A stretch of DNA of 64,000 nucleotides, taken from the NCBI RefSeq assembly GCF_000024985.1, contig NC_013524.1, positions 682,001-746,000 of the forward strand, in the 5' to 3' direction. Positions 1 through 64,000 of the stretch are shown piece after piece (the stretch's first letter is position 1; every line of letters starts with the position of its first letter). Under the pieces are notes generated by a model. The model saw only the letters and a list, made by a program, of their open reading frames with translations. It had not been told where the DNA came from and did no database searches. Source of the DNA: Sphaerobacter thermophilus DSM 20745 (GTDB lineage Bacteria; Chloroflexota; Chloroflexia; Thermomicrobiales; Thermomicrobiaceae). Position numbers and translations under genes: made by a program.

Positions 1-528
1 CTGCTGCGCGACGGGGTACCCACAGAGCCAGGGGTCTGGGCCGACCTCGGCTCCGGTACTGGCGCCTTCACCCTGGCGCTGGCCGACCTGCTCGGCCCCG
101 GCGCGACGATCTACTCCGTCGACCGCGACGCCGACGCACTCCGCCGGCAGGAGCGCGCGATGCAGGCCCGCTTCCCGACCACGACGTTGCACCTCCTCGT
201 GGCCGACTTCACCCGCCCGCTCCCGTTGCCGCAGCTCGACGGCATCGTCATGGCCAACTCGCTCCACTTCGTACGGGACAAGGAGCCGGTGCTGCGCCTG
301 ATCCGCGGCTACCTCCGACCCGGCGGACGCCTGCTCCTGGTCGAGTACGACACCGACCACGGCAACCGCTGGGTCCCCTACCCCCTCAGCTACGACACCT
401 GGGAATTCCTCGCCGCCCGCGCCGGCTTCACCGCCACGCGCCTCCTCGCCGTCCACCCCAGCCGCTACTTCCACCGCATCTACTCCGCCGCCAGCGAGCG
501 GGGGGAGGACAGCGCACGCCCCTCGTAG
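1..528 (+). CDS. Class I SAM-dependent methyltransferase, 5'-truncated by window edge
   Basis: The frame is open from base 1 to the stop at 526-528, so the true start lies outside the window. Visible residues 12-23 read VWADLGSGTGAF, the glycine-rich SAM-binding motif I of Rossmann methyltransferases. It is followed by an acidic residue in YSVDRD (ribose contact), VADFT (motif II region) and LRPGGRLLLVEYD (post-motif strand). The substrate cannot be told: the C-terminal part is short and has no zinc-binding cysteines or RNA-binding extension. An arsenite- or ubiquinone-type small-molecule methyltransferase would fit the fold. Family call is secure; specificity is unknown. Confidence 0.85.
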   Translation: MLRDGVPTEPGVWADLGSGTGAFTLALADLLGPGATIYSVDRDADALRRQERAMQARFPTTTLHLLVADFTRPLPLPQLDGIVMANSLHFVRDKEPVLRLIRGYLRPGGRLLLVEYDTDHGNRWVPYPLSYDTWEFLAARAGFTATRLLAVHPSRYFHRIYSAASERGEDSARPS

Positions 529-628
529 GAGCGGATTCGAGGCCCCGGCCCTGCCGCGCCTGCGCGGACGCCCGGGCCGTGGCATGGGCCAGCACGTGTG
601 GTGGGAGGGTTTTCGCGCGGTGGCGTTT

Positions 629-992
629 GCCCGGGGGTAAACCTCCGGGCTGACAACGAAAAGCCCGCTAAAGCGGGCTGAGGCGGACCAGGGCTTACAC
701 CGTGGCGTTGGGTGCCCGCCGTCCGGTCGGTGCCCGGGGATAAATCCCCGGGCTGACACGGCGAAGCCCACTGAAGGGGCTGGGGACGCAGCGCCCGGCG
801 GGGTGCCGGATCGGATCCGTCTGGATATAGCCATCACAGCCCCTTTAGTGGGCTTACCCTGTATTCAGCCCGGCGGCTTGAGCCCCGGGCACGAACCGGG
901 CGGCGGGACACCATGCAAGGGTGTGAGGACTGTCCCACCCCAGCCGGCTTCAGCCGGCTTTACTTGTCAGCCCGGTGGCTTCAGTCCCGGGC
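629..992. repeat. Multi-hairpin palindromic element, copy 1
   Basis: This fills most of the gap between the methyltransferase and the AtuA-like gene. It holds an ordered series of small inverted repeats: GCCCGGGG..CCTCCGGGC (629-650), AGCCCGCTAAAGCGGGCT (662-679), a GCCCGGGGA..TCCCCGGGC arm (about 731-752), AGCCCACTGAAGGGGCT (765-781), then the same modules in reverse complement order to 992. The whole block is an imperfect palindrome. Four more copies occur in the window (29504, 41813, 49834, 56553). Confidence 0.85.
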
Positions 993-1191
993 ACAGACCG
1001 CGGTGTTGGACCCCTCCCCACCACCCCACCCCACACACCGACCTGCAATCACGCTTGCACCATGCCACCTTCTTCGCTATGATCGTTGCAGCATCAGACC
1101 GGATATACGGCGGGGGAGCGCGGCCCTGCCCGCGCGGGTGCGCCCAGTCCCGCGCGGGGAAGCGCGGAAGGAAGAGGGGGCTTCGGGACCG

Positions 1192-2574
1192 ATGAGTACC
1201 CAACGGCAGATGCGCCTCATGTCGCCCACCGGGCATCTCGGCTTCACGCCGATCGAGCGCGGCAGCTTCGAGATCGGCCTCAGGCACGAGCCGGACGCCA
1301 TCGTGGCCGACTCCGGGAGCTGCGACATCGGCCCCTACCCGCTCGGCTCGGACCAGGCCCACAGCCCGCGCGAGTGGCAGATGCACGACATCGAGCTGAT
1401 CGTCCGCGGCGCCCGCGAGCTGGGGATCCCGGCCATCATCGGCTCGGCCTCCGACACCGGTACCGATCGGGGTGTGGATGACTACGTGGCGATGGTGCAG
1501 GAGGTGGTCGAGCGGGAGCGGCTCGGCCCGGTGCGCGTCGCCGCGATCTACTCCGAGATCGACCGCGAGTTTCTGCGCGGGCTGATCCGCGACGGGGTGG
1601 AGATCGCCGGGTTGAACGGCCGGCCGCCCCTGGACGAGGCGACGCTAGACCGCACCGACCGGATCGTGGGGGTGATGGGCGCCGAGCCAATCATCGACGC
1701 GCTGGATGCCGGGGCGGAGATCATCATCACCGGCCGGGCGTCGGACAGCGCCATCTTCGCGGCGCCTGCCCTGCGCGCGGGCTACCCGAAGGCGCTCGCC
1801 TACTGCCTGGGTAAACTCCTGGAGTGTGCTTCCTTCTGTGCCGAGCCCTACATGGGCAAGGAGACCGTCATCGGCACGATCACCGATGAGGACCTGGTGC
1901 TGGAGCCGATGCACCCGGGCCAGCGCTGCACGCCCGCGTCGGTCGCCGGGCACGCCATGTACGAGCGGATCGACCCGTTCACCGAAACGGTCGCGGCCGG
2001 GTCGCTCGACCTGCGGGAGATCCGGTATGAGGCAATCGACGAGCGGCGGACGCGCGTCACCGGCCCGCGGTTCATCGAGGCTCCGCGCCCGACGATCAAG
2101 CTGGAGGGTGCGGGCAAGGTCGGCGAGCGGGCGCTGGCGATCATGGGCATCCGCGACCCGATCACCCTCTCCTATCTGGACGAAGTGATCGCCTTCGCGC
2201 GGAAGAAGGTGGAGGAACGCTTCGGCCCGCCCGGCCAGCCCGGGGGCTACGAGCTCTTCTATCATGTCTTCGGCCGCAACGGCGTGATGGGCTACCTGGA
2301 GCCGACACCGGAGGTCGTCGGGCACGAGGTGGCCGTGGTTGTCGAAGCCGTGGCCCCGACCCGGGCGATGGCCGACGAGATCGCGGCGATGGGTTCACGC
2401 AACATGTTCTACGCCCGACTGCCGGTCGTGAAGGGCACCGCGGGCGGGGCGTCCTTCTTCTCCGATGAGGTGCTGGCGGCTCGGCCGGGCTACCAGTGGA
2501 CGGTCGCCCACGTGCTGCCGGTCAACGACCCGCGTGAACTCTTCCGCACGCGACTGCTGACGGTGGGAGGGTAG
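1192..2574 (+). CDS. AtuA-like (DUF1446) acyclic terpene utilisation family protein
   Basis: The protein of 460 residues covers the whole AtuA/DUF1446 domain: N-terminal SGSCDIGPYPLG, then IIGSASDTGTDRG, IITGRASDSAIFAAPA and a C-terminal half ending in a conserved VKGTAGGASFFSDEV segment. AtuA was defined in Pseudomonas citronellol/geraniol catabolism, but many homologues sit in unrelated carboxylic-acid pathways, so the substrate here is open. The start at 1192 (ATG, MSTQRQMRLMSP) is chosen because similarity to the family begins there and GAAGAGGGGG lies upstream; the frame is open further 5' into repeat DNA, which is probably not coding. It is followed after 8 bp by a DUF4387 gene, the usual partner. 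Confidence 0.85.
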   Translation: MSTQRQMRLMSPTGHLGFTPIERGSFEIGLRHEPDAIVADSGSCDIGPYPLGSDQAHSPREWQMHDIELIVRGARELGIPAIIGSASDTGTDRGVDDYVAMVQEVVERERLGPVRVAAIYSEIDREFLRGLIRDGVEIAGLNGRPPLDEATLDRTDRIVGVMGAEPIIDALDAGAEIIITGRASDSAIFAAPALRAGYPKALAYCLGKLLECASFCAEPYMGKETVIGTITDEDLVLEPMHPGQRCTPASVAGHAMYERIDPFTETVAAGSLDLREIRYEAIDERRTRVTGPRFIEAPRPTIKLEGAGKVGERALAIMGIRDPITLSYLDEVIAFARKKVEERFGPPGQPGGYELFYHVFGRNGVMGYLEPTPEVVGHEVAVVVEAVAPTRAMADEIAAMGSRNMFYARLPVVKGTAGGASFFSDEVLAARPGYQWTVAHVLPVNDPRELFRTRLLTVGG

Positions 2575-2582
2575 GAGATCCG

Positions 2583-2930
2583 ATGGCAGGAGAGACCGGC
2601 ACCACGATGAAGCTGCGGGACATGGCGACGACGATCCGGAGCAAGAATGCCGGGGTCGACCACGTCACCTTCGACATCATCTTCCGGGAGCCGCGCTACT
2701 ACGAGGCGGCGAAGCGGAGCGAGGCACTTACCCCGCAGCGCATCGCCGAGCTCTACCACATCCCGGTTGAGGACGTGGTCAGCTTCGCGGCCTTCGACCC
2801 GGCGCAGGCGATCAAGTTCACCATCCGGCGGCGACGCCCAGCCGGCAGTCCCGGCGAGCCCGATGCCTTCGGCTCGCAGATGTACCCGCCGCTCTTCGGC
2901 ATCGAGATCGCGGTGAACGACGCCGATTGA
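2583..2930 (+). CDS. DUF4387 domain protein, AtuA partner
   Basis: A 115-residue cytoplasmic protein. Residues 9-105 fit DUF4387: LRDMATTIRSKNAG, a TFDIIF strand and a C-terminal PPLFGIEI segment. Genes of this family nearly always lie directly behind, or are fused to, an AtuA/DUF1446 gene, as here (8 bp gap, RBS GTAGGAG overlapping the upstream stop). It is probably a subunit or partner of the AtuA-like protein; its biochemical role has not been established as far as I know. The pair ends at a strong bidirectional hairpin. Confidence 0.85.
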   Translation: MAGETGTTMKLRDMATTIRSKNAGVDHVTFDIIFREPRYYEAAKRSEALTPQRIAELYHIPVEDVVSFAAFDPAQAIKFTIRRRRPAGSPGEPDAFGSQMYPPLFGIEIAVNDAD

Positions 2931-2975
2931 TCCACGGCCACAGCGTGGCTTCAGGAACGTCACCCCCAACAACCC

Positions 2976-3009
2976 ACAAGCGGGAGGGAGCGCGCTCCCT
3001 CCCGCTTGT
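2976..3009. terminator. Perfect 34-nt palindrome between convergent genes
   Basis: The two halves, ACAAGCGGGAGGGAGCG and its complement, give a 15+ bp stem with almost no loop. It lies between the convergent DUF4387 and C45 hydrolase genes and could terminate both, although only two T residues flank it on each side. Confidence 0.6.
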
Positions 3010-3034
3010 CGTATCGGACAATGCCGCGCCCGCG

Positions 3035-4141
3035 CTACTCCGCGACGACCGGGATTGTCTGGTAGGGGCTGGCGCACGGCAGGCCGTGGGCAATTTCCAG
3101 AAGGCGGTCTGCCGGGCGGAAGATGGTACAGGAGATCGTCTCTGAGGCGCGCTCCGGGGTGCGGTGGACGCAGATGGAGCCGACCGGGCCGTCGTGCCGC
3201 GCCATGAGAGCCCGCGCAAAGGCGGGATCGACCTGCCCGGCGGCCTCGGCGAGCGCGGTTTGGACGGCGGCATAGCGGCGGCGGGAGTGGTCGGCGGCGT
3301 CGGGCCAGGCCTCGATGTAGGCGTCCGCCAGCGCGGGAGAGACGAAGTGGTTGGTGGCCACCACGGCATCGCCCGCGCGACGCACGATGGCGCGCGTATG
3401 GTAGCCGCACTCGACGGTGGCGAGCGTGCCGTGAGCGTCGGCCAGGACGAGGTTGCCCGTGCCCTGCATCGGGACCGAGGCGAGGTACGCCAGCGCCGAG
3501 TCGACCGTCTCGTGTTCCTCCAGCACGTGGAGCATCAGGCTGTAGCGTGGCAGCCCGGGCCCCAGGTCGCGCGAGGGGACATGCGTGTCAGCGATCGCCA
3601 GACCGGCCGCGTTCATGCCGGAGCTGTAGACGCCGGGCGCGCCGGCGCTCGTCACCGCGCACCAGGGGATCCCCCGCTCGGGCCGGACGCGCAGGACGAT
3701 CTGAAGTGACAGGTGATCGAGCCGGTAGTCGCGGTTCTTCACCAGGAGCGGGGTACCGTCCCGGGTCGCGGCGCCGCTGGCCGCCCAGGTAGTGCAGCCC
3801 TCCTCGGGGCCGGGGTGTCCGGCTCGGGCGAGATTGTGCAGGTAGGAGGCGGTCGCCGCGCCGAAGAGGACGTCCGGGTCGATGTCCATGCCTTCGGCCA
3901 GCCCGGCGATCTGCTCCAGCGTGGCCGGAGAGTGGCGCTCGAGAGCCGCGCGCAGTTCGGCGAGGCGCGCTCGGCGTGCCTCCGCCGGGAGCGGCACTTC
4001 AGCCTGGTGGCGTTCGGCGGCGGCGCGGATCATCGGCGCGAGCGACTGGACAGCCTGCCCGTGCTGGCGGCCGATCTCCCGGTGACTCCCGGCGACGTCG
4101 ACGACGCGGATGGCGGCGCTCGCCGTGGCAGGCTCGCTCAT
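3035..4141 (-). CDS. C45-family autoproteolytic acyltransferase/hydrolase (Ntn fold)
   Basis: A 368-residue protein like acyl-CoA:6-aminopenicillanic acid acyltransferase and related C45 peptidases. These precursors cleave themselves before a cysteine that then becomes the N-terminal nucleophile. The motif EGCTTWA places that cysteine at residue 116, followed by the typical LLVKNRDYR (about 132-140) and SSGMNAAGLAI. The start overlaps the stop of the upstream ABC ATPase by 4 bp (ATGA), so it is the last gene of the peptide-importer operon. Context suggests it hydrolyses an imported N-acyl amide or small peptide in the cytoplasm; no signal peptide is visible. The substrate is inferred only as a class. 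Confidence 0.85.
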   Translation of the reverse strand: MSEPATASAAIRVVDVAGSHREIGRQHGQAVQSLAPMIRAAAERHQAEVPLPAEARRARLAELRAALERHSPATLEQIAGLAEGMDIDPDVLFGAATASYLHNLARAGHPGPEEGCTTWAASGAATRDGTPLLVKNRDYRLDHLSLQIVLRVRPERGIPWCAVTSAGAPGVYSSGMNAAGLAIADTHVPSRDLGPGLPRYSLMLHVLEEHETVDSALAYLASVPMQGTGNLVLADAHGTLATVECGYHTRAIVRRAGDAVVATNHFVSPALADAYIEAWPDAADHSRRRYAAVQTALAEAAGQVDPAFARALMARHDGPVGSICVHRTPERASETISCTIFRPADRLLEIAHGLPCASPYQTIPVVAE

Positions 4142-5153
4142 CGGTTCCCTCCCGTGGTCGCCTCGGACGCGAAGAGGTGACAGGCGACGCCGTGGCCGTT
4201 CCGCTCCACCCAGCGCGGCACCTCGGTCTCGCAGATGCGGCCGATCTTGTAGGGGCAGCGGGTGTGGAAGCGGCAGCCGGACGGCGGGTTGGTCGGATCC
4301 GGCAAGTCGCCACGGAGGACGATTCGCTCGCGCGGTCGGCGCTCCAGTCGCGGGATGGCTGAGAGGAGCGCGCGGGTGTAGGGGTGCTGCGGATTCGCGT
4401 AGAGCTCGTCGGTGGGCGCCTGCTCGACGATCTTGCCGAGATACATCACCGCCACCCGGTCGCTGACGTGACGGACGACCGCCAGGTTGTGAGCCACAAA
4501 GAGGTACGAGAGCCCGTACTCCTCCTGCAGCTCCTCCAAGAGGTTCAGGATCTGCGCCTGAATCGACACGTCGAGCGAGGAAACTGGCTCGTCGGCGACG
4601 ATGAAGCGCGGGCGGACGGCCAGGCTGCGGGCAATGCCGATGCGCTGCCGCTGGCCGCCGCTGAACTGGTGCGGGTAGGCGTCGAGGTGGCGCTCATTCA
4701 ACCCCACCCGCCGCAACAGCGCCACGCTCTCGGCTTCCTGGGCGTAGTAGTCGCGCACACCCCGGCGCGCGAGCGGCACGGCCAGGATCTGGCGCACCGT
4801 CTTCCGCGGGTTGAGTGAGGCGTACGGGTTCTGGAAGACGATCTGCGCCTCCTGGCGGAAACGGGCCAGCCGCTCGCCGCTAGCGTTGTCGATGCGCTCT
4901 CCGTCGAAGTAGATCTCGCCGCTGGTCGGCTCATGCAGGCGCAGGAGGAGCCGACCCAGCGTCGTCTTGCCGCAGCCACTCTCGCCGACCAGGCCGAGTG
5001 TCTCTCCTCGACGGACCGCCAGATCGACCCCGGCGACCGCCTGAAGGACCGTCTCCTTCTCACGAGCGATGAGGCGAGCGACGATGCCGGGACGAGACAC
5101 GAAGTGCTTAACAACGCCGCGCGCCTCGACCAGCGTGCGGTCGTGTGTTGCCG

Positions 5154-5157
<4 letters not shown>
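4138..5157 (-). CDS. Peptide-type ABC importer ATPase, DppF/OppF class
   Basis: A 339-residue nucleotide-binding protein. The Walker A motif GESGCGKTT is at 58-66, the signature [15 protein letters not shown] and Walker [13 protein letters not shown] follow, and the C-terminal oligopeptide extension contains the conserved CRFHTRCPY cysteines found in this subfamily (iron-sulfur or zinc site in some members). It overlaps the second ATPase by 4 bp upstream and the C45 hydrolase by 4 bp downstream, so translation is probably coupled. It pairs with the DppD-like ATPase and powers import by the two permeases upstream. Confidence 0.93.
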
Positions 5158-6221
<1,064 letters not shown>

Positions 6222-6248
6222 CGGGAATCTGCCTACCTCCCCGTGGCC

Positions 6249-7205
6249 CTATTGGGCCTTCAACCGTGGGTCGAGGATATCGCGCAGCCCCTCGCCCAGA
6301 AGGTTGATGCTCAGGACCAGGATCAAGATGGCCAGGCCTGGGAACGTTGCGACCCACCAGGCATCGAGCATATAGTCGCGCCCCTCGGCCACCATCGAGC
6401 CCCAGGCCGGGGTCGGCGGCTGGATGCCCAGCCCGAGGAAGGAGAGGGACGCCTCGGCGATGATGAAGGTGCCCATGCGGAGCGTGCCGACGACGATGAC
6501 CGGGTTCATCACGTTCGGCAGCGTCTCGCGCAGGAGGATCGCCCAGCCGGGCTGGCCGAGGGCGCGGGCGGCCTCGACGTATTCCTTCGTCTTCTCCGCC
6601 AGCATCTCCCCGCGCACCAGGCGGAAGAACTCGACCCAGGACTTGAAGGTCAGCGCGAGGATGATGATCCAGAAGCCGGGTCCGAGGATCGTCATTACGC
6701 CGATGGCGAAGATGAGCATCGGGAAGGCGAGCAGGAAGTCGGCAATCCGGCTGACGACCGCGTCCAGCGGGCCACGGTAGTAGGCCGCGACCGCGCCGAG
6801 CAGCACCCCGACCACGGCCGAGAAGAGGGTCGTGAGTACGCCGATCGCGATCGAGACCCGCGCGCCGTAGATGATCCGGCTGAGGAGATCGCGCCCAACC
6901 GGGTCGCCGCCCAGGATGTACCCATCGCCGCCGAACCCGGCCGGCGCCGCCAGCCGCTGGGAGAGCTGGCTCTCGTCGATGCCGTGCGGCGCGATGGCGG
7001 GTGCGAAGATCGCGGCCAGGATGTAGATCAGGACGATCACGCCGCCGAGCAGCGCCGTCGGGTGGTGGAACAGCTCAACGGCAATGCCAGCCAGGCCACG
7101 CCCGGCGAGACGCAGACGGACCAGGGCCCGGCTCCGCAGGGCGGCAAATCGCCCCGGCGGCTTCGAGTACGTCGTCTCAGTGATCGTCGGCTGCGCCTTG
7201 CTGAT
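6249..7205 (-). CDS. Peptide-type ABC importer permease, DppC class; start codon uncertain
   Basis: A permease with the BPD_transp_1 domain; the EAA-type loop reads EAARALGQPGWAILLRETLPN. About six membrane segments are visible. The first standard start codon in frame is a GTG at 7040, but that lies inside the first membrane helix (GGVIVLIYILAAIFAP). Family-like N-terminal sequence, including AVELFHHPTALLGG, continues upstream without any ATG, GTG or TTG. I therefore extend the gene to an ATC at 7205, which follows GGGGAGGGAG at a suitable distance. A non-standard start or a base error are both possible. The gene lies between the DppB-like permease (21 bp gap) and the DppD-like ATPase. Confidence 0.8.
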   Translation of the reverse strand: MSKAQPTITETTYSKPPGRFAALRSRALVRLRLAGRGLAGIAVELFHHPTALLGGVIVLIYILAAIFAPAIAPHGIDESQLSQRLAAPAGFGGDGYILGGDPVGRDLLSRIIYGARVSIAIGVLTTLFSAVVGVLLGAVAAYYRGPLDAVVSRIADFLLAFPMLIFAIGVMTILGPGFWIIILALTFKSWVEFFRLVRGEMLAEKTKEYVEAARALGQPGWAILLRETLPNVMNPVIVVGTLRMGTFIIAEASLSFLGLGIQPPTPAWGSMVAEGRDYMLDAWWVATFPGLAILILVLSINLLGEGLRDILDPRLKAQ

Positions 7206-7225
7206 CGGTCCACTCCCTCCCCGGA

Positions 7226-8236
7226 CTAGAGCGCGATCTTCGGGTTCAGGTAGGTGTAGGCGATATCGACGGCCAGGTTGGCGAGCGCGAAGGTGCAGGC
7301 GTAGATGATGACGACCCCCTGCACCAGCGGGTAGTCCCGGGCGAAGATGGCGTCCACCACCAGACGGCCGATGCCCGGCCAGGAGAAAACGGTCTCGACG
7401 ATCATGTTGCCGCCGAGCAGGGTGCCGACCTCCAGGCCGAGGATGGTCACGGTCGGGATCAGGGCATTGCGCAGCGCATGCTTCCCGACGACCACCAGCT
7501 CATGCAGCCCCTTGGCCCGCGCGAGGCGCACGTAGTCCTGGCTGAGCGCCTCCAGCATGCTGGAGCGAACGACCCGCGCCAGAAGCGCGGCCATGACCGC
7601 GCCGAGCGTCACCGAGGGGAGGACCAGATGCTTGAGGCTGTCGACGAGGGCCTTCCCGTCGCGCGTCAGGATGCTGTCGAGCACGTAGAGGCCGGTGACG
7701 TGTTCCGGCTCCAGACCGATCGTCGCCCGGCCGCCGACCGGGAGCCACTTCAGGTGCACGGCGAAGAGCATGATGAGCACGATCCCGAGCCAGAACCCGG
7801 GCATCGAGATGCCGACGAAGGCCCCGGCCATGCTCAGGCGGTCAACCGGCGAGTTGCGCCAGTAGGCGGAGAGGGTTCCGATCGGGAGCGCCACCGCCAG
7901 CGCGAAGAGAAGCGCGCCGAGGGCGAGCTCGATCGTCGCCGGGAAGCGGTCCATGATCAGGCCGGTGACCGGCTTGCGCTGCACGATCGACGTGCCGAGG
8001 TCCCCCTGCAGGACGCCGGAGAGATATGAACTGAGCTGGACATGGAGCGGCTGATCGAGCCGGTACTGTGCCTTGAGCAGGTCGATTTGCTCCTGGGAGA
8101 CGTTGCCCTCCTGGCCCATGATGAGGTCGACCGGGTCCCCCGGCAGGTAGCGCATGAAGAAGAACACGAACACGGCGATGGCCAGCATCAACACGCCGGT
8201 CGCGATAAGTCGCTCCACGATCCGCGCCGCGCGCAA
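7226..8236 (-). CDS. Peptide-type ABC importer permease, DppB class
   Basis: A 336-residue permease. It has an N-terminal membrane helix followed by the DppB hallmark FMRYLPGDPVDLI, a periplasmic loop with AQYRLDQPL, and a C-terminal binding-protein-dependent transport domain with the EAA-type motif RLARAKGLHELVVVGKHALRN. Six membrane segments are visible. It partners the DppC-like permease to form the channel. It is separated by 217 bp from the binding-protein gene, a gap holding an inverted repeat that may lower read-through and so set the ratio of binding protein to channel. Confidence 0.93.
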   Translation of the reverse strand: MRAARIVERLIATGVLMLAIAVFVFFFMRYLPGDPVDLIMGQEGNVSQEQIDLLKAQYRLDQPLHVQLSSYLSGVLQGDLGTSIVQRKPVTGLIMDRFPATIELALGALLFALAVALPIGTLSAYWRNSPVDRLSMAGAFVGISMPGFWLGIVLIMLFAVHLKWLPVGGRATIGLEPEHVTGLYVLDSILTRDGKALVDSLKHLVLPSVTLGAVMAALLARVVRSSMLEALSQDYVRLARAKGLHELVVVGKHALRNALIPTVTILGLEVGTLLGGNMIVETVFSWPGIGRLVVDAIFARDYPLVQGVVIIYACTFALANLAVDIAYTYLNPKIAL

Positions 8237-8378
8237 CGCGTTCCGTCCTCTCCGCTACGCTGTGATCGCCGTGTTCCCAGGCGTGCGGGCGTCGCACGGA
8301 GCCTCGCCCGTCGCGCGTCCCCTCACCACGGGATGGACGGGCAGGGCGCCCGCACTCCCGTACTCCCGAAACTCTACC

Positions 8379-8413
8379 CCGGTAGGGGCAGGGCTTGTCA
8401 CCCGCCCCTACCG
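8379..8413. terminator. Inverted repeat between binding-protein and permease genes
   Basis: CCGGTAGGGGC pairs with GCCCCTACCGG around a short loop (11 bp plus a GGG/CCC extension). No T-run follows on the minus strand, so it is better seen as a partial terminator or mRNA-stabilising hairpin, a common arrangement after binding-protein genes in ABC operons. Confidence 0.45.
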
Positions 8414-8453
8414 GAGGATCAACGCGGCCGGGCATGCCGGCCACGGGCGCGCC

Positions 8454-10181
8454 CTAGCTCGCCAGCCACGTGTCGGCGAGCAGTTCGCGGCCGTCCGGAC
8501 CGGGCTCCCAGTTCTGCAGCGCCGCGGACCCGGCCTCGACCTCGTTGGGCACCCAGAGGAAGACCCAGGGGGCATCCTCATACAGAATCTGCTGCACCCG
8601 CTTGTAGATCTCGGCCGCCTCTTCCTTGCTAGCCACAGCGCCCCGCTCCAGCAACTCGTCCAGCTCCGGGTTGCTGTACTGCGAGTAGTTGCCGCGGCCG
8701 CCGGTCATGAGCGTCGGGTTGATCAGGTCGACCGGGTGCCGGAAGGAGTTGCCCCACGAGCCGAGCAGCATCTGCCGCTCACCCTTGAGCGTCGCCTCCT
8801 GCAGCACCGGCCACTCCCAGATGCGGACGCTGGCGTCCAACCCAAGCTGGCGGTATTGCTGCACGATGATCTCAGCCACCGCCCGGTCCGGCTCCTGGGC
8901 GTCGAGCACGAACTGGAAGTTCGTCCCGACCCCAGCCTCTTCGAGCAACTGCTTGGCCTTGTCCGGGTCGTAGGGGTAGGGCTGCAGCGAGTCATCGTAG
9001 AACTGGCTGAAGGGCGGCACCGCGCCGGTCATGCGCACCGCCTCGCCGCCGAGCACCTCATCGATGATCGACTGGACATCCAGCCCATAGTTCATCGCCT
9101 GGCGCACCAGCTTGTTGTCGAACGGCGGCCGCGTCACATTCATGGCGAGCCAGGTGGTCCGCGTGCCTTCGTACGACTTCACTACGATGTTCGGGTCGGT
9201 GCGGAGCGACCGCGCACTGTCCACATTCAGGTTCTGGACGATGTGTACGTCGCCGGCCTTGAGCGAGGCGAGGCGCGACGACAACTCCGGAATCACCCGG
9301 AAGACCACACCGTCGGCCTTGGCCGGGCCGACCGGGGGCATGTCCGGCGAACCGCCGTAGTAATCGTCGTAGCGCTCCAGCACGATCCGGTCGCTGACGT
9401 CGCCTTCGACGAACTTGAACGGCCCGGCGCCGATCGGCTTGGCCGCCAGCCCCTCGCCGCCGACCTCCTCGACGTAGGCCTTCGGCACGATCTGGTTGTG
9501 GACCAGGCCCGCCAGCAGGATCGCCTCGGGCACCGCGCTCTCCAACACGATGCGCACGGTCTGGTCATCCGGCGCCGTGATCTCGGCGATCGGTGGGAGC
9601 AGGCTCTTGCGCGGCGAGGTTTCGCCGTCCATCATGCCGTCCATCGCCACGCGCTCCAGGGAGAAGCGCACGTCCTCGGCCGTGAGCGGGTCGCCGTTGT
9701 GGAACGTCACGCCCGAGCGGATCTTGAACTCCCACGTGGTGTCATCGATCTGCTCCCAGGACTCGGCGATCTCCGGGACGATCTCGCCGTCCTGCCGGCG
9801 GGTGACCAGGCCGTCGAACATGGCGCGGAGGACCGTCTCCGTCACCCGGTCCCGGTGGTTCGCCGGGTCAAGCGACTGGAGCGGCGCGGTGATCGCCACG
9901 GTGATGACCCCACCGCCCTCACCGGCCGGCTCAGGTGTCTCATCGGCCGCCGGGGTGCCGTCGCTCGCCTGGGTCGGGGTCGAGTCGGCCGCCCCCTGCT
10001 GCCCACTACCGCCCGAAGGCGTGGGCGTCGAGTCCCCACCGCCGCATGCCGCCAGCAGTGCGGACAAGGAGAGCCCGGCCGCGGAACCCGCGGCGAGACG
10101 AAGCAGGGCCCGGCGGCTCAGGTCCGTCCGGTACAGGCGATCCATGTTTCCCGTCACATTGGGATTCTCATTATCGGCCAT
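8454..10181 (-). CDS. Family 5 peptide-type solute-binding lipoprotein
   Basis: A 575-residue SBP_bac_5 protein. Its signal region carries a twin arginine (SRRALLRLA, residues 22-30) and a lipobox LAAC with Cys46, so it is probably a lipoprotein, possibly exported by Tat. A Thr/Ser/Pro-rich linker (about 50-90) is followed by the two-lobed binding domain with LDPANHRDRVTETVLRAMFD and the typical IRSGVTFHNGDPLTAEDV segment. The start ATG at 10181 follows GGAGGAGAGGAG; a longer frame exists but overlaps the regulator gene. The ligand is unknown; the C45 hydrolase in the operon points to an acylated or peptide-like compound. Confidence 0.92.
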   Translation of the reverse strand: MADNENPNVTGNMDRLYRTDLSRRALLRLAAGSAAGLSLSALLAACGGGDSTPTPSGGSGQQGAADSTPTQASDGTPAADETPEPAGEGGGVITVAITAPLQSLDPANHRDRVTETVLRAMFDGLVTRRQDGEIVPEIAESWEQIDDTTWEFKIRSGVTFHNGDPLTAEDVRFSLERVAMDGMMDGETSPRKSLLPPIAEITAPDDQTVRIVLESAVPEAILLAGLVHNQIVPKAYVEEVGGEGLAAKPIGAGPFKFVEGDVSDRIVLERYDDYYGGSPDMPPVGPAKADGVVFRVIPELSSRLASLKAGDVHIVQNLNVDSARSLRTDPNIVVKSYEGTRTTWLAMNVTRPPFDNKLVRQAMNYGLDVQSIIDEVLGGEAVRMTGAVPPFSQFYDDSLQPYPYDPDKAKQLLEEAGVGTNFQFVLDAQEPDRAVAEIIVQQYRQLGLDASVRIWEWPVLQEATLKGERQMLLGSWGNSFRHPVDLINPTLMTGGRGNYSQYSNPELDELLERGAVASKEEAAEIYKRVQQILYEDAPWVFLWVPNEVEAGSAALQNWEPGPDGRELLADTWLAS

Positions 10182-10216
10182 CCACCATCTCCTCTCCTCC
10201 GGCGGCCGTACACGGC

Positions 10217-11089
10217 TCACCCGTTCTGCTCCGCTCCGTCCACCATCCCTTGCTCTCGGTAGAGGCGATCGACCTCGCGCAGCACGGCCAGAGCGCGCTC
10301 TGGCTCCCGGACCGCGATCTCGGCCAGCAAGAGGTTGACGACCGCTATGAGGCCAACCGGCGACAAGCTGTGCCCGACCCCGCGCGTGGCGGCGACCAGG
10401 ACGTGGTCGGCGATGCGCGCCGGAGGCGATACGCTGCTGTCGGTCAGGGCCATCGTCGGCACCCCACGCTCGGCCGCGCCGGCCAGGGCCGCAACGGTGT
10501 CCCGCAGGTAGCGCCAGACGCTGACGCCGATCATGAGGTCGGTGGGTCGTAGATTGGCGAGGGTGATGGTCAAGGTGGAGCCGCCCTCGGTCAGCACGGT
10601 GGTGCGGATGCCCAGGCTGTTCAACCCGTGCCCCAGGAAGACGGCCACGGCGGCCGAGAAGCCCATGCCGACGACGATCACGTGGTCCGCGCGGCAGATC
10701 GCCTCCACCGCGGCCTCGATCGCCTCCGGCTGGGTCTGATTCAGCGTCTGGTTCAGGTTCTCGATGTCATTGGTGAAGACCTGCACCGGCAACTGCTGCC
10801 GGTCCATGGGCTGCTGCCGCTGCTGTTCGATACGCTGGACGAAGGTCAGGCGCTCCGGGATGCGGCCGCGGATCACCCCTTGCAACTCCGCGTAGCCGCT
10901 GAACCCGAGAGACTGCGCCAGGCGGACCACCGTGGCCGCGTCGACATCGACCGCCTTGCCCAGCTCGGCAGCGGACGCGAAAGCCGTGAAGGCCTCGTTG
11001 TCGGCGATGAAGCGCGCCACCTGCCGCTGTTTGGGGCTGAGCTGGTCGTAGCGCTCGGCAATCCGCCGCTGTAGCTCAGAAGGTACCAT
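10217..11089 (-). CDS. MurR/RpiR-family transcriptional regulator
   Basis: A 290-residue regulator with an N-terminal HTH_6 domain (LSPKQRQVARFIADN, then AELGKAVDVDAATVVRLAQSLGFSG split over the recognition helices) and a C-terminal SIS domain (HVIVVGMGFSAAV, LTEGGSTLT). SIS domains bind phosphosugars or related acids. It is the first gene of the importer operon, 35 bp upstream of the binding-protein gene, and probably controls the operon in answer to a breakdown product. The start ATG at 11089 follows GGAGGA; a longer start 18 bp upstream is less likely. Confidence 0.9.
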   Translation of the reverse strand: MVPSELQRRIAERYDQLSPKQRQVARFIADNEAFTAFASAAELGKAVDVDAATVVRLAQSLGFSGYAELQGVIRGRIPERLTFVQRIEQQRQQPMDRQQLPVQVFTNDIENLNQTLNQTQPEAIEAAVEAICRADHVIVVGMGFSAAVAVFLGHGLNSLGIRTTVLTEGGSTLTITLANLRPTDLMIGVSVWRYLRDTVAALAGAAERGVPTMALTDSSVSPPARIADHVLVAATRGVGHSLSPVGLIAVVNLLLAEIAVREPERALAVLREVDRLYREQGMVDGAEQNG

Positions 11090-11149
11090 CGTTCCTCCAG
11101 CGCACACGTGGCGCCCACGGTTATGCAGCCTAGGTCTCAGCTTGACCTC

Positions 11150-11178
11150 AATCTAGCACAGACCCCGCCCTCGTGCAA
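11150..11178 (-). promoter_or_regulatory. Sigma70-type promoter of the importer operon
   Basis: On the minus strand a -35 TTGCAC (11178-11173) and a -10 TAGATT (11155-11150) are separated by exactly 17 bp, about 60 bp before the start of the RpiR regulator. The same -35 hexamer with 17 bp spacing is used by the promoter at 63797. Confidence 0.55.
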
Positions 11179-11453
11179 TACATGTCGCAGAAACCGCGCT
11201 CGTCGCTATGAGCGTTGCACGACGCGCCATCCCCGGCACACCGATGTCTTGCCGAATGTCGTGACCGCCTGCCCGACTCCCAGTCACTGTTGAAGTCCTC
11301 CTTGTTGCGCCGCTCGATAAGCAGAAACCCGCAAGGTGCCGGTACCCCGTGTGGCGTTTACAGCCCGGCGTCGCACGTGCGATAACGGCGCGGAGCCCGG
11401 TGGGGTGGCCGGGGCTGGTGGTAGTGCCGGGAGATCGAGCGGAGGAGCGCGCC
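11179..11453. other. Intergenic region, no gene seen
   Basis: This spacer separates the divergent RpiR regulator and hydroxyacid dehydrogenase. Apart from the minus-strand promoter next to it I see no convincing ORF, repeat or hairpin. Confidence 0.5.
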
Positions 11454-12410
11454 GTGGCAGAACTGAGCCGTCTTGTGGTGGGGATTGATCTGGAGCCTGC
11501 CTATGTCGAGCGCATCCGCGAGGCGTTTCCGGACCTGGAGGTGGTCGTCTGCACCGAGCCGGCGGAGCTCCCGGCAGCGCTGGCAGGGGCACAGGGGCTA
11601 GTGACGTGGCGGGTTCCGCCGGAGGCGCTGGCTGCGGCGACGGCGCTGCGCTGGGTGCACTTCGCGGGCGCCGGGGTGGATGGCGTGCTGTCGCCCGCCT
11701 TGGTGGAGCGGAACCTGGTGGTGACCAACAACAGCGGGGTTGCCGCGCCGAACATCGCCGAGCACCTGCTGGCGATGATGCTGGCGTTCGCCAGGGGGCT
11801 GCCGGAGTTGATGCGCTATCAGGTGCGGCATGAGTGGCATCACCCGTCGCGGCGGTTCGAACTGGGCGGGCAGACGCTCGGGGTGGTTGGTCTCGGCGAC
11901 ATCGGCGCGGAGCTAGCGTGGCGCGCGGCAGCGCTGGGGATGCGGGTCATCGGGCTGCGCCGCCGGCCGGGGGAGCCGCCGCGGGGCGTCGAGCGGGTTT
12001 ATCCCCCGGAGGCGCTGCACGAGCTGCTGGGCGAGTCGGACCACGTCGCCATCTGCCTGCCGCTGACACCGCGCACGCGTCACCTGTTCGGCCCGGCCGA
12101 GTTTCGCGCCATGCACCGGGATGCGTACCTCTATAACATCGGCCGCGGCGCGATCGTCGACCAGGAGGCGCTGATCGCCGCGCTGCAGGCGGGGGAGATC
12201 GCCGGGGCCGGCCTGGATGTGACCGACCCGGAGCCGCTGCCGCCCGATTCGCCCCTGTGGGATATGCCGAACGTGCTCATCACGAACCACACCTCGGGCG
12301 GCACGCCGCGCTACTGGGAGCGCGGCATCGAGGTGCTGCTGGACAACATCGGCCGGTTCCGGCGGGATGAGCCGCTGCGCAACGTGGTGGACCAGCGGGA
12401 AGGGTACTGA
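11454..12410 (+). CDS. D-isomer-specific 2-hydroxyacid dehydrogenase
   Basis: A 318-residue NAD(P)-dependent oxidoreductase that reduces 2-keto acids or oxidises D-2-hydroxy acids. The Rossmann motif GLGDIG is at 146-151 within the inserted NAD domain. The catalytic triad is present: Arg231 in NIGRGAIVD, Glu260 in DPEPLP and His279 in NHTSGG. The start is taken as GTG 11454 after GGAGGAG; the longer frame upstream lacks family sequence. It stands alone, divergent from the importer operon. Members with this NHTSGG ending often act on glyoxylate/hydroxypyruvate-like substrates, but the substrate cannot be fixed from sequence. Confidence 0.9.
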   Translation: MAELSRLVVGIDLEPAYVERIREAFPDLEVVVCTEPAELPAALAGAQGLVTWRVPPEALAAATALRWVHFAGAGVDGVLSPALVERNLVVTNNSGVAAPNIAEHLLAMMLAFARGLPELMRYQVRHEWHHPSRRFELGGQTLGVVGLGDIGAELAWRAAALGMRVIGLRRRPGEPPRGVERVYPPEALHELLGESDHVAICLPLTPRTRHLFGPAEFRAMHRDAYLYNIGRGAIVDQEALIAALQAGEIAGAGLDVTDPEPLPPDSPLWDMPNVLITNHTSGGTPRYWERGIEVLLDNIGRFRRDEPLRNVVDQREGY

Positions 12411-12707
12411 CACGCGGCGCGGCCGGGTCAGGTACGATCGGGTCGGCTCGGAAAGCGTGTCGACGGGGCGGCGGCGACGCCGGGAGAGGCGCACGACCCG
12501 GCGGACGCCTTGGCCACGGTGGCGACATGTTCCACTACCTGCGCGCTGCCCTGCACTGGCGGCTTGTGCGCGCCGCGCTCTTCGCACTCCGGGGCGGTGC
12601 GAGCACGGTCGGATTTCTCGGCCGTGCCCCTGTCGGCCGCGCTGGCCGGGTTGCTGGTCGGGCTCATCGCCGGCTCCTGGTGGGCCCTGGCGCTGGGCTT
12701 GCCGGCC
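12411..12707. other. Scarred intergenic DNA, no intact gene
   Basis: Frames here are short and lack family features. A minus-strand reading through about 12700-12760 gives LDPPHYAGHRLR, matching the C-terminal recombinase motif seen at 14.8 kb, so this is probably the edge of a decayed integrase copy. Confidence 0.4.
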
Positions 12708-12755
12708 GCAGGCGGTGCCCGGCGTAGTGCGGGGGATCGAGGCTGGCCGCTTCCG
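12708..12755. repeat. 48-bp direct repeat, left copy (integrase fragment)
   Basis: Matches 14791-14838 at 45 of 48 positions in the same orientation. In the right copy the sequence is part of the recombinase pseudogene, so the left copy is a second fragment of the same gene. The two copies bracket about 2 kb with two unknown genes. Confidence 0.8.
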
Positions 12756-13032
12756 GTGTCGGCATTGCCACCGGCTGGCCTACGCGAGCACGCGCGCCGA
12801 CGCGGTGGATCGGCCCCGGCGCCGGGTGCAGCGGATCCGGATGAGGCTGGGGGGAACCGCCAACCTGCAGGCGCCCTTCCCCAGCAAGCCGCCGCGTATG
12901 CACCGGCGCACCTACTGGCGCCGGTACGACGAAGCGGCCGCGGCCGAAGCCGCCTACACCGCGGCCCTGCTGACCGTGCTCGAGCAGACCAGCGCCCGGA
13001 TCGAGCGGGCGGCCGATCAGCCGCTCGAGTAA
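12727..13032 (+). pseudogene. C-terminal remnant of a zinc-ribbon-like hypothetical protein
   Basis: The frame ending at 13032 reads FRCRHCHRLAYASTRAD, then RRRVQRIRMRLGGTANL and PFPSKPPRMHRRTYWRR. This is the conserved C-terminal part of a family of bacterial hypothetical proteins with a CxxC motif followed by a basic RMRLGG segment. The N-terminal part is missing and replaced by the integrase-derived 48-bp repeat, so this is a fused, probably dead remnant. Confidence 0.6.
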
Positions 13033-13278
13033 CCCCATGCAATGCAATAATGAAGATTTGCGGCATGACCCAGCCAGGCTGATAGACATGCGCTGGGTTT
13101 TGTACTATGCTGTACTCACCGTCGTGCGGTGAGCCCACGCGAATTAAGAGCGCAAAGAGTCTGATAGCCAAGATTCAAGAGCCATCAAGAGCGTCAAGAC
13201 ACCCGCTTATGGTCGACTAGCTTCGCCCTGCTGTTCGCGTCGGGGGACCGTATCAGCTACGTGCTTCGGAAGGGGGGG

Positions 13279-13863
13279 ATGGCTGTGCGACGAAGACGAA
13301 TGCGAATGCTGGCGGTGGCGAGTGTGGTGATGCTCCTGCTCGTCGGTATGACTGGCCCCGCTCAGGCGGCGGACCCGGTTACGGTCGAAGAAGGCACCTC
13401 AGCGGCAGACACAACCCCCGTTGTTCCCCCAGGTGGGCACTTTGCTCCCTATGACCAATGGACAGTCTCTCCAGCCTGGACATCAGAGGTAATCACGGCC
13501 GGTGGTTGTCAGTATGCACAGGGTATTGATAACCCGCACATATCGGAAACCCGTGATGCCGTTTCCATCCACGGCTGGTGGGAGTATGTGGGTGGCACAT
13601 GCCCGAGTAAGGCCAGGGTACAGGTGTTCTTGCAGGCCTATGCCTGTTATAGTTTCGTCTGCGATTGGGTCACGCTTACTGTCGGCCAGGGTGAATTCTA
13701 TTCAGGGCCTGGCTCCGGCCGTTGGGCGAACGCAAGGTGGATCTGCAGCAACCAAGTGCAGTTCGTCGGGTGGCGCGGCTTCGTCGATGTCGATCTCATC
13801 GATCGGCCTGATCCGCCAGGAGTCTTTTTCTCTCCCATCATTAACCTTCGTTGCTATCCTTGA
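13279..13863 (+). CDS. Secreted cysteine-containing protein of unknown function
   Basis: A 194-residue protein with a clear Sec signal peptide (basic MAVRRRRMRM, hydrophobic AVASVVMLLLVGM, cleavage near AQAADP). The mature part of about 165 residues has six cysteines (GGC, GTC, YACYSFVC, WIC and RCYP) and aromatic-rich segments such as GWRGFVDVDL, suggesting a small disulfide-bonded beta domain. I do not recognise the family. Codon use is visibly more AT-rich than neighbours and the gene lies between recombinase remnants, so recent acquisition is likely. ATG 13279 follows AAGGGGGGG very closely; GTG 13261 or ATG 13300 are alternatives. Confidence 0.6.
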   Translation: MAVRRRRMRMLAVASVVMLLLVGMTGPAQAADPVTVEEGTSAADTTPVVPPGGHFAPYDQWTVSPAWTSEVITAGGCQYAQGIDNPHISETRDAVSIHGWWEYVGGTCPSKARVQVFLQAYACYSFVCDWVTLTVGQGEFYSGPGSGRWANARWICSNQVQFVGWRGFVDVDLIDRPDPPGVFFSPIINLRCYP

Positions 13864-13906
13864 TGCCGTACTGTTCGGCTGTTACAGCGGAACGTGAGGT
13901 TAGGTT

Positions 13907-14410
13907 GTGATCGAACGTTCAGGTTGGTCCCCGTATGACCCGAGGCTCGACCCAGACGCCGGAAATCCGGCCCACCAGGGTCGATCCGGGCGGGTGGTCC
14001 GCATGGGCGCTATCTGCGACTTTGCGACCGGGGCTCCAGATCCGGGACCGTCGCAGAGCTTCTCAATCCGGGAGTTCCTCGAGCTGGAGGATGGACGACT
14101 TGTCGTCACACGGGAGCTTGGCTTCAGCCTCAGTTCAGTCCGGGAGCTCGTGGAGCTAGAGGATGGGCGGCGGGTGGTCCTGGAGAATGCGGCCCCTATC
14201 CGCACTGGATTGACCCCAGACAAGATCCGACAGAACGCGCTGAACCTTGCCCTCGCTGATGACGACCTGCCCCAGGATGAGCACCCGTGGGAGTGGTTGG
14301 CCAGACGGGCGAGGGAGCAGGGTATTGACGTGACCGCGGACGAGTTGGGGGCGCTCCAATACGAGGTCTTTCTGACCAAACGATTACGCGAGTGGCTGGA
14401 GACGCCCTGA
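13907..14410 (+). CDS. Hypothetical protein with an internal ELEDGR repeat
   Basis: A 167-residue cytoplasmic protein, GTG start. Residues about 55-95 contain two related segments, REFLELEDGRLVV and RELVELEDGRRVV, an internal tandem repeat of about 26 residues. The C-terminal third is helical (WEWLARRAREQG, LTKRLREWLE). I do not recognise the family. It lies 43 bp behind the secreted protein and shares its lower GC, so the two may form one transferred unit. The RBS is weak and a start at ATG 14004 is possible. A minus-strand ORF over the same bases has no credible protein features. Confidence 0.45.
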   Translation: MIERSGWSPYDPRLDPDAGNPAHQGRSGRVVRMGAICDFATGAPDPGPSQSFSIREFLELEDGRLVVTRELGFSLSSVRELVELEDGRRVVLENAAPIRTGLTPDKIRQNALNLALADDDLPQDEHPWEWLARRAREQGIDVTADELGALQYEVFLTKRLREWLETP

Positions 14411-14638
14411 GACGGCCGAACTTCAGGCGCATGAGTGTCGATCGGTCACGCAGATCGGTCGCCTCTTCGCGACGCTGGCCCGGTGGTGATGGTGCCGCTC
14501 CGCGATCCGGCGATCAGTCTGCTCCATAGCGCCAGCGTGCGGGCCGTTGCCACCTTGCGGCGGCTCAGCCGCCATCCCACCGATATCCTCTCCTGATACC
14601 TATGTTGGCCCGTGGGCTGTGCTGCCCCTTTTCGTGCG

Positions 14639-15241
14639 CTACAGCCCCACAACGGCCGCGGCATTGTCGCGGAAGAGGCTCCCATCGCGGATGTAGCGCC
14701 GCACCATGCGCTCGCTGGTGTGCCTGGTCTGGCGCATGATGGCCCGCTCCGAGGCGCCGACGGCGGCCGCGCTGATGGCCAGGCCGGCCAGCAGGCGGTG
14801 GCCGGCGTAGTGCCGGGGATCGAGGCCGGCCGCTTCCGCCGCGCGCTTGACCACCAGGGCCACGGCCTGATCCGACAGGCGAACGGCCCCCACGCGCCCA
14901 TGCCGATCGACCGGCCGGAAGAGCGGGCCGCTGGTGAGGCACGGCGCGCACCGGGCAGGTGTCGGGCTGCGCGCCGTAGGGGATCCCCACCGGCCGGCCC
15001 TGCCCCTCCTGGTCCGTCTTCGAGCGCCGCAGCCTCACCACCAGGCCGACGCCGGTGAAGGTGAGGTCGGCGACGTCGAGGCCGACCAGCTCGGAGCGGC
15101 GGAAGGCGCCGGCGAAGCCGAGCAACAGGAGCGCCCGATCGCGGAGGCCTCCGAGCGTGTCGGGCAGCGCCCCCACCATGGCGCGCACCGTCTCAGTCAG
15201 CGCCGGCGCCTTGCCGGCCGCGGCGGGCGCTCGCGCCGCAG
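14639..15241 (-). pseudogene. Tyrosine recombinase/integrase pseudogene (frameshifted, N-terminus lost)
   Basis: The upstream frame (15241 down to about 14940) encodes APALTETVRAMV, LRDRALLLLGFAGAFRRSEL (catalytic Arg) and RRSKTD (catalytic Lys). The reading then shifts frame to RLSDQAVALVVKRAAE, LDPRHYAGHRLLAG, RQTRHTSERMVRRYI (catalytic Tyr). The HxLR box is altered to HRLL, and the N-terminal SAM-like domain is cut off exactly at the stop codon of the receiver gene. The gene is therefore inactive. It marks an old integration next to the AT-richer genes at 13.3-14.4 kb. Confidence 0.8.
14791..14838. repeat. 48-bp direct repeat, right copy
   Basis: Partner of 12708-12755 (45/48 identical, same orientation), lying inside the recombinase pseudogene at the LDPRHYAGH region. 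Confidence 0.8.
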
Positions 15242-15619
15242 CTACGGGGAGGCGACGCCAGCGGTGACGAGCTGGCCGTGGATGGCGCCGAGCAAGACGT
15301 CGAGGTCGAAGGGCTTCTCCAGCATCCCGTCCGCGGGCAGCAGGGCCGGGTCGAGGTGGAAGGTCGCGGCGGCCGACATGGCGATGATGCGGATGTCCCC
15401 GGTCGCCGGGTCGCTCTTGAGCAGGCGCGTGGCCGCGGCGCCGTCGAGCACAGGGAGCTGCAGGTCCATCAGCACGAGATCGGGGTGCGCCTCCTGGGCC
15501 AGGGTCACCCCGGTCTGACCATCGCCGGCGACGAGCATGTCATGGCCGGCCGCGCGCAGGGTCTCGACGAGGAACGACTGGATGGCCGGGTCGTCCTCCA
15601 CGATCAGGATCCGCGCCAC
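15242..15619 (-). CDS. Single-domain response regulator (CheY-like receiver)
   Basis: A 125-residue stand-alone receiver domain. The acidic pair is in IVEDDP, the phosphoacceptor Asp in LVLMDLQLP, the conserved Ser in AMSAAA and the Lys in LEKPFD. No output domain follows: the coding stops at TAG 15244-15242 where the recombinase remnant begins. The GTG start at 15619 follows AGGAGGAG. Such receivers act as phosphate shuttles or by protein-protein contact. No partner kinase is adjacent; the closest is the GAF kinase at 35.9 kb. A transposition scar directly behind the stop leaves open whether a downstream gene was lost. Confidence 0.88.
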   Translation of the reverse strand: MARILIVEDDPAIQSFLVETLRAAGHDMLVAGDGQTGVTLAQEAHPDLVLMDLQLPVLDGAAATRLLKSDPATGDIRIIAMSAAATFHLDPALLPADGMLEKPFDLDVLLGAIHGQLVTAGVASP

Positions 15620-15921
15620 AACCTCCTCCTGCACACGCCATGACCGGCAGGGTCGGGCGGCACCGCGTGCGGCACGCGCGATGCCGGGCCCCACCGCTGA
15701 AGAAACGCGCGGGGTCCTGCCATGGTTGCAGCCGAGCGTGACGTCTCGGTGCTCCGAGACGACTGGTATACTGTGCCTCCCGCCTTCTGCCTGAACGAAC
15801 CCTCATCGACGCGGCCGGCGAGGTGAGGGGGTGCTGTCAGCCACGCGCGATCAAATGAGGCGTACGACGCATGACGATCGACCGGGGCCGTCTAGCCTGC
15901 AGCCGTCGAGGGGGCACACCG

Positions 15922-16200
15922 ATGCCGACCCGCCCGCTCACCTTTGCCGAGCACCTGGCCGACCTGCGGCGGCGCATCCGGTCGGGCGACTATGCGGCGG
16001 CAACCGGGCGCCTCCGCGGCTACTACAGCCGGGTCTACCTCATCGAGCAGGCGCCCCCGGAGCCGTCTTACGTCGTCTTCGCAGGGCCGTTCGACACGCT
16101 GGCCTACACCGTCCACCTCACCCCGGAAGCCGCCCGCGCCACCTTCGCGCGCGAGCGCGACCGGTACATCCGCTGGCTCGAGAGCCGCGTCGGGGGGTAA
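15922..16200 (+). CDS. Small hypothetical protein
   Basis: A 92-residue protein. Residues 5-30 are helical and basic (FAEHLADLRRRIRSG), the middle has SYVVFAGPFDTLAYTVHL, and the end is again helical (FARERDRYIRWLES). No membrane segment or known motif. The ATG at 15922 follows GAGGGGG; a longer frame begins at 15871. A TATACT sequence at 15768 could be part of its promoter. Function unknown. Confidence 0.6.
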   Translation: MPTRPLTFAEHLADLRRRIRSGDYAAATGRLRGYYSRVYLIEQAPPEPSYVVFAGPFDTLAYTVHLTPEAARATFARERDRYIRWLESRVGG

Positions 16201-16206
16201 GGAGCG

Positions 16207-16355
16207 TTTCGCGTACTGCGTAGTGCGTATTGCGTAATCCGTAGGCAGGGGAGGGCGTGGGGCGGCACGCCCTGCTACCGCTCCCTTGAGATACAGCCGG
16301 TCGGACTCGCGAGCACCCCTACTCAATACGGAATACGCAATACGAAACACGCAAC
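16207..16355. repeat. TGCGTA-type inverted-repeat element
   Basis: The left arm (about 16207-16242) is built of TACTGCGTA and TGCGTATTGCGTA units, and the right arm (about 16319-16355) of the reverse complement ATACGCAATACG. They flank about 75 bp of unrelated DNA. Related arms are at 22871-22908 and 59036-59158. It looks like a short non-coding repeat family rather than a gene. Confidence 0.6.
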
Positions 16356-16360
16356 ACGGC

Positions 16361-17284
16361 TCACGCGATCCGCAGCGTTCCCTCCAGCACCGGCACGGTC
16401 CCGCCGCCGACCTCGATCTCCTCTCCGCCGTCCGGCCGGGACCGAACCGTGATGTGGACGAAACTCTGGCGGCCGATCTTCGTCCCCTGCTCGCTGACAA
16501 TGCGCACCTCGTCGGAGGAAGCGACCAGTCCGTGACGCACCAGATAGGCGCCGAGCGGTCCGCTCGCGGAGCCGGTCGCCGGGTCCTCGGCGATGCCGAT
16601 GCCGTGCGCGGCAATCATGCGGGAGTAGACACGGTTGGGACCCGCCGCCGGGTTGGGCGCGAAGACGAACGTGCCGACCAGCTCCTCATCGCCAAACCAG
16701 GCGCTCAAGGCCGGAAGATCGACCACGACGCGATCGACCGTCGCCGGGTCCCGCAGCGGGATGTAGAGGAACGGCACACCGGTGGAGCCGACGCAGACCG
16801 GGACGTCCGGCAAGAGGTCCGCCTCGTCCAGGCCCAGGGCCGCGGCGAGTTGCGCCCGGCCCTCACGCGGTGGGCCGAAGGTCGCGGCCGGGTGGCGCAT
16901 CCAGATGAACGTGGGGGCGTTCGGATCTCCCTCCAGCCGCACCGGCACCGGCCCGACCCTTTCCTCCAGCGCAAACTCGGTCGCACCGGCCGGCACGCGC
17001 CCGGACGTAGCCAGGACGTAGGCAGTACCGACCGTCGGGTGCCCGGCGAAGGGCAACTCGCGCCCCGGCGTGAAGATCCGCACGCGCGCGACGCAGTCGT
17101 CGCGCTCCGGCGGTAGGACGAAGGTCGTCTCGGACAGGTTCATCTCTCGGGCGATCGCCTGCATCTCGGCATCGCTCAGGCCGGTGCCGTCCAGAAAGAC
17201 GGCCAGCGGGTTCCCACCGAACTGGCGGTCGGTGAAGACATCCACCTGGACGAAGGAATACGTGCGCGTCGCTCCCGCACTCAT
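16361..17284 (-). CDS. PhzF-family isomerase/epimerase-like protein
   Basis: A 307-residue member of the PhzF family (diaminopimelate-epimerase fold). The catalytic-type Glu52 is in NLSETTFV, the N-terminal [16 protein letters not shown] and [14 protein letters not shown] are classic, and the C-terminal half has EDPATGSA. In phenazine producers PhzF isomerises trans-2,3-dihydro-3-hydroxyanthranilate, but no other phz gene is here. Most such orphans have unknown substrates, so a phenazine role should not be assumed. It starts at ATG 17284 and is monocistronic, with the repeat element directly behind its stop. Confidence 0.9.
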
Positions 17285-17474
17285 CGCTCACCCTCCCCGC
17301 GACCCACGGAGCCATGGTCCAGACCCACACATACACCCGCCTGCATACCACGCGCCCGCGCTCCTGTCACCCCGAACGCCCAACGCGGCACGGGCAGCGT
17401 CGGCGGGGTGGAAGAAGCCATCTCCCTCCGGCCCGCTCTCGGACGGAGGCCACCAGGGGAGAGGGGGGATAGCG

Positions 17475-18512
17475 CTATCCCGCCGCGGCGAGGTGGCGGA
17501 GGATGCGTTGGTCGCGGTCGAGGAAGCGGCCGAGGCCCTCGGCCAGGATGGTGTCAAGACGGGCATGGTCGAAGACGACCTCGGGCACGCGCCCGTAGCG
17601 CTCGATCGTCAGCACGGCGAAGGCCGGGCTCTGGATCAGGGCGCGCTCGCCGTAGCGGCGGCGGAACTCGTCGAGCGGCATGCGCCCGACCGCGGCCATC
17701 TCGCGCAGCAGCCGGGTCTGCTCGGCGGCCGTCGGACCCAGGTCCGCGGCGTTCGCGGGGGCGACCTGCGCCCAGCACTCCCGCAGTAACCCGGTCAACA
17801 CGTGCCGACGCCGGGTCGCCTCCCGGTTGTCCGGCTCGCTCACCGTCATCGCCTGGGCCAGGCGCTCCTCCCAGCGCTCCGGCTGCCAGGGGAGGTCTGG
17901 CGCCAAATGGACGAGCCAGCGATCGGTCGGGACCGGGCGGTCGTTGATGAGGTAGATGGCGCTCAGGAGGTGGCGCAGCGCGAGGTTCAGCACGTGGTGC
18001 GCGGCCGGCGCGTCACCGCGGTACAGCCAGGCCGGGACGATCCGGTCCAGGATCTCCTCGGCGGCGCGCAGCTCGTCGAGCAGGTGACGGCGCCGCTCGA
18101 TCTCGGGCGCGCCCGCCTTCTCCCGAAAGAGCTCGGCCAGCAGACCCTCCGGGTCGTAGAGAATCTCGGCCGCGGCGATCTGCCAGCGCTCGGCCGGTCC
18201 CCAGGGGCGCGCCATCTCCTCGGCGTAGTCGCGGTAGGTCAGGTCGAGCCGGAGGCCGTGGTAGAGCGACTCTCCCTCCGGCAGCGGGGCGGCCCCGAGC
18301 AGCCAGGTCTGGAGCGTCCGGTGGCGAAGGTAGACAGCGAGGTCGATGTCGCTGTAGCGGTCGGCCTGCCCCAGGGTCAGCCCTCCGGCGAGCGCCACCC
18401 CGACGACGCCCTCGAGCACCGCGAAGCGCCGGGCGAGTTCCCGCGCCCGCTCCAGGTACTCCGGTGCCAGATTGGGAGCCTGAGATCGCGCTTCGTTCTG
18501 CTCGTCCGGCAC
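17475..18512 (-). CDS. Nucleotidyltransferase-fold protein (DUF4037/aminoglycoside NT-like)
   Basis: A 345-residue protein. Near residues 40-60 it has [25 protein letters not shown] in two parts: the GG..., then the DxD pair DIDLAV of the nucleotidyltransferase fold. A third acidic residue may be in [11 protein letters not shown]. The rest is helical, as in kanamycin-type or DUF4037 enzymes. The substrate is unknown; resistance is not implied. GTG 18512 follows GAGGAGGG and is preferred to a longer frame reaching into the CDF gene. It lies 92 bp behind the CDF gene on the same strand. Confidence 0.7.
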
Positions 18513-18604
18513 CGCGCTGCCCTCCTCGCCGATCGCCCGCCGCCGCGTCAATCCTACTCGACGGCCAGACGCCGGTGGGGCGATTCGGGCAGCACGGCGA
18601 TGGG

Positions 18605-19624
18605 TCACGAACCGGTGGCGCGGTCGCGCTGCTGGTGTACGCGGGCCAGCTCGTCGGGCTGGTAGCCGCGGGTGGGTCGCAGGTGCCTGGGATTGGCCGG
18701 CTCGACGTGGACGGTCACATCGGTCGGCTCCCCCAACGCCTGCTCGACCCGTGCCGCCACGTCGCTGGCGATGTCGTGGGCCTCATCGACCCGGAGTGTG
18801 GGGTCCACCTGGATGTGCATATCCACCCAGATGAGCCCCTCGCCGCCGCGGCTCCGGATGTTGTGGACGCCCTCGACGCCGGGGACGGCACGTGCGGCAC
18901 GCGCGATCTCGGGCGCCGGCACCGGCGCGACGTCGCTCAGCGAGAGCGCGGCATCACGGATGATCGTCCACGCCCCCCAGGCAATCACCAGGGCGATGAG
19001 GAGCGCGATGACGAGGTCGGCCTCGGGCAGGCCGAGCCGGATGGCGACCAGGCCGCCGATGACGGAGAGGGTGACGAAGACATCGGTTGCCGTGTGGCGC
19101 GCGTCGGCCAGCAGGATCGAGCTGCGCAGGCGGTGGCCGGCGCGCCGCTCCCAGGCAGCCACGAACAGATTGATCACGAGCGTGCCGAGCATGACGGCGA
19201 AGCTGAGGGCGGTGACGGTCGGCGCCGCGCCGGTCTGCCAGCGATGCCAGGCGCTCTGCAGGATCTCCTGCAGCGCCAGGAGCATGAACAGTGCGATCGC
19301 CAGCGACGTGAGCGTCTCAAACCGGCGGTGGCCGTAGGGGTGGTTCGGGTCCGGCGGACGCGAGGCGACGGCGATCGCGACCAGGCCGACGACGTTGGAG
19401 GCGCCGTCCATGAGCGAGTTGACGCCGTCTGCGGTCATGGCGAGGCTGCCGGTGAGCAGGCCGTAGCCCAGCTTGGCGCCGCCGACGAGCACGTTGAGCG
19501 CCAGCACGCCCAGCAGGGTGCGCTGGATGGCGCGCGTGCGCCCGCCGTGCCCGTGCTCGGGCAGCGGGGTGAGTGTGGTCGCTCGCTCTCGGTGCTCGTC
19601 CCGCGGCATTGATCCCTCGTCCAT
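18605..19624 (-). CDS. Cation diffusion facilitator family metal efflux transporter
   Basis: An inner-membrane metal/proton antiporter of about 339 residues. Six membrane helices are visible; metal-site motifs are DGVNSLMD in helix 2 and HTATD in helix 5. The C-terminal cytoplasmic domain (GVEGVHNIRSRGGEGLIWVDMHI) is the usual ferredoxin-like dimer domain. The HxxxD pair is typical of Zn/Cd/Fe/Mn-type members; the metal cannot be fixed. Start ATG 19624 (MDEGSM) is one of three close ATGs (19681, 19624, 19609). A palindromic TTGCCGCGGCAA lies upstream. Confidence 0.88.
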   Translation of the reverse strand: MDEGSMPRDEHRERATTLTPLPEHGHGGRTRAIQRTLLGVLALNVLVGGAKLGYGLLTGSLAMTADGVNSLMDGASNVVGLVAIAVASRPPDPNHPYGHRRFETLTSLAIALFMLLALQEILQSAWHRWQTGAAPTVTALSFAVMLGTLVINLFVAAWERRAGHRLRSSILLADARHTATDVFVTLSVIGGLVAIRLGLPEADLVIALLIALVIAWGAWTIIRDAALSLSDVAPVPAPEIARAARAVPGVEGVHNIRSRGGEGLIWVDMHIQVDPTLRVDEAHDIASDVAARVEQALGEPTDVTVHVEPANPRHLRPTRGYQPDELARVHQQRDRATGS

Positions 19625-19710
19625 CGTCCTGCGGCGGGACGCGGTGTCCCGCCCCATCCCATGAACTGTAGCGCGGTACATACCACTTAGTCACGGAGCA
19701 AATCGCAGAT

Positions 19711-19722
19711 TTGCCGCGGCAA
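19711..19722. promoter_or_regulatory. TTGCCGCGGCAA palindrome upstream of CDF gene
   Basis: A perfect 12-bp palindrome about 90 bp before the CDF start. A partial second copy (GTGCCGCGGCAT) is near 19790, close to the divergent small membrane protein gene. This could be an operator shared by the two divergent genes; no regulator gene is adjacent. Confidence 0.25.
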
Positions 19723-19927
19723 TACCTGACGTTGGCGGCATGTTCCACGCGACGTGTCGCGCAGACGGCGTGATTTCCCGAACCGACCCGTGCCGCGGCA
19801 TTGATATGGAACTGATATGCCGGCCGCAAATGCGCGACACGGCATGCACGGCACCAGGTCTAGACTGCAAACGAGGGCAGACCGGCATGGCGCCCGGGCA
19901 GTCCGCAGTCGAGCAGAGAGGAACGGC

Positions 19928-20125
19928 ATGGAAAAGCCAGGAACGGACCTCGAGCGGGCGTTGCGTACCTATCTGATCGGCGCGGTCATCGTCTGGGTCG
20001 GCCTGATCGCCGCCACGGCGATTCTGCTCCGTGGCAGCGATGAGTTCCCGATCATGCTGACGATCCTGGGCGGCGGCGCGGTCTGGTTCGTGGTGATCGT
20101 TCCGACCATGCTTCGCTCACGCTGA
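19928..20125 (+). CDS. Small two-helix membrane protein
   Basis: A 65-residue protein, ATG 19928 after GAGAGGAACGGC. Residues 15-34 (YLIGAVIVWVGLIAATAILL) and about 42-60 (IMLTILGGGAVWFVVIVPTM) are hydrophobic helices with short charged ends. No known family. It lies in the stress cluster before Hsp20 and divergent from the CDF transporter. Confidence 0.65.
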   Translation: MEKPGTDLERALRTYLIGAVIVWVGLIAATAILLRGSDEFPIMLTILGGGAVWFVVIVPTMLRSR

Positions 20126-20135
20126 GGAGCACGCG

Positions 20136-20345
20136 ATGTCCCGGCAGTGGGAGTTCTGCGCGCTCACGTCGCACGCGGCGATCGTGGACGACGAACACGA
20201 CGAGCCGCACACCGCGGCTGGCCCCTTCCTCTACGAGCCGGCGGCGCCAGGCGTGGCGCCGCCCGCCGGCTCGCTCCCCGTTGCGCGTCGTCACTGGCGT
20301 GCCGCGCGAGCGGTGCGGGTCGGGACCAATGAATCGGCGAGATAG
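20136..20345 (+). CDS. Possible small protein, unknown
   Basis: A 69-residue frame, ATG after TGAGGAG at good spacing, 10 bp behind the membrane protein gene. Composition is Ala/Pro/Arg-rich at the end and no motif is visible. The RBS and spacing support it, the sequence does not; it may be spurious. Confidence 0.3.
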   Translation: MSRQWEFCALTSHAAIVDDEHDEPHTAAGPFLYEPAAPGVAPPAGSLPVARRHWRAARAVRVGTNESAR

Positions 20346-20374
20346 TGGCGGGTACATAGAAAGGATGTGCCACC

Positions 20375-20851
20375 ATGGTTGAGCGCTGGAGACCACGCGC
20401 TGAGATCGAGCGCATGTTCGAGGAGATGGATCGCCTGCTGCCCATGCCGTTCCGGTGGGGGCGCACGCTGCCGAGGATGTTCACCATGCGCCACGGCGTC
20501 GACCTCTACGAAACCCCCGACCAACTGGTCATCAAGGCGCTGGTGCCTGGCGCTACCCCGGACGACATCGATATCTCGCTCGACCACCAGACCCTCACGA
20601 TCCGGGCGCGCTACGGCTACACGCTGCCGGAGGACGAGGCGGAAGCGGTCACCTGGCACTTCCAGGAGATCGACAGCGGCCAGTTCACCGAGACGGTGAC
20701 CTTGCCGGTGCCGGTCGAGCCGGAGCAGGTCACGGCGACGCTGCAGGACGGGATCCTCACCGTCACCCTGCGGAAGACCGCCGAAACCCGCGCCCGCCGC
20801 ATCCCGGTCCGCACGACCGGTGCAGACTCCGATGGCGCTTCAGGAGCGTAA
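20375..20851 (+). CDS. Hsp20/alpha-crystallin family small heat-shock protein
   Basis: A 158-residue holdase chaperone. The N-terminal arm (EIERMFEEMDRLLPM) is followed by an alpha-crystallin domain of about 100 residues: VDLYETPDQLVIKALVPG, LTIRARYG, F.E.V.LPVPVE and the hallmark LQDGILTVTLRK. The C-terminal tail carries RRIPV, an I/V-x-I/V-like oligomerisation motif. An AAAGGA lies 11 bp before the ATG. No CIRCE or HAIR element is seen in the short upstream gap, so it may be read with the small genes before it. Confidence 0.95.
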   Translation: MVERWRPRAEIERMFEEMDRLLPMPFRWGRTLPRMFTMRHGVDLYETPDQLVIKALVPGATPDDIDISLDHQTLTIRARYGYTLPEDEAEAVTWHFQEIDSGQFTETVTLPVPVEPEQVTATLQDGILTVTLRKTAETRARRIPVRTTGADSDGASGA

Positions 20852-20883
20852 GCTCCCGACCGCCGGGGAACACGCCTGTGGCG

Positions 20884-21501
20884 CTAGATCAGGCCGAAGC
20901 CATAGGCGTCAAGGATCGCGGCAAGCAGTGACCGGTTAGCCGGGTCCGCAAGTCCCGGGAGGCGCGTCGCCTGCAGGAAGGGCGCGGCTCGGTCGAAGAT
21001 GGCCGCGCAGGCTCGGGACGGGTCGTGGCGCGAGCGATAGAGGATGCCGTCCGGTTGTGACGGATGGGCCCAGAGCGCTCGCGCCCAGACCTGAGCAATC
21101 ACGTAATCCCCGGAGCAGAGGCGTCCATCGGCACCGAGGCGCGCCAGACCTGGACCGGTTAGGTCAACCAGCCGTAACGGCTGCGACGCGTCGACCCGGG
21201 CAAGTTCACGTTCGGCGAGCGCGGCGAGCGTCACCACGCCCGCCGCGTTCGGCCCCTTGCCGAAGGTTTCGATGAAGGCGCAGTGAGGGTCCTCCCCCAC
21301 ATACAGCACCCCATAATTACCCTCCGGGTCGTCGAAGCGGAACACGGCGGATCGTCCGAAATGGAGCGGGTCGCGGCAGGCCCGGTGGAGCCGAAACCAG
21401 GGGCCAGTGGCGGTGACGATCGGGAGCTCCCGGCTGGGGAGATCGGGCGGTGGCAGCGGATGGGGACCGGGCGCTGGCTTACGCGGCACCCTGCTCACCA
21501 T
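20884..21501 (-). CDS. RES-domain toxin
   Basis: A 205-residue RES-family protein. The residues that name the family are present: Arg in WFRLHRA, Glu in AFIETFG and Ser in YRSRHDPSRACAA. Known RES toxins degrade or modify NAD+ (ADP-ribosyltransferase-like fold). The ATG at 21501 lies 23 bp inside the end of the antitoxin gene, so the two are translationally coupled. A longer upstream frame is only a shadow of the antitoxin. The gene faces Hsp20 convergently. Confidence 0.87.
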   Translation of the reverse strand: MVSRVPRKPAPGPHPLPPPDLPSRELPIVTATGPWFRLHRACRDPLHFGRSAVFRFDDPEGNYGVLYVGEDPHCAFIETFGKGPNAAGVVTLAALAERELARVDASQPLRLVDLTGPGLARLGADGRLCSGDYVIAQVWARALWAHPSQPDGILYRSRHDPSRACAAIFDRAAPFLQATRLPGLADPANRSLLAAILDAYGFGLI

Positions 21502-22147
21502 AGACCTCGGCCGCGCGCCGGACTGCCGCCACGTCGCCACGGCGCAGGACGGCGAGCGGCGTCTCCCCCTGCAGCCGCACATCCGGAGTAAGGAAGAAGG
21601 CGACCTGCATCCAGGGGTCGTGCTCGCGCAGAGCGTGCAGTACCTCCTCCAGACCCGGGAGGAGCGCGCCGCGCTCTGGAACGAATTGCCACGCCGGATA
21701 AGCATATCCACGGCGACCGGTCGCAAGGCCGATCAGCCGCCCTGCCTTGCGGCGCTTGTCCACCGCCTGCCGGGTGATACCGAGGATATCGGCGACCTCA
21801 GTCGAGGACAGGGTACCGCCCTCGGCGGCAAGCAGCCGGGCACGCGCACGCAAGCCGCGCAGCCGCGCCCCCACGAGCGGGTCGTCCTCTCGCAGCACGG
21901 CCAGCGCCGCCGGTGCGTCCAGCGCGTCCAGCAGCACCTCGTAGTCCGACCGCGCCCCGGCGGCGTCCCCGAGAGTGGTGTCGTCCAGCGCCTCCGTGAG
22001 CCGCGCCAAAGCGTTGAGCGCGCGGGCGACGAAGGCACCTTCGGCAGGCGAGTCGACCTGCTGGAGCAGGCGCAGGACAGCGGCGACGACGCTCGGCGCC
22101 GCTCCGTGGGCGGCGGTGGTGAGCTGATGGATGGCAGTAGCGGTCAT
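21479..22147 (-). CDS. Xre/MbcA/ParS-type antitoxin
   Basis: A 222-residue partner of the RES toxin. An HTH (LSSTEVADILGITRQAVDKR) lies around residues 115-135. The C-terminal toxin-binding region has DPWMQVAFFL, ETPLAVLRRGD and a final AAEVYG, the MbcA/ParS-like DUF2384 pattern. The extra N-terminal 100 helical residues are longer than in many antitoxins of this class. ATG 22147 follows GGAGG. It probably binds and represses its own promoter, where an imperfect inverted repeat is seen. Confidence 0.85.
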   Translation of the reverse strand: MTATAIHQLTTAAHGAAPSVVAAVLRLLQQVDSPAEGAFVARALNALARLTEALDDTTLGDAAGARSDYEVLLDALDAPAALAVLREDDPLVGARLRGLRARARLLAAEGGTLSSTEVADILGITRQAVDKRRKAGRLIGLATGRRGYAYPAWQFVPERGALLPGLEEVLHALREHDPWMQVAFFLTPDVRLQGETPLAVLRRGDVAAVRRAAEVYGEQGAA

Positions 22148-22167
22148 GTCGCGCCTCCGGTTCACGT

Positions 22168-22205
22168 AGTTGTTACACCTAGAGTATAGCAACTTCGTCA
22201 ACCGA
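22168..22205 (-). promoter_or_regulatory. Putative autoregulated promoter of the RES/Xre pair
   Basis: An AT-rich stretch in GC-rich surroundings. On the minus strand TTGACG is followed by GTTGCTATACTC...GTGTAACAAC, an imperfect inverted repeat (GTTGyTA/TAACAAC) fitting an antitoxin operator. The -35/-10 spacing is not canonical, so exact promoter elements are unclear. Confidence 0.35.
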
Positions 22206-22303
22206 GGGCCACTGTGAACCGGTGAGTCACTTCCAGTGGTCGAGGTCTTGACGCGTGCCTCCCAGCACCGAATCATGTACGTGCACCAAGGGAGGGGCGC
22301 CAC

Positions 22304-22852
22304 ATGACGGGAAAGACAAGGGCGGCGGTGATCGTGCGTCCGGCTGAGTTGCGCGACGCAGCGGCCATCGCCGAGATCTACAACCAGGGCATCCGCGGCC
22401 GGATGGCGACCTTCGAGACGGAGGAACGCACTGCCGAAGAGCGCGCTCGCTGGCTTGCCGCGCACGACAAGCATCACCCGGTGCTCGTCGCCGTCGACCC
22501 GGAGACCGACCAGGTGGCCGGGTGGATCTCGGCCGATCACTACCGGTCGCGGTGGTGCTACCGGGGTGTTGCCGAGTTCTCGGTCTACGTCCATGAGGAC
22601 TACCGGGGGCGCGGCGTCGGTGCGGCGCTAATGGAGGCGTTCCTCCCTGCGTGCGAGCAGGCGGGACTCTGGAAGCTGCTCTCACGCATCTTCCCGGAGA
22701 ACAAGGCCAGCCGCGCACTCTGCGCCCGCTTCGGCTTCCGTGAGGTGGGCATCTACGAGAAGCACGCCCAACTCGACGGCGTCTGGAAGGACGTTGTCAT
22801 CGTCGAGCGCCTGCTGCCGGGGACAATCGCCAACCCGCCGGTGGATTGGTAA
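22304..22852 (+). CDS. GNAT N-acetyltransferase, phosphinothricin-acetyltransferase-like
   Basis: A 182-residue acetyl-CoA-dependent acetyltransferase. VRPAELRDAAAIAEIYNQGI opens the fold as in PAT/Bar and YncA-type enzymes; the acetyl-CoA loop is YRGRGVGAAL (about 106-115); later come FPENKASRALCARFGFREVG and WKDVVIVERLL. Substrates of this group include phosphinothricin, methionine sulfone and other amino-acid analogues; which one is unknown. GGAGGGG lies upstream of the ATG. A fragment with the same C-terminus lies at 24665. Confidence 0.9.
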   Translation: MTGKTRAAVIVRPAELRDAAAIAEIYNQGIRGRMATFETEERTAEERARWLAAHDKHHPVLVAVDPETDQVAGWISADHYRSRWCYRGVAEFSVYVHEDYRGRGVGAALMEAFLPACEQAGLWKLLSRIFPENKASRALCARFGFREVGIYEKHAQLDGVWKDVVIVERLLPGTIANPPVDW

Positions 22853-22870
22853 GCGGGAAACGGGCGCCGG

Positions 22871-22908
22871 GTTGCGTGTTCCGTGTTGCGTGTTGCGTGT
22901 TCCGTGAG
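22871..22908. repeat. Tandem TTGCGTGTTCCG units
   Basis: GTTGCGTGTT and CCGTGTTGCG units alternate over 38 bp directly behind the GNAT gene. It resembles one arm of the TGCGTA elements at 16207 and 59036; no opposite arm is evident. Confidence 0.5.
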
Positions 22909-23109
22909 CATCATCCCGCCAGGTCGTCCTACCGCCGTCGCACACGCCGTGAGTGCCGGACGCGGACGCCCGAGTAGCTCACCGTGCTGCAAAGGGAAAT
23001 GGGGAACCGAGCAGCGTCGGGCCGATTCTCTCCACGATCCCTTTCGCGCCCCCTCATAGCGTTGACGAAATACCGTGGCACACCGGAACTGTCCCCGTGG
23101 CACTCGCGA

Positions 23110-23249
23110 TGTCATCCTGAGCGGAGCCGGCCGGCGCGGAGCGCCGGGCGGCGGAGCGAAGGATCTCGCGTCGGATCGGCCCCGCATCAGAGATCCTTCG
23201 CTGCGCCGGGGACGGCTGACCACCGCCCCCGGCTCCGCTCAGGATGACA
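23110..23249. repeat. 140-bp inverted-repeat element (GTCATCCTGAGCG type)
   Basis: The ends form a perfect 19-bp inverted repeat (TGTCATCCTGAGCGGAGCC at 23110-23128 and its complement at 23231-23249). Inside, AGCGAAGGATCTC (23155-23167) pairs with GAGATCCTTCGCT (23190-23202). The nested arrangement is typical of a short non-autonomous repeat or large RNA hairpin. No coding capacity. Confidence 0.75.
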
Positions 23250-23308
23250 CGCGGGGAGTCGGGGACTGCTGGTGGGGATGCCGGGTTAATCCCTCCGGGG
23301 CGTTCACG

Positions 23309-24382
23309 CTAGACAGCACGAGCCGGGACCGCCATCTGCCAGCAGAGGCTGCCTTGAGGCAGTTCGACCAGCCGCACACGCTCCGGCTCCGGGCGCTCCG
23401 GGCCCGGCAGGCGAAAGCCGGCCACCTCGATGCTCTCAGCGCTGGCAATGAACGTCAGCCGCGTCGCGCCCGGCGCGACCGCGGGGTTGAACGCCGTCCG
23501 CATCCGCTGCGTCGCCCACCACAGGGTCCGACCGGCCTCTCCCTCGTAACGCTGCAGCAGATAACGATGACCGAGATCGTCGACCAACTGGTCGAAGCCG
23601 GGCCAGCGCGGCAGCACGTGATGGAGATCCCCCGCTCCCGGGCGCCGACGGGCGCGGATCCGCGTCCGCACCGTGATCAGCGTTCCGCCCTTGCCAAAAG
23701 CAACCTCGTCGACGGTGACGCGTAGCCCGTGCTCCATCCGGATCACCGCTCGCGGGAACGTGACCTGCACCACCGGCCCGATCTGGAGCGAGTGGAGCGG
23801 CGGCCGCGCCTGCTCCATCAGGCGGTGCAGCGCCATCGCCGCGCCCTGCGACGCGCGCTCCTCGCGGAGCCAGGCCAGCGCGTCCACGTCCTCCGGCAAC
23901 GCGAGCAGATCGGCGAGCAGCGGGCTGGCGCCGCGCGCCCTGGCGTCAGCGGGCTCCGGTGTTCCACGAAGCCGGCGCACGCGCCGGAGCGTCGCACGCA
24001 GGGCGTCAGGCGCGGCCAGTCCATGCTCCGGAATCGCGTCGAAGAGATCGGACTCCTCGGGCAGGTCGACGAGCTGGCCCAGCAACGCTCGCTCGCCCGC
24101 CTTGGGCATGTCGAAGCCGTACCATCGCGCCCGGCGCACGCCAACGACCCGACCTCTCAGCTCTTCGAGCGCGGCGTGCAGCGCAATCCGCGCGCACAGC
24201 GGGCCACGATTCGCCGCCAGCCAGGCGACGGGATCCTGCCCCGCGGGAAGCTGAATCAGGTCGGCGAGGAGCTGGCGCTCCTCGACCGACCCCGGCTCCA
24301 GCAGGTGGGTGCCCGGCGGCAGGTGCCGCAACGTTTCCAGCCGCTGGAGGTCTCGCCGAATGTCGTCGTCGGGATCAAACAT
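23309..24382 (-). CDS. Hypothetical protein, 357 residues
   Basis: A cytoplasmic protein of unknown family. The N-terminal 190 residues are helical with two similar stretches (LLADLIQLP...DPVAWLAANRG and LLADLLALPEDVDALAWLREE), an internal duplication. The C-terminal half is beta-rich (VVQVTFPRAVIRM, GLRVTVDEVAFGKGGTLITVRTRI broken over two strands) and ends in LTFIASAESIEVAGFRLPG. There is no signal peptide. The ATG follows AAGGAG at good spacing. It is the last of three unknown minus-strand genes; a promoter block like that before 25693 lies upstream. Confidence 0.7.
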   Translation of the reverse strand: MFDPDDDIRRDLQRLETLRHLPPGTHLLEPGSVEERQLLADLIQLPAGQDPVAWLAANRGPLCARIALHAALEELRGRVVGVRRARWYGFDMPKAGERALLGQLVDLPEESDLFDAIPEHGLAAPDALRATLRRVRRLRGTPEPADARARGASPLLADLLALPEDVDALAWLREERASQGAAMALHRLMEQARPPLHSLQIGPVVQVTFPRAVIRMEHGLRVTVDEVAFGKGGTLITVRTRIRARRRPGAGDLHHVLPRWPGFDQLVDDLGHRYLLQRYEGEAGRTLWWATQRMRTAFNPAVAPGATRLTFIASAESIEVAGFRLPGPERPEPERVRLVELPQGSLCWQMAVPARAV

Positions 24383-24559
24383 CGTCGGCTCCTTGTCCCC
24401 CAGGCCCCGGACACACGCCGCGGCCAGGAAATCGTCGTGTCGTCCGTCGGGTACAACATCGCACGCGCGAGACCACCCACCGGACGAACCGTGCTGCTCA
24501 TCGTCGCTCCGACGTCACCCGTCCAGGCCCACGCTCCCCTGCGACAACGTCACTCTTAT

Positions 24560-24604
24560 GTGAATCGTTCGCCCCTATGCGAAACCCTCTCCCCGCTTCG
24601 TCAA
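24560..24604 (-). promoter_or_regulatory. Promoter block A (duplicated with block B)
   Basis: On the minus strand TTGACGAAG (from 24604) is followed 19 nt later by CATAGGGGCGAACGATTCAC. Block B at 25719-25763 has TTGACGAAG, 19 nt, GATAGGAGCGACCGGTTTAC. The CGTGCCT run upstream of both -35 boxes is also shared. The fragment of a GNAT gene lies just upstream. Confidence 0.45.
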
Positions 24605-24664
24605 AAGGCACGACTCCTCTTTCCGTCTGAGTGACCCGCCTGCAGAGCAGTGGAGATCGAGGAG

Positions 24665-24756
24665 ACGCTCGCCCAACTCGACGGTGCCTGGCGGGACGTG
24701 GTGATGGTCGAGCGCCTGCTGCCTGGGACGATTGCGAATCCGCCGGAGGGCTGGTA
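24665..24756 (+). pseudogene. C-terminal fragment of a GNAT acetyltransferase
   Basis: The reading AQLDGAWRDVVMVERLL followed by PGTIANPP is nearly identical to the end of the GNAT at 22304-22852 (AQLDGVWKDVVIVERLL, PGTIANPP). No acetyl-CoA-binding region precedes it and the normal stop is lost. It is a remnant of a duplicated or recombined copy, 1.8 kb from its intact relative. Confidence 0.75.
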
Positions 24757-24773
24757 CGAGGAAGTTTCGGGCT

Positions 24774-25142
24774 TCAGGGGGCTGGAGCGTGATGCTGCCG
24801 CAACTCGCGAAAAGCAAAATAGTTCGCGATCACGCCCCGGAGCGGCTCCTGGTTCGCGATCGCCTTTTGCCGCAGCCGCTTGATGCTCGGCTCGACCTGG
24901 GTCAGGTCGAGACTGGTGACCAGATAGAGTAGCTGGGCGATCACCTCCACGGGTTGCTCGCCCTCAGCGAGGATCTGGCCCGCCGCCTGAACAAATGCCT
25001 CACGGTCCTCACCGGCTGTCCGGTGATAAAGATCCAAGACCGCATCCAGGCCATACCAATCCAACCGGCTATTGGCGACACCGCGCAGGTCGTCCGTCTC
25101 GCCGCGGAGCCGATTGAGGATGGCGTGGTAGTAGTCTGTCAC
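24774..25142 (-). CDS. Hypothetical helical protein, 122 residues
   Basis: A small soluble protein, all helical by eye: YYHAILNRLRGE, LDAVLDLYHRTAGEDREAF and IAQLLYLVTSLDLTQVEPSIKRLRQKA in pieces. The GTG start at 25142 follows GGAGGACCGCC. It lies 35 bp behind the 25178-25693 gene and is probably co-transcribed. Family unknown. A helical immunity-like protein behind a beta-rich gene would fit a toxin-immunity pair, but no evidence beyond layout supports that. Confidence 0.6.
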   Translation of the reverse strand: MTDYYHAILNRLRGETDDLRGVANSRLDWYGLDAVLDLYHRTAGEDREAFVQAAGQILAEGEQPVEVIAQLLYLVTSLDLTQVEPSIKRLRQKAIANQEPLRGVIANYFAFRELRQHHAPAP

Positions 25143-25177
25143 GGCGGTCCTCCTCTATGGCCTCGGCTCAAGGCCGA

Positions 25178-25693
25178 TCAGAGAGGTAAATGATACCATC
25201 GCGGTCCGTTGCCATCGACGTCGACGTAAACGACTTCCATCGTTTCGTCGAGCGGGAGGTTCCCAACCAAACACCACTCTCGCGCACCGCCGCCCGTCAG
25301 TCCCTGCCGCGCGCCCAAGGGCGGTACCGGCGTGTAGACCTCGCCGTCGGCCGGGATGGTGAAGCGCACGATCGCGCAGCCGTACAAGCTGCATGCCTGG
25401 TGAGCTCTCGTCGGAAGCCCCATCCTTCGCGCGAAGTCTGCCGGCCCATGCACTCCTTCGAGCGACTCGCGGTCCGTGAAGAAGACGAACTGAGCGCCGG
25501 GTGGCGCCAGCGGCGGTGGCGATGCGGAGATTCCCGCCGCGCGAGCCGAGACGAACAGCCGCCAGGGCCAATGCAGCAGCGTCCACCATGTGGACCCGGC
25601 GATGATCCGGTAGCCCTCGGTGGGTGGCTGGCTCGGTTGGAGGCTGCGCCACTGCCCCGGCGAGCCTCCGAAAGGGCAACCTCGATTAACCAC
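25178..25693 (-). CDS. Hypothetical protein, 171 residues
   Basis: A GTG-initiated protein with N-terminal EGYRIIAGSTWWTLLHWPWRLF (hydrophobic, aromatic), a central AQFVFFTDRESLEGVHGP, a CSLYGCAIVRFTIPADGEVYTP segment and a C-terminal acidic strand LDETMEVVYVDVDGNG. It has five cysteines and no clear signal peptide. I do not recognise the family. The promoter block B lies directly upstream, and a small helical protein gene follows. Overlapping frames on both strands are shadows. Confidence 0.55.
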   Translation of the reverse strand: MVNRGCPFGGSPGQWRSLQPSQPPTEGYRIIAGSTWWTLLHWPWRLFVSARAAGISASPPPLAPPGAQFVFFTDRESLEGVHGPADFARRMGLPTRAHQACSLYGCAIVRFTIPADGEVYTPVPPLGARQGLTGGGAREWCLVGNLPLDETMEVVYVDVDGNGPRWYHLPL

Positions 25694-25718
25694 CAGGCTT
25701 CCCTGCGCCAGACATTGC

Positions 25719-25763
25719 GTAAACCGGTCGCTCCTATCCTACAGCGCAGTCGTTCTTCGTCAA
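25719..25763 (-). promoter_or_regulatory. Promoter block B (duplicated with block A)
   Basis: TTGACGAAG (minus strand from 25763), 19 nt, then GATAGGAGCGACCGGTTTAC, 26 bp upstream of the 25693 start. The pattern repeats block A at 24560-24604. The conserved bases reach beyond the -10 region, so a common regulator or a shared origin by duplication is possible. Confidence 0.45.
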
Positions 25764-25872
25764 GAGGCACGACTTCCGTATCCGACCGGATGACCGCATC
25801 ACACGTCGGCGACCGCGCCCGCCCCCCTGGACCGACGGCATGCAGGCTGCTAGCGTACGGGCCGGTACACGG

Positions 25873-25906
25873 TAGAATTAGCTGTGGCAAATTTAGTGAC
25901 TAGGCT
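25873..25906 (+). promoter_or_regulatory. Putative promoter and DtxR/MntR-like operator of mntH
   Basis: TAGAAT (25873-25878) fits a -10 box. The following AAATTTAGTGACTAGG contains TTTAG-TGA-CTAgg, half of a DtxR/MntR-type palindrome, at the expected transcription start. Manganese-responsive repression would suit an Nramp gene. Weak on sequence alone. Confidence 0.3.
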
Positions 25907-25908
25907 CG

Positions 25909-27234
25909 ATGAATGGATGCGGTGAGAAGCCCAAGGACGGCGAGGTGGTGGGAGAACGACGGGTGATCCCCGCGGCAGGGCGGGAGGAGCAGCAGGGCGC
26001 CCCCGGACGGCTGGGCCGGATCCGGCGGGTGCTCCCCTTCCTCGGGCCGGCGTTCGTGGCGAGCGTCGCCTATATCGATCCGGGCAACTTCGCCACCAAC
26101 ATCCAGGGCGGCGCCCGCTTCGGTTACCTCCTGCTCTGGGTCATCCTGATGAGCAACCTGATGGCCATGCTCATTCAGTCGCTCTCGGCGAAGCTGGGCA
26201 TCGCCACCGGGCGCAACCTGGCCGAGGTCTGCCGCGATCACTTCCCCCGCCCGCTGGTGTACGGCATGTGGGTGGTCGCGGAGATGGTCGCGATGGCGAC
26301 CGACCTGGCCGAGTTCCTGGGCGCGGCGATCGGGTTCAACCTGCTCTTCCACATCCCGCTCCTGCCGGCCGGCATCCTGACCGGCGTGGTCACCTTCGTG
26401 ATCCTGGCGCTCGAACGCTTCGGCGCGCGGCCCCTGGAGGCCGTGATCGCCGCCTTCGTCGGCGTGATCGCCGTGAGCTATGTCATCGAGACCGCGTTGG
26501 CAAGCCCCGATTGGGGCACGCTGGGTCGACACGCCTTGGTGCCGCAGCTCGAGGGCGAAGAGAGCCTCCTCCTGGCAGTGGGCATCCTGGGCGCCACGGT
26601 CATGCCGCACGTCATCTTCCTCCACTCCTCACTCACCCAGAGCCGGATCCGGCCGAAGGACGTCGCCCAGGCGCGGCGCATCTACCACTTCGAGATCCTG
26701 GACGTGGTCATCGCGATGGGGCTCGCCGGCCTGGTGAACATGGCGATGTTGATCATGGCGGCCGCCACGTTCCACGCCGAGGGGCTGATCGAGATCGCCT
26801 CGATTGAAGAGGCCTATCGCACGCTGACACCGCTGCTCGGCCCGCTGGCGAGCACCGTCTTCGCCATCTCGCTGCTCGCCGCCGGGCTTTCCTCCTCGAC
26901 CGTCGGCACCATGGCCGGGCAGGTCATCATGCAGGGCTTCCTGAACTGGCACATCCCGGTCTGGCTGCGCCGTGCCATCACCATGGCGCCGGCGCTGGTT
27001 GTCATCGCGCTCGGGCTCGACCCAACGCGAACGCTGGTCATCAGCCAGGTGATCCTCAGCTTCGGTATCCCCTTTGCGCTTATTCCGCTGGTACTCTTCA
27101 CCCGCGACCGGAGGATTATGGGCGACCTCGTGAACCAAACCTGGACGACCCGGGTGGCCTGGCTGGTCGCTTCGGTGATCGTAGGCTTGAACGTGTTCCT
27201 GCTCGTCGCCACGTTCCAGGGAGGGATCCTGTGA
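25909..27234 (+). CDS. mntH: Nramp-family divalent metal (Mn2+/Fe2+) transporter
   Basis: A 441-residue membrane protein with about 11 helices. The metal-binding helix 1 motif DPGN is at 57-60 (VAYIDPGNFATN) and helix 6 has VMPHVIFLHSSL. It imports divalent metal by proton symport. The N-terminal 35 residues are hydrophilic and not conserved; no strong RBS precedes ATG 25909, so a later start is possible. The stop overlaps the UspA gene by 4 bp (GTGA), so the two are coupled. Fusion or coupling of Nramp with UspA-type proteins is also seen in other bacteria. Confidence 0.93.
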   Translation: MNGCGEKPKDGEVVGERRVIPAAGREEQQGAPGRLGRIRRVLPFLGPAFVASVAYIDPGNFATNIQGGARFGYLLLWVILMSNLMAMLIQSLSAKLGIATGRNLAEVCRDHFPRPLVYGMWVVAEMVAMATDLAEFLGAAIGFNLLFHIPLLPAGILTGVVTFVILALERFGARPLEAVIAAFVGVIAVSYVIETALASPDWGTLGRHALVPQLEGEESLLLAVGILGATVMPHVIFLHSSLTQSRIRPKDVAQARRIYHFEILDVVIAMGLAGLVNMAMLIMAAATFHAEGLIEIASIEEAYRTLTPLLGPLASTVFAISLLAAGLSSSTVGTMAGQVIMQGFLNWHIPVWLRRAITMAPALVVIALGLDPTRTLVISQVILSFGIPFALIPLVLFTRDRRIMGDLVNQTWTTRVAWLVASVIVGLNVFLLVATFQGGIL

Positions 27235-28142
27235 CCAAGCGGCTCCGACACTTCCTGGTGCCGCTCGACGGCTCGCGGCTGGCCGAGGTCGTCCTGCCGA
27301 CGGCCTACGACCTCGCCGCCGCCTGCGACGCCCGGATCACGCTCCTCCACATCATCGAGCATGACGCGCCAGCCACGGTTCACGGGGAACCGCACCTGGA
27401 CAACGTCGAGACGGCCGACGCCTACCTGGCGGCCGTCGCCCACCGAGAGCAGAGAACCGGCGTCCCGACGACCACGCATGTCCACACCAACCCGGCGCAC
27501 GATGTCGCCCGCGCTATCGGGGAGCACGCCGAGGAACTGGGCGTCGACCTGATCGTGCTGGCGACCCACGGCCGGGGCGGGCTGCGCGGTCTCCTCTTCG
27601 GGCGGATCGCGCAGCAGGTCCTGCACCACACGGCCACACCGGTCCTGCTGATCCGGCCGGTCGAGGGGGAAGCCGCGCCCACCCTGCGCCGTGGCCCCAT
27701 CGTCGTCCCGCTCGACGGCACACCGGCGGCTGAGGCGGCCCTACCCCTCGCGCAGGCGCTGGCTGCCGCGACCGGCACCCATCTCCACCTGGTGCGCGTC
27801 GTCCCGACGGTCCAGACACTCACCACGGGGCGCGACCCGGCAGCGACGTTCACGCCGATCGCCACGGCGGCCCTGCTCGATCTGGAGGAGACGGCCGCGC
27901 GCGACTACCTGGCGGAGGTCGCGGACCGCGGCACGGGCGGGGTCCCGACGACGACCGAGGTGCGACGCGGCGAGGTGGCGGCCGAACTTGCGGCGGCCGT
28001 GACCGACAGTGAGGCCGGCCTCGTGGTCATGGCCACGCACGGCCGCGCCGGGATTTCCGGCCACCTGGCCGGCAGCGTGGCCACGCGCCTGCTCTCCCGG
28101 CTCGACCGGCCACTGGTCTTGACGGGAGCGGACGGGCGCTAG
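27231..28142 (+). CDS. Universal stress protein, two UspA domains
   Basis: A 303-residue cytoplasmic protein with two tandem UspA folds. Each begins with a strand ending in DG (FLVPLDGSRLAE; IVVPLDGTPAAE) and closes with an ATP-binding loop: THGRGGLRGLLFGRIAQQV and THGRAGISGHLAGSVATRL, both with the G-x2-G-x9-(G)-S-type pattern only partly kept (Ser present in the second, Arg-Ile in the first). It may therefore bind nucleotide mainly in the second domain. It is translationally coupled to the Nramp gene, which suggests regulation of metal uptake. Confidence 0.92.
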   Translation: MTKRLRHFLVPLDGSRLAEVVLPTAYDLAAACDARITLLHIIEHDAPATVHGEPHLDNVETADAYLAAVAHREQRTGVPTTTHVHTNPAHDVARAIGEHAEELGVDLIVLATHGRGGLRGLLFGRIAQQVLHHTATPVLLIRPVEGEAAPTLRRGPIVVPLDGTPAAEAALPLAQALAAATGTHLHLVRVVPTVQTLTTGRDPAATFTPIATAALLDLEETAARDYLAEVADRGTGGVPTTTEVRRGEVAAELAAAVTDSEAGLVVMATHGRAGISGHLAGSVATRLLSRLDRPLVLTGADGR

Positions 28143-28259
28143 CGGCGCGTTCGGCAACGGAGCACGACCGGCAGCAAGGCACTCTCCAAAGGCGTAGACT
28201 TGGCATGGCGGCGGGTGTCGGGTCCGCCGCCGATGCTGAGCCTGCTGAAGGAGCACCGT

Positions 28260-28550
28260 ATGAGCGATCTGCCGCAAGCCGGGGAACGCCGTCCCATCTG
28301 GATGCCGCCACTGGTGGGCGCCGCGGTCCTCTTCTGTCTCTTCCTGCTGGCGACCGCCGTGCGGAACAGCCCGATCGCCAGCAGCGGGCGGGGCGTGATG
28401 ATCGTCCTCTCGACCGCCGCAGCCGCGGCCGTCACTCTCTACGGTCTCAAGATGGTGGTCGACGCACGCATCCGCGGCATCGCCAGCGCCGCCGCCGGAG
28501 CGGTCATGGTCGCCATGGGCGTCTACACCCTCCTCCACGTGCTGCGCTGA
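28260..28550 (+). CDS. Small three-helix membrane protein
   Basis: A 96-residue protein; ATG 28260 follows AAGGAGCACCGT. Hydrophobic segments are about 18-38 (PPLVGAAVLFCLFLLATAV), 47-65 (GVMIVLSTAAAAAVTLYGL) and 74-93 (GIASAAAGAVMVAMGVYTLL). No family recognised. It lies 117 bp behind the UspA gene and may have its own promoter. Confidence 0.65.
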   Translation: MSDLPQAGERRPIWMPPLVGAAVLFCLFLLATAVRNSPIASSGRGVMIVLSTAAAAAVTLYGLKMVVDARIRGIASAAAGAVMVAMGVYTLLHVLR

Positions 28551-28607
28551 CAGGGCAGGAGAGCGCGCACGCAGGATCGACGGCACGCGGAAGACGCGGC
28601 ACACGGC

Positions 28608-29048
28608 TCACTCGTCCAGCGCGCCCCAGCTCGTGAGCCGGTCAGGGGCAAGGGCGATGATGGGTGCCGCCTCCAGCGCCATGGCGCGGTACTGCGCGTA
28701 GCGCTCACGCAGCAGGGCGACCGCGGTCGCGTGTCCCTCCGCGCCCGGCGGGAGTATCCAGGCGCGTCCGCGCGCGTGCACCCAGCCCAGGCGGGACCAG
28801 TCCTCGTCGTAGCGGTCAATGATCAGCGCGGCGCGGCCAGTGGCCTCCACATTCCGGACCCGGCGGAGCGGTCGGTCACGCCGTTTCGGCTTCTCGTCGA
28901 TCGGCGTGTAGAAGTACTCCCCGTCGTAGGCGTAGCAGACGGGCACAACCGACGGCGCGCCCCGCGCGTCCACCGTCGCCAGATGGCCGACTCGCTGCCG
29001 ATCGATGAAGGCGCGCTCCCGCACGCTCGCCCGTGCCACCGTCACCAT
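28608..29048 (-). CDS. PPOX-class F420-dependent oxidoreductase (TIGR03668-like)
   Basis: A 146-residue split-barrel flavin/deazaflavin protein. It shows the N-terminal FIDRQRVGHLATVDARGAPSVVPVC pattern (split here as RVGHLATVD and PSVVPVCYAYDG), a KPKRRDRPLRRVRNVEAT segment and the C-terminal RYAQYRAMALEAAPIIAL typical of TIGR03668. Such enzymes use F420 and are common in Actinobacteria and Chloroflexota. ATG 29048 follows GAGGAGGGG. It is divergent from an ArsR-type regulator, which may control it. Confidence 0.85.
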   Translation of the reverse strand: MVTVARASVRERAFIDRQRVGHLATVDARGAPSVVPVCYAYDGEYFYTPIDEKPKRRDRPLRRVRNVEATGRAALIIDRYDEDWSRLGWVHARGRAWILPPGAEGHATAVALLRERYAQYRAMALEAAPIIALAPDRLTSWGALDE

Positions 29049-29072
29049 CCCCTCCTCTCACCATTCGGCACC

Positions 29073-29109
29073 TTGACCTCGCCCTGCCCTTCATCGTAAA
29101 AACACGATG
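29073..29109 (+). promoter_or_regulatory. Promoter and CATCGT-N6-ACGATG operator of the ArsR-type gene
   Basis: TTGACC (29073-29078), 17 bp, GTAAAA (29096-29101). The inverted repeat CATCGT (29092-29097)/ACGATG (29104-29109) overlaps the -10 box, the usual place for ArsR self-repression. The divergent PPOX gene starts 25 bp to the left of the -35 box and could be controlled by the same site. Confidence 0.5.
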
Positions 29110-29124
29110 CAAGGAGGGCGAGCC

Positions 29125-29415
29125 GTGAAGCCGATTGAGCTGCCATCGAAGACGGATGAACGCCTTGTCGCCATGCTGCGGGCCGTAGCCAACCCGGTGC
29201 GATATCGTATCTTGCAGATCCTGGCCGACCGCGGCGAGTGCCAGTGCGGCCCGCTCGGCGCGGATCTCCCGATTGCCCAATCTACGCTGTCGCAGCACCT
29301 GAAAGTCCTGCGCGAGGCCGGCCTGATCAAGGGGACGGTTTCCGGGCCAGCCGTGTGCTACTGCCGCGACGAAGAAGCCATCGACTGGCTCAAGCGCGCA
29401 ATCCAGTCGCTCTGA
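29125..29415 (+). CDS. ArsR-family winged-helix regulator
   Basis: A 96-residue repressor (KPIELPSKTDERLV from GTG 29125 after AAGGAGGGC; an ATG at 29107 lies upstream of that RBS and is less likely). The HTH region reads IAQSTLSQHLKVLREAGLI. The cysteine pair in ECQCGPL is in the helix 3 position used for metal binding in some ArsR proteins, but the segment is also similar to the redox/peroxide-type subgroup with a C-terminal CYCRD. The signal is therefore either a soft metal or a thiol-reactive compound. Confidence 0.85.
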   Translation: MKPIELPSKTDERLVAMLRAVANPVRYRILQILADRGECQCGPLGADLPIAQSTLSQHLKVLREAGLIKGTVSGPAVCYCRDEEAIDWLKRAIQSL

Positions 29416-29503
29416 CCCCGCAAGACCGCCGCCTGCTCACACCACCCGCGCCGTGATTTGGGCGCATAGCATGTGGTATGAGGATCCCCGCTCCGTGGCG
29501 CGT

Positions 29504-29866
29504 GCCCGGGGGTAAACCCCCGGGCTGACAACGAAAAGCCGGCTGAAGCCGGCTGGGGTGGGACATGCGGCACACCCCGGCATTGGGTCCCGCCGCTCGG
29601 CACGTGCCCGGGGCTAAAGCCGCCGGGCTGATATTTTGGAAAGCCCACTGAAGGGGCTGTGAGACCTACATGCAGGCGAACGCAATCCGGCCTCCCACCG
29701 GGCACTGCGTCCCCAGCCCCTTCAGTGGGCTTCGCATTGTCAGCCCGGGGGTTGACCCCCGGGCACCAACCGGATGGTGGGCACCGTATCACCGAGGGCT
29801 GAACCCTCTTCCCCCAGCCGGCTTCAGCCGGCTTTCGTTGTGAGCCCGGCGGCTCTAGCCCCGGGC
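29504..29866. repeat. Multi-hairpin palindromic element, copy 2
   Basis: Best-formed copy. Left half: GCCCGGGGG..CCCCCGGGC (29504-29525), AGCCGGCTGAAGCCGGCT (29537-29554), a GCCCGGGG..CCGGGC arm, AGCCCACTGAAGGGGCT. A centre of about 70 bp is followed by the same modules in reverse complement: AGCCCCTTCAGTGGGCT, CCCGGGGG arm, AGCCGGCTTCAGCCGGCT and a final GCCCGG..CCGGGC arm at 29844-29866. GGATCCCCGC precedes it, as in copies 4 and 5. Confidence 0.9.
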
Positions 29867-30010
29867 ACGCGCCACCCGCGCAGACCCTTCGCACGCGGAA
29901 CCAGCGTACGGCGCTCTCGTGTCGGGAACGGTTATTGCTCTCTCGATAGCGACCGCGAAGGCGCATCAGCGCTCGCCTAGGCGACCGACGGGCGCTGCAG
30001 GAGCGGAACG

Positions 30011-30886
30011 GTGATGAGCAGTGAGCCGGTCGAGCAGGCGCGGGAGCATGGGTGGATAGACGAGGCGGCGTCCTTCGGCCGCGCCTTCGCCGGTGCCTAC
30101 CTCTTCGGCATCCCGCTGCTGTTCACGATGGAGATGTGGTGGATCGGCACGTATGCCGATCTCTGGAAGCTCATCGTCTTCCTGGCACTCACCTTCCTCG
30201 CGAACGTGGTCCTGACCTACCTGGCGGGGTTCAAGCCCAGGCGCGAGACGAGTCTGATCGCGTCGATCGATGAGTCGGTCGACACCCTCGCCGTCGGGGT
30301 AGTGGCATCAGTCATCGTCCTGCTCGTGCTCAACCGGATCGCTCCGGGCGACCCGCTGGACAGTATCCTCGGCAAGGTCATCATCCAGGCTATCCCCTTG
30401 AGCATCGGCGCTTCGCTCGCCAACGCCGTGTTCGACCGGCACGAGGGTCGCACCGGTGAGCAGCCGTCTGCAGCGGAGTCGCATCCCTGGCGAGATGCGC
30501 TCAACGACCTCGGGGCAACGATCATCGGCGGGGTCTTCATCGGTTTCTCCATCGCGCCGACGGACGAGATCCAGCTCCTCGCGGCGAGCCTGGACATCTA
30601 CCACGAGGTCGCGCTGGTGGCACTGACACTGGTCATCGGCTACATCATCGTCTTCACCAGCGGCTTCGACCCCGAGTCCGCAGGGCCGCGGCCGACTGGC
30701 CCGTTCCAGCACCCCATCACAGAGACCGTTGTCTCATACGTCGTCTCGCTGTCGGTGGCGTTCTGGGCGCTCTATCTCCTGGACCGCGTTGATTTTGGGG
30801 ACCCATTCCCCAGCATCCTGTCACAGGTGCTGGTGCTGGGCCTGCCGACGATGGTCGGCGGCGCAGCCGGGAGGCTCGCGGTATGA
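30011..30886 (+). CDS. TIGR02587 family integral membrane protein
   Basis: A 291-residue membrane protein with about seven helices, e.g. AGAYLFGIPLLFTMEMWWIG, IVFLALTFLANVVLTYLAGF, VVASVIVLLVLNRI and VALVALTLVIGYIIVF. The central GGVFIGFSIAPTDEIQLLA is characteristic of the family. Function is not known. GTG 30011 and ATG 30014 are both placed after AGGAGCGGAACG. It overlaps the TIGR02588 gene by 4 bp; the two families nearly always travel together. Confidence 0.85.
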   Translation: MMSSEPVEQAREHGWIDEAASFGRAFAGAYLFGIPLLFTMEMWWIGTYADLWKLIVFLALTFLANVVLTYLAGFKPRRETSLIASIDESVDTLAVGVVASVIVLLVLNRIAPGDPLDSILGKVIIQAIPLSIGASLANAVFDRHEGRTGEQPSAAESHPWRDALNDLGATIIGGVFIGFSIAPTDEIQLLAASLDIYHEVALVALTLVIGYIIVFTSGFDPESAGPRPTGPFQHPITETVVSYVVSLSVAFWALYLLDRVDFGDPFPSILSQVLVLGLPTMVGGAAGRLAV

Positions 30887-31317
30887 GGGTCACGGAGCAG
30901 CGCGAGGACACTGAGCACCAGCAGAAGGAGCCGGGTCCGGCCCGGACGACGGTCGAGTGGATTACCCTCGGGATCAGCGTGCTGATCGTCGCCGCCGTAA
31001 TCGGGCTCATCATCTACGCCTACGTCACCCAGGGTTCGACGCCCCCGATCATCGATGCGAGCGCGCCGGTGGACCGGGTCCGGCAGGTGCAGGACCGCTA
31101 CTACCTGCCGGTCGAAGTGCGGAACAGTGGCGGACAGACGGCCAAAGACGTGCGCGTCGCGATCTCGCTGACCACCCCCGACGGCAAGACCGAGACCGCG
31201 GAGGTGCTGATCGACTTCCTCGCCGGGGAAGAGACAGCGCACGCCACCGCGGTGTTCACACGCGACCCACGCCAGGGCACGGTTGCGGTGGGAGTCATCA
31301 GCTACCTCGCGCCATGA
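30883..31317 (+). CDS. TIGR02588 family membrane-anchored protein
   Basis: A 144-residue protein with one N-terminal membrane helix (VEWITLGISVLIVAAVIGLI, about 23-42) and an extracytoplasmic beta-sandwich-like domain: YYLPVEVRNSGGQTAKDVRV, then AEVLIDFLAGEE. It starts in ATGA overlap with the TIGR02587 gene. The pair probably forms a membrane complex of unknown role. Confidence 0.85.
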   Translation: MRVTEQREDTEHQQKEPGPARTTVEWITLGISVLIVAAVIGLIIYAYVTQGSTPPIIDASAPVDRVRQVQDRYYLPVEVRNSGGQTAKDVRVAISLTTPDGKTETAEVLIDFLAGEETAHATAVFTRDPRQGTVAVGVISYLAP

Positions 31318-31540
31318 CCGGCTGATGGCTCTTGGCAGCCGGTTGCGCCGGTACATCGCCTCACATAAACTATCCGGAATACCCTGGTGTAGGCACGTGG
31401 TTGTGCCTGCCAGCCTCACGCGCGAGCGAGCGGGACGCTGCGCCGAGCCGCGGCGCGGTGACCACCGGATCGAACCCAGCGACGCCGCCAGCGGCCGGGA
31501 GCCGGTATGGCGGCTGGTGAGCAGGGAAAGGATCCCACCC

Positions 31541-32755
31541 ATGTCGTCCCTCTCCCCGTTGTCCCCGCGTACGCGCGCGATCCTCGATATCCTGGGACCG
31601 TTTCTCAGTTCGATCAGGGATTCGACGTACGCCCGCCGACAGCACGAGCCGGGGATCCTCGACTTCATGCTTGGTGATCCCCACGAGCCGCCGCTGCCGG
31701 GCATCACCGAGGCGATCCAGCGCTGGAGCGTCCCGCAGGACAACCACTGGTTCGCCTACAAGCTAAGCGAGCCGCAGGCCCAGGCGGCGGTCGCGGCGGC
31801 CCTCCGCCAGCGCCGGGGCATCCCGTTCGCCGCCGAGGACATCCTGATGACCACGGGCGCGTTCGGCGCGCTGGCCAACTCGCTCCTGGCGCTGGCCGGC
31901 GAGGACGACGAGGTGGTTTTCATCTCCCCGCCCTGGTTCTTCTACGAGGCGATGATCGCGGCCGCGGGCGCCACGCCGGTGCGGGTTGCGGTGCAGCCCG
32001 GCACCTTCGATCTCGACCTGGAGGCCATCAGCGCCGCCATCACGCCGCAGACCCGGGTGGTGCTTGTCAACTCACCGCACAACCCCACCGGCAAGATCTA
32101 CCCACCCGAGACGCTGGAGCGGCTGGCGAAGCTGCTCCGCGAGGCATCCGAACGGCACGGCCGGCCGATCTACCTGATTTCGGACGAGTCATACAGCCGC
32201 ATCGTCTACGACGGGCGGACCTACCACAGCCCCGCGGCGTACTACCCGTACACCGTCCTGATCTACACCCTCGGCAAGACGCTGCTGGCCCCCAGCCAGC
32301 GACTGGGCTACATTGCCCTCCCGCCGGACATGCCGGAGCGGGAGCAGGTGCATCTGGCGATCATGATGCGCCAGGTCGTGGGTGGCTACGGCTTCCCGAA
32401 CGCGGTGATGCAGTACGCCGTTGGGGATCTGGAGGAGCTCTCGATCGACATCGACCACCTGCAGCGCAAGCGGGACCGCGTGGTGGCGGCGCTGCGGGAG
32501 ATGGGCTACGAGGTCCACACGCCGGAGGGCACGTTCTACCTGCTGCCCCGCTCGCCCTGGGCGGACGACCTGGCCTTCACCGAGCTGCTCGCCACCCACG
32601 GCATCTTCGTGCTGCCGGGGGCGAGCATCGAGGTGCCGGGCTACTTCCGCGTCTCGCTCACTGCGAGCGACGACATGATCGACCGGGCACTGCCGGGATT
32701 AGCCGCCGCGATCGCCCACGCCCGGACCCACGCGCCCGCGGCGGCCGGCGGCTGA
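31541..32755 (+). CDS. PLP-dependent class I/II aminotransferase
   Basis: A 404-residue fold-type I enzyme. Substrate and cofactor motifs are DNHWFAYKLSEPQAQ (start of the small domain), NSPHNPTGKIYPP, a YLISDESYSRIVYDG segment with the Asp/Tyr pair contacting PLP, and the PLP lysine in YTLGKTLLAPSQRLGY. The C-terminal substrate-carboxylate Arg is in PGYFRVSLTAS. ATG 31541 follows GAAAGGA; upstream frame is discarded because the family begins after MSSLSPLSP. The amino donor and acceptor are not evident. Confidence 0.9.
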   Translation: MSSLSPLSPRTRAILDILGPFLSSIRDSTYARRQHEPGILDFMLGDPHEPPLPGITEAIQRWSVPQDNHWFAYKLSEPQAQAAVAAALRQRRGIPFAAEDILMTTGAFGALANSLLALAGEDDEVVFISPPWFFYEAMIAAAGATPVRVAVQPGTFDLDLEAISAAITPQTRVVLVNSPHNPTGKIYPPETLERLAKLLREASERHGRPIYLISDESYSRIVYDGRTYHSPAAYYPYTVLIYTLGKTLLAPSQRLGYIALPPDMPEREQVHLAIMMRQVVGGYGFPNAVMQYAVGDLEELSIDIDHLQRKRDRVVAALREMGYEVHTPEGTFYLLPRSPWADDLAFTELLATHGIFVLPGASIEVPGYFRVSLTASDDMIDRALPGLAAAIAHARTHAPAAAGG

Positions 32756-32834
32756 GCACGCGGCGCCCGGCACGCCGCTTGACAGGCGCGGCCCCGGCGG
32801 CGGATCATGCCGGTCCAGCCGAAAGGAGGCCGCG

Positions 32835-33788
32835 ATGAACCAGCGCCAGCCGATGTCCGGTGCCGGCCGGCCGCTTCGGGTCGGGCTGCTGCTCCCGACT
32901 GGCGAGGGGCTGATGGCCGGCGAGACGCCCCATTGGCCCGATCTGCTCGCCATGGCCCGGCGGGCCGAGGAACTGGGCTACGACTCCCTCTGGGTGCCGG
33001 ACCACTTCCTGATGCGTTTTCCGGGACGCACCCGCCCGCCCCGCGGCACCTGGGACTGCTGGACCCTGCTCGCGGCACTGGCGGCGACGACCGAGCGCAT
33101 CGAGATCGGCTCGCTCGTCAGCAGCACCACCTTCCGCAACCCGGCGCTGCTGGCCTGGATCGCCAACACGGTCGACGACGTGAGCGGTGGCCGGCTGATC
33201 CTCGGTGTGGGCGCCGGAGACGCCCCGCTGGAACACGAGGCATTGGGGGTCCCCTACGACCGCCGGGCCAGCCGCTTCGAGGAAGCGATCCAGATCATCA
33301 CCAGCCTCCTCCGCGACGGCACCAGCACCTTCGATGGGACCTTCTACCAGACGCGGGATGCGGAACTTCGCCCGCGCGGGCCACGGCCCAGCGGCCCGCC
33401 GATCATGATCGGCACCGGCACCCGCGGCCCGCGCATGCTGCGCCTTGCCGCGCGCTACGGGGATATGTGGAATGCCTGGCTCGCCTTCGGCCGCAGCCAG
33501 CCCGACGCCATCCCGCCCCTACGCGAGGCGGTCGACGCCGCCTGCCGCGACGTCGGGCGGGACCCGGCGACGCTCGCCCGCAGCGTGGCCGTCCAGGTGG
33601 ACTATCTCGGCCGCGAGGAGTACCCCGAAGGGCTCGCCCCGCTGACCGGCTCGCCCGAGGACCTCGCCGAGCAGTTCCGCGCCTTCGCCCACGAGGGAAT
33701 CAACCACATCCAGGTCGTCCTCCGTCCCACCACCCTCGAGACCATCGAGCGCCTCGCGCCCGTGCTGGAGCTGCTGGATCGGGGGTGA
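32835..33788 (+). CDS. LLM-class (luciferase-like) oxidoreductase, F420-type
   Basis: A 317-residue TIM-barrel protein. The N-terminal RVGLLLPTGEG, YDSLWVPDHFL, ERIEIGSLVSSTTFRNPALLA and LILGVGAGDAPLEHEALG are typical of the F420-dependent group of bacterial luciferase-like enzymes. AAAGGAGGCC precedes the ATG. The substrate is unknown. Together with the PPOX enzyme at 28.6 kb it points to an F420-using organism. Confidence 0.88.
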   Translation: MNQRQPMSGAGRPLRVGLLLPTGEGLMAGETPHWPDLLAMARRAEELGYDSLWVPDHFLMRFPGRTRPPRGTWDCWTLLAALAATTERIEIGSLVSSTTFRNPALLAWIANTVDDVSGGRLILGVGAGDAPLEHEALGVPYDRRASRFEEAIQIITSLLRDGTSTFDGTFYQTRDAELRPRGPRPSGPPIMIGTGTRGPRMLRLAARYGDMWNAWLAFGRSQPDAIPPLREAVDAACRDVGRDPATLARSVAVQVDYLGREEYPEGLAPLTGSPEDLAEQFRAFAHEGINHIQVVLRPTTLETIERLAPVLELLDRG

Positions 33789-33833
33789 GGGGCACTGCAC
33801 GCGGAAAGCGTCACCGATGACGTCGGTGGGACC

Positions 33834-33862
33834 ACCTGAACGGAACAGGCTCGTCGTATAAT
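33834..33862 (+). promoter_or_regulatory. Promoter in front of the Abi leader RNA
   Basis: A perfect -10 TATAAT lies at 33857-33862 in otherwise GC-rich DNA. The -35 region (33834-33841, CACCTGAA) is weak. The predicted transcript starts near 33869, about 160 nt before the Abi start codon, and includes the structured leader. Confidence 0.5.
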
Positions 33863-33907
33863 GCGGTCACGGATGAACTGTTCAGCAAACCGGTAAAGAA
33901 GTCAAAA

Positions 33908-33963
33908 CCCCGGGGCTCTAATTTCACTAGCCCTGTGGAGGACTAGGAGAGGAACTCCCGGGG
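33908..33963 (+). ncRNA. Structured leader RNA upstream of the Abi gene
   Basis: Three nested stems can be drawn: CCCCGGG (33908-33914) with CCCGGGG (33957-33963), CTCT (33916-33919) with AGAG (33948-33951), and CTAG-C-CCT (33927-33934) with AGG-A-CTAG (33939-33946) closing a GTGG tetraloop. Single-stranded AATTTCA and GAACT segments lie between. The region is AT-rich and sits between a TATAAT promoter and an Abi_2-like gene. A direct repeat TGCTGCCTGA x2 then precedes the start codon. Stem geometry is from hand folding. Confidence 0.5.
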
Positions 33964-34029
33964 CACGGCACGCTCATTATGATGCTATTGTGCTGCCGAA
34001 TGCAAGTACATGCTGCCTGATGCTGCCTG

Positions 34030-34827
34030 ATGAGTGACCGCTCCACGGACTACTACCACCTGCTCACCAGATGTCTGTCGCAGGAGCGCTTAGACGCCTA
34101 CGCTCGGCGTCTCCCTACACAACCCGCCGATGAGCTTGAGATTCTGGCGCACTATCTTTGGAACATATCGCTGAGCCAGGCCTTGTATCCGGCTCTTCAG
34201 GCATTTGAGATCGCGCTGCGGAACAACATCCACGCAGTGATGACGGCAGCCTACAACACCCCCACCTGGTTCAAAGGGAAGCCGGCCGGTCCTACCCTGG
34301 AGCCACACCATCGCCGGCTGATTGTCGATGCCGAAGCGAAGCTCAGGAAACGCCGTAAGGGCAATCCAAAATCGCCGACGCCAGGAGAAATCATCGCCGA
34401 ACTCAACCTCGGATTCTGGGTCGGTCTCTTCAACAAGGAGTACGATCCCAGTGTTCATTCCATCTGGCGTGGCAACCGAATCACGAGCGTCTTCCCGTTT
34501 ATCCCGCCAGACGAGTCATTTACTAAGCACAACCGTCGGATCTACCGGACACGTCACGCGATCTCCCAGATCCTTGGACGCATTCATCGGCTGCGGAACC
34601 GCGTCTCCCACCACGAACCGATCTGGTACTGGAAAGCTCCGCCCGAGATTCACAGCCTCGATGACCAACACAGAGAACTCCTCGAGGTGATCGGCTGGAT
34701 GAATCCTGCGCTTTTCGCGACGTTGCTTCTGCTGGATGAGTTCCCGACGATCTTTGAGGCAGGGCCAGGCGCATTCCGTGAGAAGCTGAGAGACCTCGTC
34801 GATCACATAGAACTGCCGCTTCCGTAA
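34030..34827 (+). CDS. Abi-like (Abi_2/AbiD-AbiF type) HEPN-domain protein
   Basis: A 265-residue protein of the abortive-infection Abi_2 type: LTRCLSQERLDAYARRL, LSQALYPALQAFEIALRNNIH, LGFWVGLFNKEYD and the conserved end of the HEPN core, RLRNRVSHHEPIW. RNRVSH is the HEPN RNase motif R-x4-H with a polar second residue, so it is probably a metal-independent RNase triggered by phage infection or freed from an RNA inhibitor. Base composition is lower in GC than the neighbours, which suggests transfer. No usual RBS is seen; the repeat TGCTGCCTGA lies at its place. Confidence 0.85.
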   Translation: MSDRSTDYYHLLTRCLSQERLDAYARRLPTQPADELEILAHYLWNISLSQALYPALQAFEIALRNNIHAVMTAAYNTPTWFKGKPAGPTLEPHHRRLIVDAEAKLRKRRKGNPKSPTPGEIIAELNLGFWVGLFNKEYDPSVHSIWRGNRITSVFPFIPPDESFTKHNRRIYRTRHAISQILGRIHRLRNRVSHHEPIWYWKAPPEIHSLDDQHRELLEVIGWMNPALFATLLLLDEFPTIFEAGPGAFREKLRDLVDHIELPLP

Positions 34828-34870
34828 GGCGCACGAGAGTGCCAGCGGCACCGGCCGGAGGGTGTGCACG

Positions 34871-35110
34871 ATGAACGTAGACGCGAGCGACGCGCAGGCA
34901 CAGCTGTTCCAGCTCCTAGACGAGGTTGAGCGGGGCGCTACGATCACCATTACCCGGCACGGATCTCCGGTGGCTCTACTCCTACCTGCGACGGACGTCG
35001 ATCGACGCCGCGTCGAGGAGACCATCGAGGCGCTGAAGGAGTTCCGCCGGGGTAAGAGGCTTGGGCCTGTGACCCTCCGGGAGCTGATCGACGACGGCCG
35101 CCGCACCTGA
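34871..35110 (+). CDS. Phd/YefM-type antitoxin, orphan
   Basis: A 79-residue protein: MNVDASDAQAQLFQLLDEVERGATITITRHGSPVALLLPA in segments matches the Phd/YefM N-terminal DNA-binding fold, and the C-terminal LKEFRRGKRLGPVTLREL would be the toxin-binding helix. ATG 34871 follows GGAGGG. No PIN-domain or Doc/RelE toxin is adjacent; the next gene is a DinB protein. It may be an orphan, or the toxin may be elsewhere. Confidence 0.8.
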   Translation: MNVDASDAQAQLFQLLDEVERGATITITRHGSPVALLLPATDVDRRRVEETIEALKEFRRGKRLGPVTLRELIDDGRRT

Positions 35111-35221
35111 CGGCTCTGCCACCCATCCCCACCCCAACGCCCCTTGACGGCGCAGCAAGGTTGGCGCATGGTGAGGCCGGGCACGGATAGTGGGGCCTGT
35201 GCCCAAGGAGGGGAATGCAGG

Positions 35222-35725
35222 ATGTTCGACGAGCGAGCGGAGCTGCTGCAGGTCTACCGGAGCACGCCCGACACGCTGCGGGCACTGCTGCGCGGCCTGC
35301 CGGACGAGGTGGTCCGTGCCGGTGGCGAGGGCGAGGACGCCTGGTCGATCGTGGAGGTGGTCTGCCACCTGCGCGACGCCGAGGCGCGCGTGATCGAGCG
35401 GGTACGGCTGATGCGCGATGAGGAGCGCCCCTGGCTCGCCGCGTACGACCAGGAGGAGGTCGCGCGGGCCGGCCGCTACCGTGACCAGTCGCTGACACAG
35501 GCACTCGACGAGTTCCACCGGCTGCGCGGGGAGCAGATCGCCATGCTGGAAGCACTGACGCCGGAACAGTGGCAGCGCACCGGGGTCCACGCCGAGGTGG
35601 GCGAGATCACCATCCAGCAACTGGTGGCGCACATGGCGGCGCACGATGCAATCCACCTCGCGCAGATCGCCCGCTGCATCATCCGCCACGTGATGAACGG
35701 GGGGCAGCCGATCCCGACTCCGTGA
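35222..35725 (+). CDS. DinB/DfsB-family four-helix protein
   Basis: A 167-residue DinB_2-type protein. Metal-binding-like histidines occur at VVCHLRDAEA and VAHMAAHDAIHLAQI, spaced as in DinB-fold bacillithiol/mycothiol-type transferases; the third is less clear. ATG 35222 follows AAGGAGGGG; TTGACG-17-CATGGT at 35153-35181 is a possible promoter. Members act as thiol-dependent transferases in some bacteria; here the role is unknown. A second DinB protein lies at 61995. Confidence 0.85.
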   Translation: MFDERAELLQVYRSTPDTLRALLRGLPDEVVRAGGEGEDAWSIVEVVCHLRDAEARVIERVRLMRDEERPWLAAYDQEEVARAGRYRDQSLTQALDEFHRLRGEQIAMLEALTPEQWQRTGVHAEVGEITIQQLVAHMAAHDAIHLAQIARCIIRHVMNGGQPIPTP

Positions 35726-35888
35726 GGAGCCGGCGCCGCATCCTGCTCTCGACGGAAATTCTGATAGCATTGCAGCGAGGGAGCCCACTCTTGATGCCGG
35801 TCCGCGCGGGCCGGCACGCCCTGGGCTCGCATCGGCTCCAGCCAATCGATTCCCGCGCGGCCTGGGGCAGACGAGGGGGGCCTGGCGC

Positions 35889-38699
35889 GTGGTGAAGCCG
35901 TCAGCATCACAATGGCTCAGCGACGTCGCGAGCGTCGAAAAGGGATTCGCCGCGCTGCTCGAGTCGGCGCCGGACGCGATCGTGATCGTCGACCAGGACG
36001 GGCGGATCGTACTGGCGAACTCCCAAACCGAGCACCTCTTCGGCTACACACGGGAGGAGTTGCTCGGCCAGCCGGTCGAGATGTTGCTGCCCGAGCGCTT
36101 CCGGGAAGCACACCGGGCGCACCGGGCCGCCTACGTTAAGGCCCCGCGCACACGCCCGATGGGGATCGGACTGGAACTCTTCGGCCGGCGGCGTGACGGG
36201 AGCGAGTTCCCCACCGAGATCAGCCTCAGCCCCGTCGAAACCCCGCAGGGCATGCTGGTAACCAGCATCATCCGCGACGTCACCGACCGCAAGGTCGCGG
36301 AAGCCGAGCGTGCCCGCCTCCTGCTGAGCGAGCAGGCCGCGCGGGCAGAGGCCGAGCGCACCGCGGAGCGCTTCCGGCGCCTGCAGGCGGTCACCGACAC
36401 CGCGCTGGCGCACCTGTCGCTCGATGCCCTGCTCGAAGCATCGCTCGACCGCGTCCGCGAGGCGCTGGACGTCGAGACAGTCACCATCCTGCTCCTGGAC
36501 GCTGAGCGCGGGGCGCTGCGGCCGTCAGCGACGCGCGGCCTGGATCCGGACAGCCTTGGCGAGGTCGAAGTACCTCTCGGCTCCGGCTTCGCCGGCCGCG
36601 TGGCGGCCGAGCGCCGCACGCTGATCTTCGACAACCCCGCAGATGTTGGCCGGGTGCACCCGAATCTGCGCGTGCAGGGGGTGCAGGCGCTGCTGGGCGC
36701 ACCCATGTTCGTCGAGGGGGATGTGATCGGCGTGGTGCAGGTCGGCACCACGCGACCGCGGGAGTTCACCGACGACGACGCCGAGTTACTGCAGCGCGTC
36801 GCCGACCGGCTCGCGCTGGCGATCGGTCGTGCCCGGGCGTACGAGGCCGAGCGCGCGGCCCGTGCCGCGACCGAGGCTGCCGAGCAGCGTGCGGCATTCC
36901 TGGCGCGCGCGAGTCAGATCCTCGCCAGTTCGCTCGACTACGAGACGACCCTGGCCAGCCTCGCCCGGCTCACTGTCCCGTCTCTGGCCGATTGGTGCAC
37001 GATCGACGTGGTTGAAGAGGACGGTCGCGTGGCGCGGGTCGCGACGGCGCACGCCGATCCGGAGAAGGAACCCCTGCTGCGCACGATGATCCGCCGCTTC
37101 CCGACCGACCTCCCGGCCACAATGCCGCTGCGGCGAGCGTTGGAGACCGGGCAACCGCAGCTCGTGCCGGACCTCCCGGAAGAGCACCTCCCCCAGGTCA
37201 CGCGTGCTGAAACGCTCGACGTTGTCCGCCGGGTGGGGGCGCGCTCGTTCATCGTCGCGCCGCTGGTTGCACGCGAGCGGTGCCTGGGCGCCATCACGCT
37301 GATCTACAGCGACTCCGGCCGGCGCTACGGGCCGGCGGATCTCGCGCTGGTGGAGGATCTGGCGCGCCGCGCCGCACTCGCAGTCGACAACGCGCGCCTG
37401 TACTACGAGGCGCAGCGGTCGCGAGAGCAGGTCGAGCGCCAGGCTGCGCGGCTGAACCTGCTGGCCGGGGCCGCGCGCCTCGTTGCCGAGGCGAGCCTGG
37501 ATCTCCGAGCGATCCTGGAGACAGTCAGCCAGCGCGTCGCCGTGATCCTCGATGGCGCCTGCGTCATCGGGCTCCTCTCACCCGACGACGCACGGCTCGA
37601 CCCGATGGCCTTCCACCATGGCGACCCCGCCACGCTGGAGGCACTGCAGACCATGCCGCCGGTCCCGCTCGAGGACGGCGAGGGGTTCATCGCGTCGGTC
37701 ATGCGCAGCGGGGAGCCGCTGCTGCGCGCTACGATCGCGCCGGAGGAGGCCCAGGCAGGTCTGATGCCGGGTCAGGAGGCCTTCGTCGCACAGTTCCCCA
37801 TCCACAGCCTGCTGATCGCGCCGCTCTCGGTCCGTGGGCGGAGCATCGGTGCCCTCATCGTCTGGCGCGACCGGCCAGACCATCCGTATACCGAGGAGGA
37901 CCTGAGCTTCCTGCAGGACCTCGCCGACCGCGCCGCGCTGGCGGTGGACAATGCGATGCTCTACCGCGCCGCACAGGAGGCGGTGCTGGCGCGCGAGGAG
38001 TTCCTCTCGGTCGCCTCTCACGAGTTGAAGACGCCGTTGACGACGGTGAAGGGCTGGGTGTACCTGCTGGCCGACGAGGTGCGCCGCGAGGATCCCGACC
38101 GGGAGGCGATACGGGAATTCACTGACGAGCTCCAGAGCCAGATCGACCGCTTCGAAGGACTGATCGCCGATCTCCTCGATGCCTCCCGCATCCAGCAGGG
38201 GCGGATCGACCTGCGCCCGGAGCCAGTGGCCCTCAACGATCTGGCGCGGCGCGTCCTGGCGCGCTTTGAGCACGCGCCCGAGCGGACGCCACGCCACACG
38301 CTGACGCTGGAGGCTCCCGAGCCGATAGCCGGCATCTGGGACCCGGACCGGCTCGAGCAGGTGCTGGTCAACCTGATCTCCAACGCCCTCAAGTACTCGC
38401 CGGACGGCGGCGATGTCCGCGTCCGGCTGCGGCGCGACGGGGATGTGGTCGAGTTGACGGTGAGTGACGAGGGCATCGGGATCGCCCCGGCGGACCAGAA
38501 ACGCCTGTTCCAGCCCTTCAGCCGCACGGAGGCGGCCCGCCAGCGCGCCAGCGGGACCGGGTTAGGGCTCTACATCACTCAGCGGATCGTGCGGGAGCAC
38601 GGAGGGACGATCGACCTCTTCAGCGAACCGGGCAAGGGGACGACCGTCACGGTGCGGCTGCCGGTCATACTACCCGGCTGGACGCCAGAGACCGCATAG
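35889..38699 (+). CDS. PAS-GAF-GAF-GAF sensor histidine kinase
   Basis: A 936-residue cytoplasmic hybrid-free kinase. An N-terminal PAS domain (about 14-130, ESAPDAIVIVDQDGRIVLAN, FGYTREELLG) is followed by a short coil, three GAF domains (about 165-315, 335-505, 515-690), a HisKA dimer with His711 in SVASHELKTPL, and a HATPase domain (about 815-925) with N box LVNLISNALKYSP, DEGIGI and GTGLGLYI. No transmembrane segment, so it senses internal signals, perhaps light, redox or small ligands; no bilin cysteine is evident. No response regulator is adjacent. GTG 35889 follows GAGGGGGG. Confidence 0.93.
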   Translation: MVKPSASQWLSDVASVEKGFAALLESAPDAIVIVDQDGRIVLANSQTEHLFGYTREELLGQPVEMLLPERFREAHRAHRAAYVKAPRTRPMGIGLELFGRRRDGSEFPTEISLSPVETPQGMLVTSIIRDVTDRKVAEAERARLLLSEQAARAEAERTAERFRRLQAVTDTALAHLSLDALLEASLDRVREALDVETVTILLLDAERGALRPSATRGLDPDSLGEVEVPLGSGFAGRVAAERRTLIFDNPADVGRVHPNLRVQGVQALLGAPMFVEGDVIGVVQVGTTRPREFTDDDAELLQRVADRLALAIGRARAYEAERAARAATEAAEQRAAFLARASQILASSLDYETTLASLARLTVPSLADWCTIDVVEEDGRVARVATAHADPEKEPLLRTMIRRFPTDLPATMPLRRALETGQPQLVPDLPEEHLPQVTRAETLDVVRRVGARSFIVAPLVARERCLGAITLIYSDSGRRYGPADLALVEDLARRAALAVDNARLYYEAQRSREQVERQAARLNLLAGAARLVAEASLDLRAILETVSQRVAVILDGACVIGLLSPDDARLDPMAFHHGDPATLEALQTMPPVPLEDGEGFIASVMRSGEPLLRATIAPEEAQAGLMPGQEAFVAQFPIHSLLIAPLSVRGRSIGALIVWRDRPDHPYTEEDLSFLQDLADRAALAVDNAMLYRAAQEAVLAREEFLSVASHELKTPLTTVKGWVYLLADEVRREDPDREAIREFTDELQSQIDRFEGLIADLLDASRIQQGRIDLRPEPVALNDLARRVLARFEHAPERTPRHTLTLEAPEPIAGIWDPDRLEQVLVNLISNALKYSPDGGDVRVRLRRDGDVVELTVSDEGIGIAPADQKRLFQPFSRTEAARQRASGTGLGLYITQRIVREHGGTIDLFSEPGKGTTVTVRLPVILPGWTPETA

Positions 38700-38717
38700 C
38701 CCGCGCAACCCGTCCCG

Positions 38718-39065
38718 TCAGGGGTTCGCCAGCTCCCCGGCGCCGGGATCGACCCCTTCGGCACGCGCCCTCCCCTGGGCGGTCACCTCAAAGAGACGCG
38801 CACCGCTGGGCGTCTTCGTTAGCTCCAGCGAGCCGTCTGCCGCCAGTGCGTCCAGGTCTGCCATATCGGCCGCGGTGATCGGCTCGATGCCCGGCCGGTA
38901 GATCACCACCCCGGCCAGCCCGACGCGGACCGCGGTGAACCGCTCCCACGGACCAGCCGGCGCGCTGCGCGAGGCCTCTACCAGGCGTTCCAGCAGCGCA
39001 CGCCGCCGCTCTGCAACGACCAAGTTCGTGTTGTTATGCTGACCGTTTCTCGTGTCCAGAGTCAT
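38718..39065 (-). CDS. Hypothetical protein with winged-helix-like C-terminus
   Basis: About 115 residues. The C-terminal ADLDALAADGSLELTKTPSGARLFEVTAQGRARAEG (seen as LDALAADGSLEL then GARLFEVTAQGRARA) resembles the wing of a winged helix, where a strand pair ends in an F-x-V-T-x-x-G-R turn. The N-terminal part is basic and helical. ATG 39065 has no strong RBS and GTG/ATG at 39083 is an alternative. It converges with the kinase gene, 18 bp from its stop. Confidence 0.5.
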   Translation of the reverse strand: MTLDTRNGQHNNTNLVVAERRRALLERLVEASRSAPAGPWERFTAVRVGLAGVVIYRPGIEPITAADMADLDALAADGSLELTKTPSGARLFEVTAQGRARAEGVDPGAGELANP

Positions 39066-39316
39066 GGCGTACGCTACCCACATCTGTCCGCTTGCCCGAG
39101 CTGCACTCCCAACGGGGAGGCCTGCTCCCCACAGCTAAAGAATAGCCCGCTCATGCTCGCAGGCGTCTAACACAGGGTTGAAGCGGCGTAGCAAGGTCAT
39201 TACAAGATGCGGACGGCGCGCGGGCAGGTAGACAGGCACCGGCTATGCTGGTCGACGGGGTCCACCGGCACCGCGCCCTGCGGAGGGCGCCCGTGGGAGT
39301 GGCAGGACTACCCGGT

Positions 39317-39622
39317 TCAGTTCAACCGCGAGCGGCGCTCACGTTCAAGGGTCTGCTGCTCGGTGACCCAGCGATGGAGCCCGTCTTCGCTGTCACCATA
39401 CGGGGCGCCGGCCGCGTAGTAGCGATCCCGGAGGAGCGCATCGGCCTGGGCAGCCACGCGGAAGATGGCCTGGACGATCAGACGGGCGGTCGCGATCTCC
39501 GCCTCCGGGGCGGCCTGATCGAGCACGCGCAGGCAGCGACGGGCAAGGTTGTTGCCCTGCCGCACCTGCTCGGAGAGCCAGCGGCGCACGACAGCCACGT
39601 CCTCCGGTGTCTCAATCCCCAT
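39317..39622 (-). CDS. Small helical hypothetical protein
   Basis: A 101-residue soluble protein with ATG 39622 after GGAGGAGG at 7 nt. Helical stretches include PEDVAVVRRWLSEQVRQGNN and ARLIVQAIFRVAAQADALL. Strongly charged end (QQTLERERRSRLN). Family unknown. It lies directly downstream of the AhpD-like gene on the same strand. Confidence 0.6.
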   Translation of the reverse strand: MGIETPEDVAVVRRWLSEQVRQGNNLARRCLRVLDQAAPEAEIATARLIVQAIFRVAAQADALLRDRYYAAGAPYGDSEDGLHRWVTEQQTLERERRSRLN

Positions 39623-39747
39623 GGCCGCTACCTCCTCCCAGGGAGTGGCTCCCGAACGACCGACCCGCGATTAGCCCCGTCACATCCCGTGCCGGGAATG
39701 ATCCGTCGCGCCCTACGACGAACCATTCCCGACCCGTCAAAGACTCG

Positions 39748-40314
39748 TCAGGACGACCCGTCGGTGCCGTCGAAGTGGTAGAAGCCGTGAGGCTCGATTC
39801 CCAGTGCCCGGTTCAACCGCGCCCGGTAGTTCTCCCAAGCACAGATCGCCGAGATTTCAACGATCTCGGGCGCGTCGAAGTGCTCCTGTAACTGGCAGAA
39901 GAGGTCGTCGTCGATGGTGGGAGGTGTCGCCGTCACTGCCTCGGCGAACGCGAGCGCGACCTGCTCCGCCGCGGTCAGGTCGGGGCACCCTCGCCAGTTG
40001 CCCGCGCGCACAGCCCCGATGACGTCCGCCGGGACGCCGGCCTTGCTGCCACCGGCAGCGTGCAGTTCCTGTCACAACGGGCAGCCGACGATGGCTGCGA
40101 CACGGAGGTTGAGCAACGCGTTGAGGCGAGGGCTGGTGCGCATGCCACGGCTCAACTCCCGGCTCATGGCCGCAGCGGCGAGCGCGACGTTCGGCGCGTG
40201 GGCTGTCTGCCGGAGCGAGTTGAGCACGGTGCCATAGATGCGTACCTGAGCATCAGCCAGGGCACGTAATGAGGACGGAATCTCAGCATCGGGCACGTCG
40301 GGAAGTCGAGCCAT
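39748..40314 (-). CDS. AhpD-like/carboxymuconolactone decarboxylase family protein with in-frame TGA, probable selenoprotein
   Basis: One continuous frame of 188 codons, ATG 40314 after AAAGGAGGG. It is interrupted only by TGA at 40074-40072 (codon 81). Upstream sequence NLRVAAIVGCPL and downstream QELHAAGGSKAGV, AAEQVALAFAEAV and DAPEIVEISAICAWENYRARL fit a full-length CMD/AhpD-like domain. The motif becomes C78-P-L-(TGA81)-Q-E-L-H85, that is CxxCxxxH of AhpD with the second, peroxidatic cysteine replaced. A hairpin with a GGU loop starts 12 nt after the TGA. Reading TGA as selenocysteine gives an intact peroxidase-type protein. The alternative is a pseudogene with a nonsense change exactly at the catalytic Cys. 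Confidence 0.8.
40045..40059 (-). promoter_or_regulatory. Candidate bacterial SECIS hairpin
   Basis: GCTGCC-GGT-GGCAGC forms a perfect 6-bp stem with a GGU loop. The loop begins 18 nt after the TGA codon, and its first bases are guanosines. Bacterial SECIS elements lie inside the coding region directly behind UGA, have a short upper stem, and need a G at the start of the apical loop for SelB. Its bases also encode AAGGS of the protein. Confidence 0.6.
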
Positions 40315-40553
40315 ACATCTCCCTCCTTTGAACAACACCTGTCGAAACCCTCACGAACTCGGCTATCGTAGCACACGGTCACCCACGAACCCTTGGCCCG
40401 CAGTGGACAATGATGCGAAGATACGGCATCCAACCTCCCAGCTCCGATCGCTCCGGCCAAGGCCGCTCGCGGGCTCCGTGGCCGGGGGAACGGGGAGGGA
40501 AGCTATCGACGCACAGCAGCGCAGATCCGACGCGCAGTGAAAGGAGATCGTCG

Positions 40554-41681
40554 GTGCCCGACCGATCCACCGGGCTGGTCTTCTGCGAGCGGTACCTGCA
40601 GCACAACACCAACCCCTACCGGCTCTGGCGCTCCGGCAACCCGCTGCCCTTCGTCGAGCAGGTCGACCACCCCTCGAACCCGCGCCTGGCGCAGCGCACC
40701 AAGCACCTGCTCGACCTGGCCGGACTGAGCCGGCGGATGGTGCGGATCGAGCCTTACCCCGCCACCGAGGAGGACGTCACCGCCTACCACACGCCGGCCT
40801 ACGTGCAGCGCGTGCGGGAGATCTGCGCCGCAGGCGGCGGAGACACCGGCGAGGGAGCACCGGCCGCGCCGGACTCGTACGAGATCGCGCTCCTCGCCGC
40901 GGGCGGTGTGATGGCCGCTGTGGACGCGGTGATGACCGGCCAAGTCCGCCAGTGCCTGGCGCTGGTGCGGCCGCCCGGCCACCACGCGATGGCCGATCGG
41001 GGCATGGGCTTCTGCATCTTCGGCAACGTGGCGATCGCCGCGCACCACGCCCGGCGCCGCCACGGGGTCGAGCGCATCCTCATCGTCGACTGGGATGTCC
41101 ACCACGGGAACGGGACGCAGGATGCCTTCTATGCCGACCCCGGCGTGCTCTTCGTCTCCATACACCAGGACGGGCTCTACCCACCCGGCTGGGGCGCGGT
41201 GGAGGACACGGGGACCGGCCCCGGCGCCGGCTACACGGTGAACATTCCCCTCCCGCCCGGGTCGGGCGACGCCGCCTACCTCGCGGCCTTCACGCGGGTC
41301 ATCGCCCCCATCGCCGCGCGCTTCCGTCCGGAACTGGTCATCGTCTCTGCCGGGCAGGACGCCAGCGCCAGCGATCCACTGGGGCGGATGTGTCTCTCAA
41401 CCGAAGCCTACCGCCGCATGACGGCCGTCATGCGCGACATCGCCGCGTCGTCCGCCGACGGCCGGCTGGTGGTCGCCCTGGAAGGCGGGTACAGCGAGAT
41501 CTATGCGCCCTACTGCACCCTCGCGATCGCCGAGGAGCTGCTGGGCGAACGCACCGGCATCGAGGAACCGCTGAACCCCGAGCGCGTCGCCGCCTGGCGC
41601 ACCTCGCGCGAGGTCTCCCATGACCAGGAGCAGGTTATCGAGCGCGTGATCGCCGTCCACCGCGAGCGCTGGGGGCTGTAG
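40554..41681 (+). CDS. Histone deacetylase-like / acetylpolyamine amidohydrolase-family protein
   Basis: A 375-residue zinc amidohydrolase. RPPGHHA gives the His143-His144 charge-relay pair; Zn ligands are Asp181 and His183 in DWDVHHGNG and an Asp in GQDASASDP. The C-terminal region has LEGGYSEIYAPYC. Bacterial members remove acetyl groups from polyamines, acetoin-type or other small amides. The GTG start at 40554 follows AAAGGAG; the frame runs further upstream without family sequence. It is divergent from the AhpD-like gene and ends near a strong hairpin. Confidence 0.92.
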   Translation: MPDRSTGLVFCERYLQHNTNPYRLWRSGNPLPFVEQVDHPSNPRLAQRTKHLLDLAGLSRRMVRIEPYPATEEDVTAYHTPAYVQRVREICAAGGGDTGEGAPAAPDSYEIALLAAGGVMAAVDAVMTGQVRQCLALVRPPGHHAMADRGMGFCIFGNVAIAAHHARRRHGVERILIVDWDVHHGNGTQDAFYADPGVLFVSIHQDGLYPPGWGAVEDTGTGPGAGYTVNIPLPPGSGDAAYLAAFTRVIAPIAARFRPELVIVSAGQDASASDPLGRMCLSTEAYRRMTAVMRDIAASSADGRLVVALEGGYSEIYAPYCTLAIAEELLGERTGIEEPLNPERVAAWRTSREVSHDQEQVIERVIAVHRERWGL

Positions 41682-41759
41682 GCCGCGGCGGCGGTCCTCA
41701 GGAGCGCAGGCGTCGTACGCAGGCTCGCCCGGCCTCTTGGGAACGGCCCTTACCCTCGA

Positions 41760-41785
41760 CCCCTCTCCCAACGTTGGGAGAGGGG
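41760..41785. terminator. Perfect 26-nt palindrome behind the deacetylase gene
   Basis: CCCCTCTCCCAAC pairs with GTTGGGAGAGGGG without mismatch. It lies 79 bp after the stop; no T-run follows. Confidence 0.55.
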
Positions 41786-41812
41786 AGCGGAAAGAATACG
41801 GCAGCGGCATGG

Positions 41813-42229
41813 GCCCGGGGTGACCCCCCGGGCTCACAACGGAAAGCCGGCTAACGCCGGCTACGGCGGACCTCGGCTCACGCCGAGGCGATACGGTCGC
41901 CACCGCTCGGCCCGTGCCCGGGGGTAACCCCCCGGGCTGAAAAAATCGAAGCCCACTGAAGGGGCTGGGGACGCGGCACCCGGCGGGGTGCAGACGTGGA
42001 TTCGCCTGCATGTGGGTACCGAAGCCCCTTCAGTGGGCTTTCCCAATCTTCAGCCCGGTGGCTTTAGCCCCGGGCACGCGCTGCGGTGCGAGATCATTCA
42101 CGCCACTCAACCAAGGCCCCAACCAAGGCGCGGATATGCGCTCATACCAAAGCGGCGGCTCAGGCCAGCGCACTCCAAAGCCGGCTTTAGCCGGCTTTTC
42201 CTTGTCAGCCCGGGGGTTCACCCCCGGGC
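41813..42229. repeat. Multi-hairpin palindromic element, copy 3
   Basis: Same ordered modules as copy 2: GCCCGGGG..CCCCGGGC (41813-41833), AGCCGGCT-aacg-CCGGCT, GCCCGGGGG..CCCCCGGGC, AGCCCACTGAAGGGGCT, then AGCCCCTTCAGTGGGCT, a GCCCGG..CCGGGC arm, about 100 bp of spacer, AGCCGGCTTTAGCCGGCT and a last arm at 42208-42229. An extra stem CCTCGG/CCGAGG is inserted near 41872-41886. Confidence 0.88.
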
Positions 42230-42313
42230 ACGTGCCCACCGGCGGAGCCCCGATCAACTCGAAGAATCCCCCCAACGCGGGCAGGGGCGACCGCGTACAC
42301 CCGCCCAGGTCGG

Positions 42314-45300
42314 TCAATCGCGATTACCCCCAGGACCATCCCCATCGGGCAGGATCTCACGCACGGTGCGGAGTAGGGTGTCGGTGTCGCAGGGGCGGGG
42401 GAGTGCGGCGCGGGCGCCGAGGGACTGGGCATGCCCTTGGGAGCCGGGGTCATCGTGGGCCATCAGGGCGATCACCGGCAGGTCGGGATATCGCTGGATC
42501 GCGTCCACGACGCGGAACGCGGTCAACAAAGGCAGGTCCACGTCGATCACCATCAGGTCGGGCGCGGTCGTCTCCAGCGTCTCCCGCACCTCCAGCCCGT
42601 CCCGCGCCTCGCGAACGTGCCAGCCGTCCCGCTCCAGCGCCTGGACCATCGCCCGGCGCCCGCCGATCGAGTCATCCGCGACCAGCACGACGGGGGCACG
42701 GCGGAGGACGCTGGTCGGCGGCCCTCCGCGCGCAGGCACGCGCGCGGCGTCGAGGACCTGCGCCAGATCGAGGATCTGCGCGACCTCACCCGACGGCATC
42801 GCGGTCGTCGCGACGACGCCGGGGGCGACCGGTCCCTGGCCCTGCAGCCCCTGCGGCCGGATCATCACGGCCTGCGGTTCGAAGAGGGCATCAACTCGCA
42901 CCAGCCAGCGTTGGCCCGCGTGGTGGACCTGAATGAACCGCCCGCCCGGCGCCGCCGCGTGTTCGGACGAGCGCACGCCCAGCAGCGCGCCGAGATCCAC
43001 CACCGGTAGCGTGTCGCCGTCCCACTGGGCAACGTACCCGCCCCCGTCCACGGCGATCACCTCCGGTGAGGGATCGCAGGCCGACGCATCGACGAAGGGC
43101 ACCACGTAGCGCGTGCCGGCGACCGCCACAACCGGGGCCTCGGTCAGGGACGGGAGCAGCGGGACGCGGATGGTGAAGGTAGTGCCACGACCGACCTCGG
43201 ACTCTACCGTGATCGTCCCCCGGATCTCCGAGACGGCGATGCCGGCGGTGTCGATCCCGGAGCGACGGGGCGGTCCGCCGTCGGCTGACGGCTTCATGCC
43301 AAAACCCGGCATGAACAGGAGTTGCAGCGCCCGCTCCCGGGTTAGCCCATCGGGAGGAACGGGGAAGCCGGAGCGTGCCGCCTGGCGGGCGATCTCCTGG
43401 TCGTCGATCCCCGCGCCGTCGTCGCAGATCTGGATCACCACCTGGCTGCCGTCTCGCTCGGCCCGCACGCGCACGGTGCCCTCCTCGGGCTTGCCGCGGG
43501 CGCGGCGGACATCGGGTGGCTCGATCCCGTGCTGCGCCGCGTTGCGGACGAGCGGCAGGAGCGCGGCCCCGACGCCTTCGAGCAGTGTCGCGTCGATCTC
43601 GGTCGAGCCGCCGTCGACGATGAAGCGCACGAGCGTGCCGGCCGCGCGGGCGGTACCGAGCGCGGCGCGCTCCAGGCGCGGCACCAGCGCGGAGAAGGGC
43701 ACCAAGCGCAGCGCCCGCAAGCCGTCGTCCAGCTCGCCCAGCGCGTGAACCTGCCGCCGCCAACCGGCATCGAACTCGCCCCGCAGGTGATCGAGGTCGT
43801 CGATGGCGCGCGAGAGGTCGGCGACGAGCGCGACCAGCTCCGCCGCCAGGTCGGCCGCGTCTGCGGGACGCTCGGCCAGCATTCGCGCCACATCGCGGAT
43901 ACGATCGCGCCCGGCGCGCAGGTCCTGGGTCGCGACGGCGAGGCGGTAGGACCGGTACTCGTGCCCACCGGTGCGGACGGCCAACTCGCTCGCCTGCGCC
44001 ACCAGTCGCTCGACCGCCTCGACATCCGAGCGGAGGGTTCGGCGCGCAGCGCGGAGCGCGGGCTGCTCGGTGTTGGCCTGCAGGATGACCTGCTCCAGGG
44101 CATCGGAGAGCGCATGGGCCTCGCGCAGCAGCGCGGCGCGGTCGTTGCCGTCGGCGCTGTCGAGCAAGGCGACCATCCGGGCGGCGTGCTCGCTGATCCA
44201 GCGCAGCCCGGCCGCCGCGGCGGCACCGCGCAGCGCGAGGAGCGTCCGCTCCAGCCTGCGGGAGGCAATGGGGGAGCCGGGGTCGCGCTCGAGCGCGAGG
44301 ACGACCTCGGCCAGGCGCGGCAGCAGTGCGGCCGCGTCTTCGGCGAAGAGCGCCGTGGCGTCGCCCACCGGGCGGGTAAGCAACGGCTCCGGGTCAGGGG
44401 CGGATGCCGGCGGGCTATCGTCAAGCAGGTGCAGCGTCTCGCCCAGGCCGTCGGGAGGCGCCGTCAGCAGGTGGTCTTTGGTACCCACCGCAGCGGCCAG
44501 GGCGGCGTGGTCCGGCTCCGGCCAGTACTCCTCCAGGGGCTCGCTCGCCCGCCGCACCTGGATCAGCAGGTTGGACGCCTGCTCGACCAGCGCATCGACA
44601 GCCCGGGCGACCCGCGCCGGGTCGTCGAGCGCCTCCAGGATCATCGGGATGATCTGCTGCCCGGCAATGGCGAGCTCGACCCCGTCCGGGGTAAGCGACT
44701 GCTCGGTAGTGCGGAAGCCCTCAAGCACGCGACAGACTGCGCTCATGACCCGCTCGATCTGCTCCACGCCCATGCGGGTCGCCACGTCCCCCAGTGCACC
44801 GGCCGCGGCGAGCAGCTCATCGAGCGCCTCACGGCGCCCGGCGACGGTGATCTCCCGCACACACGCGGCGTAGGCATCCAGGCGCACGTAGATCTCCTGG
44901 AGGTCCGCCAACGGGAGGACCAAGCGGCGGGCGGGGGGGTTAGGCATCGCGGGCCGCGGCGCGGTGGCCAGCACCTTCGCCAGGAACTCTCGATCGCTGA
45001 GGTCAACTTCGATGAACTGCTGCAGCTCGCCGCGGGGCATAGCACGCAGCATCGCGCGGGCGTGCTCGAGGAGCGGTGCCGGGTCCTCGTCCATCAGCAG
45101 GGCGTGGACGATCCGGGTCAGGTCGGCTGCGGCGGCAGAGGCGTAGTGCCCCAGGTTCAGGGCCGGATCCGCTCCCTCGGCCCCGGCGATCTCCAGGGCC
45201 TCCCCGACGATGACCGCGGCCGCGGCCAGGACCTCGACGCCGGCCTCCTCCGCGATCTCACGCACCGTGGCCAGGGCACGCTGCGCCGCGGCGATCCGGC

Positions 45301-45433
45301 CACGGTCCGGTTCACGCCGGAGCGTCTCCACCGCCGCACTGCGGACCGTATCCAGATGCGGCTGAACCCGGAGCGCGACCTGCTTACTGGTCTGGACGTC
45401 CGACGACACCACGACGGACTCCTTAGCGGACAT
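42314..45433 (-). CDS. CheA/ChpA-like hybrid histidine kinase with CheW-like and receiver domains
   Basis: A 1039-residue protein. A long helical N-terminal half contains Hpt-like units, then a CheA-type dimer and ATPase region (LLPLVRNAAQHGIE as N box, CDDGAGIDD, VSEIRGTITVESEVGRGTTF), a CheW-like domain (PVVAVAGTRYVVPF, DGDTLPVVDLGALLG) and a C-terminal receiver (VVLVADDS, LMVIDVDLPLL). The best Hpt motif reads LLALRGAAAAAGLRW where HTLKGAAA is expected, so the phosphoacceptor His is missing there. ATG 45433 follows AGGGAGG. Relatives control twitching motility or developmental signalling; no mcp, cheW or pil genes are near. Confidence 0.88.
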   Translation of the reverse strand: MSAKESVVVSSDVQTSKQVALRVQPHLDTVRSAAVETLRREPDRGRIAAAQRALATVREIAEEAGVEVLAAAAVIVGEALEIAGAEGADPALNLGHYASAAAADLTRIVHALLMDEDPAPLLEHARAMLRAMPRGELQQFIEVDLSDREFLAKVLATAPRPAMPNPPARRLVLPLADLQEIYVRLDAYAACVREITVAGRREALDELLAAAGALGDVATRMGVEQIERVMSAVCRVLEGFRTTEQSLTPDGVELAIAGQQIIPMILEALDDPARVARAVDALVEQASNLLIQVRRASEPLEEYWPEPDHAALAAAVGTKDHLLTAPPDGLGETLHLLDDSPPASAPDPEPLLTRPVGDATALFAEDAAALLPRLAEVVLALERDPGSPIASRRLERTLLALRGAAAAAGLRWISEHAARMVALLDSADGNDRAALLREAHALSDALEQVILQANTEQPALRAARRTLRSDVEAVERLVAQASELAVRTGGHEYRSYRLAVATQDLRAGRDRIRDVARMLAERPADAADLAAELVALVADLSRAIDDLDHLRGEFDAGWRRQVHALGELDDGLRALRLVPFSALVPRLERAALGTARAAGTLVRFIVDGGSTEIDATLLEGVGAALLPLVRNAAQHGIEPPDVRRARGKPEEGTVRVRAERDGSQVVIQICDDGAGIDDQEIARQAARSGFPVPPDGLTRERALQLLFMPGFGMKPSADGGPPRRSGIDTAGIAVSEIRGTITVESEVGRGTTFTIRVPLLPSLTEAPVVAVAGTRYVVPFVDASACDPSPEVIAVDGGGYVAQWDGDTLPVVDLGALLGVRSSEHAAAPGGRFIQVHHAGQRWLVRVDALFEPQAVMIRPQGLQGQGPVAPGVVATTAMPSGEVAQILDLAQVLDAARVPARGGPPTSVLRRAPVVLVADDSIGGRRAMVQALERDGWHVREARDGLEVRETLETTAPDLMVIDVDLPLLTAFRVVDAIQRYPDLPVIALMAHDDPGSQGHAQSLGARAALPRPCDTDTLLRTVREILPDGDGPGGNRD

Positions 45434-45918
45434 GGCCTCCCTGCACGGGGTCGCTCGCGGGCTGCGGCGCCGCGAGCAGTACGTGGTGTAAGATGCGCCA
45501 GCATCCCATAGGTAAGATAGCCGATCGTCCCGGAACACCCTTGGGCTGTTAGTCCTGATCTCCCGGGTTAGTTAGTAAGGTACGGGGGCCATCCGTACCT
45601 TCTCGGGATCCCCTGGATGCCTCCTCTCCATTTCCAGGAGGCTCGAGGGACCGGATTTCCGACCGGGACGTGGATTCCTGCATCATTGAAATCGTGGCGC
45701 ACAGCGAGGGTCAGCAGTTCGTCATCGCGGCACGGCACGATAGGATTGCCAGGGATCGCGGCTGGTATCGCCCTCGCCCTCAGGTCCGCGGGCGCGAGGG
45801 TCGTCGAGGCAGCCCCTCCCGAGCGGCTTGGGCGGACCGGGGCCGCTCGGCGTGAAGCCGCGATCGCTCCTGCCAGCCAGGGGTGAGACGAGCCACCACC
45901 AGCGGACGGGGGATACTG
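45434..45918. other. Intergenic region with two adjacent hairpins, no gene seen
   Basis: AAGGTACGG (45577-45585) pairs with CCGTACCTT (45593-45601), enclosed by TCCCG/CGGGA; directly behind it GCCTCCT (45617-45623) pairs with AGGAGGC. On the minus strand this lies 130-200 nt before the CheA-like start and could be part of its leader. Plus- and minus-strand ORFs here have no protein-like features. Confidence 0.35.
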
Positions 45919-46209
45919 ATGCGACCGCTGCCACCATACCTGGCCGGGCAGATCACCGACGCGATCCTGGACGTCAGCATCGAAGTGGCCGAGCAACTCG
46001 GCTACCGCAGCGGGGACAGCGACGGCGTGCCGATCCCCACCGAAGCGGACATCGTCCGGGCCTTGCGCCAGCCGGTGCGTGCCGCCCTGATCCTTGCCCG
46101 CCTGGCGGAGATCCTCGGCGTCCAGGCCCCACCCGAGGTGCTCCGCGCATGCTATGACACCTGGGATGTCACCGTCCAAAATGAGGCGTCCGGCGAACCG
46201 AATCCGTGA
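45919..46209 (+). CDS. Hypothetical protein, 96 residues
   Basis: ATG 45919 after GGACGGGGG. The sequence LPPYLAGQITDAILDVSIEVAEQLGY followed by IPTEADIVRALRQPVRAALILARLAEILG (in two helices) looks like a folded helical protein with good codon use. No known motif. A terminator-like hairpin follows. A 256-residue minus-strand ORF over the same bases looks like a shadow. Confidence 0.6.
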   Translation: MRPLPPYLAGQITDAILDVSIEVAEQLGYRSGDSDGVPIPTEADIVRALRQPVRAALILARLAEILGVQAPPEVLRACYDTWDVTVQNEASGEPNP

Positions 46210-46270
46210 CAGGCCCGCCGCATCCGACATCGAGCAGCGAGCGAGAGCGGTGGATGCGCGTGACACCGTG

Positions 46271-46322
46271 AGCGGGTCTCCGGCGCCTCCAGGCCCAAAC
46301 CCCGGACCGCCGGAGACCCGCT
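46271..46322. terminator. 14-bp stem hairpin between convergent genes
   Basis: AGCGGGTCTCCGGC (46271-46284) pairs with GCCGGAGACCCGCT (46309-46322) around a 24-nt loop, between the 96-residue protein gene and the DUF2795 gene, which converge here. Confidence 0.6.
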
Positions 46323-46383
46323 TATCCCTCACCTGCACCCGTCTCCGACCACTCGCGGTCGGTACGAGATCCCTACGCGCAGG

Positions 46384-46611
46384 TCAGGTCAACTTGCCGA
46401 TCTGATCGGAGATATCGGTAGGGCTGTTGTAGCGCTGATCGGGTAAGCGCCGGAGCGCATCCAGCACCTCGCTGCCGGCTCCGGCATCGCGCGCCCGGTC
46501 CAACAGCGTGCTCTTGTCGATCGGGTAGTTGATCCCGCCCAGCAACTTCTGCAGCTCGATGGGATTCACCATACCGTGTCCGTGCTCCTGGCCGTGCTCG
46601 TGCTCGTGCAT
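46384..46611 (-). CDS. DUF2795 domain protein with His-rich N-terminus
   Basis: A 75-residue protein. The His/Glu-rich start (MHEHEHGQEHGHGM) may bind metal; residues 15-75 are the DUF2795 fold (NPIELQKLLGGINYPIDKSTLL, LRRLPDQRYNSPTDISDQIG in pieces). ATG 46611 follows GGAGAGG. DUF2795 proteins are small helical proteins of unknown role. It lies 82 bp behind modB on the same strand and may be read with it. Confidence 0.85.
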   Translation of the reverse strand: MHEHEHGQEHGHGMVNPIELQKLLGGINYPIDKSTLLDRARDAGAGSEVLDALRRLPDQRYNSPTDISDQIGKLT

Positions 46612-46693
46612 CGCACTGCCTCTCCATGAACGGACTGCCCGGCCTGCGGCCCTCGCTGCAGGCATGACCCCACCCCGCAAACGGGGTGCCGGG

Positions 46694-47545
46694 CTACGGC
46701 TCTACGCGCCGGCCCGCCACTAGCCGGGCGAGGATCAGGACCGCCGCGGCGACGGCGAGGAGCAGCACGGAGAGCGCGAGCGCCGCATCGAGATCCCGCT
46801 CCATCGCGCTCATGATGGCCAGCGGCATGGTCTGGGTACGGCCGGTGAAGTTCCCGGCGAACATCAAGGTCGCACCAAACTCGGAGAGCGCCCGCGCCCA
46901 GCAGAGCACCAGTCCCGAGGCGACGCCGGGGAGCGCGAGCGGGAGGGTGACCCGGCGCAGGGTGTGCCAGGTGCTCGCGCCGTCGATCGCGGCGGCCTCC
47001 TCGATCTCAACCGGCACCGCCTGGAACCCGGCCCTCGCGCCGCGCACGTAGAACGGTACCGACACGAAGACCTGGGCCAGCACCACCGCCGCGGTGGTGA
47101 AGGGAAGCTCGATGCCGACGGCACCCAGGGCGTCCCCCAGCAGCCCGCGCCGGCCGAACGCCATCAGCAGCGCCACGCCCGCCACCACCGGCGGCAGCAC
47201 CAGCGGCAGGTCGATGACGACCTCGACGAGCCGCTTGCCCCGGAACCTCCGCCGCGCCAGCAGGTAGGCCAGCGGGGTTCCGGCCACCACCGCGACCGCG
47301 ATGGTGATAGCCGTCGTGACCACGCTCAGCCGCAGCGCCCGCACCACGAGCGGCTGGCCGGCCGCAGCCCAGACCCCCGGCTCGCCCAGCGCACGCCACA
47401 CCAGGGCGACGAGCGGAACGGCCAGGAAGAGAACCAGCAGCAGCGCCGCACCACCCAGCGGCGAGAGACCCGGGCGCCGAGCCCGACCGCGCTCCCGCTC
47501 GGGCTTTGCTTCGACCGCGCCGGCAAGTGCTGTCCAATCGCTCAC
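46694..47545 (-). CDS. modB: Molybdate/tungstate ABC transporter permease
   Basis: A 283-residue permease of ModB type with five to six membrane helices (LGGAALLLVLFLAVPLVALVW, VVTTAITIAVAVVAGTPLAYLLA). PLVLPPVVAGVALLMAFGRRG is a typical ModB segment, and the EAA loop reads EAAAIDGASTWHTLRRVTLPLALPG in part. It overlaps modA by 4 bp (ATGA). No ModC ATPase follows: the next gene is DUF2795. It must use an ATPase encoded elsewhere. Confidence 0.92.
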   Translation of the reverse strand: MSDWTALAGAVEAKPERERGRARRPGLSPLGGAALLLVLFLAVPLVALVWRALGEPGVWAAAGQPLVVRALRLSVVTTAITIAVAVVAGTPLAYLLARRRFRGKRLVEVVIDLPLVLPPVVAGVALLMAFGRRGLLGDALGAVGIELPFTTAAVVLAQVFVSVPFYVRGARAGFQAVPVEIEEAAAIDGASTWHTLRRVTLPLALPGVASGLVLCWARALSEFGATLMFAGNFTGRTQTMPLAIMSAMERDLDAALALSVLLLAVAAAVLILARLVAGRRVEP

Positions 47546-48483
47546 TGGTCACCGCCGCTCGATGCCGGGAGGAAGCCGTGGCGTGCGAGGGTATCCTGCC
47601 CGGCGGGTGAGAGGACCGCGTCGATGAAAGCCTGGGCGCCCGTCGGGTTACCGGCGTTCTGAACGATCGCGATCGGGTAGCGAGCAACCACGTTGACCTC
47701 CGCCGGAATGTCGAGGACCGTCACCTCCGCGCGCACGGTCGGCGTCACGTCGGATGCATAGACAATCCCGGCGTCGGCCTCACCGAGCTGCACCTTGGCG
47801 ACCACCTGCCTGACATTCGTCTCGTTCGAGACGACGTTGGCCAGCGCCTGATCCGTGAAATCGCTGCCGAACGCCGGGTCCTGCCCCATCGCCGCCAGCA
47901 CCTGCCGCGCGTAGCGCCCGGCCGGGACCGTCTCGTCGGCCAGCACAAGCTTCAGCCCCGGCCGCGCCAGATCACGCACTTCCTGCACACCGGCCGGGTT
48001 GTCCGCAGGCAGGATGACCACCAACTGATTCTGGGCAAAGATGAGCGGCTCCCCCGCGATCGAACCGTCCTCCCGCGCGCCCTCCATCGTCACCTCGTCG
48101 GCCGAGGCGAAGACGTCCGCCCGGGCGCCTTCGGCGAGCTGCGCGCGCAGGGCCTGGGAGCCGGCGAAGTTGAACACGATCCGCAGCCCCGAGTTGTCTG
48201 CCTCCAACTGCGCGCCGATCTCCTGGAACGCGTCGGTCAGCGAAGCCGCGGCGAACACCGTGACCTCGCCGGTCGGCGCGCCGGCAGCCTCCGGTGTGGC
48301 CGACACCATGGCCCCGCCGGTCGGCTCAGTGATCGCCTCCTGCTCGGCGCCTCCGGCTGTCGCCCCACAGCCGGCGAGGACGAGACCGAACGCCAGGAAC
48401 GCCACGACCGCCACCAGCGCCATCGAGCGGGGATGCCATCCTTCACGGCGCGCTGTGATCCGGTGCTGCTCCAGCATCGTCAC
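47542..48483 (-). CDS. modA: Molybdate-binding lipoprotein
   Basis: A 313-residue periplasmic-type binding protein anchored as a lipoprotein: hydrophobic MALVAVVAFLAFGLVL ends in the lipobox LAGC with Cys39. The ModA fold is clear from VTVFAAASLTDAFQEIGAQ, FNFAGSQALRAQLAEGARADVFASAD and DAGIVYASDV. Ser/Thr residues of the oxyanion pocket (AASL, GSQ) are kept. GTG 48483 overlaps the stop of the regulator gene; ATG 48477 is an alternative. Confidence 0.93.
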   Translation of the reverse strand: MTMLEQHRITARREGWHPRSMALVAVVAFLAFGLVLAGCGATAGGAEQEAITEPTGGAMVSATPEAAGAPTGEVTVFAAASLTDAFQEIGAQLEADNSGLRIVFNFAGSQALRAQLAEGARADVFASADEVTMEGAREDGSIAGEPLIFAQNQLVVILPADNPAGVQEVRDLARPGLKLVLADETVPAGRYARQVLAAMGQDPAFGSDFTDQALANVVSNETNVRQVVAKVQLGEADAGIVYASDVTPTVRAEVTVLDIPAEVNVVARYPIAIVQNAGNPTGAQAFIDAVLSPAGQDTLARHGFLPASSGGDQ

Positions 48484-49616
48484 GCGCCCAACTCCGCCAC
48501 GATGGATCCGGCACGCGAGCTGTCGTAGCCGCCGAGCGCCTCCACCTCGGCGCGGTAGCCAGGATGAACCGCGATCTCTAGCAGCGCCTGCACCGCCGGA
48601 GCATCGAGGTAGTCGGTGGGGATCACCAGGTCGTAGCGCTCCTCCTGGAGCGGGAGGAAATCGAGCCCGAGCACCCGTGCGGCGGCAGCGATACCGGGGC
48701 CGGCATCGGCCGCACCGCTGCCGACCGCCTCGGCCACGGCCAAATGGGTCGGCAGCTCGCGCGCATACCCCCGCACCTGCTCCGGCACCACCCCGGCGGC
48801 GCGGAGCGCGGCGTCGAGCATGGCCCGGCTGCCGGAGCCGGGTTCGCGGTTGACGATGGTGATGTCGGGCCGCGCCAGGTCGGCAGGACCGGCGATGCCG
48901 CGGGGGTTACCGCGGGCCACGATCAGCCCCTGCTGCCACTCGGTCAGCGTCACGACGTGCAGGCGCCGGCCTGCCAGCTCGCGCCGCACAAAGGGGAGGT
49001 TGTACTCGCCCGTCTCCGGATCGCGCAGGTGGGTTCCGGCCGCGTGCGCCTCCCCCCGCGCCAGCCCGCGCAGCGCGGCGAGGCTCCCTGCATGCGTCCA
49101 GAGCAGCCGCAGGCTGGGGTAGCGCCGCGACAGGTGCGCCGAAAGCAGCGACAGCGCCGGGTCGCAGCCGAGCACGACCACGGTGTGTTCGACCACCTCA
49201 GGGTCGACCAGCAGATCAACCATCGCACCGCGGCCGCCCGGCGCTGCCTCCACCAGCAACCCGTCAGCCGGGGTGAGCGGACCACTGGCACCGGCGAGCG
49301 GCCGGGCCAGCAGCCGCCCACCGACGCGCGCCACCTGCACCCGCCGGTCGCCTGCCGAGACGTCGCCCACCAGGTCGGCCCGCACCCGCGGCGGGACATC
49401 CGGCAGGCGAAACAGCTCCTCAACCGGACATCCGAGCGCCCGCGCCAGACGCAGGGCCACCGCGGTGTTGGGCAGGTAGCGCCCCGCCTCGATGGCGCTG
49501 ACCGCCTGCCGGGTCAGCCCTGCCCGCTCCGCCAGCGCCTGCTGGCTGAGCCCGGCGGCGATCCGGCGCTCCCGCACCTGGCTCTCGACTCTCTCGACGG
49601 CGACGCGACGCCCCAC
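48480..49616 (-). CDS. XRE-HTH regulator fused to a periplasmic-binding-like (PBP/ModE-associated) domain
   Basis: A 378-residue cytoplasmic regulator. Residues 10-65 are an XRE HTH (RRIAAGLSQQALAERAGLTR, AVSAIEAGRYLPN). The remainder is the PBP-like domain that also occurs in molybdate-responsive proteins: VVVLGCDPALSLLSAHLSRR, LIVARGNPRGIAG, FNREP-like IVNREPGSGSRAMLDAAL and DAGPGIAAAARVLGLDF. It is the first gene of the modAB operon and probably senses molybdate or a molybdenum cofactor. GTG 49616 follows AAGGAGG. Confidence 0.9.
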   Translation of the reverse strand: MGRRVAVERVESQVRERRIAAGLSQQALAERAGLTRQAVSAIEAGRYLPNTAVALRLARALGCPVEELFRLPDVPPRVRADLVGDVSAGDRRVQVARVGGRLLARPLAGASGPLTPADGLLVEAAPGGRGAMVDLLVDPEVVEHTVVVLGCDPALSLLSAHLSRRYPSLRLLWTHAGSLAALRGLARGEAHAAGTHLRDPETGEYNLPFVRRELAGRRLHVVTLTEWQQGLIVARGNPRGIAGPADLARPDITIVNREPGSGSRAMLDAALRAAGVVPEQVRGYARELPTHLAVAEAVGSGAADAGPGIAAAARVLGLDFLPLQEERYDLVIPTDYLDAPAVQALLEIAVHPGYRAEVEALGGYDSSRAGSIVAELGA

Positions 49617-49635
49617 AGCAGCCTCCTTCGCCCCG

Positions 49636-49672
49636 AAGGTAACGGATAGAAGACACCATGTCAAGAATCCGT
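49636..49672 (-). promoter_or_regulatory. Consensus promoter with ACGGAT/ATCCGT operator in front of the mod operon
   Basis: On the minus strand a perfect -35 TTGACA (49664-49659), 17 bp, and -10 TACCTT (49641-49636), 20 bp before the GTG. ACGGAT (49672-49667) and ATCCGT (49647-49642) form an inverted repeat around the -35 box and spacer, well placed for repression by the HTH protein. Confidence 0.65.
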
Positions 49673-49833
49673 GACAACGAACCGGTAGACATGGGTCGGC
49701 GCGATGGTGCCGGAGTTATGTCACAAGTGCCAGGGGTCTTCCCGAATTGGGTTTCGAGCCCAGGTGTTCGCGTGCTCGCGCGGTGGTCGGTGCACAGCGC
49801 GGGTGGCACGAGGATCCCCGCGCCGCGGTATTG

Positions 49834-50299
49834 GCCCGGGGCTGAAGCCGCCGGGCTGACAACGAAAGCCGGCTCAAGCCGGCTAGGGTACAGAACTCAC
49901 ACCCCGGGAGTGGGTCCTGCCGCCTGCTAGGTGCCCGGGGCTAAAGCCACCGGGCTGACACGGCGAAGCCCACTGAAGGGGCTGAGGACGCTGGGTCCGG
50001 TGGGAGGCCGAACCGCGTACGCCTGGATGTCGCCATCGTAGCCCCTTCAGTGGGCTTACCCATTATTCAGCCCGGCGGCTTTAGCCCCGGGCACGCGCCG
50101 AGTGGTGAGACACAACGCCGGGCGGTGAGCCATGCCTCGTCCCAGCCGGCTTCAGCCGGCTTTTGTTGTCAGCCCGGCGGCGGCTTTAGCCCCGGGCACG
50201 CGCCGAGTGGTGAGACACAACGCCGGGCGGTGAGCCATGCCTCGTCCCAGCCGGCTAGAGCCGGCTTTCCTGGTCAGCCCGGCCGCTGTAGCCCCGGGC
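49834..50299. repeat. Multi-hairpin palindromic element, copy 4, with internal tandem duplication
   Basis: Module order as in copy 2, with outer arms at 49834-49856 and 50277-50299 and the AGCCCACTGAAGGGGCT/AGCCCCTTCAGTGGGCT pair at about 49967 and 50040. The right half contains a 77-bp segment twice (50075-50151 and 50180-50256, 105-bp unit) with almost no changes, so the duplication is recent. GGATCCCCGC flanks the left end. Confidence 0.9.
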
Positions 50300-50451
50300 A
50301 CGCGCCAGCCGCGCATCCCCAAACAAGTCGTCAAACGCCATTACTCCCGGCCACGCAGCACGATGCGGGAGCCCTCACACCACCCGCCCCGAGCATATTC
50401 GGGCGACCGCCGTCGCACCCCGACACCGTACCCCCCGCCAACGCACGCCGG

Positions 50452-51678
50452 TCAGCAGGCGGCGGACGGGTCCTCCACCAGCCCCAGCAGGTCGAGGACG
50501 GCGACGGGGCGGCCGCCGCGGAGGTAGACGCGCGGGATGCGGGCGGCGAGGGCGCTGACGATCTCGTAGTTGATGGTCCCGGCCAGGGCAGCGGCCTGGT
50601 CGGCGGTCATGGCACCGTCCCGGCCGTCGCTCAGCAGCACGGCCTCGTCCCCCTCGGCGACGTCCGGTGCGGCTTCGACCTCGATCACCGTCTGATCCAT
50701 GCAGATGCGACCACGGATCGGGCAGACGGCACCGCCGACGACGGCCCAGCCCTGGTTGGAGAGCAGGCGCACCAGCCCGTCGGCGTAGCCGATCGGGAGG
50801 TTGGCGCAGCGGATGGGTCGCTCAGCGATATAGCTCCAGCCGTAGGAGATGCCCTCGCCGGGCGGGACGGTGAAGACCTGCCCGACGCGGGTCACGAGCC
50901 GCAGCACTGGGCGGATCGGCGCCGGGAGGGGAAGCTCCCGGCTTGGGTTCAGCCCGTAGAGGATGAGGCCGGCGCGGACCGCGATCGTGGCACGGGGAGC
51001 CGGGATCTCGACGACCCCTCGCAGGATGGCGGCGCTGTTGGCCATGTGCACCAGGGGCGGCTGCAGGCCCGCCGCGGCCAGGGCCTGGACCGCCGCGGCA
51101 AAGCGCCGGGTCTGCTCCTGCAGCACGCGGTCGTCGGCGGCGTCCGCGGTGGCGAAGTGGGTGAAGACCCCCTCGACCCGGACCCGCGGCTCCCGCGCCA
51201 GCGCGCGTGCCAGCTCGACCACGCCCTCCGGCTCGACCCCGAAGCGGTGCATACCGGTGTCGACCTTGAGGTGCACCGGGAGCGGCGGTAGGTCGTCGCC
51301 GAGGGCGTCGAGCAGCCGGTTCAGACCGGTGGCCGAGCCGACGGCCAGGGCGATCCCGCTCTCGGCCGCCTGGCGCGCCAGCGCGGGGTTGGCCGGACTG
51401 AGGACGAGGATGGGAGCGACCACCCCCGCCGCGCGCAAGAGCAGCGCCTCCTCGATACGGGCGACCGCCAGCCGGGAGGCCCCGGCTGCCAACGCGGCGC
51501 GGCCGCAGGGCACGAGGCCGTGGCCGTAGGCGTTGGCCTTGATCACCGCGATCACCTCGGCGCCTTCCGGGAGTTGACTGCGTACGTACGCGATATTTCC
51601 GGCGAAGGCATCGAGGTCGATCAGCGCGTGGGCGCCGCCCTGGGCGGCGGCCAGCCGCGCGGCGAAGGGCTCGATCAC
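50452..51678 (-). CDS. alr: Alanine racemase
   Basis: A 408-residue PLP enzyme making D-alanine for peptidoglycan. The PLP lysine is in VIAVIKANAYGHG, the barrel carries VHLKVDTGMHRFGV and FTHFATAD, and the C-terminal domain has the catalytic Tyr in GISYGWSY and IGYADGLVR followed by GRICMDQTVIEV. The start is taken as GTG 51678 after AGAGGAG; ATG 51702 is an alternative. Stop at 50452. It stands between the repeat element and the ECF genes. Confidence 0.93.
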   Translation of the reverse strand: MIEPFAARLAAAQGGAHALIDLDAFAGNIAYVRSQLPEGAEVIAVIKANAYGHGLVPCGRAALAAGASRLAVARIEEALLLRAAGVVAPILVLSPANPALARQAAESGIALAVGSATGLNRLLDALGDDLPPLPVHLKVDTGMHRFGVEPEGVVELARALAREPRVRVEGVFTHFATADAADDRVLQEQTRRFAAAVQALAAAGLQPPLVHMANSAAILRGVVEIPAPRATIAVRAGLILYGLNPSRELPLPAPIRPVLRLVTRVGQVFTVPPGEGISYGWSYIAERPIRCANLPIGYADGLVRLLSNQGWAVVGGAVCPIRGRICMDQTVIEVEAAPDVAEGDEAVLLSDGRDGAMTADQAAALAGTINYEIVSALAARIPRVYLRGGRPVAVLDLLGLVEDPSAAC

Positions 51679-51727
51679 GTCCGGCAGCTCCTCTCTTCTC
51701 ATCTCAGCGTCTGCCGAGAGCAAACAC

Positions 51728-51741
51728 TGCGTACGTACGCA
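51728..51741. promoter_or_regulatory. TGCGTACGTACGCA palindrome upstream of alr
   Basis: A perfect 14-bp palindrome 50 bp before the GTG start of alr. The same core (TGCGTACGTACGC) occurs again at 51579-51591 inside the alr coding region, 149 bp away. Two sites at this distance could bind a looping regulator. Confidence 0.3.
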
Positions 51742-51801
51742 TGTACGGACATTAACGGCGGGCGGGCAATAAGCACCACCGCGTCTTCCGTCCGATCCGT
51801 C

Positions 51802-52611
51802 CTACACGACCGGCCAGAGCAAGCCCCGGCCCAGGCCGGCCGTAAGCGAGAGCCACAGCAACACCCCGGCACCGCCGGCCACCAGAACCAGCAGCAGCCA
51901 GTCGACCGGCCGCATCGCCAGGTCGTGCAGCGTCGTGCGCGGGACCGGCGCGCCAAAGGCCCGCGCTTCCAGGGTCCACCCGAGCTGCTCGCTCAGGCGC
52001 AGTACCGTCACCAGCGCCGCGATCAGGATCGGGATCATCGCCCGCGCCCGGCGCAGCGCGCCCCCGATCAACACCAGCCCTCGCGCCTGCTGCGCGTCGG
52101 ACACGGTCTGGAACACCCCGGCAAAGGTGGGGATGAAGCGGAGCCCGATCGTCAGCGCCATGCCGAGGCCGAACGGCAGGCCAAGGCGGACGAAGCCCCG
52201 CACGATCTGCCGCTGGTCGGTGGTGCTCAGCCAGAGGACGAAGACGAACGAGAGGGCGGCGATGCGCAGCGCAGCGGCAACTCCCCCCAGCAGCGCACGT
52301 CCGGTGATGCGCAGCGGGCCGGCCTCGAGCAGCACCGGCGTCCCGCCCCGGTTGAAGAGCGGCCAGAGCAGCACGATCAGCAGCAGGAAGGGCGCGAGCG
52401 TGCGCCAGACCCGCGCCAGCCGCGCTCCGGGCACTCCGGCGCTCATGAGCGCCAGGTGGATCAACCCCAGCGCCACCACGAACAGCGCCAGGTTGGACCA
52501 GACCAGCAGCAGCGCCAGCGCGCCGACCACGAACGCCATCTTGACCCGGGCATCCACCCGGTGCAGCCAGGAGTCGCCGGGGACGTACAGGTCGAAGCCC
52601 GCCGCGCTCAT
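51802..52611 (-). CDS. ecfT: ECF transporter T component
   Basis: A 269-residue membrane protein with five to six helices. The two coupling motifs of EcfT are present: DAQQARGL and LEARAFG (the A-R-G/A pair that docks on the ATPases). N-terminal WLHRVDARVKMAFV is typical. It overlaps the ATPase gene by 4 bp. No S component is in this operon; one lies at 60650-61204. Confidence 0.92.
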   Translation of the reverse strand: MSAAGFDLYVPGDSWLHRVDARVKMAFVVGALALLLVWSNLALFVVALGLIHLALMSAGVPGARLARVWRTLAPFLLLIVLLWPLFNRGGTPVLLEAGPLRITGRALLGGVAAALRIAALSFVFVLWLSTTDQRQIVRGFVRLGLPFGLGMALTIGLRFIPTFAGVFQTVSDAQQARGLVLIGGALRRARAMIPILIAALVTVLRLSEQLGWTLEARAFGAPVPRTTLHDLAMRPVDWLLLVLVAGGAGVLLWLSLTAGLGRGLLWPVV

Positions 52612-54500
52612 GGCTCACGCCCTTCAAACGTCCGCCCGCCGGCCGGACACGCCGCCCCGCCGGATGCACGGCGCAGGAACGCCTCGCAGAAGGACTCGAC
52701 GGTGAGCGCCGGGAGCATCCCGGTGTCCGCGAGGTCCAGCGACAGGCGCGTCACCGGCGCCGGACGCAGTCCGGCCGCGGCCAGGCGCTCGGCGTCGGCC
52801 AGGATCGCCTCGGGCGGCCCGTCGGCCACCACCCGGCCGTCCCACATCACCACGACCCGCCGCGCGTGTGTTGCGGCCAGGCGCAGGTCATGGGTGATCA
52901 GGAGCACGGTGGTACCCTCCGCCACCAGCGCCTCCAGCGTCGCCATCAGCTCCGCGGTGTCCCGCCGGTCCAGCCCGCCGGTCGGCTCATCGAGGACCAG
53001 CAGGCGCGGGCGCGTGGCGTAGACCGCGGCCAGCGCCACGCGCCGCCGCGCGGCGCGGCCCAGCAGCATCGGGTGGCGATCGCGCAGGTCGGTCAGGCCG
53101 AAGCGCGCGAGCGCCTCGTCCACCCGCTCGGCCAGGTCCGCGCCGCGCGCCCCCAGATTCCGCGGCCCGGAGGCGACCTCGGCAGCGACAGTCGGCTGGA
53201 AGATCTGGTGGTCGGGATTCTGGAAGACGTAGCCGACGACGCGGGCCAGCTCCCCGGGCGGGTGCTGCCGCGTGTCGCGCCCGGCCACCAGCACCCGCCC
53301 GGCGTCGGGTCGCAGCAGCCCGTTGAGGTGCTTGGCCAGCGTCGTCTTCCCTGATCCGTTGACCCCAAGCAGCGCGACGAACTCCCCGGGCGCCAGAGTC
53401 AGATCCACCCCCCGCAGCGCCGGGACTGATCCGCCGTACCGGTAGTGCACCCCCTCGACCACGACCAGCGGCTCCGGTGCAGCAGCGTCGTGTTCGCTGG
53501 CAGTCAGAACGGGCTCACCTGCTGCTCCGCGTCGGTCGGCGGCGTTGAGGGATTCGTCTCCAGGCACCGGGTTATCACCCACGAACGGCTCCGCCCGCTC
53601 CTGGCTCCGCTCGGGATGACCAGGCTTGCGCAGCCGTGCCCGCAGGGCCGGGGCGGCCTCCTCCGGAGTCAGCGCCGCCAGGTCCGCGCCGAGCGCGGCA
53701 CTCAGCCGGGCCGTGACCTCGGCCACCTGCGGCGCGAAGACCCCGAGCGCGGCGAGATGATCCACCCGGGTGAAGATCTCCCGCGTCGTGCCGGAGAGCA
53801 CAATCCGCCCGGCGTCGAGCACCACGACGCGGTCGGACAGCCGCGCCAGCAACTCGGCGTCCTGCTCCACCAGCACCACCGTCAGGTCCGCGCCGCGCTC
53901 CCGGCGCAGGGCCGCGATCGCCGCGGCAACCTCCTCCTTACCGGTCGGATCGAGCTGAGCAGTCGGCTCGTCGAGGACCAACACCTGGGGTCGCATCGCC
54001 AGCACCGCGGCGATCGCCACCCGCTGTTTCTGCCCGCCGGAGAGCTGCGCCGCCGGCCGGCGGCGCGCGCTGGCCATCCCGACGGCCTCCAGCGCCCAGG
54101 CGACCCGGGCCGCGATCTCCTCCCGTGGCACCCCCAGGTTCTCGGGGCCGAAGGCGACCTCGTCCTCCACCGTCAACCCGACCAGGTTGCTCTCCGGGTC
54201 CTGGAAGACCATCCCGACCCGCGTCGCCAGCCGCGGCACCGGAACCTCCTTGGTGCTCCAGCCGCCGACGCGTACCTCACCCCGCACCGTGCCCCCGGTG
54301 GCGTGCGGCACCAGGCCGTTCAGCGCCAGGCAGAGCGTGCTCTTGCCGCTCCCGGCCGTGCCGGTCACGCCCAGGCATTCCCCGGCTGCGATGTCGAGCG
54401 TGATCCCGTCGAGCGCCGTCACCGGCGCCCCGCCCGGCTCGGCCGGGGGATAGCGATAGGTGAAGTCGCGGATCTCGATTATGTACGGCCCGTCGGCCAC
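52608..54500 (-). CDS. ECF transporter ATPase, two fused NBDs
   Basis: A 630-residue fusion of both A components. NBD1 has Walker A GTAGSGKST, signature QLSGGQKQRVAIA and Walker B VLVLDEPTAQLD. A Glu/Ala/Pro-rich linker of about 60 residues follows. NBD2 has Walker A GVNGSGKTT and Walker B LLVLDEPTGGLD, but its ABC signature reads MLLGRAARRRVALA in place of LSGGQ. One of the two ATP sites is therefore likely degenerate. GTG 54500 follows GGGGAGG. It works with EcfT (4-bp overlap) to drive vitamin or metal uptake through S components. Confidence 0.9.
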   Translation of the reverse strand: MADGPYIIEIRDFTYRYPPAEPGGAPVTALDGITLDIAAGECLGVTGTAGSGKSTLCLALNGLVPHATGGTVRGEVRVGGWSTKEVPVPRLATRVGMVFQDPESNLVGLTVEDEVAFGPENLGVPREEIAARVAWALEAVGMASARRRPAAQLSGGQKQRVAIAAVLAMRPQVLVLDEPTAQLDPTGKEEVAAAIAALRRERGADLTVVLVEQDAELLARLSDRVVVLDAGRIVLSGTTREIFTRVDHLAALGVFAPQVAEVTARLSAALGADLAALTPEEAAPALRARLRKPGHPERSQERAEPFVGDNPVPGDESLNAADRRGAAGEPVLTASEHDAAAPEPLVVVEGVHYRYGGSVPALRGVDLTLAPGEFVALLGVNGSGKTTLAKHLNGLLRPDAGRVLVAGRDTRQHPPGELARVVGYVFQNPDHQIFQPTVAAEVASGPRNLGARGADLAERVDEALARFGLTDLRDRHPMLLGRAARRRVALAAVYATRPRLLVLDEPTGGLDRRDTAELMATLEALVAEGTTVLLITHDLRLAATHARRVVVMWDGRVVADGPPEAILADAERLAAAGLRPAPVTRLSLDLADTGMLPALTVESFCEAFLRRASGGAACPAGGRTFEGREP

Positions 54501-54728
54501 CGGATACCTCCCCGGGCGCCGCGGCGCCCTCCGCTGGGAGTGTACGCCAGCCGGCTGTTTCCAGCACCCGGCAGGCTTGGGCACGGACCCACGAGGGGTC
54601 CCTTATCCCCATCGCGCGACCGTTTCCGTAACAGATCGCACCGTGGCGCGTATGAGATAATAGGGAAAGGGGCCAGGCGCGGTGCCGCGGCCGAAAGGGT
54701 CAAGGGGAGGAAAGGGAAGAGGACACGG

Positions 54729-56453
54729 TTGTCGATCGTGAGGGGGACGAGGCGCCTACGCGCCTGGCTGCTGGCGCTCGTGCTTGTGAGCGTGCTCGCC
54801 GTGCCCGGCTCACCCGGCGCCCAGGCGGCGTCAGAGTTCGGCCCGCGGGCCGCCTACTTCCCGGAGACAGGCTTCTGGGTGAGCGACCCGTTCCTGCGCT
54901 TCTGGGAGCAGAACGGCGGGCTGCCGACCTTCGGCTACCCGATCAGCCGCGTCTTCTATCAGGACGGCCTGCTGCGGCAGTACTTCGAGCGCGCCGTCTT
55001 CGAACGCCACGACCACCTGGCCGGCTCCGGGTACGAGGTGCTCGTGACCCGGCTCGGCGCCCTGGCGACGCTCGACCGCCGGGATGAGCCGCCCTTCCAG
55101 CCGGTCAACGCCGCGAACGACCACCACTGCCGCGTCTTCCCCGCCACCGGCCACCGGCTCTGCGGCGGTTTCCGCATCTACTGGGAAACACGCGGGGGTC
55201 TGGCGGCCTTCGGCTACCCGATTAGCGAGGAGTTCATCGAGAACGGGCGCACTGTGCAGTACTTCGAGCGCGCCCGCTTCGAGTGGCACCCGGAGAACCC
55301 CTGGCCCCACGACGTACTGCTGGGCCACCTCGGCCGACAGGCGCTCGCGGCCCGGCCGGTCCCGCCCCTGGCGGTCACCCCGGAGGGACCAGGAGGGCCG
55401 GGCGCGCCCATCGGCCCGCAACCGCTCTACAACCACCCAGTCGGCTGCGCCTTCAACGTCTTCTGGTGGGGCGACGAACCGAACCACGTCACCAATGAGA
55501 CCTACCTCGATCTCGTCCGCGACGCCGGCTGCGACTGGGTGCGGGTCCAGGGTCAGTGGGGCCTGATGGAGCCGGAGCCGGGCTACTACATCTTTCACCC
55601 GCTCGACCGTTTCGTCGACGCGGCGCGGGAGCGCGGGCTGCACGTGCTGGTCACGGTGAACGCGCCACCGGCCTGGGCACTCGACATCCCGCCCGGCACT
55701 CCCGCCAATCCGGTCTCGTTCGGGCGCTTCATGGAGGTCCTCGTCGCCCACTTCCGCGGCCGCGTCGACGCCTGGCAGATCTGGAACGAGCCCAACATCG
55801 CCCCCGAGGCCGGAGGACTGATCCGCCCGGCCGGGTACCTGGAATTGCTGCGTGAAGGGAGTCAGGCGGTCAGGCGGCAGGACCCGGACGCGCTGGTGGT
55901 ACTGGCCGGGATGGCGCCGAGCAGCCTCCGCGAGCCGAACGTGATCTGGGACGACCTCGCCTACACCGAGGAGCTGCTCGCGCTGAACGGCGGGGAGGCA
56001 GGCCGCTACATCGACGTGATCGGCATCCACGCCTACGGCGCGGGCAACCCACCCGACAACTACTGGCCGGGCAACCCGGCCAATACGCCCGCCTGGAACA
56101 ACGCGCCGGAGTTCTATTTCCGCCGCGCCGAGGCGCTGCACACCGCCGTCGTGAACGCCGGGCTGGGTCACCTGCCGATCTGGATCACGGAGTTCGGCTG
56201 GGGCACCGCCACCGACTGGCCCTCGTGGGGCTTCGGCAACTGGGTCAGCGAGGAGGACCAGGCACGGTACCTCGTGCGGGCCTACGAGATCGCACGCACC
56301 GAGTGGCCCTGGGTCGAGCGGATGTTCATCTGGAACCTGAACTTCGGCGCCTTCAACGGCGACGGTCACCCCTTCACCGCCTACGCCCTCCTCTACCCGG
56401 ACGGCACCCCCCGCCCGGCCTACGAGGCGATCAAGGCGATGCCGAAGGAGTGA
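54729..56453 (+). CDS. Secreted glycoside hydrolase (GH39/GH5-like) with FGYPIS repeats
   Basis: A 574-residue exported protein. A signal peptide (RAWLLALVLVSVLAVPG...AQAA) is followed by two repeats of about 105 residues, each with a FGYPIS motif and a QYFERA strand (LPTFGYPISRVF, LAAFGYPISEEF). The catalytic TIM barrel has the acid/base in WQIWNEPNI and the nucleophile in PIWITEFGWGT. The fold fits clan GH-A; the sugar is unknown. TTG 54729 follows GGAAGAGGA; GTG 54738 is an alternative. The frame upstream to 53445 is antisense to the ECF ATPase and not used. Confidence 0.85.
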   Translation: MSIVRGTRRLRAWLLALVLVSVLAVPGSPGAQAASEFGPRAAYFPETGFWVSDPFLRFWEQNGGLPTFGYPISRVFYQDGLLRQYFERAVFERHDHLAGSGYEVLVTRLGALATLDRRDEPPFQPVNAANDHHCRVFPATGHRLCGGFRIYWETRGGLAAFGYPISEEFIENGRTVQYFERARFEWHPENPWPHDVLLGHLGRQALAARPVPPLAVTPEGPGGPGAPIGPQPLYNHPVGCAFNVFWWGDEPNHVTNETYLDLVRDAGCDWVRVQGQWGLMEPEPGYYIFHPLDRFVDAARERGLHVLVTVNAPPAWALDIPPGTPANPVSFGRFMEVLVAHFRGRVDAWQIWNEPNIAPEAGGLIRPAGYLELLREGSQAVRRQDPDALVVLAGMAPSSLREPNVIWDDLAYTEELLALNGGEAGRYIDVIGIHAYGAGNPPDNYWPGNPANTPAWNNAPEFYFRRAEALHTAVVNAGLGHLPIWITEFGWGTATDWPSWGFGNWVSEEDQARYLVRAYEIARTEWPWVERMFIWNLNFGAFNGDGHPFTAYALLYPDGTPRPAYEAIKAMPKE

Positions 56454-56552
56454 GGGCGAGGGGATTGAACCTTTCCCTGTCTGGTGTCAAGGATCTTGTG
56501 CAGCGGCGCGTACCCGGGCGGGTGAAGGGAGGATCCCCGCGCTGTGGTTTGG

Positions 56553-56811
56553 GCCCGGGGGGTAAACCCCCGGGCTCACAATGAAAAGCCGGCTAAAGCC
56601 GGCTGGGGCGGGCAGGCCCCAGACACCGGCGTTGGGCACCCACCAGCCGGTTAGAGCCCGGGGGTAAACCTCCGGGCTGACACAGCGAAGTCCACTGAAG
56701 GGACTAGGACTCGGTGCCCGCGAGCCTGCCGGCTTGAATGCGCCTGCATGTTGCCATCACAGCCCCTTCAGTGGGCTTTCCCCTATTCAGCCCGGGGGTA
56801 AACCCCCGGGC
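56553..56811. repeat. Multi-hairpin palindromic element, copy 5 (short)
   Basis: Left half complete (GCCCGGGGGG..CCCCCGGGC 56553-56575, AGCCGGCTAAAGCCGGCT, second arm, a decayed TCCACTGAAGGGACT), but the right half ends after AGCCCCTTCAGTGGGCT and one GCCCGGGGG arm (56790-56811). The outer right modules are missing, so this is a truncated copy. GGATCCCCGC lies at its left. Confidence 0.85.
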
Positions 56812-56940
56812 ACGTGCCGCAGTACGGGAACCTTTGCACCACCCGTCCCAGGCACAGACCACCGCCGGAGACCCACCGCATCCGTCGAGGGCCATAACCC
56901 CCAGCACTTACCAGACGGCACACACCACCGCCCGGCTCCC

Positions 56941-58200
56941 CTACGCCCGACCGGCGGCCTGGCGGCTGCGGCGGGCGAGGGCGTCGATGGTGACGGCCAG
57001 CAGCAGGACGCCGCCGGTGATCATGAACTTGATCGCGGCGGAGAGGGCCAGCAGGTCCATGCCGTTGGAGATGGCCCCGATCACCAGCGCGCCGAGCAGC
57101 GCGGACCAGACGGTGCCCCGCCCGCCGAAGAGGCTCGTGCCGCCGATGACGGCCGCTGCGATGCTGTTCAGCAGCACGTCGCCGGAGCCGGAAGCCTGGT
57201 TGACGGCGTAGAGGCGGGAGGCGGCCAAGATGCCGCCGCAAGCCGCCAGCGTCGAGCCGAGCATGAAGACGGTGATCCGGACTCGATCGACGTTGATGCC
57301 TGCCCGCCGCGCCGCCTCGGCGTTGCCGCCGACGGCGTAGATATGGCGGCCGAAGCGTGTCCGCCGCGTGATCAGGTCGAAGACCACCACGAAGATCAGG
57401 AAGATCAGCACACCCGAGGGGACGCCCGCGATCTGCACCCGGGGGTTGGGGCTGCGGTCCACGCTCATGAGGGCAACCGCCGCGAGCACGCCGAGGGAAA
57501 CGACCGCGATGCGCAGGGCCACGCCACCCACCGCCGGCACTGGGAGTCCGGCCCGCAGCCGCTCGCGGCGGCTCCAGAGGGCTGTCCCGGCATAGATCAG
57601 GACGAAGGCGATGCCGGCAGCCCAGCCGAGCCAGAGCGGCAGGAGGCGATTGGCGATCCCGGTGATGAACGGGTCGTTCAGGTTGATCGTCCCGGTCGAC
57701 CCGAGCACGCGCAGCAGCGCCCCCTGCCAGCCGAGCAAGCCGGCCAGGGTCACGATGAAGGACGGCACCCCCAGCTTGAAGCTCCAGGCGCCCTGGAGGA
57801 AGCCGATGGCCGTCCCGACCAGGATGGCGGCGGCCACGGCTGCCAGCGCGGGCCACCCCTGCTTGACCGACAGCACCGCCATCACCCCGGCGGCGAGGCC
57901 GCTGACCGCGCCGACCGAGAGGTCGATCTCGCCGAGCAGGAGCACCAGCGTCACGCCGACCGCGATGGTGCCAACGGCGGCGATCTGGATCATGAGGTTG
58001 GTCAGGTTGAGCGCCGTCAGGAAGTTGCGGTTGGCAATCTGGAAGATGACAGCGATGACGGCGAGCCCGAGGAGGACCGGTAGGGCGCCGATGTTGCTTC
58101 GGGTTGCGCGCTCCCCGGCCACTCGCAGCCAGCCGCGGAGCCCGGGCGCGGCCGCCGGGGCATGGGACTCCTCCGCCGCGGGCCTGGTGCCGGTACTCAT
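56941..58200 (-). CDS. Sugar ABC transporter permease, XylH-like
   Basis: A 419-residue permease of the BPD_transp_2 family with about 10 helices. LLLGEIDLSVGAVSGLAAG is the hallmark segment; the C-terminal YAVGGNAEAARRAGINV, FMLGSTLAACGGILAASRL and AVIGGTSLFGGRGT are typical of XylH/RbsC. It overlaps the ATPase gene by 4 bp and exports nothing itself: it is the membrane part of a pentose- or related-sugar importer. Confidence 0.93.
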   Translation of the reverse strand: MSTGTRPAAEESHAPAAAPGLRGWLRVAGERATRSNIGALPVLLGLAVIAVIFQIANRNFLTALNLTNLMIQIAAVGTIAVGVTLVLLLGEIDLSVGAVSGLAAGVMAVLSVKQGWPALAAVAAAILVGTAIGFLQGAWSFKLGVPSFIVTLAGLLGWQGALLRVLGSTGTINLNDPFITGIANRLLPLWLGWAAGIAFVLIYAGTALWSRRERLRAGLPVPAVGGVALRIAVVSLGVLAAVALMSVDRSPNPRVQIAGVPSGVLIFLIFVVVFDLITRRTRFGRHIYAVGGNAEAARRAGINVDRVRITVFMLGSTLAACGGILAASRLYAVNQASGSGDVLLNSIAAAVIGGTSLFGGRGTVWSALLGALVIGAISNGMDLLALSAAIKFMITGGVLLLAVTIDALARRSRQAAGRA

Positions 58201-59024
58201 GGCGTCGCCTCCCCGTCCGGCCCCGCGACCACCCCATCAGGGGGCAGCGGCCCGTTGCCCTGCTGTCCGATCCCGGCACCGGTGATCGCGGCCACCACCT
58301 GCTCGGGGGTCACGTCGCGCCGGGCAAAGGTGGCGACCCGGCGACCCAGACGCAGCACGATGATGCGGTCGGCGACCTCGAAGACGTCGGCCAGGTTGTG
58401 GCTGACGACGACCACGCCCAGCCCGCGGTCGCGCAGGCGCCGGATCAGGTTGAGCACCTGCCGCGTCTGGGCGACGCCCAGCGCGGCCGTCGGCTCGTCG
58501 AGGACCACCACCGCCGAGTTCCACATCACCGCCCGGGCGATGGCGACCGACTGGCGCTGCCCCCCGGAGAGGGTCGCCACCGGGCTGCGGACCGAAGGGA
58601 TGCGTACATTCAGGCTGGCCAGGACCTCAACGGCGCGGCGCTCCATCTCCACCTCGTCGAGCGGCCGGATGACCGGCGGCACGAGCGAGTCAACCCGCTC
58701 CCGGCCCAGGAAGAGGTTGGCGACGACGTCGAGGTTGTCGCAGAGGGCCAGGTCCTGATAGACCGTCTCGATCCCCAGCCGCGTCGCGTCGCCGGGGTGG
58801 GTCACCGCGACCGCCTCCCCGGCGAAGTGGTAGTCCCCGGCGTCGGCCCGATGGGTTCCGGCGATGACCTTGATGAGGGTCGATTTCCCGGCGCCGTTAT
58901 CGCCGACCAGGGCGACGACTTCGCCCGGGTAGACCTCGAAGTCGACCTCATGCAGGGCCTGCACCGCGCCGAAGCGCTTCGAGATCCCGCGGAGTTCGAG
59001 GATCGGTGTCACGGCAGTGGTCAT
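58197..59024 (-). CDS. Sugar ABC transporter ATPase, single NBD
   Basis: A 275-residue ATPase. Walker A GDNGAGKST, signature TLSGGQRQSVAIARAV and Walker B VVVLDEPTAALG (the LG ending is normal in RbsA/XylG proteins). It is one NBD long, half the size of RbsA/XylG, so it acts as a homodimer. It overlaps the permease by 4 bp and lies 141 bp behind the binding-protein gene. Confidence 0.93.
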   Translation of the reverse strand: MTTAVTPILELRGISKRFGAVQALHEVDFEVYPGEVVALVGDNGAGKSTLIKVIAGTHRADAGDYHFAGEAVAVTHPGDATRLGIETVYQDLALCDNLDVVANLFLGRERVDSLVPPVIRPLDEVEMERRAVEVLASLNVRIPSVRSPVATLSGGQRQSVAIARAVMWNSAVVVLDEPTAALGVAQTRQVLNLIRRLRDRGLGVVVVSHNLADVFEVADRIIVLRLGRRVATFARRDVTPEQVVAAITGAGIGQQGNGPLPPDGVVAGPDGEATP

Positions 59025-59035
59025 CGACAGGATCC

Positions 59036-59158
59036 GTCATGCGTCATGCGTCACCCGTACTGCGTAATGCGTACCGCGTAGTGCTCCCCCCTCCGAGAGT
59101 TGGGAGAGAGGCGGGGATGAGGGTCATCCCCTACGCAAGACGCAGTACGCAATACGCA
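59036..59158. repeat. TGCGTA-type inverted-repeat element
   Basis: Left arm TACTGCGTAATGCGTA (about 59056-59085) and right arm TACGCAAGACGCAGTACGCA (about 59132-59155) flank about 45 bp in the gap between the sugar-binding protein and its ATPase. Same family as 16207-16355. Confidence 0.6.
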
Positions 59159-59165
59159 GCCCTCG

Positions 59166-60470
59166 TCACTCCAGCCCTGCCTCGGCGCAGGCGTCGGCGT
59201 ACTCCGGGGTGCAGATCTCGTCGACGGTCCAGAAGTCGTCCGCGACCACGGTGTCCGCGATGTTGTCCTGGGTTACGGCGACCGGCGTGAGCAGGATCGC
59301 GGGGACATCGGTCGCGCCGTTGTTGGCCGTCTGGCCGCCGGTGACGCTCTCCGGGACGTCCTGCCCGGTCAGCAGCGCGAAGGCCAGTTCGGCGGCGATC
59401 TCCGCCTCCGGCTGGATCGCCTTGTAGACGGTCATGTACTGCTCGCCGATCAGGATGCGCTGGATGCCGGCCAGCTCGGCGTCCTGGCCGGTGACGGGCG
59501 GCAACGGGCTGATCCCGGCAGCCTTCATCGCCGCGATCGCGCCGCTGGCGGTTCCGTCGTTGGCGGCGTAGACGCCGTCGACCTGGTTACCGAGCGCGGT
59601 CAGCGCCTGCTGCATCTCGTTCTGCGCCTGGTCCGGGCTCCAGTCGGGGGTGTCGTACTCCATGGCGATGGTCAACTCGCCCGCGTCCACCAGCGGGTCG
59701 AAGACGCTGTGCGCGCCCTCCTTGAACTCGCCGGCGTTGTTGTCGGTCGGGGAGCCGTTGATCATGACGATCTGGGGATCGTCCACCCCCTCCAGCGCGT
59801 CAACCAGCGTCTGGGCCTGCAGCCGGCCAACCTCCACGTTGTCGAAGGAGATGTAGTAGCTGACGCCCTCCGAGTTGAGGATCGCTCGGTCATAGGCGAT
59901 GACCGGCACACCCTGGGCCTGTGCCTGCTCGGCGATCGCAGCCGCGGCGGCGGAGTCGACCGGGTCGAGCACGAGCACCTGCGCACCGTTAGTCAACGCA
60001 GCCTCAGCCTGCTGTTGCTGCGTCGCGGCGTCCTGGTTGGCGTTGTTGTAGATGATCTGGCAATTCGGGCAGAGTTCCTGGAAGTACGCCTCGAAGAACG
60101 GCCGGTCGGCGCTCTCGTAGCGAGCCGTCTTGGTCTCGGGCAGGAGGAGCGCGATCGTGCCGTCCTCAGTGTCGGACGGCGTGGCCCAACCCGTCAGATC
60201 CTGGACACCGCCGGTACCGCCGGTCGGAGTCCCACCCGGCGTCCCGACGGGGCTGGCAGCGGGGCTGGCGGCGGGGCTCGCGGCGGGACTGCCGGTCGGG
60301 CTGGCGGCGGGTGAGCCGCTGGGCATCGCGGCGGTCGCGGTCGTCACCACCCCGCCGGCGGTGGGGCTGACCTCCTCCGCCGCCCCCCCGCCGCAAGCCG
60401 CGACGACGAGCGCGGTGATAACCAGGAGGACCAGCACGACGAAGCGATTTGGCGCGGGCTGGAGGTGCAT
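59166..60470 (-). CDS. Sugar-binding lipoprotein, XylF/RbsB-like
   Basis: A 434-residue Peripla_BP_4-type protein. The signal peptide ends in the lipobox VAAC (Cys25 or so); then comes a low-complexity linker of Ala-Ser-Pro-x repeats (SPAASPAASPAASPVGT). The two-lobed binding domain shows ARYESADRPFFEAYFQELCPN, VLVLDPVDSAAAAAIAEQAQ and AANDGTASGAIAAMKAAGI. ATG 60470 follows AGAGGT. It feeds the XylH-like permease and the ATPase; the ligand is probably a monosaccharide. Confidence 0.92.
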   Translation of the reverse strand: MHLQPAPNRFVVLVLLVITALVVAACGGGAAEEVSPTAGGVVTTATAAMPSGSPAASPTGSPAASPAASPAASPVGTPGGTPTGGTGGVQDLTGWATPSDTEDGTIALLLPETKTARYESADRPFFEAYFQELCPNCQIIYNNANQDAATQQQQAEAALTNGAQVLVLDPVDSAAAAAIAEQAQAQGVPVIAYDRAILNSEGVSYYISFDNVEVGRLQAQTLVDALEGVDDPQIVMINGSPTDNNAGEFKEGAHSVFDPLVDAGELTIAMEYDTPDWSPDQAQNEMQQALTALGNQVDGVYAANDGTASGAIAAMKAAGISPLPPVTGQDAELAGIQRILIGEQYMTVYKAIQPEAEIAAELAFALLTGQDVPESVTGGQTANNGATDVPAILLTPVAVTQDNIADTVVADDFWTVDEICTPEYADACAEAGLE

Positions 60471-60649
60471 GGCCTGACCTCTCTCCCCATCGGCCTCGCG
60501 GCCGCGGCACAGCGGCGCATGCACCAGGAGGCGCATCGCGCCAGCATCACAACATGCAGCGGCGATGCCGGCGCAAATTGCATTCCTTCGGCGTGAATAG
60601 TTACGCAAACGCGCGGTGCGTCGGGAAATCTCAGCGCACCCCGCGAGGA

Positions 60650-61204
60650 CTACTCCGGCTCTTCGCGCCAGGTACGCCGGGCAGTCCAGGTGGCGATCGG
60701 CGGGTAGGCCTGGCGCACGGCTAGCACCAGGGGGATGGCGACGACCGCACCGGTGACGGCCTGCAGGGTGTTGAAGCCGGCATCGGTCACGGCCACGCCG
60801 AGCCCGACGCGGACCACGGCCAGGTCGTACAGGAAGTAGCCGCCGACGATGATGGCGCCCCCGGCGATCACCGCCAAGATCATGCGCGGCACCCCCGCGC
60901 GCCAGCCGATCATGCCCGCGACGAGCCCCTGAAGACCGTGGATGACGAAGGTACCCGGCGCGTAGCTCGGGTACGACAGGAGATCCGACAGCGTCGGGCC
61001 GAGTGCCCCGGCGAGCAGGCCGACGATGGGGCCGAAGACAAACGACGCGAAGTAGATCGCGATATCGCCGAAGTGGATGTAGCCGCCGGGGATCGGGATC
61101 TTCACACTGAACGTGGCGACGAAGACGACGGCGATCATCACACCGATGATCGCAACGAGCCGTGCACTCAATTCAAAGCGCGGTCGATCGCGGGTTGGCT
61201 CCAT
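60650..61204 (-). CDS. ECF transporter S component (ECF-ribofla_trS-like)
   Basis: A 184-residue membrane protein with six helices. IPIPGGYIHFGDIAIYFASF and VFGPIVGLLAGALGPTLSDLLSY followed by APGTFVIHGLQGLVAGMIGW are typical of the COG4720/PF07155 group of substrate-binding S units, first described for riboflavin-type transporters but with several ligands. It should dock on the EcfT/EcfA proteins at 51.8-54.5 kb. ATG 61204 follows GGAGGGG. A hairpin-rich leader precedes it. Confidence 0.85.
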   Translation of the reverse strand: MEPTRDRPRFELSARLVAIIGVMIAVVFVATFSVKIPIPGGYIHFGDIAIYFASFVFGPIVGLLAGALGPTLSDLLSYPSYAPGTFVIHGLQGLVAGMIGWRAGVPRMILAVIAGGAIIVGGYFLYDLAVVRVGLGVAVTDAGFNTLQAVTGAVVAIPLVLAVRQAYPPIATWTARRTWREEPE

Positions 61205-61321
61205 CAGGTCCCCTCCAGGCTGCTGCCCCCATATCCCCCCCTCGCGAGGGGCACCTCCGAAGACCCATCTTGGCGCACTGCCCAAAGAGTGCAAGGGCCA
61301 ATTGGCACCATCCAATTGGCC
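61205..61321 (-). promoter_or_regulatory. Hairpin-rich 5' leader of the ECF S gene
   Basis: On the minus strand GGCCAATTGG-6-CCAATTGGCC (61321-61296) gives a perfect 10-bp stem. It is followed by GCACT/AGTGC, a small AAGA/TCTT stem and CCCCTCGCGAGGGG (61251-61238), then the RBS. S-component genes are often riboswitch-controlled. I do not recognise a known riboswitch consensus. Confidence 0.4.
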
Positions 61322-61409
61322 GCCGTGCATCGTACGAGCCGCCACGCGATGAGCCAGCGACACCCGTCCTCCCGTTCCTGTCCTTCCGAGCAGAGCCCGA
61401 GGCACAGCA

Positions 61410-61438
61410 ACGGCGCCGGAGGTGTTCTCCGGCGCCGT
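61410..61438. terminator. 12-bp stem hairpin behind the CsbD gene
   Basis: ACGGCGCCGGAG pairs with CTCCGGCGCCGT around a 5-nt loop. Lies 33 bp behind the CsbD stop on the minus strand. Confidence 0.65.
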
Positions 61439-61470
61439 CGTGTGTCCGTATTCATGACGGGCGAGGGTGG

Positions 61471-61674
61471 TTATTGCCGCTTCTCTTCGTCGTCGCCCAG
61501 GTCGCTCAGGCGGTCGCGGGCCTCGCCCATTTTCTCACGGGCCTTGCCCTTGATCTCCTCGCCCTTGCCTTCAGCCTCGGTCTGGGTATCATCGGTCATG
61601 TCGCCCCAGGCCTGCTTGGCTTTCCCCTTGAGCTCTTCGCCCTTGCCCTTCAACTGGTCGCGGTCGTCACTCAT
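61471..61674 (-). CDS. CsbD family stress protein
   Basis: A 67-residue, highly charged, helical protein: DQLKGKGEELKGKAKQAWGD followed by KGEEIKGKAREKMGEARDRL, two CsbD-type repeats. Such proteins are induced by general stress; role unknown. ATG 61674 follows AAGGAG. Confidence 0.92.
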   Translation of the reverse strand: MSDDRDQLKGKGEELKGKAKQAWGDMTDDTQTEAEGKGEEIKGKAREKMGEARDRLSDLGDDEEKRQ

Positions 61675-61798
61675 GGCACGTACTCCTTTGCGGTTTTCGC
61701 CATATCCGCCGCGCCGTGGTGGGACGGGCAGACACCAATGCGTGGGGCCCCACGACCGCAATGGCGCAAGCAACGTGCCGCGAGGGACGGCCGGCGAC

Positions 61799-61960
61799 CT
61801 AGAGTCCGTTCGCCTTGATGTAAACGAGGCCGAACAGGAGCGCCACGAAGCCGACCGCGCAGAGGACGCCAAGAAGCACCTGGAGCCACGATGCAGCAGC
61901 CTGGCTCTCCATCTCCGGCTGATCACCCTGCTGGTCCTGCTGGTCCCATTCGGCCATCAT
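61799..61960 (-). CDS. Small single-helix membrane protein
   Basis: 53 residues, ATG 61960 after GAGGGGGAC. A hydrophilic, Gln/Asp-rich N-terminus (AEWDQQDQQGDQPEM) is followed by one membrane helix (LQVLLGVLCAVGFVALLFGL) and a short YIKANGL end. Found by reading the gap; no family recognised. It lies between DinB and CsbD genes on the same strand. Confidence 0.65.
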   Translation of the reverse strand: MMAEWDQQDQQGDQPEMESQAAASWLQVLLGVLCAVGFVALLFGLVYIKANGL

Positions 61961-61994
61961 GTCCCCCTCTCAATCACACCGTAGGGGCCAGGCA

Positions 61995-62465
61995 CTAGGA
62001 ACGCGACTCGTAGAGCTGGCGGGTCAGCAGGGCCTGGCCCAGGTGCTCACGGCTGTGCTCGACGGCATGGAGCAGCCACCAGATCCCGGGGTGGCGGCGA
62101 TTCAACCGGTCCCCCGCCGGCTGGCGGATCGCCGAGAGGTCCTCAGCGGTCACGCGATCGAGCAGCTCGGCGGTGCGGGCACTGGACTCGTCGATGAGGC
62201 GCAGCAGCGTCGTGGCGTCGGGCGCCTCGGCGCGGAACTCGGCCTCCCGGTCACGCTGAACCGCCTCACCGACGGCCGTGGCGATCAGAAACTCTTCGGC
62301 CCCAAGCGAATGCGTCACCAGCACCGCGAGCGAGTTCATCTCCGGGCCGGGGCTCCAGTTGAGTGCCTCGGCGCTCAATCCATCGAGCACCTGCCGCCAG
62401 GCGTCGTGCTGCTCGGCGAGCACCTGCTTGAAGCCATCGCGCAGGCTCTGGATCGCGGTGTCCAT
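61995..62465 (-). CDS. DinB superfamily protein
   Basis: A 156-residue four-helix protein of DinB_2 type: SLRDGFKQVLAEQHDAWRQVL, VTHSLGAEEFLIATAVG (first His) and WWLLHAVEHSREHLGQALLTRQ (two further His), giving the usual three-His metal site. ATG 62465 follows GAGAGGAG. Probable thiol-dependent transferase or metal-binding protein; substrate unknown. Confidence 0.88.
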   Translation of the reverse strand: MDTAIQSLRDGFKQVLAEQHDAWRQVLDGLSAEALNWSPGPEMNSLAVLVTHSLGAEEFLIATAVGEAVQRDREAEFRAEAPDATTLLRLIDESSARTAELLDRVTAEDLSAIRQPAGDRLNRRHPGIWWLLHAVEHSREHLGQALLTRQLYESRS

Positions 62466-62513
62466 GGGCGGTCTCCTCTCTGCTCCCGGCACATCTGCGG
62501 GCGGCGTAGTCGG

Positions 62514-63467
62514 CTAGCGGTCGTCGGTTCCCGCGCGCAGCGCCCGGTAGCTCTCGTACCGATCGTAATCGATCGCACCGGCCTCCACAGCGGCCAGCAC
62601 GGCGCAGCCCGGCTCGGTCAGATGGGTGCAGTCGGCATAGTAGCACTGGTCGAGGTAAGGGCGAAACTCCGGGAAGTAGTGATCGAGGCGCTCGAAGTCG
62701 ATGCCCCAGAAGCCGAGCTGGCGGATGCCGGGAGTGTCGGCAATATAGGTCTCGTCGTCGAGGAGGATCAGGGTTGTGGCAGTGGTCGTGTGCCGCCCCT
62801 TTCCGGTCACGGCGCTGATTTCCCCCACGCGCAGGTCTAACTCAGGGTGCAGCGCGTTGATGAGGCTCGACTTGCCCACACCGGAGGGGCCGGAGAGCGC
62901 CGAGACCTTACCGTGCAAGATGGCGCGCAGCTCGTCGATCCCGACGCCGGTGGTGGCGCTCGTCTCGATAACCGGGTAGCCGGCCGCGCGGTAGGGATCG
63001 AAGATGCGACGCAGCTCCCCGGACGGGTCGAGGTCGATCTTGTTGACACAGACCGCCGCCGCCAGCCCGCGCGCCTCGGCGATGATGAGGAAGCGGTCGA
63101 GCATACGCGGGTGCGGCTCGGGCTCGGCCACGGCAAACACGGCGACTAACTGATCCGGGTTGGCCAGGATGACCTGTTCGACGTCCTCGGTGCCGCGAGC
63201 GCGCCGCGAGAGGGTCCGCAACCGCGGCGCGACCGCTTCGATCACCCCCTCACCCGGTCCGGTCAGCGTGATCTCGACCCGATCCCCAACCGCCACCGGG
63301 TCGGTCTTGCGGCGCGCACGCTTGAGCACACCGCGGACGGTGCAGCGCACGATACCCTCGGGTGTGCGGACATCGTAGTACTGGCCGTAGCCGCGGATGA
63401 CGATGTTTGGCGGTCGGGGATTCGCGTCTTGCTCGAGCGGTGTCTGGGCGATCGGATCCGCCTCCAT
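62514..63467 (-). CDS. rsgA: Ribosome small-subunit-dependent GTPase A
   Basis: A 317-residue circularly permuted GTPase that checks 30S subunit maturation. An N-terminal OB fold (about 25-85) is followed by G4 NKIDLD, G1 SGPSGVGKSS and G3 DTPG in the permuted order, and a C-terminal zinc knuckle with CYYADCTH and EPGC. ATG 63467 follows TTGGAG; TTG 63476 is an alternative. Confidence 0.95.
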   Translation of the reverse strand: MEADPIAQTPLEQDANPRPPNIVIRGYGQYYDVRTPEGIVRCTVRGVLKRARRKTDPVAVGDRVEITLTGPGEGVIEAVAPRLRTLSRRARGTEDVEQVILANPDQLVAVFAVAEPEPHPRMLDRFLIIAEARGLAAAVCVNKIDLDPSGELRRIFDPYRAAGYPVIETSATTGVGIDELRAILHGKVSALSGPSGVGKSSLINALHPELDLRVGEISAVTGKGRHTTTATTLILLDDETYIADTPGIRQLGFWGIDFERLDHYFPEFRPYLDQCYYADCTHLTEPGCAVLAAVEAGAIDYDRYESYRALRAGTDDR

Positions 63468-63796
63468 AGGCTCCAACGCGACCGATACGGCCTACCGGCG
63501 GCCGTCCGCGGCCCCGGCGTGCCCGGACATCGCTGCCAGTCTAGCACGGTATATCGGGATGGCTCCATCTCGCGGATCTCGCGCCACGAAGCGTTGCGAC
63601 CATCCAGGTGATGGTCGATGGCTGGCCGATCGAGCCGCACGATGTAGCAGTCGAGCCAGACTGGATTGCACAGGACGGATCGTCCGGTATGCATTGTCCG
63701 GTGTAATTGACCGTGTCAGCCGAGACATAGCCGCCGGCAGGTTGGTCGACATCGGGCTGACCAATAGTGATTACCGGTCCGCCCCCCGTACCACGC
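63468..63796. other. Intergenic region, no gene seen
   Basis: ORFs on both strands lack conserved features and good RBSs. The region is less GC-rich towards the right, leading into the promoter at 63797. Confidence 0.5.
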
Positions 63797-63825
63797 TTGC
63801 ACCAACGAGATCGCCGCGCTATACT
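63797..63825 (+). promoter_or_regulatory. Sigma70-type promoter driving a leader RNA
   Basis: TTGCAC (63797-63802), 17 bp, TATACT (63820-63825). A TSS near 63832 would start a transcript that includes the three-way-junction RNA and runs out of the window. Confidence 0.65.
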
Positions 63826-63854
63826 GACGCTAGGATAATCTCCTGTCAAAGGTT

Positions 63855-63907
63855 CCGCCTTGATGACAAGAGCCCAGTGGGCTCTCCCGTAAGGGTAGTC
63901 AAGGCGG
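63855..63907 (+). ncRNA. Three-way-junction leader RNA (riboswitch-like), gene downstream outside window
   Basis: P1: CCGCCTTGA (63855-63863) with TCAAGGCGG (63899-63907), 9 bp perfect. P2: GAGCCC (63870-63875) with GGGCTC (63879-63884), loop AGT. P3: CCC (63886-63888) with GGG (63893-63895), closed by a GTAA (GNRA) tetraloop. Joining segments TGACAA, T and TAG are short. TGTCA just upstream (63844-63848) could instead pair with TGACA in J1/2, giving an alternative fold. I cannot match it to a named riboswitch. Confidence 0.55.
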
Positions 63908-64000
63908 TCACTCTTAATTGGGGGGCTTGGGACGTCCCGACGCGTGTCTCTCCAATTCCTGGAGCGCATTCAACTCGACGCGCACCGCGGACCTGATCCG

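Follow-up and report, generated by a model that had tools for sequence, protein, structure and literature searches.

Is a gene whose frame is cut by a TGA at the centre of its active site broken, or is the codon read as selenocysteine (Sec)? The question is raised by an AhpD-like gene on the reverse strand of Sphaerobacter thermophilus DSM 20745, in which the TGA takes the place of the second Cys of a CxxC motif. We analysed this locus within the window (the whole 64,000-nucleotide stretch of DNA), its genome and relatives across the phylum. Comparison of the sequences indicates that UGA codon 81 almost certainly specifies Sec. The fuller explanation, in which decoding of Sec81 gives an AhpD-like redox protein, is highly likely, and we regard a peroxide or disulfide reductase as the probable, although less secure, identity of that protein.

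The interrupted frame and its genome

Re-reading the sequence reproduced exactly the coordinates, frame, TGA and CPL-TGA-QELH motif reported by an earlier, sequence-only reading of this DNA (Table 1). The AhpD-like frame has this single interruption and, read through, carries the motif C78-P-L-U81-Q-E-L-H85; the read-through protein passes the gathering score of the Pfam CMD family (PF02627; 28.2 bits, cut-off 23). The anticipated splitting of the gene is seen in the open reading frame list, where translation table 11 divides the frame into pieces of 88 and 87 aa.

Table 1 Features of the AhpD-like locus and two further TGA-containing genes of the same genome
Feature	Position	Strand	Details
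AhpD/CMD-family gene, predicted selenoprotein	39748..40314	-	188 aa, ATG start; Pfam CMD match and relatives
Terminal stop TGA of the AhpD-like gene	39748-39750	-	Codon 189
In-frame UGA, predicted Sec81	40072..40074	-	Second position of CxxU; same-column TGA in relatives
Cys78, first Cys of CxxU; putative resolving Cys	40081..40083	-	Invariant in all aligned relatives
His85	40060..40062	-	Counterpart of AhpD His137 / PA0269 His55 (PMC3141380)
Probable ribosome-binding site, AGGAGG	40322..40327	-	Sequence
SECIS-like hairpin, GCUGCC-GGU-GGCAGC	40045..40059	-	Apical loop 40051-40053, nt 19 after UGA
L111, AhpC/TSA family, same genome	G000:C2:1241511-1241897		TGA in FSSGUVNE
L112, AhpC/TSA family, same genome	G000:C2:28083-28448		TGA in LLUPHC

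Within the window, 127 TGAs are flanked on each side by 60 or more open codons, and two of these survive a filter on codon bias and a hairpin, the AhpD-like TGA being the sole survivor in a recognised family. The other, at 24252-24254 on the forward strand, lies between long open frames of high GC3 and is followed at nt 19 by a stem of 8 bp (loop TGGC); its peptide looks non-coding, and its passage through the filter is probably due to chance.

The genome, a very complete assembly whose two contigs total 3,993,764 bases, was searched for selA, selB, selC and selD, as the earlier reading had proposed, and all four are present. The tRNA-Sec (selC) scores 74.1 bits against a gathering score of 47 and has the anticodon TCA, and the SelB, SelA and SelD matches score 358.7, 527.2 and 380.3 bits, respectively, so that the set by which bacterial selenoproteins are judged occurs in one genome. 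The selD gene itself contains an in-frame TGA, within its active-site motif CAGU (LASCAGUASKMG), and each of two formate dehydrogenase alpha (FdhA) genes has a TGA within ARIUHSS. Two peroxiredoxin-like genes of the AhpC/TSA family (PF00578) carry single in-frame TGAs at redox-motif positions, which makes them further selenoprotein candidates (Table 1). At least six candidate Sec genes, including the AhpD-like gene, are thus found in the genome, and together with the machinery these other TGA genes indicate that the organism uses Sec. A third PF00578 match with a TGA lies at C1:1995403-1995714. Among the genomes with the AhpD-like TGA, 21 of 22 have selB, compared with 116 of 158 overall (p = 0.007), an association that lends weak support because selB is present in most of the class.

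Conservation of the UGA and of the hairpin behind it

Loci were collected by searching the class (158 genomes) and the phylum (400 genomes); they were translated and aligned, and a set of 53 rows was used for the tree. At the column of the UGA, 44 of these 53 related genes across the phylum have TGA and the other 9 a Cys codon, whereas further stops within the gene are rare. Both comparisons suggested by the sequence-only reading therefore favoured it: relatives without the TGA have Cys, and sister genomes keep the same TGA, nearly always with no others. The window gene belongs to a supported Sec-only clade of five members, the rest being its congener and the genes of genomes G117, G114 and G100, and the Sec and Cys labels require four changes on the tree, compared with 8.5 when labels are shuffled. 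In the comparison with the congener, dN/dS values are 0.029/0.417 on the upstream side of the TGA and 0.032/0.217 on the downstream side, and five other pairs show the same purifying pattern on both sides.

A nonsense mutation in a dead gene would also give two fragments on a plain reading of the frame, and decay is seen close by in a remnant in genome G116 and an extra TGA in genome G114, but the same TGA in 44 relatives from many families of the phylum, downstream purifying selection equal to that upstream, and the lack of any other lesion in the window gene or in that of the congener leave a pseudogene with a negligible probability.

The extra in-frame TGA in G114 (Thermalbibacter; L023, G114:C1:529515-530060) is at codon 107, in a column that is a conserved Trp in close relatives, and purifying selection persists beyond it (dN 0.099, dS 0.43); it may be a recent nonsense mutation, an assembly variant or a second recoding event. 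The G116 locus (L042, G116:C96:59554-59736) aligns in the C-terminal part only, has a TGA at another Trp column and looks like a copy in decay, selB and tRNA-Sec being still present in that genome. Together, these two cases raise the possibility that parts of one genus are losing the gene.

Twelve nucleotides separate the UGA from the stem of the SECIS-like hairpin, whose small apical loop opens at nt 19 with a G; spacing, loop position and leading G are all as first described for GCTGCC-GGT-GGCAGC. The hairpins of the FdhA genes in the same genome have the loop GGUCU(G) at nt 19, in equal register, and in Escherichia coli fdhF the GGTCT starts 18 nt after the TGA, again at nt 19 (this stretch, confirmed as fdhF, is present in 5,368 E. 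coli genomes).

Comparative evidence supports this hairpin. Across 42 Sec genes, 92.9% of the aligned stem positions are paired, and three of the six pairs show changes on both sides (GC to UA or AU, UA to CG, and CG to AU or UA). For these 42 sequences, the covariation score is higher than in any of 500 shuffles and at any slid register, which bears out the SECIS-like interpretation, as does a set of 20 sequences. At the fixed register, five or six pairs form in 40 of 43 Sec genes, compared with one to four of six in the nine Cys genes. Because the encoded peptide is conserved too (HAAGGS/NAAVGS), hairpin conservation is partly non-independent of selection on the protein. Some stem changes are non-synonymous, such as those giving Gly for Ser in L036 and Cys for Gly in L032, suggesting that the RNA, and not the protein alone, is selected. 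The Ala codon in the stem of the window gene is GCT, a rare choice (5.9% of Ala usage), and of 20,000 synonymous recodings with the codon usage of the window, about 0.8% have an equally good stem at that position. RNAalifold on 54-nt windows recovers the hairpin with the best energy of the scan, a ranking that adds little because adjacent windows hold the same hairpin.

The support is comparative and not thermodynamic. An isolated 45-nt RNA is no more stable than its shuffles (z = -0.11), and its minimum free energy fold is a competing structure; single-sequence folding was accordingly rejected as proof of a SECIS element, and the comparative evidence was used. Sec also occurs in the distant members L039, L043 and L045, where the hairpins differ in sequence or register and Cys and Sec may have switched independently. 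L043 and L045, which are Sec members of a Cys-like clade, form two pairs only at the shared register, and L043 has an alternative stem, CCGCCUU-GUU-AAGGCGG, with its loop at nt 21.

The hairpin also bears on whether the UGA is instead read as Trp or a near-cognate residue, or whether a restart yields two functional pieces, for which an in-frame GTG start 60 bases 3′ of the TGA could serve. TGA genes have the hairpin at its register and Cys genes lack it, every relative without the TGA has Cys at the column, the genome encodes a complete Sec pathway, and a cut would halve the CxxC active site inside a compact domain. We consider these readings very improbable. Sec decoding, by contrast, is supported overall, every attempt at refutation that was run having come out in its favour: as judged from the aligned genes, the frame is one conserved protein, its UGA stands at a Cys column, and the hairpin is conserved and co-varying.

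Fold, relay residues and proposed chemistry

The AlphaFold2 model, built from a 25-row alignment, has a pLDDT of 94.3 and a pTM of 0.90 and shows the all-helical fold of AhpD-like proteins. Its top match in VIA-align is Deinococcus radiodurans AhpD (6k40; Z 23.0, 2.4 Å, 181 residues), with the debrominase Bmp8 at Z 21.0 and Mycobacterium tuberculosis AhpD (1gu9) at Z 11.4.

In AhpD, the proton relay comprises Glu118, Cys130, His132, Cys133 and His137 (PMC3141380). The window protein has Ala66, Cys78, Leu80, Sec81 and His85 at these positions, so that Cys78, Sec81 and His85 are retained, whereas Glu is replaced by Ala66 and His132/Tyr50 by Leu80. With the Glu and Tyr relay residues missing, peroxidase activity is not simply transferable from AhpD. 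The His85 column is itself Asn in most Sec relatives. A full Glu/Tyr/His set is found in 2 of 43 Sec rows compared with 6 of 9 Cys rows, a correlation that is confounded by phylogeny because the rows that keep the relay fall in one clade, both relay-complete Sec genes sitting in a clade that includes Cys members.

We propose the following course. A ribosome would meet the hairpin just 3′ of the UGA, where SelB and Sec-tRNA(Sec) would decode codon 81 as selenocysteine; the TGA at codon 189 is assumed to be an ordinary stop. Sec81, as a nucleophile of low pKa, could then attack a peroxide or a disulfide, its ‘peroxidatic’ role being assigned by analogy with the AhpD literature. The resulting selenenic acid would be resolved by Cys78, giving a selenenylsulfide bond that a cellular dithiol would reduce to recycle the enzyme. 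Most of the relay that activates Cys in AhpD may have been lost because a selenolate is already ionised. The selenol pKa is 5.2, compared with 8.3 for Cys (PMC13188914), and a selenolate formed without need of the relay is the likeliest reading. More tentatively, in the Sec-dominated AhpD-like lineage of Chloroflexota, selenocysteine may have replaced the relay that Cys-containing AhpD requires. If so, exchanging Sec for Cys should abolish activity unless the relay residues are restored, and the family would be a natural test of the reasons for Sec retention.

The selenoprotein could have another job, such as Bmp8-like reductive dehalogenation, or general thiol–disulfide exchange in which it serves a peroxiredoxin as adaptor. 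Bmp8 is among the close folds, AhpD-family roles are diverse, the two relay residues are missing and the genome has peroxiredoxin-family genes as possible partners; on the other side, the closest folds and sequence matches are annotated as AhpD or peroxidase-related, and nothing points specifically to halogenated substrates. Gene neighbourhood is also unconserved, with no operon partner recurring beyond close relatives and clusters recurring only among those. The ubiquitous neighbour clusters were discarded as functional clues, as they were the two halves of the AhpD-like gene or antisense frames. Another job is a possibility to be kept in mind, and peroxide or disulfide reduction is our preferred assignment for the Sec81 protein.

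Despite its broken appearance, the gene very probably works and has a wide distribution in Chloroflexota; with it, the selenoproteome of this genome gains a CxxU redox enzyme. The gene is of value for annotation and for the question of the relay: a Sec lineage that has lost relay residues is a concrete case in which to ask what an enzyme gains from selenium.

Relation to known AhpD-like proteins and selenoproteins

AhpD-like selenoproteins with a CxxU motif have been known since 2005. Sargasso Sea data contained 27 such sequences (PMC1088965), the GOS data contained 299 of AhpD-like 1 and 70 of AhpD-like 2 (PMC2398784), and a 2026 review also lists them (PMC13188914). The families of Zhang and Gladyshev, AhpD-like 1 (COG2128) and AhpD-like 2/CMD-like (pfam02627), share with the window gene a CxxU in an AhpD/CMD domain and a downstream SECIS, and were defined mostly from marine metagenome sequences. 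In the papers that we searched for Sphaerobacter or Chloroflexi, the window gene does not appear, and among the papers covered by our search we found no biochemical study of an AhpD with selenocysteine and peroxidase activity.

Among characterized proteins, AhpD of M. tuberculosis and PA0269 of Pseudomonas aeruginosa have in common with the window protein the all-helical AhpD fold and the CxxC-xxx-H arrangement; the window protein differs in having Sec for the second Cys, and Ala66 and Leu80 at the Glu and Tyr/His positions. Bmp8 (PDB 6ohi) has the same fold over 181 residues at 18% identity. The curated model for peroxidase-related enzymes, TIGR01926, gives 38.1 bits, below its cut-off of 81.8.

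The nearest named family is NF053654 GroundWater_YciW, ‘YciW-related (seleno)protein’ (NCBIfam 20.0), which is of equal length, has CxxU and places its hairpin in equal register. Its cut-off of 310 bits is passed by sibling clades of the phylum (L026 with 315, L038 with 334), whereas the scores are 109.9 for the window protein and 112–152 for its nearest relatives. A further difference is the residue that follows the motif, which is His in the window protein (CxxUxxxH) and Asn in the members above the cut-off. Because the NCBIfam cut-offs miss this branch, its genes can be expected to be annotated as fragments or pseudogenes. The protein is a member of the AhpD/CMD superfamily and of the CxxU kind of selenoprotein, and lies outside NF053654 and TIGR01926 by their cut-offs. 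The kind is already known, and what is added here is a Sec clade that scores well under the cut-off of the NCBIfam model.
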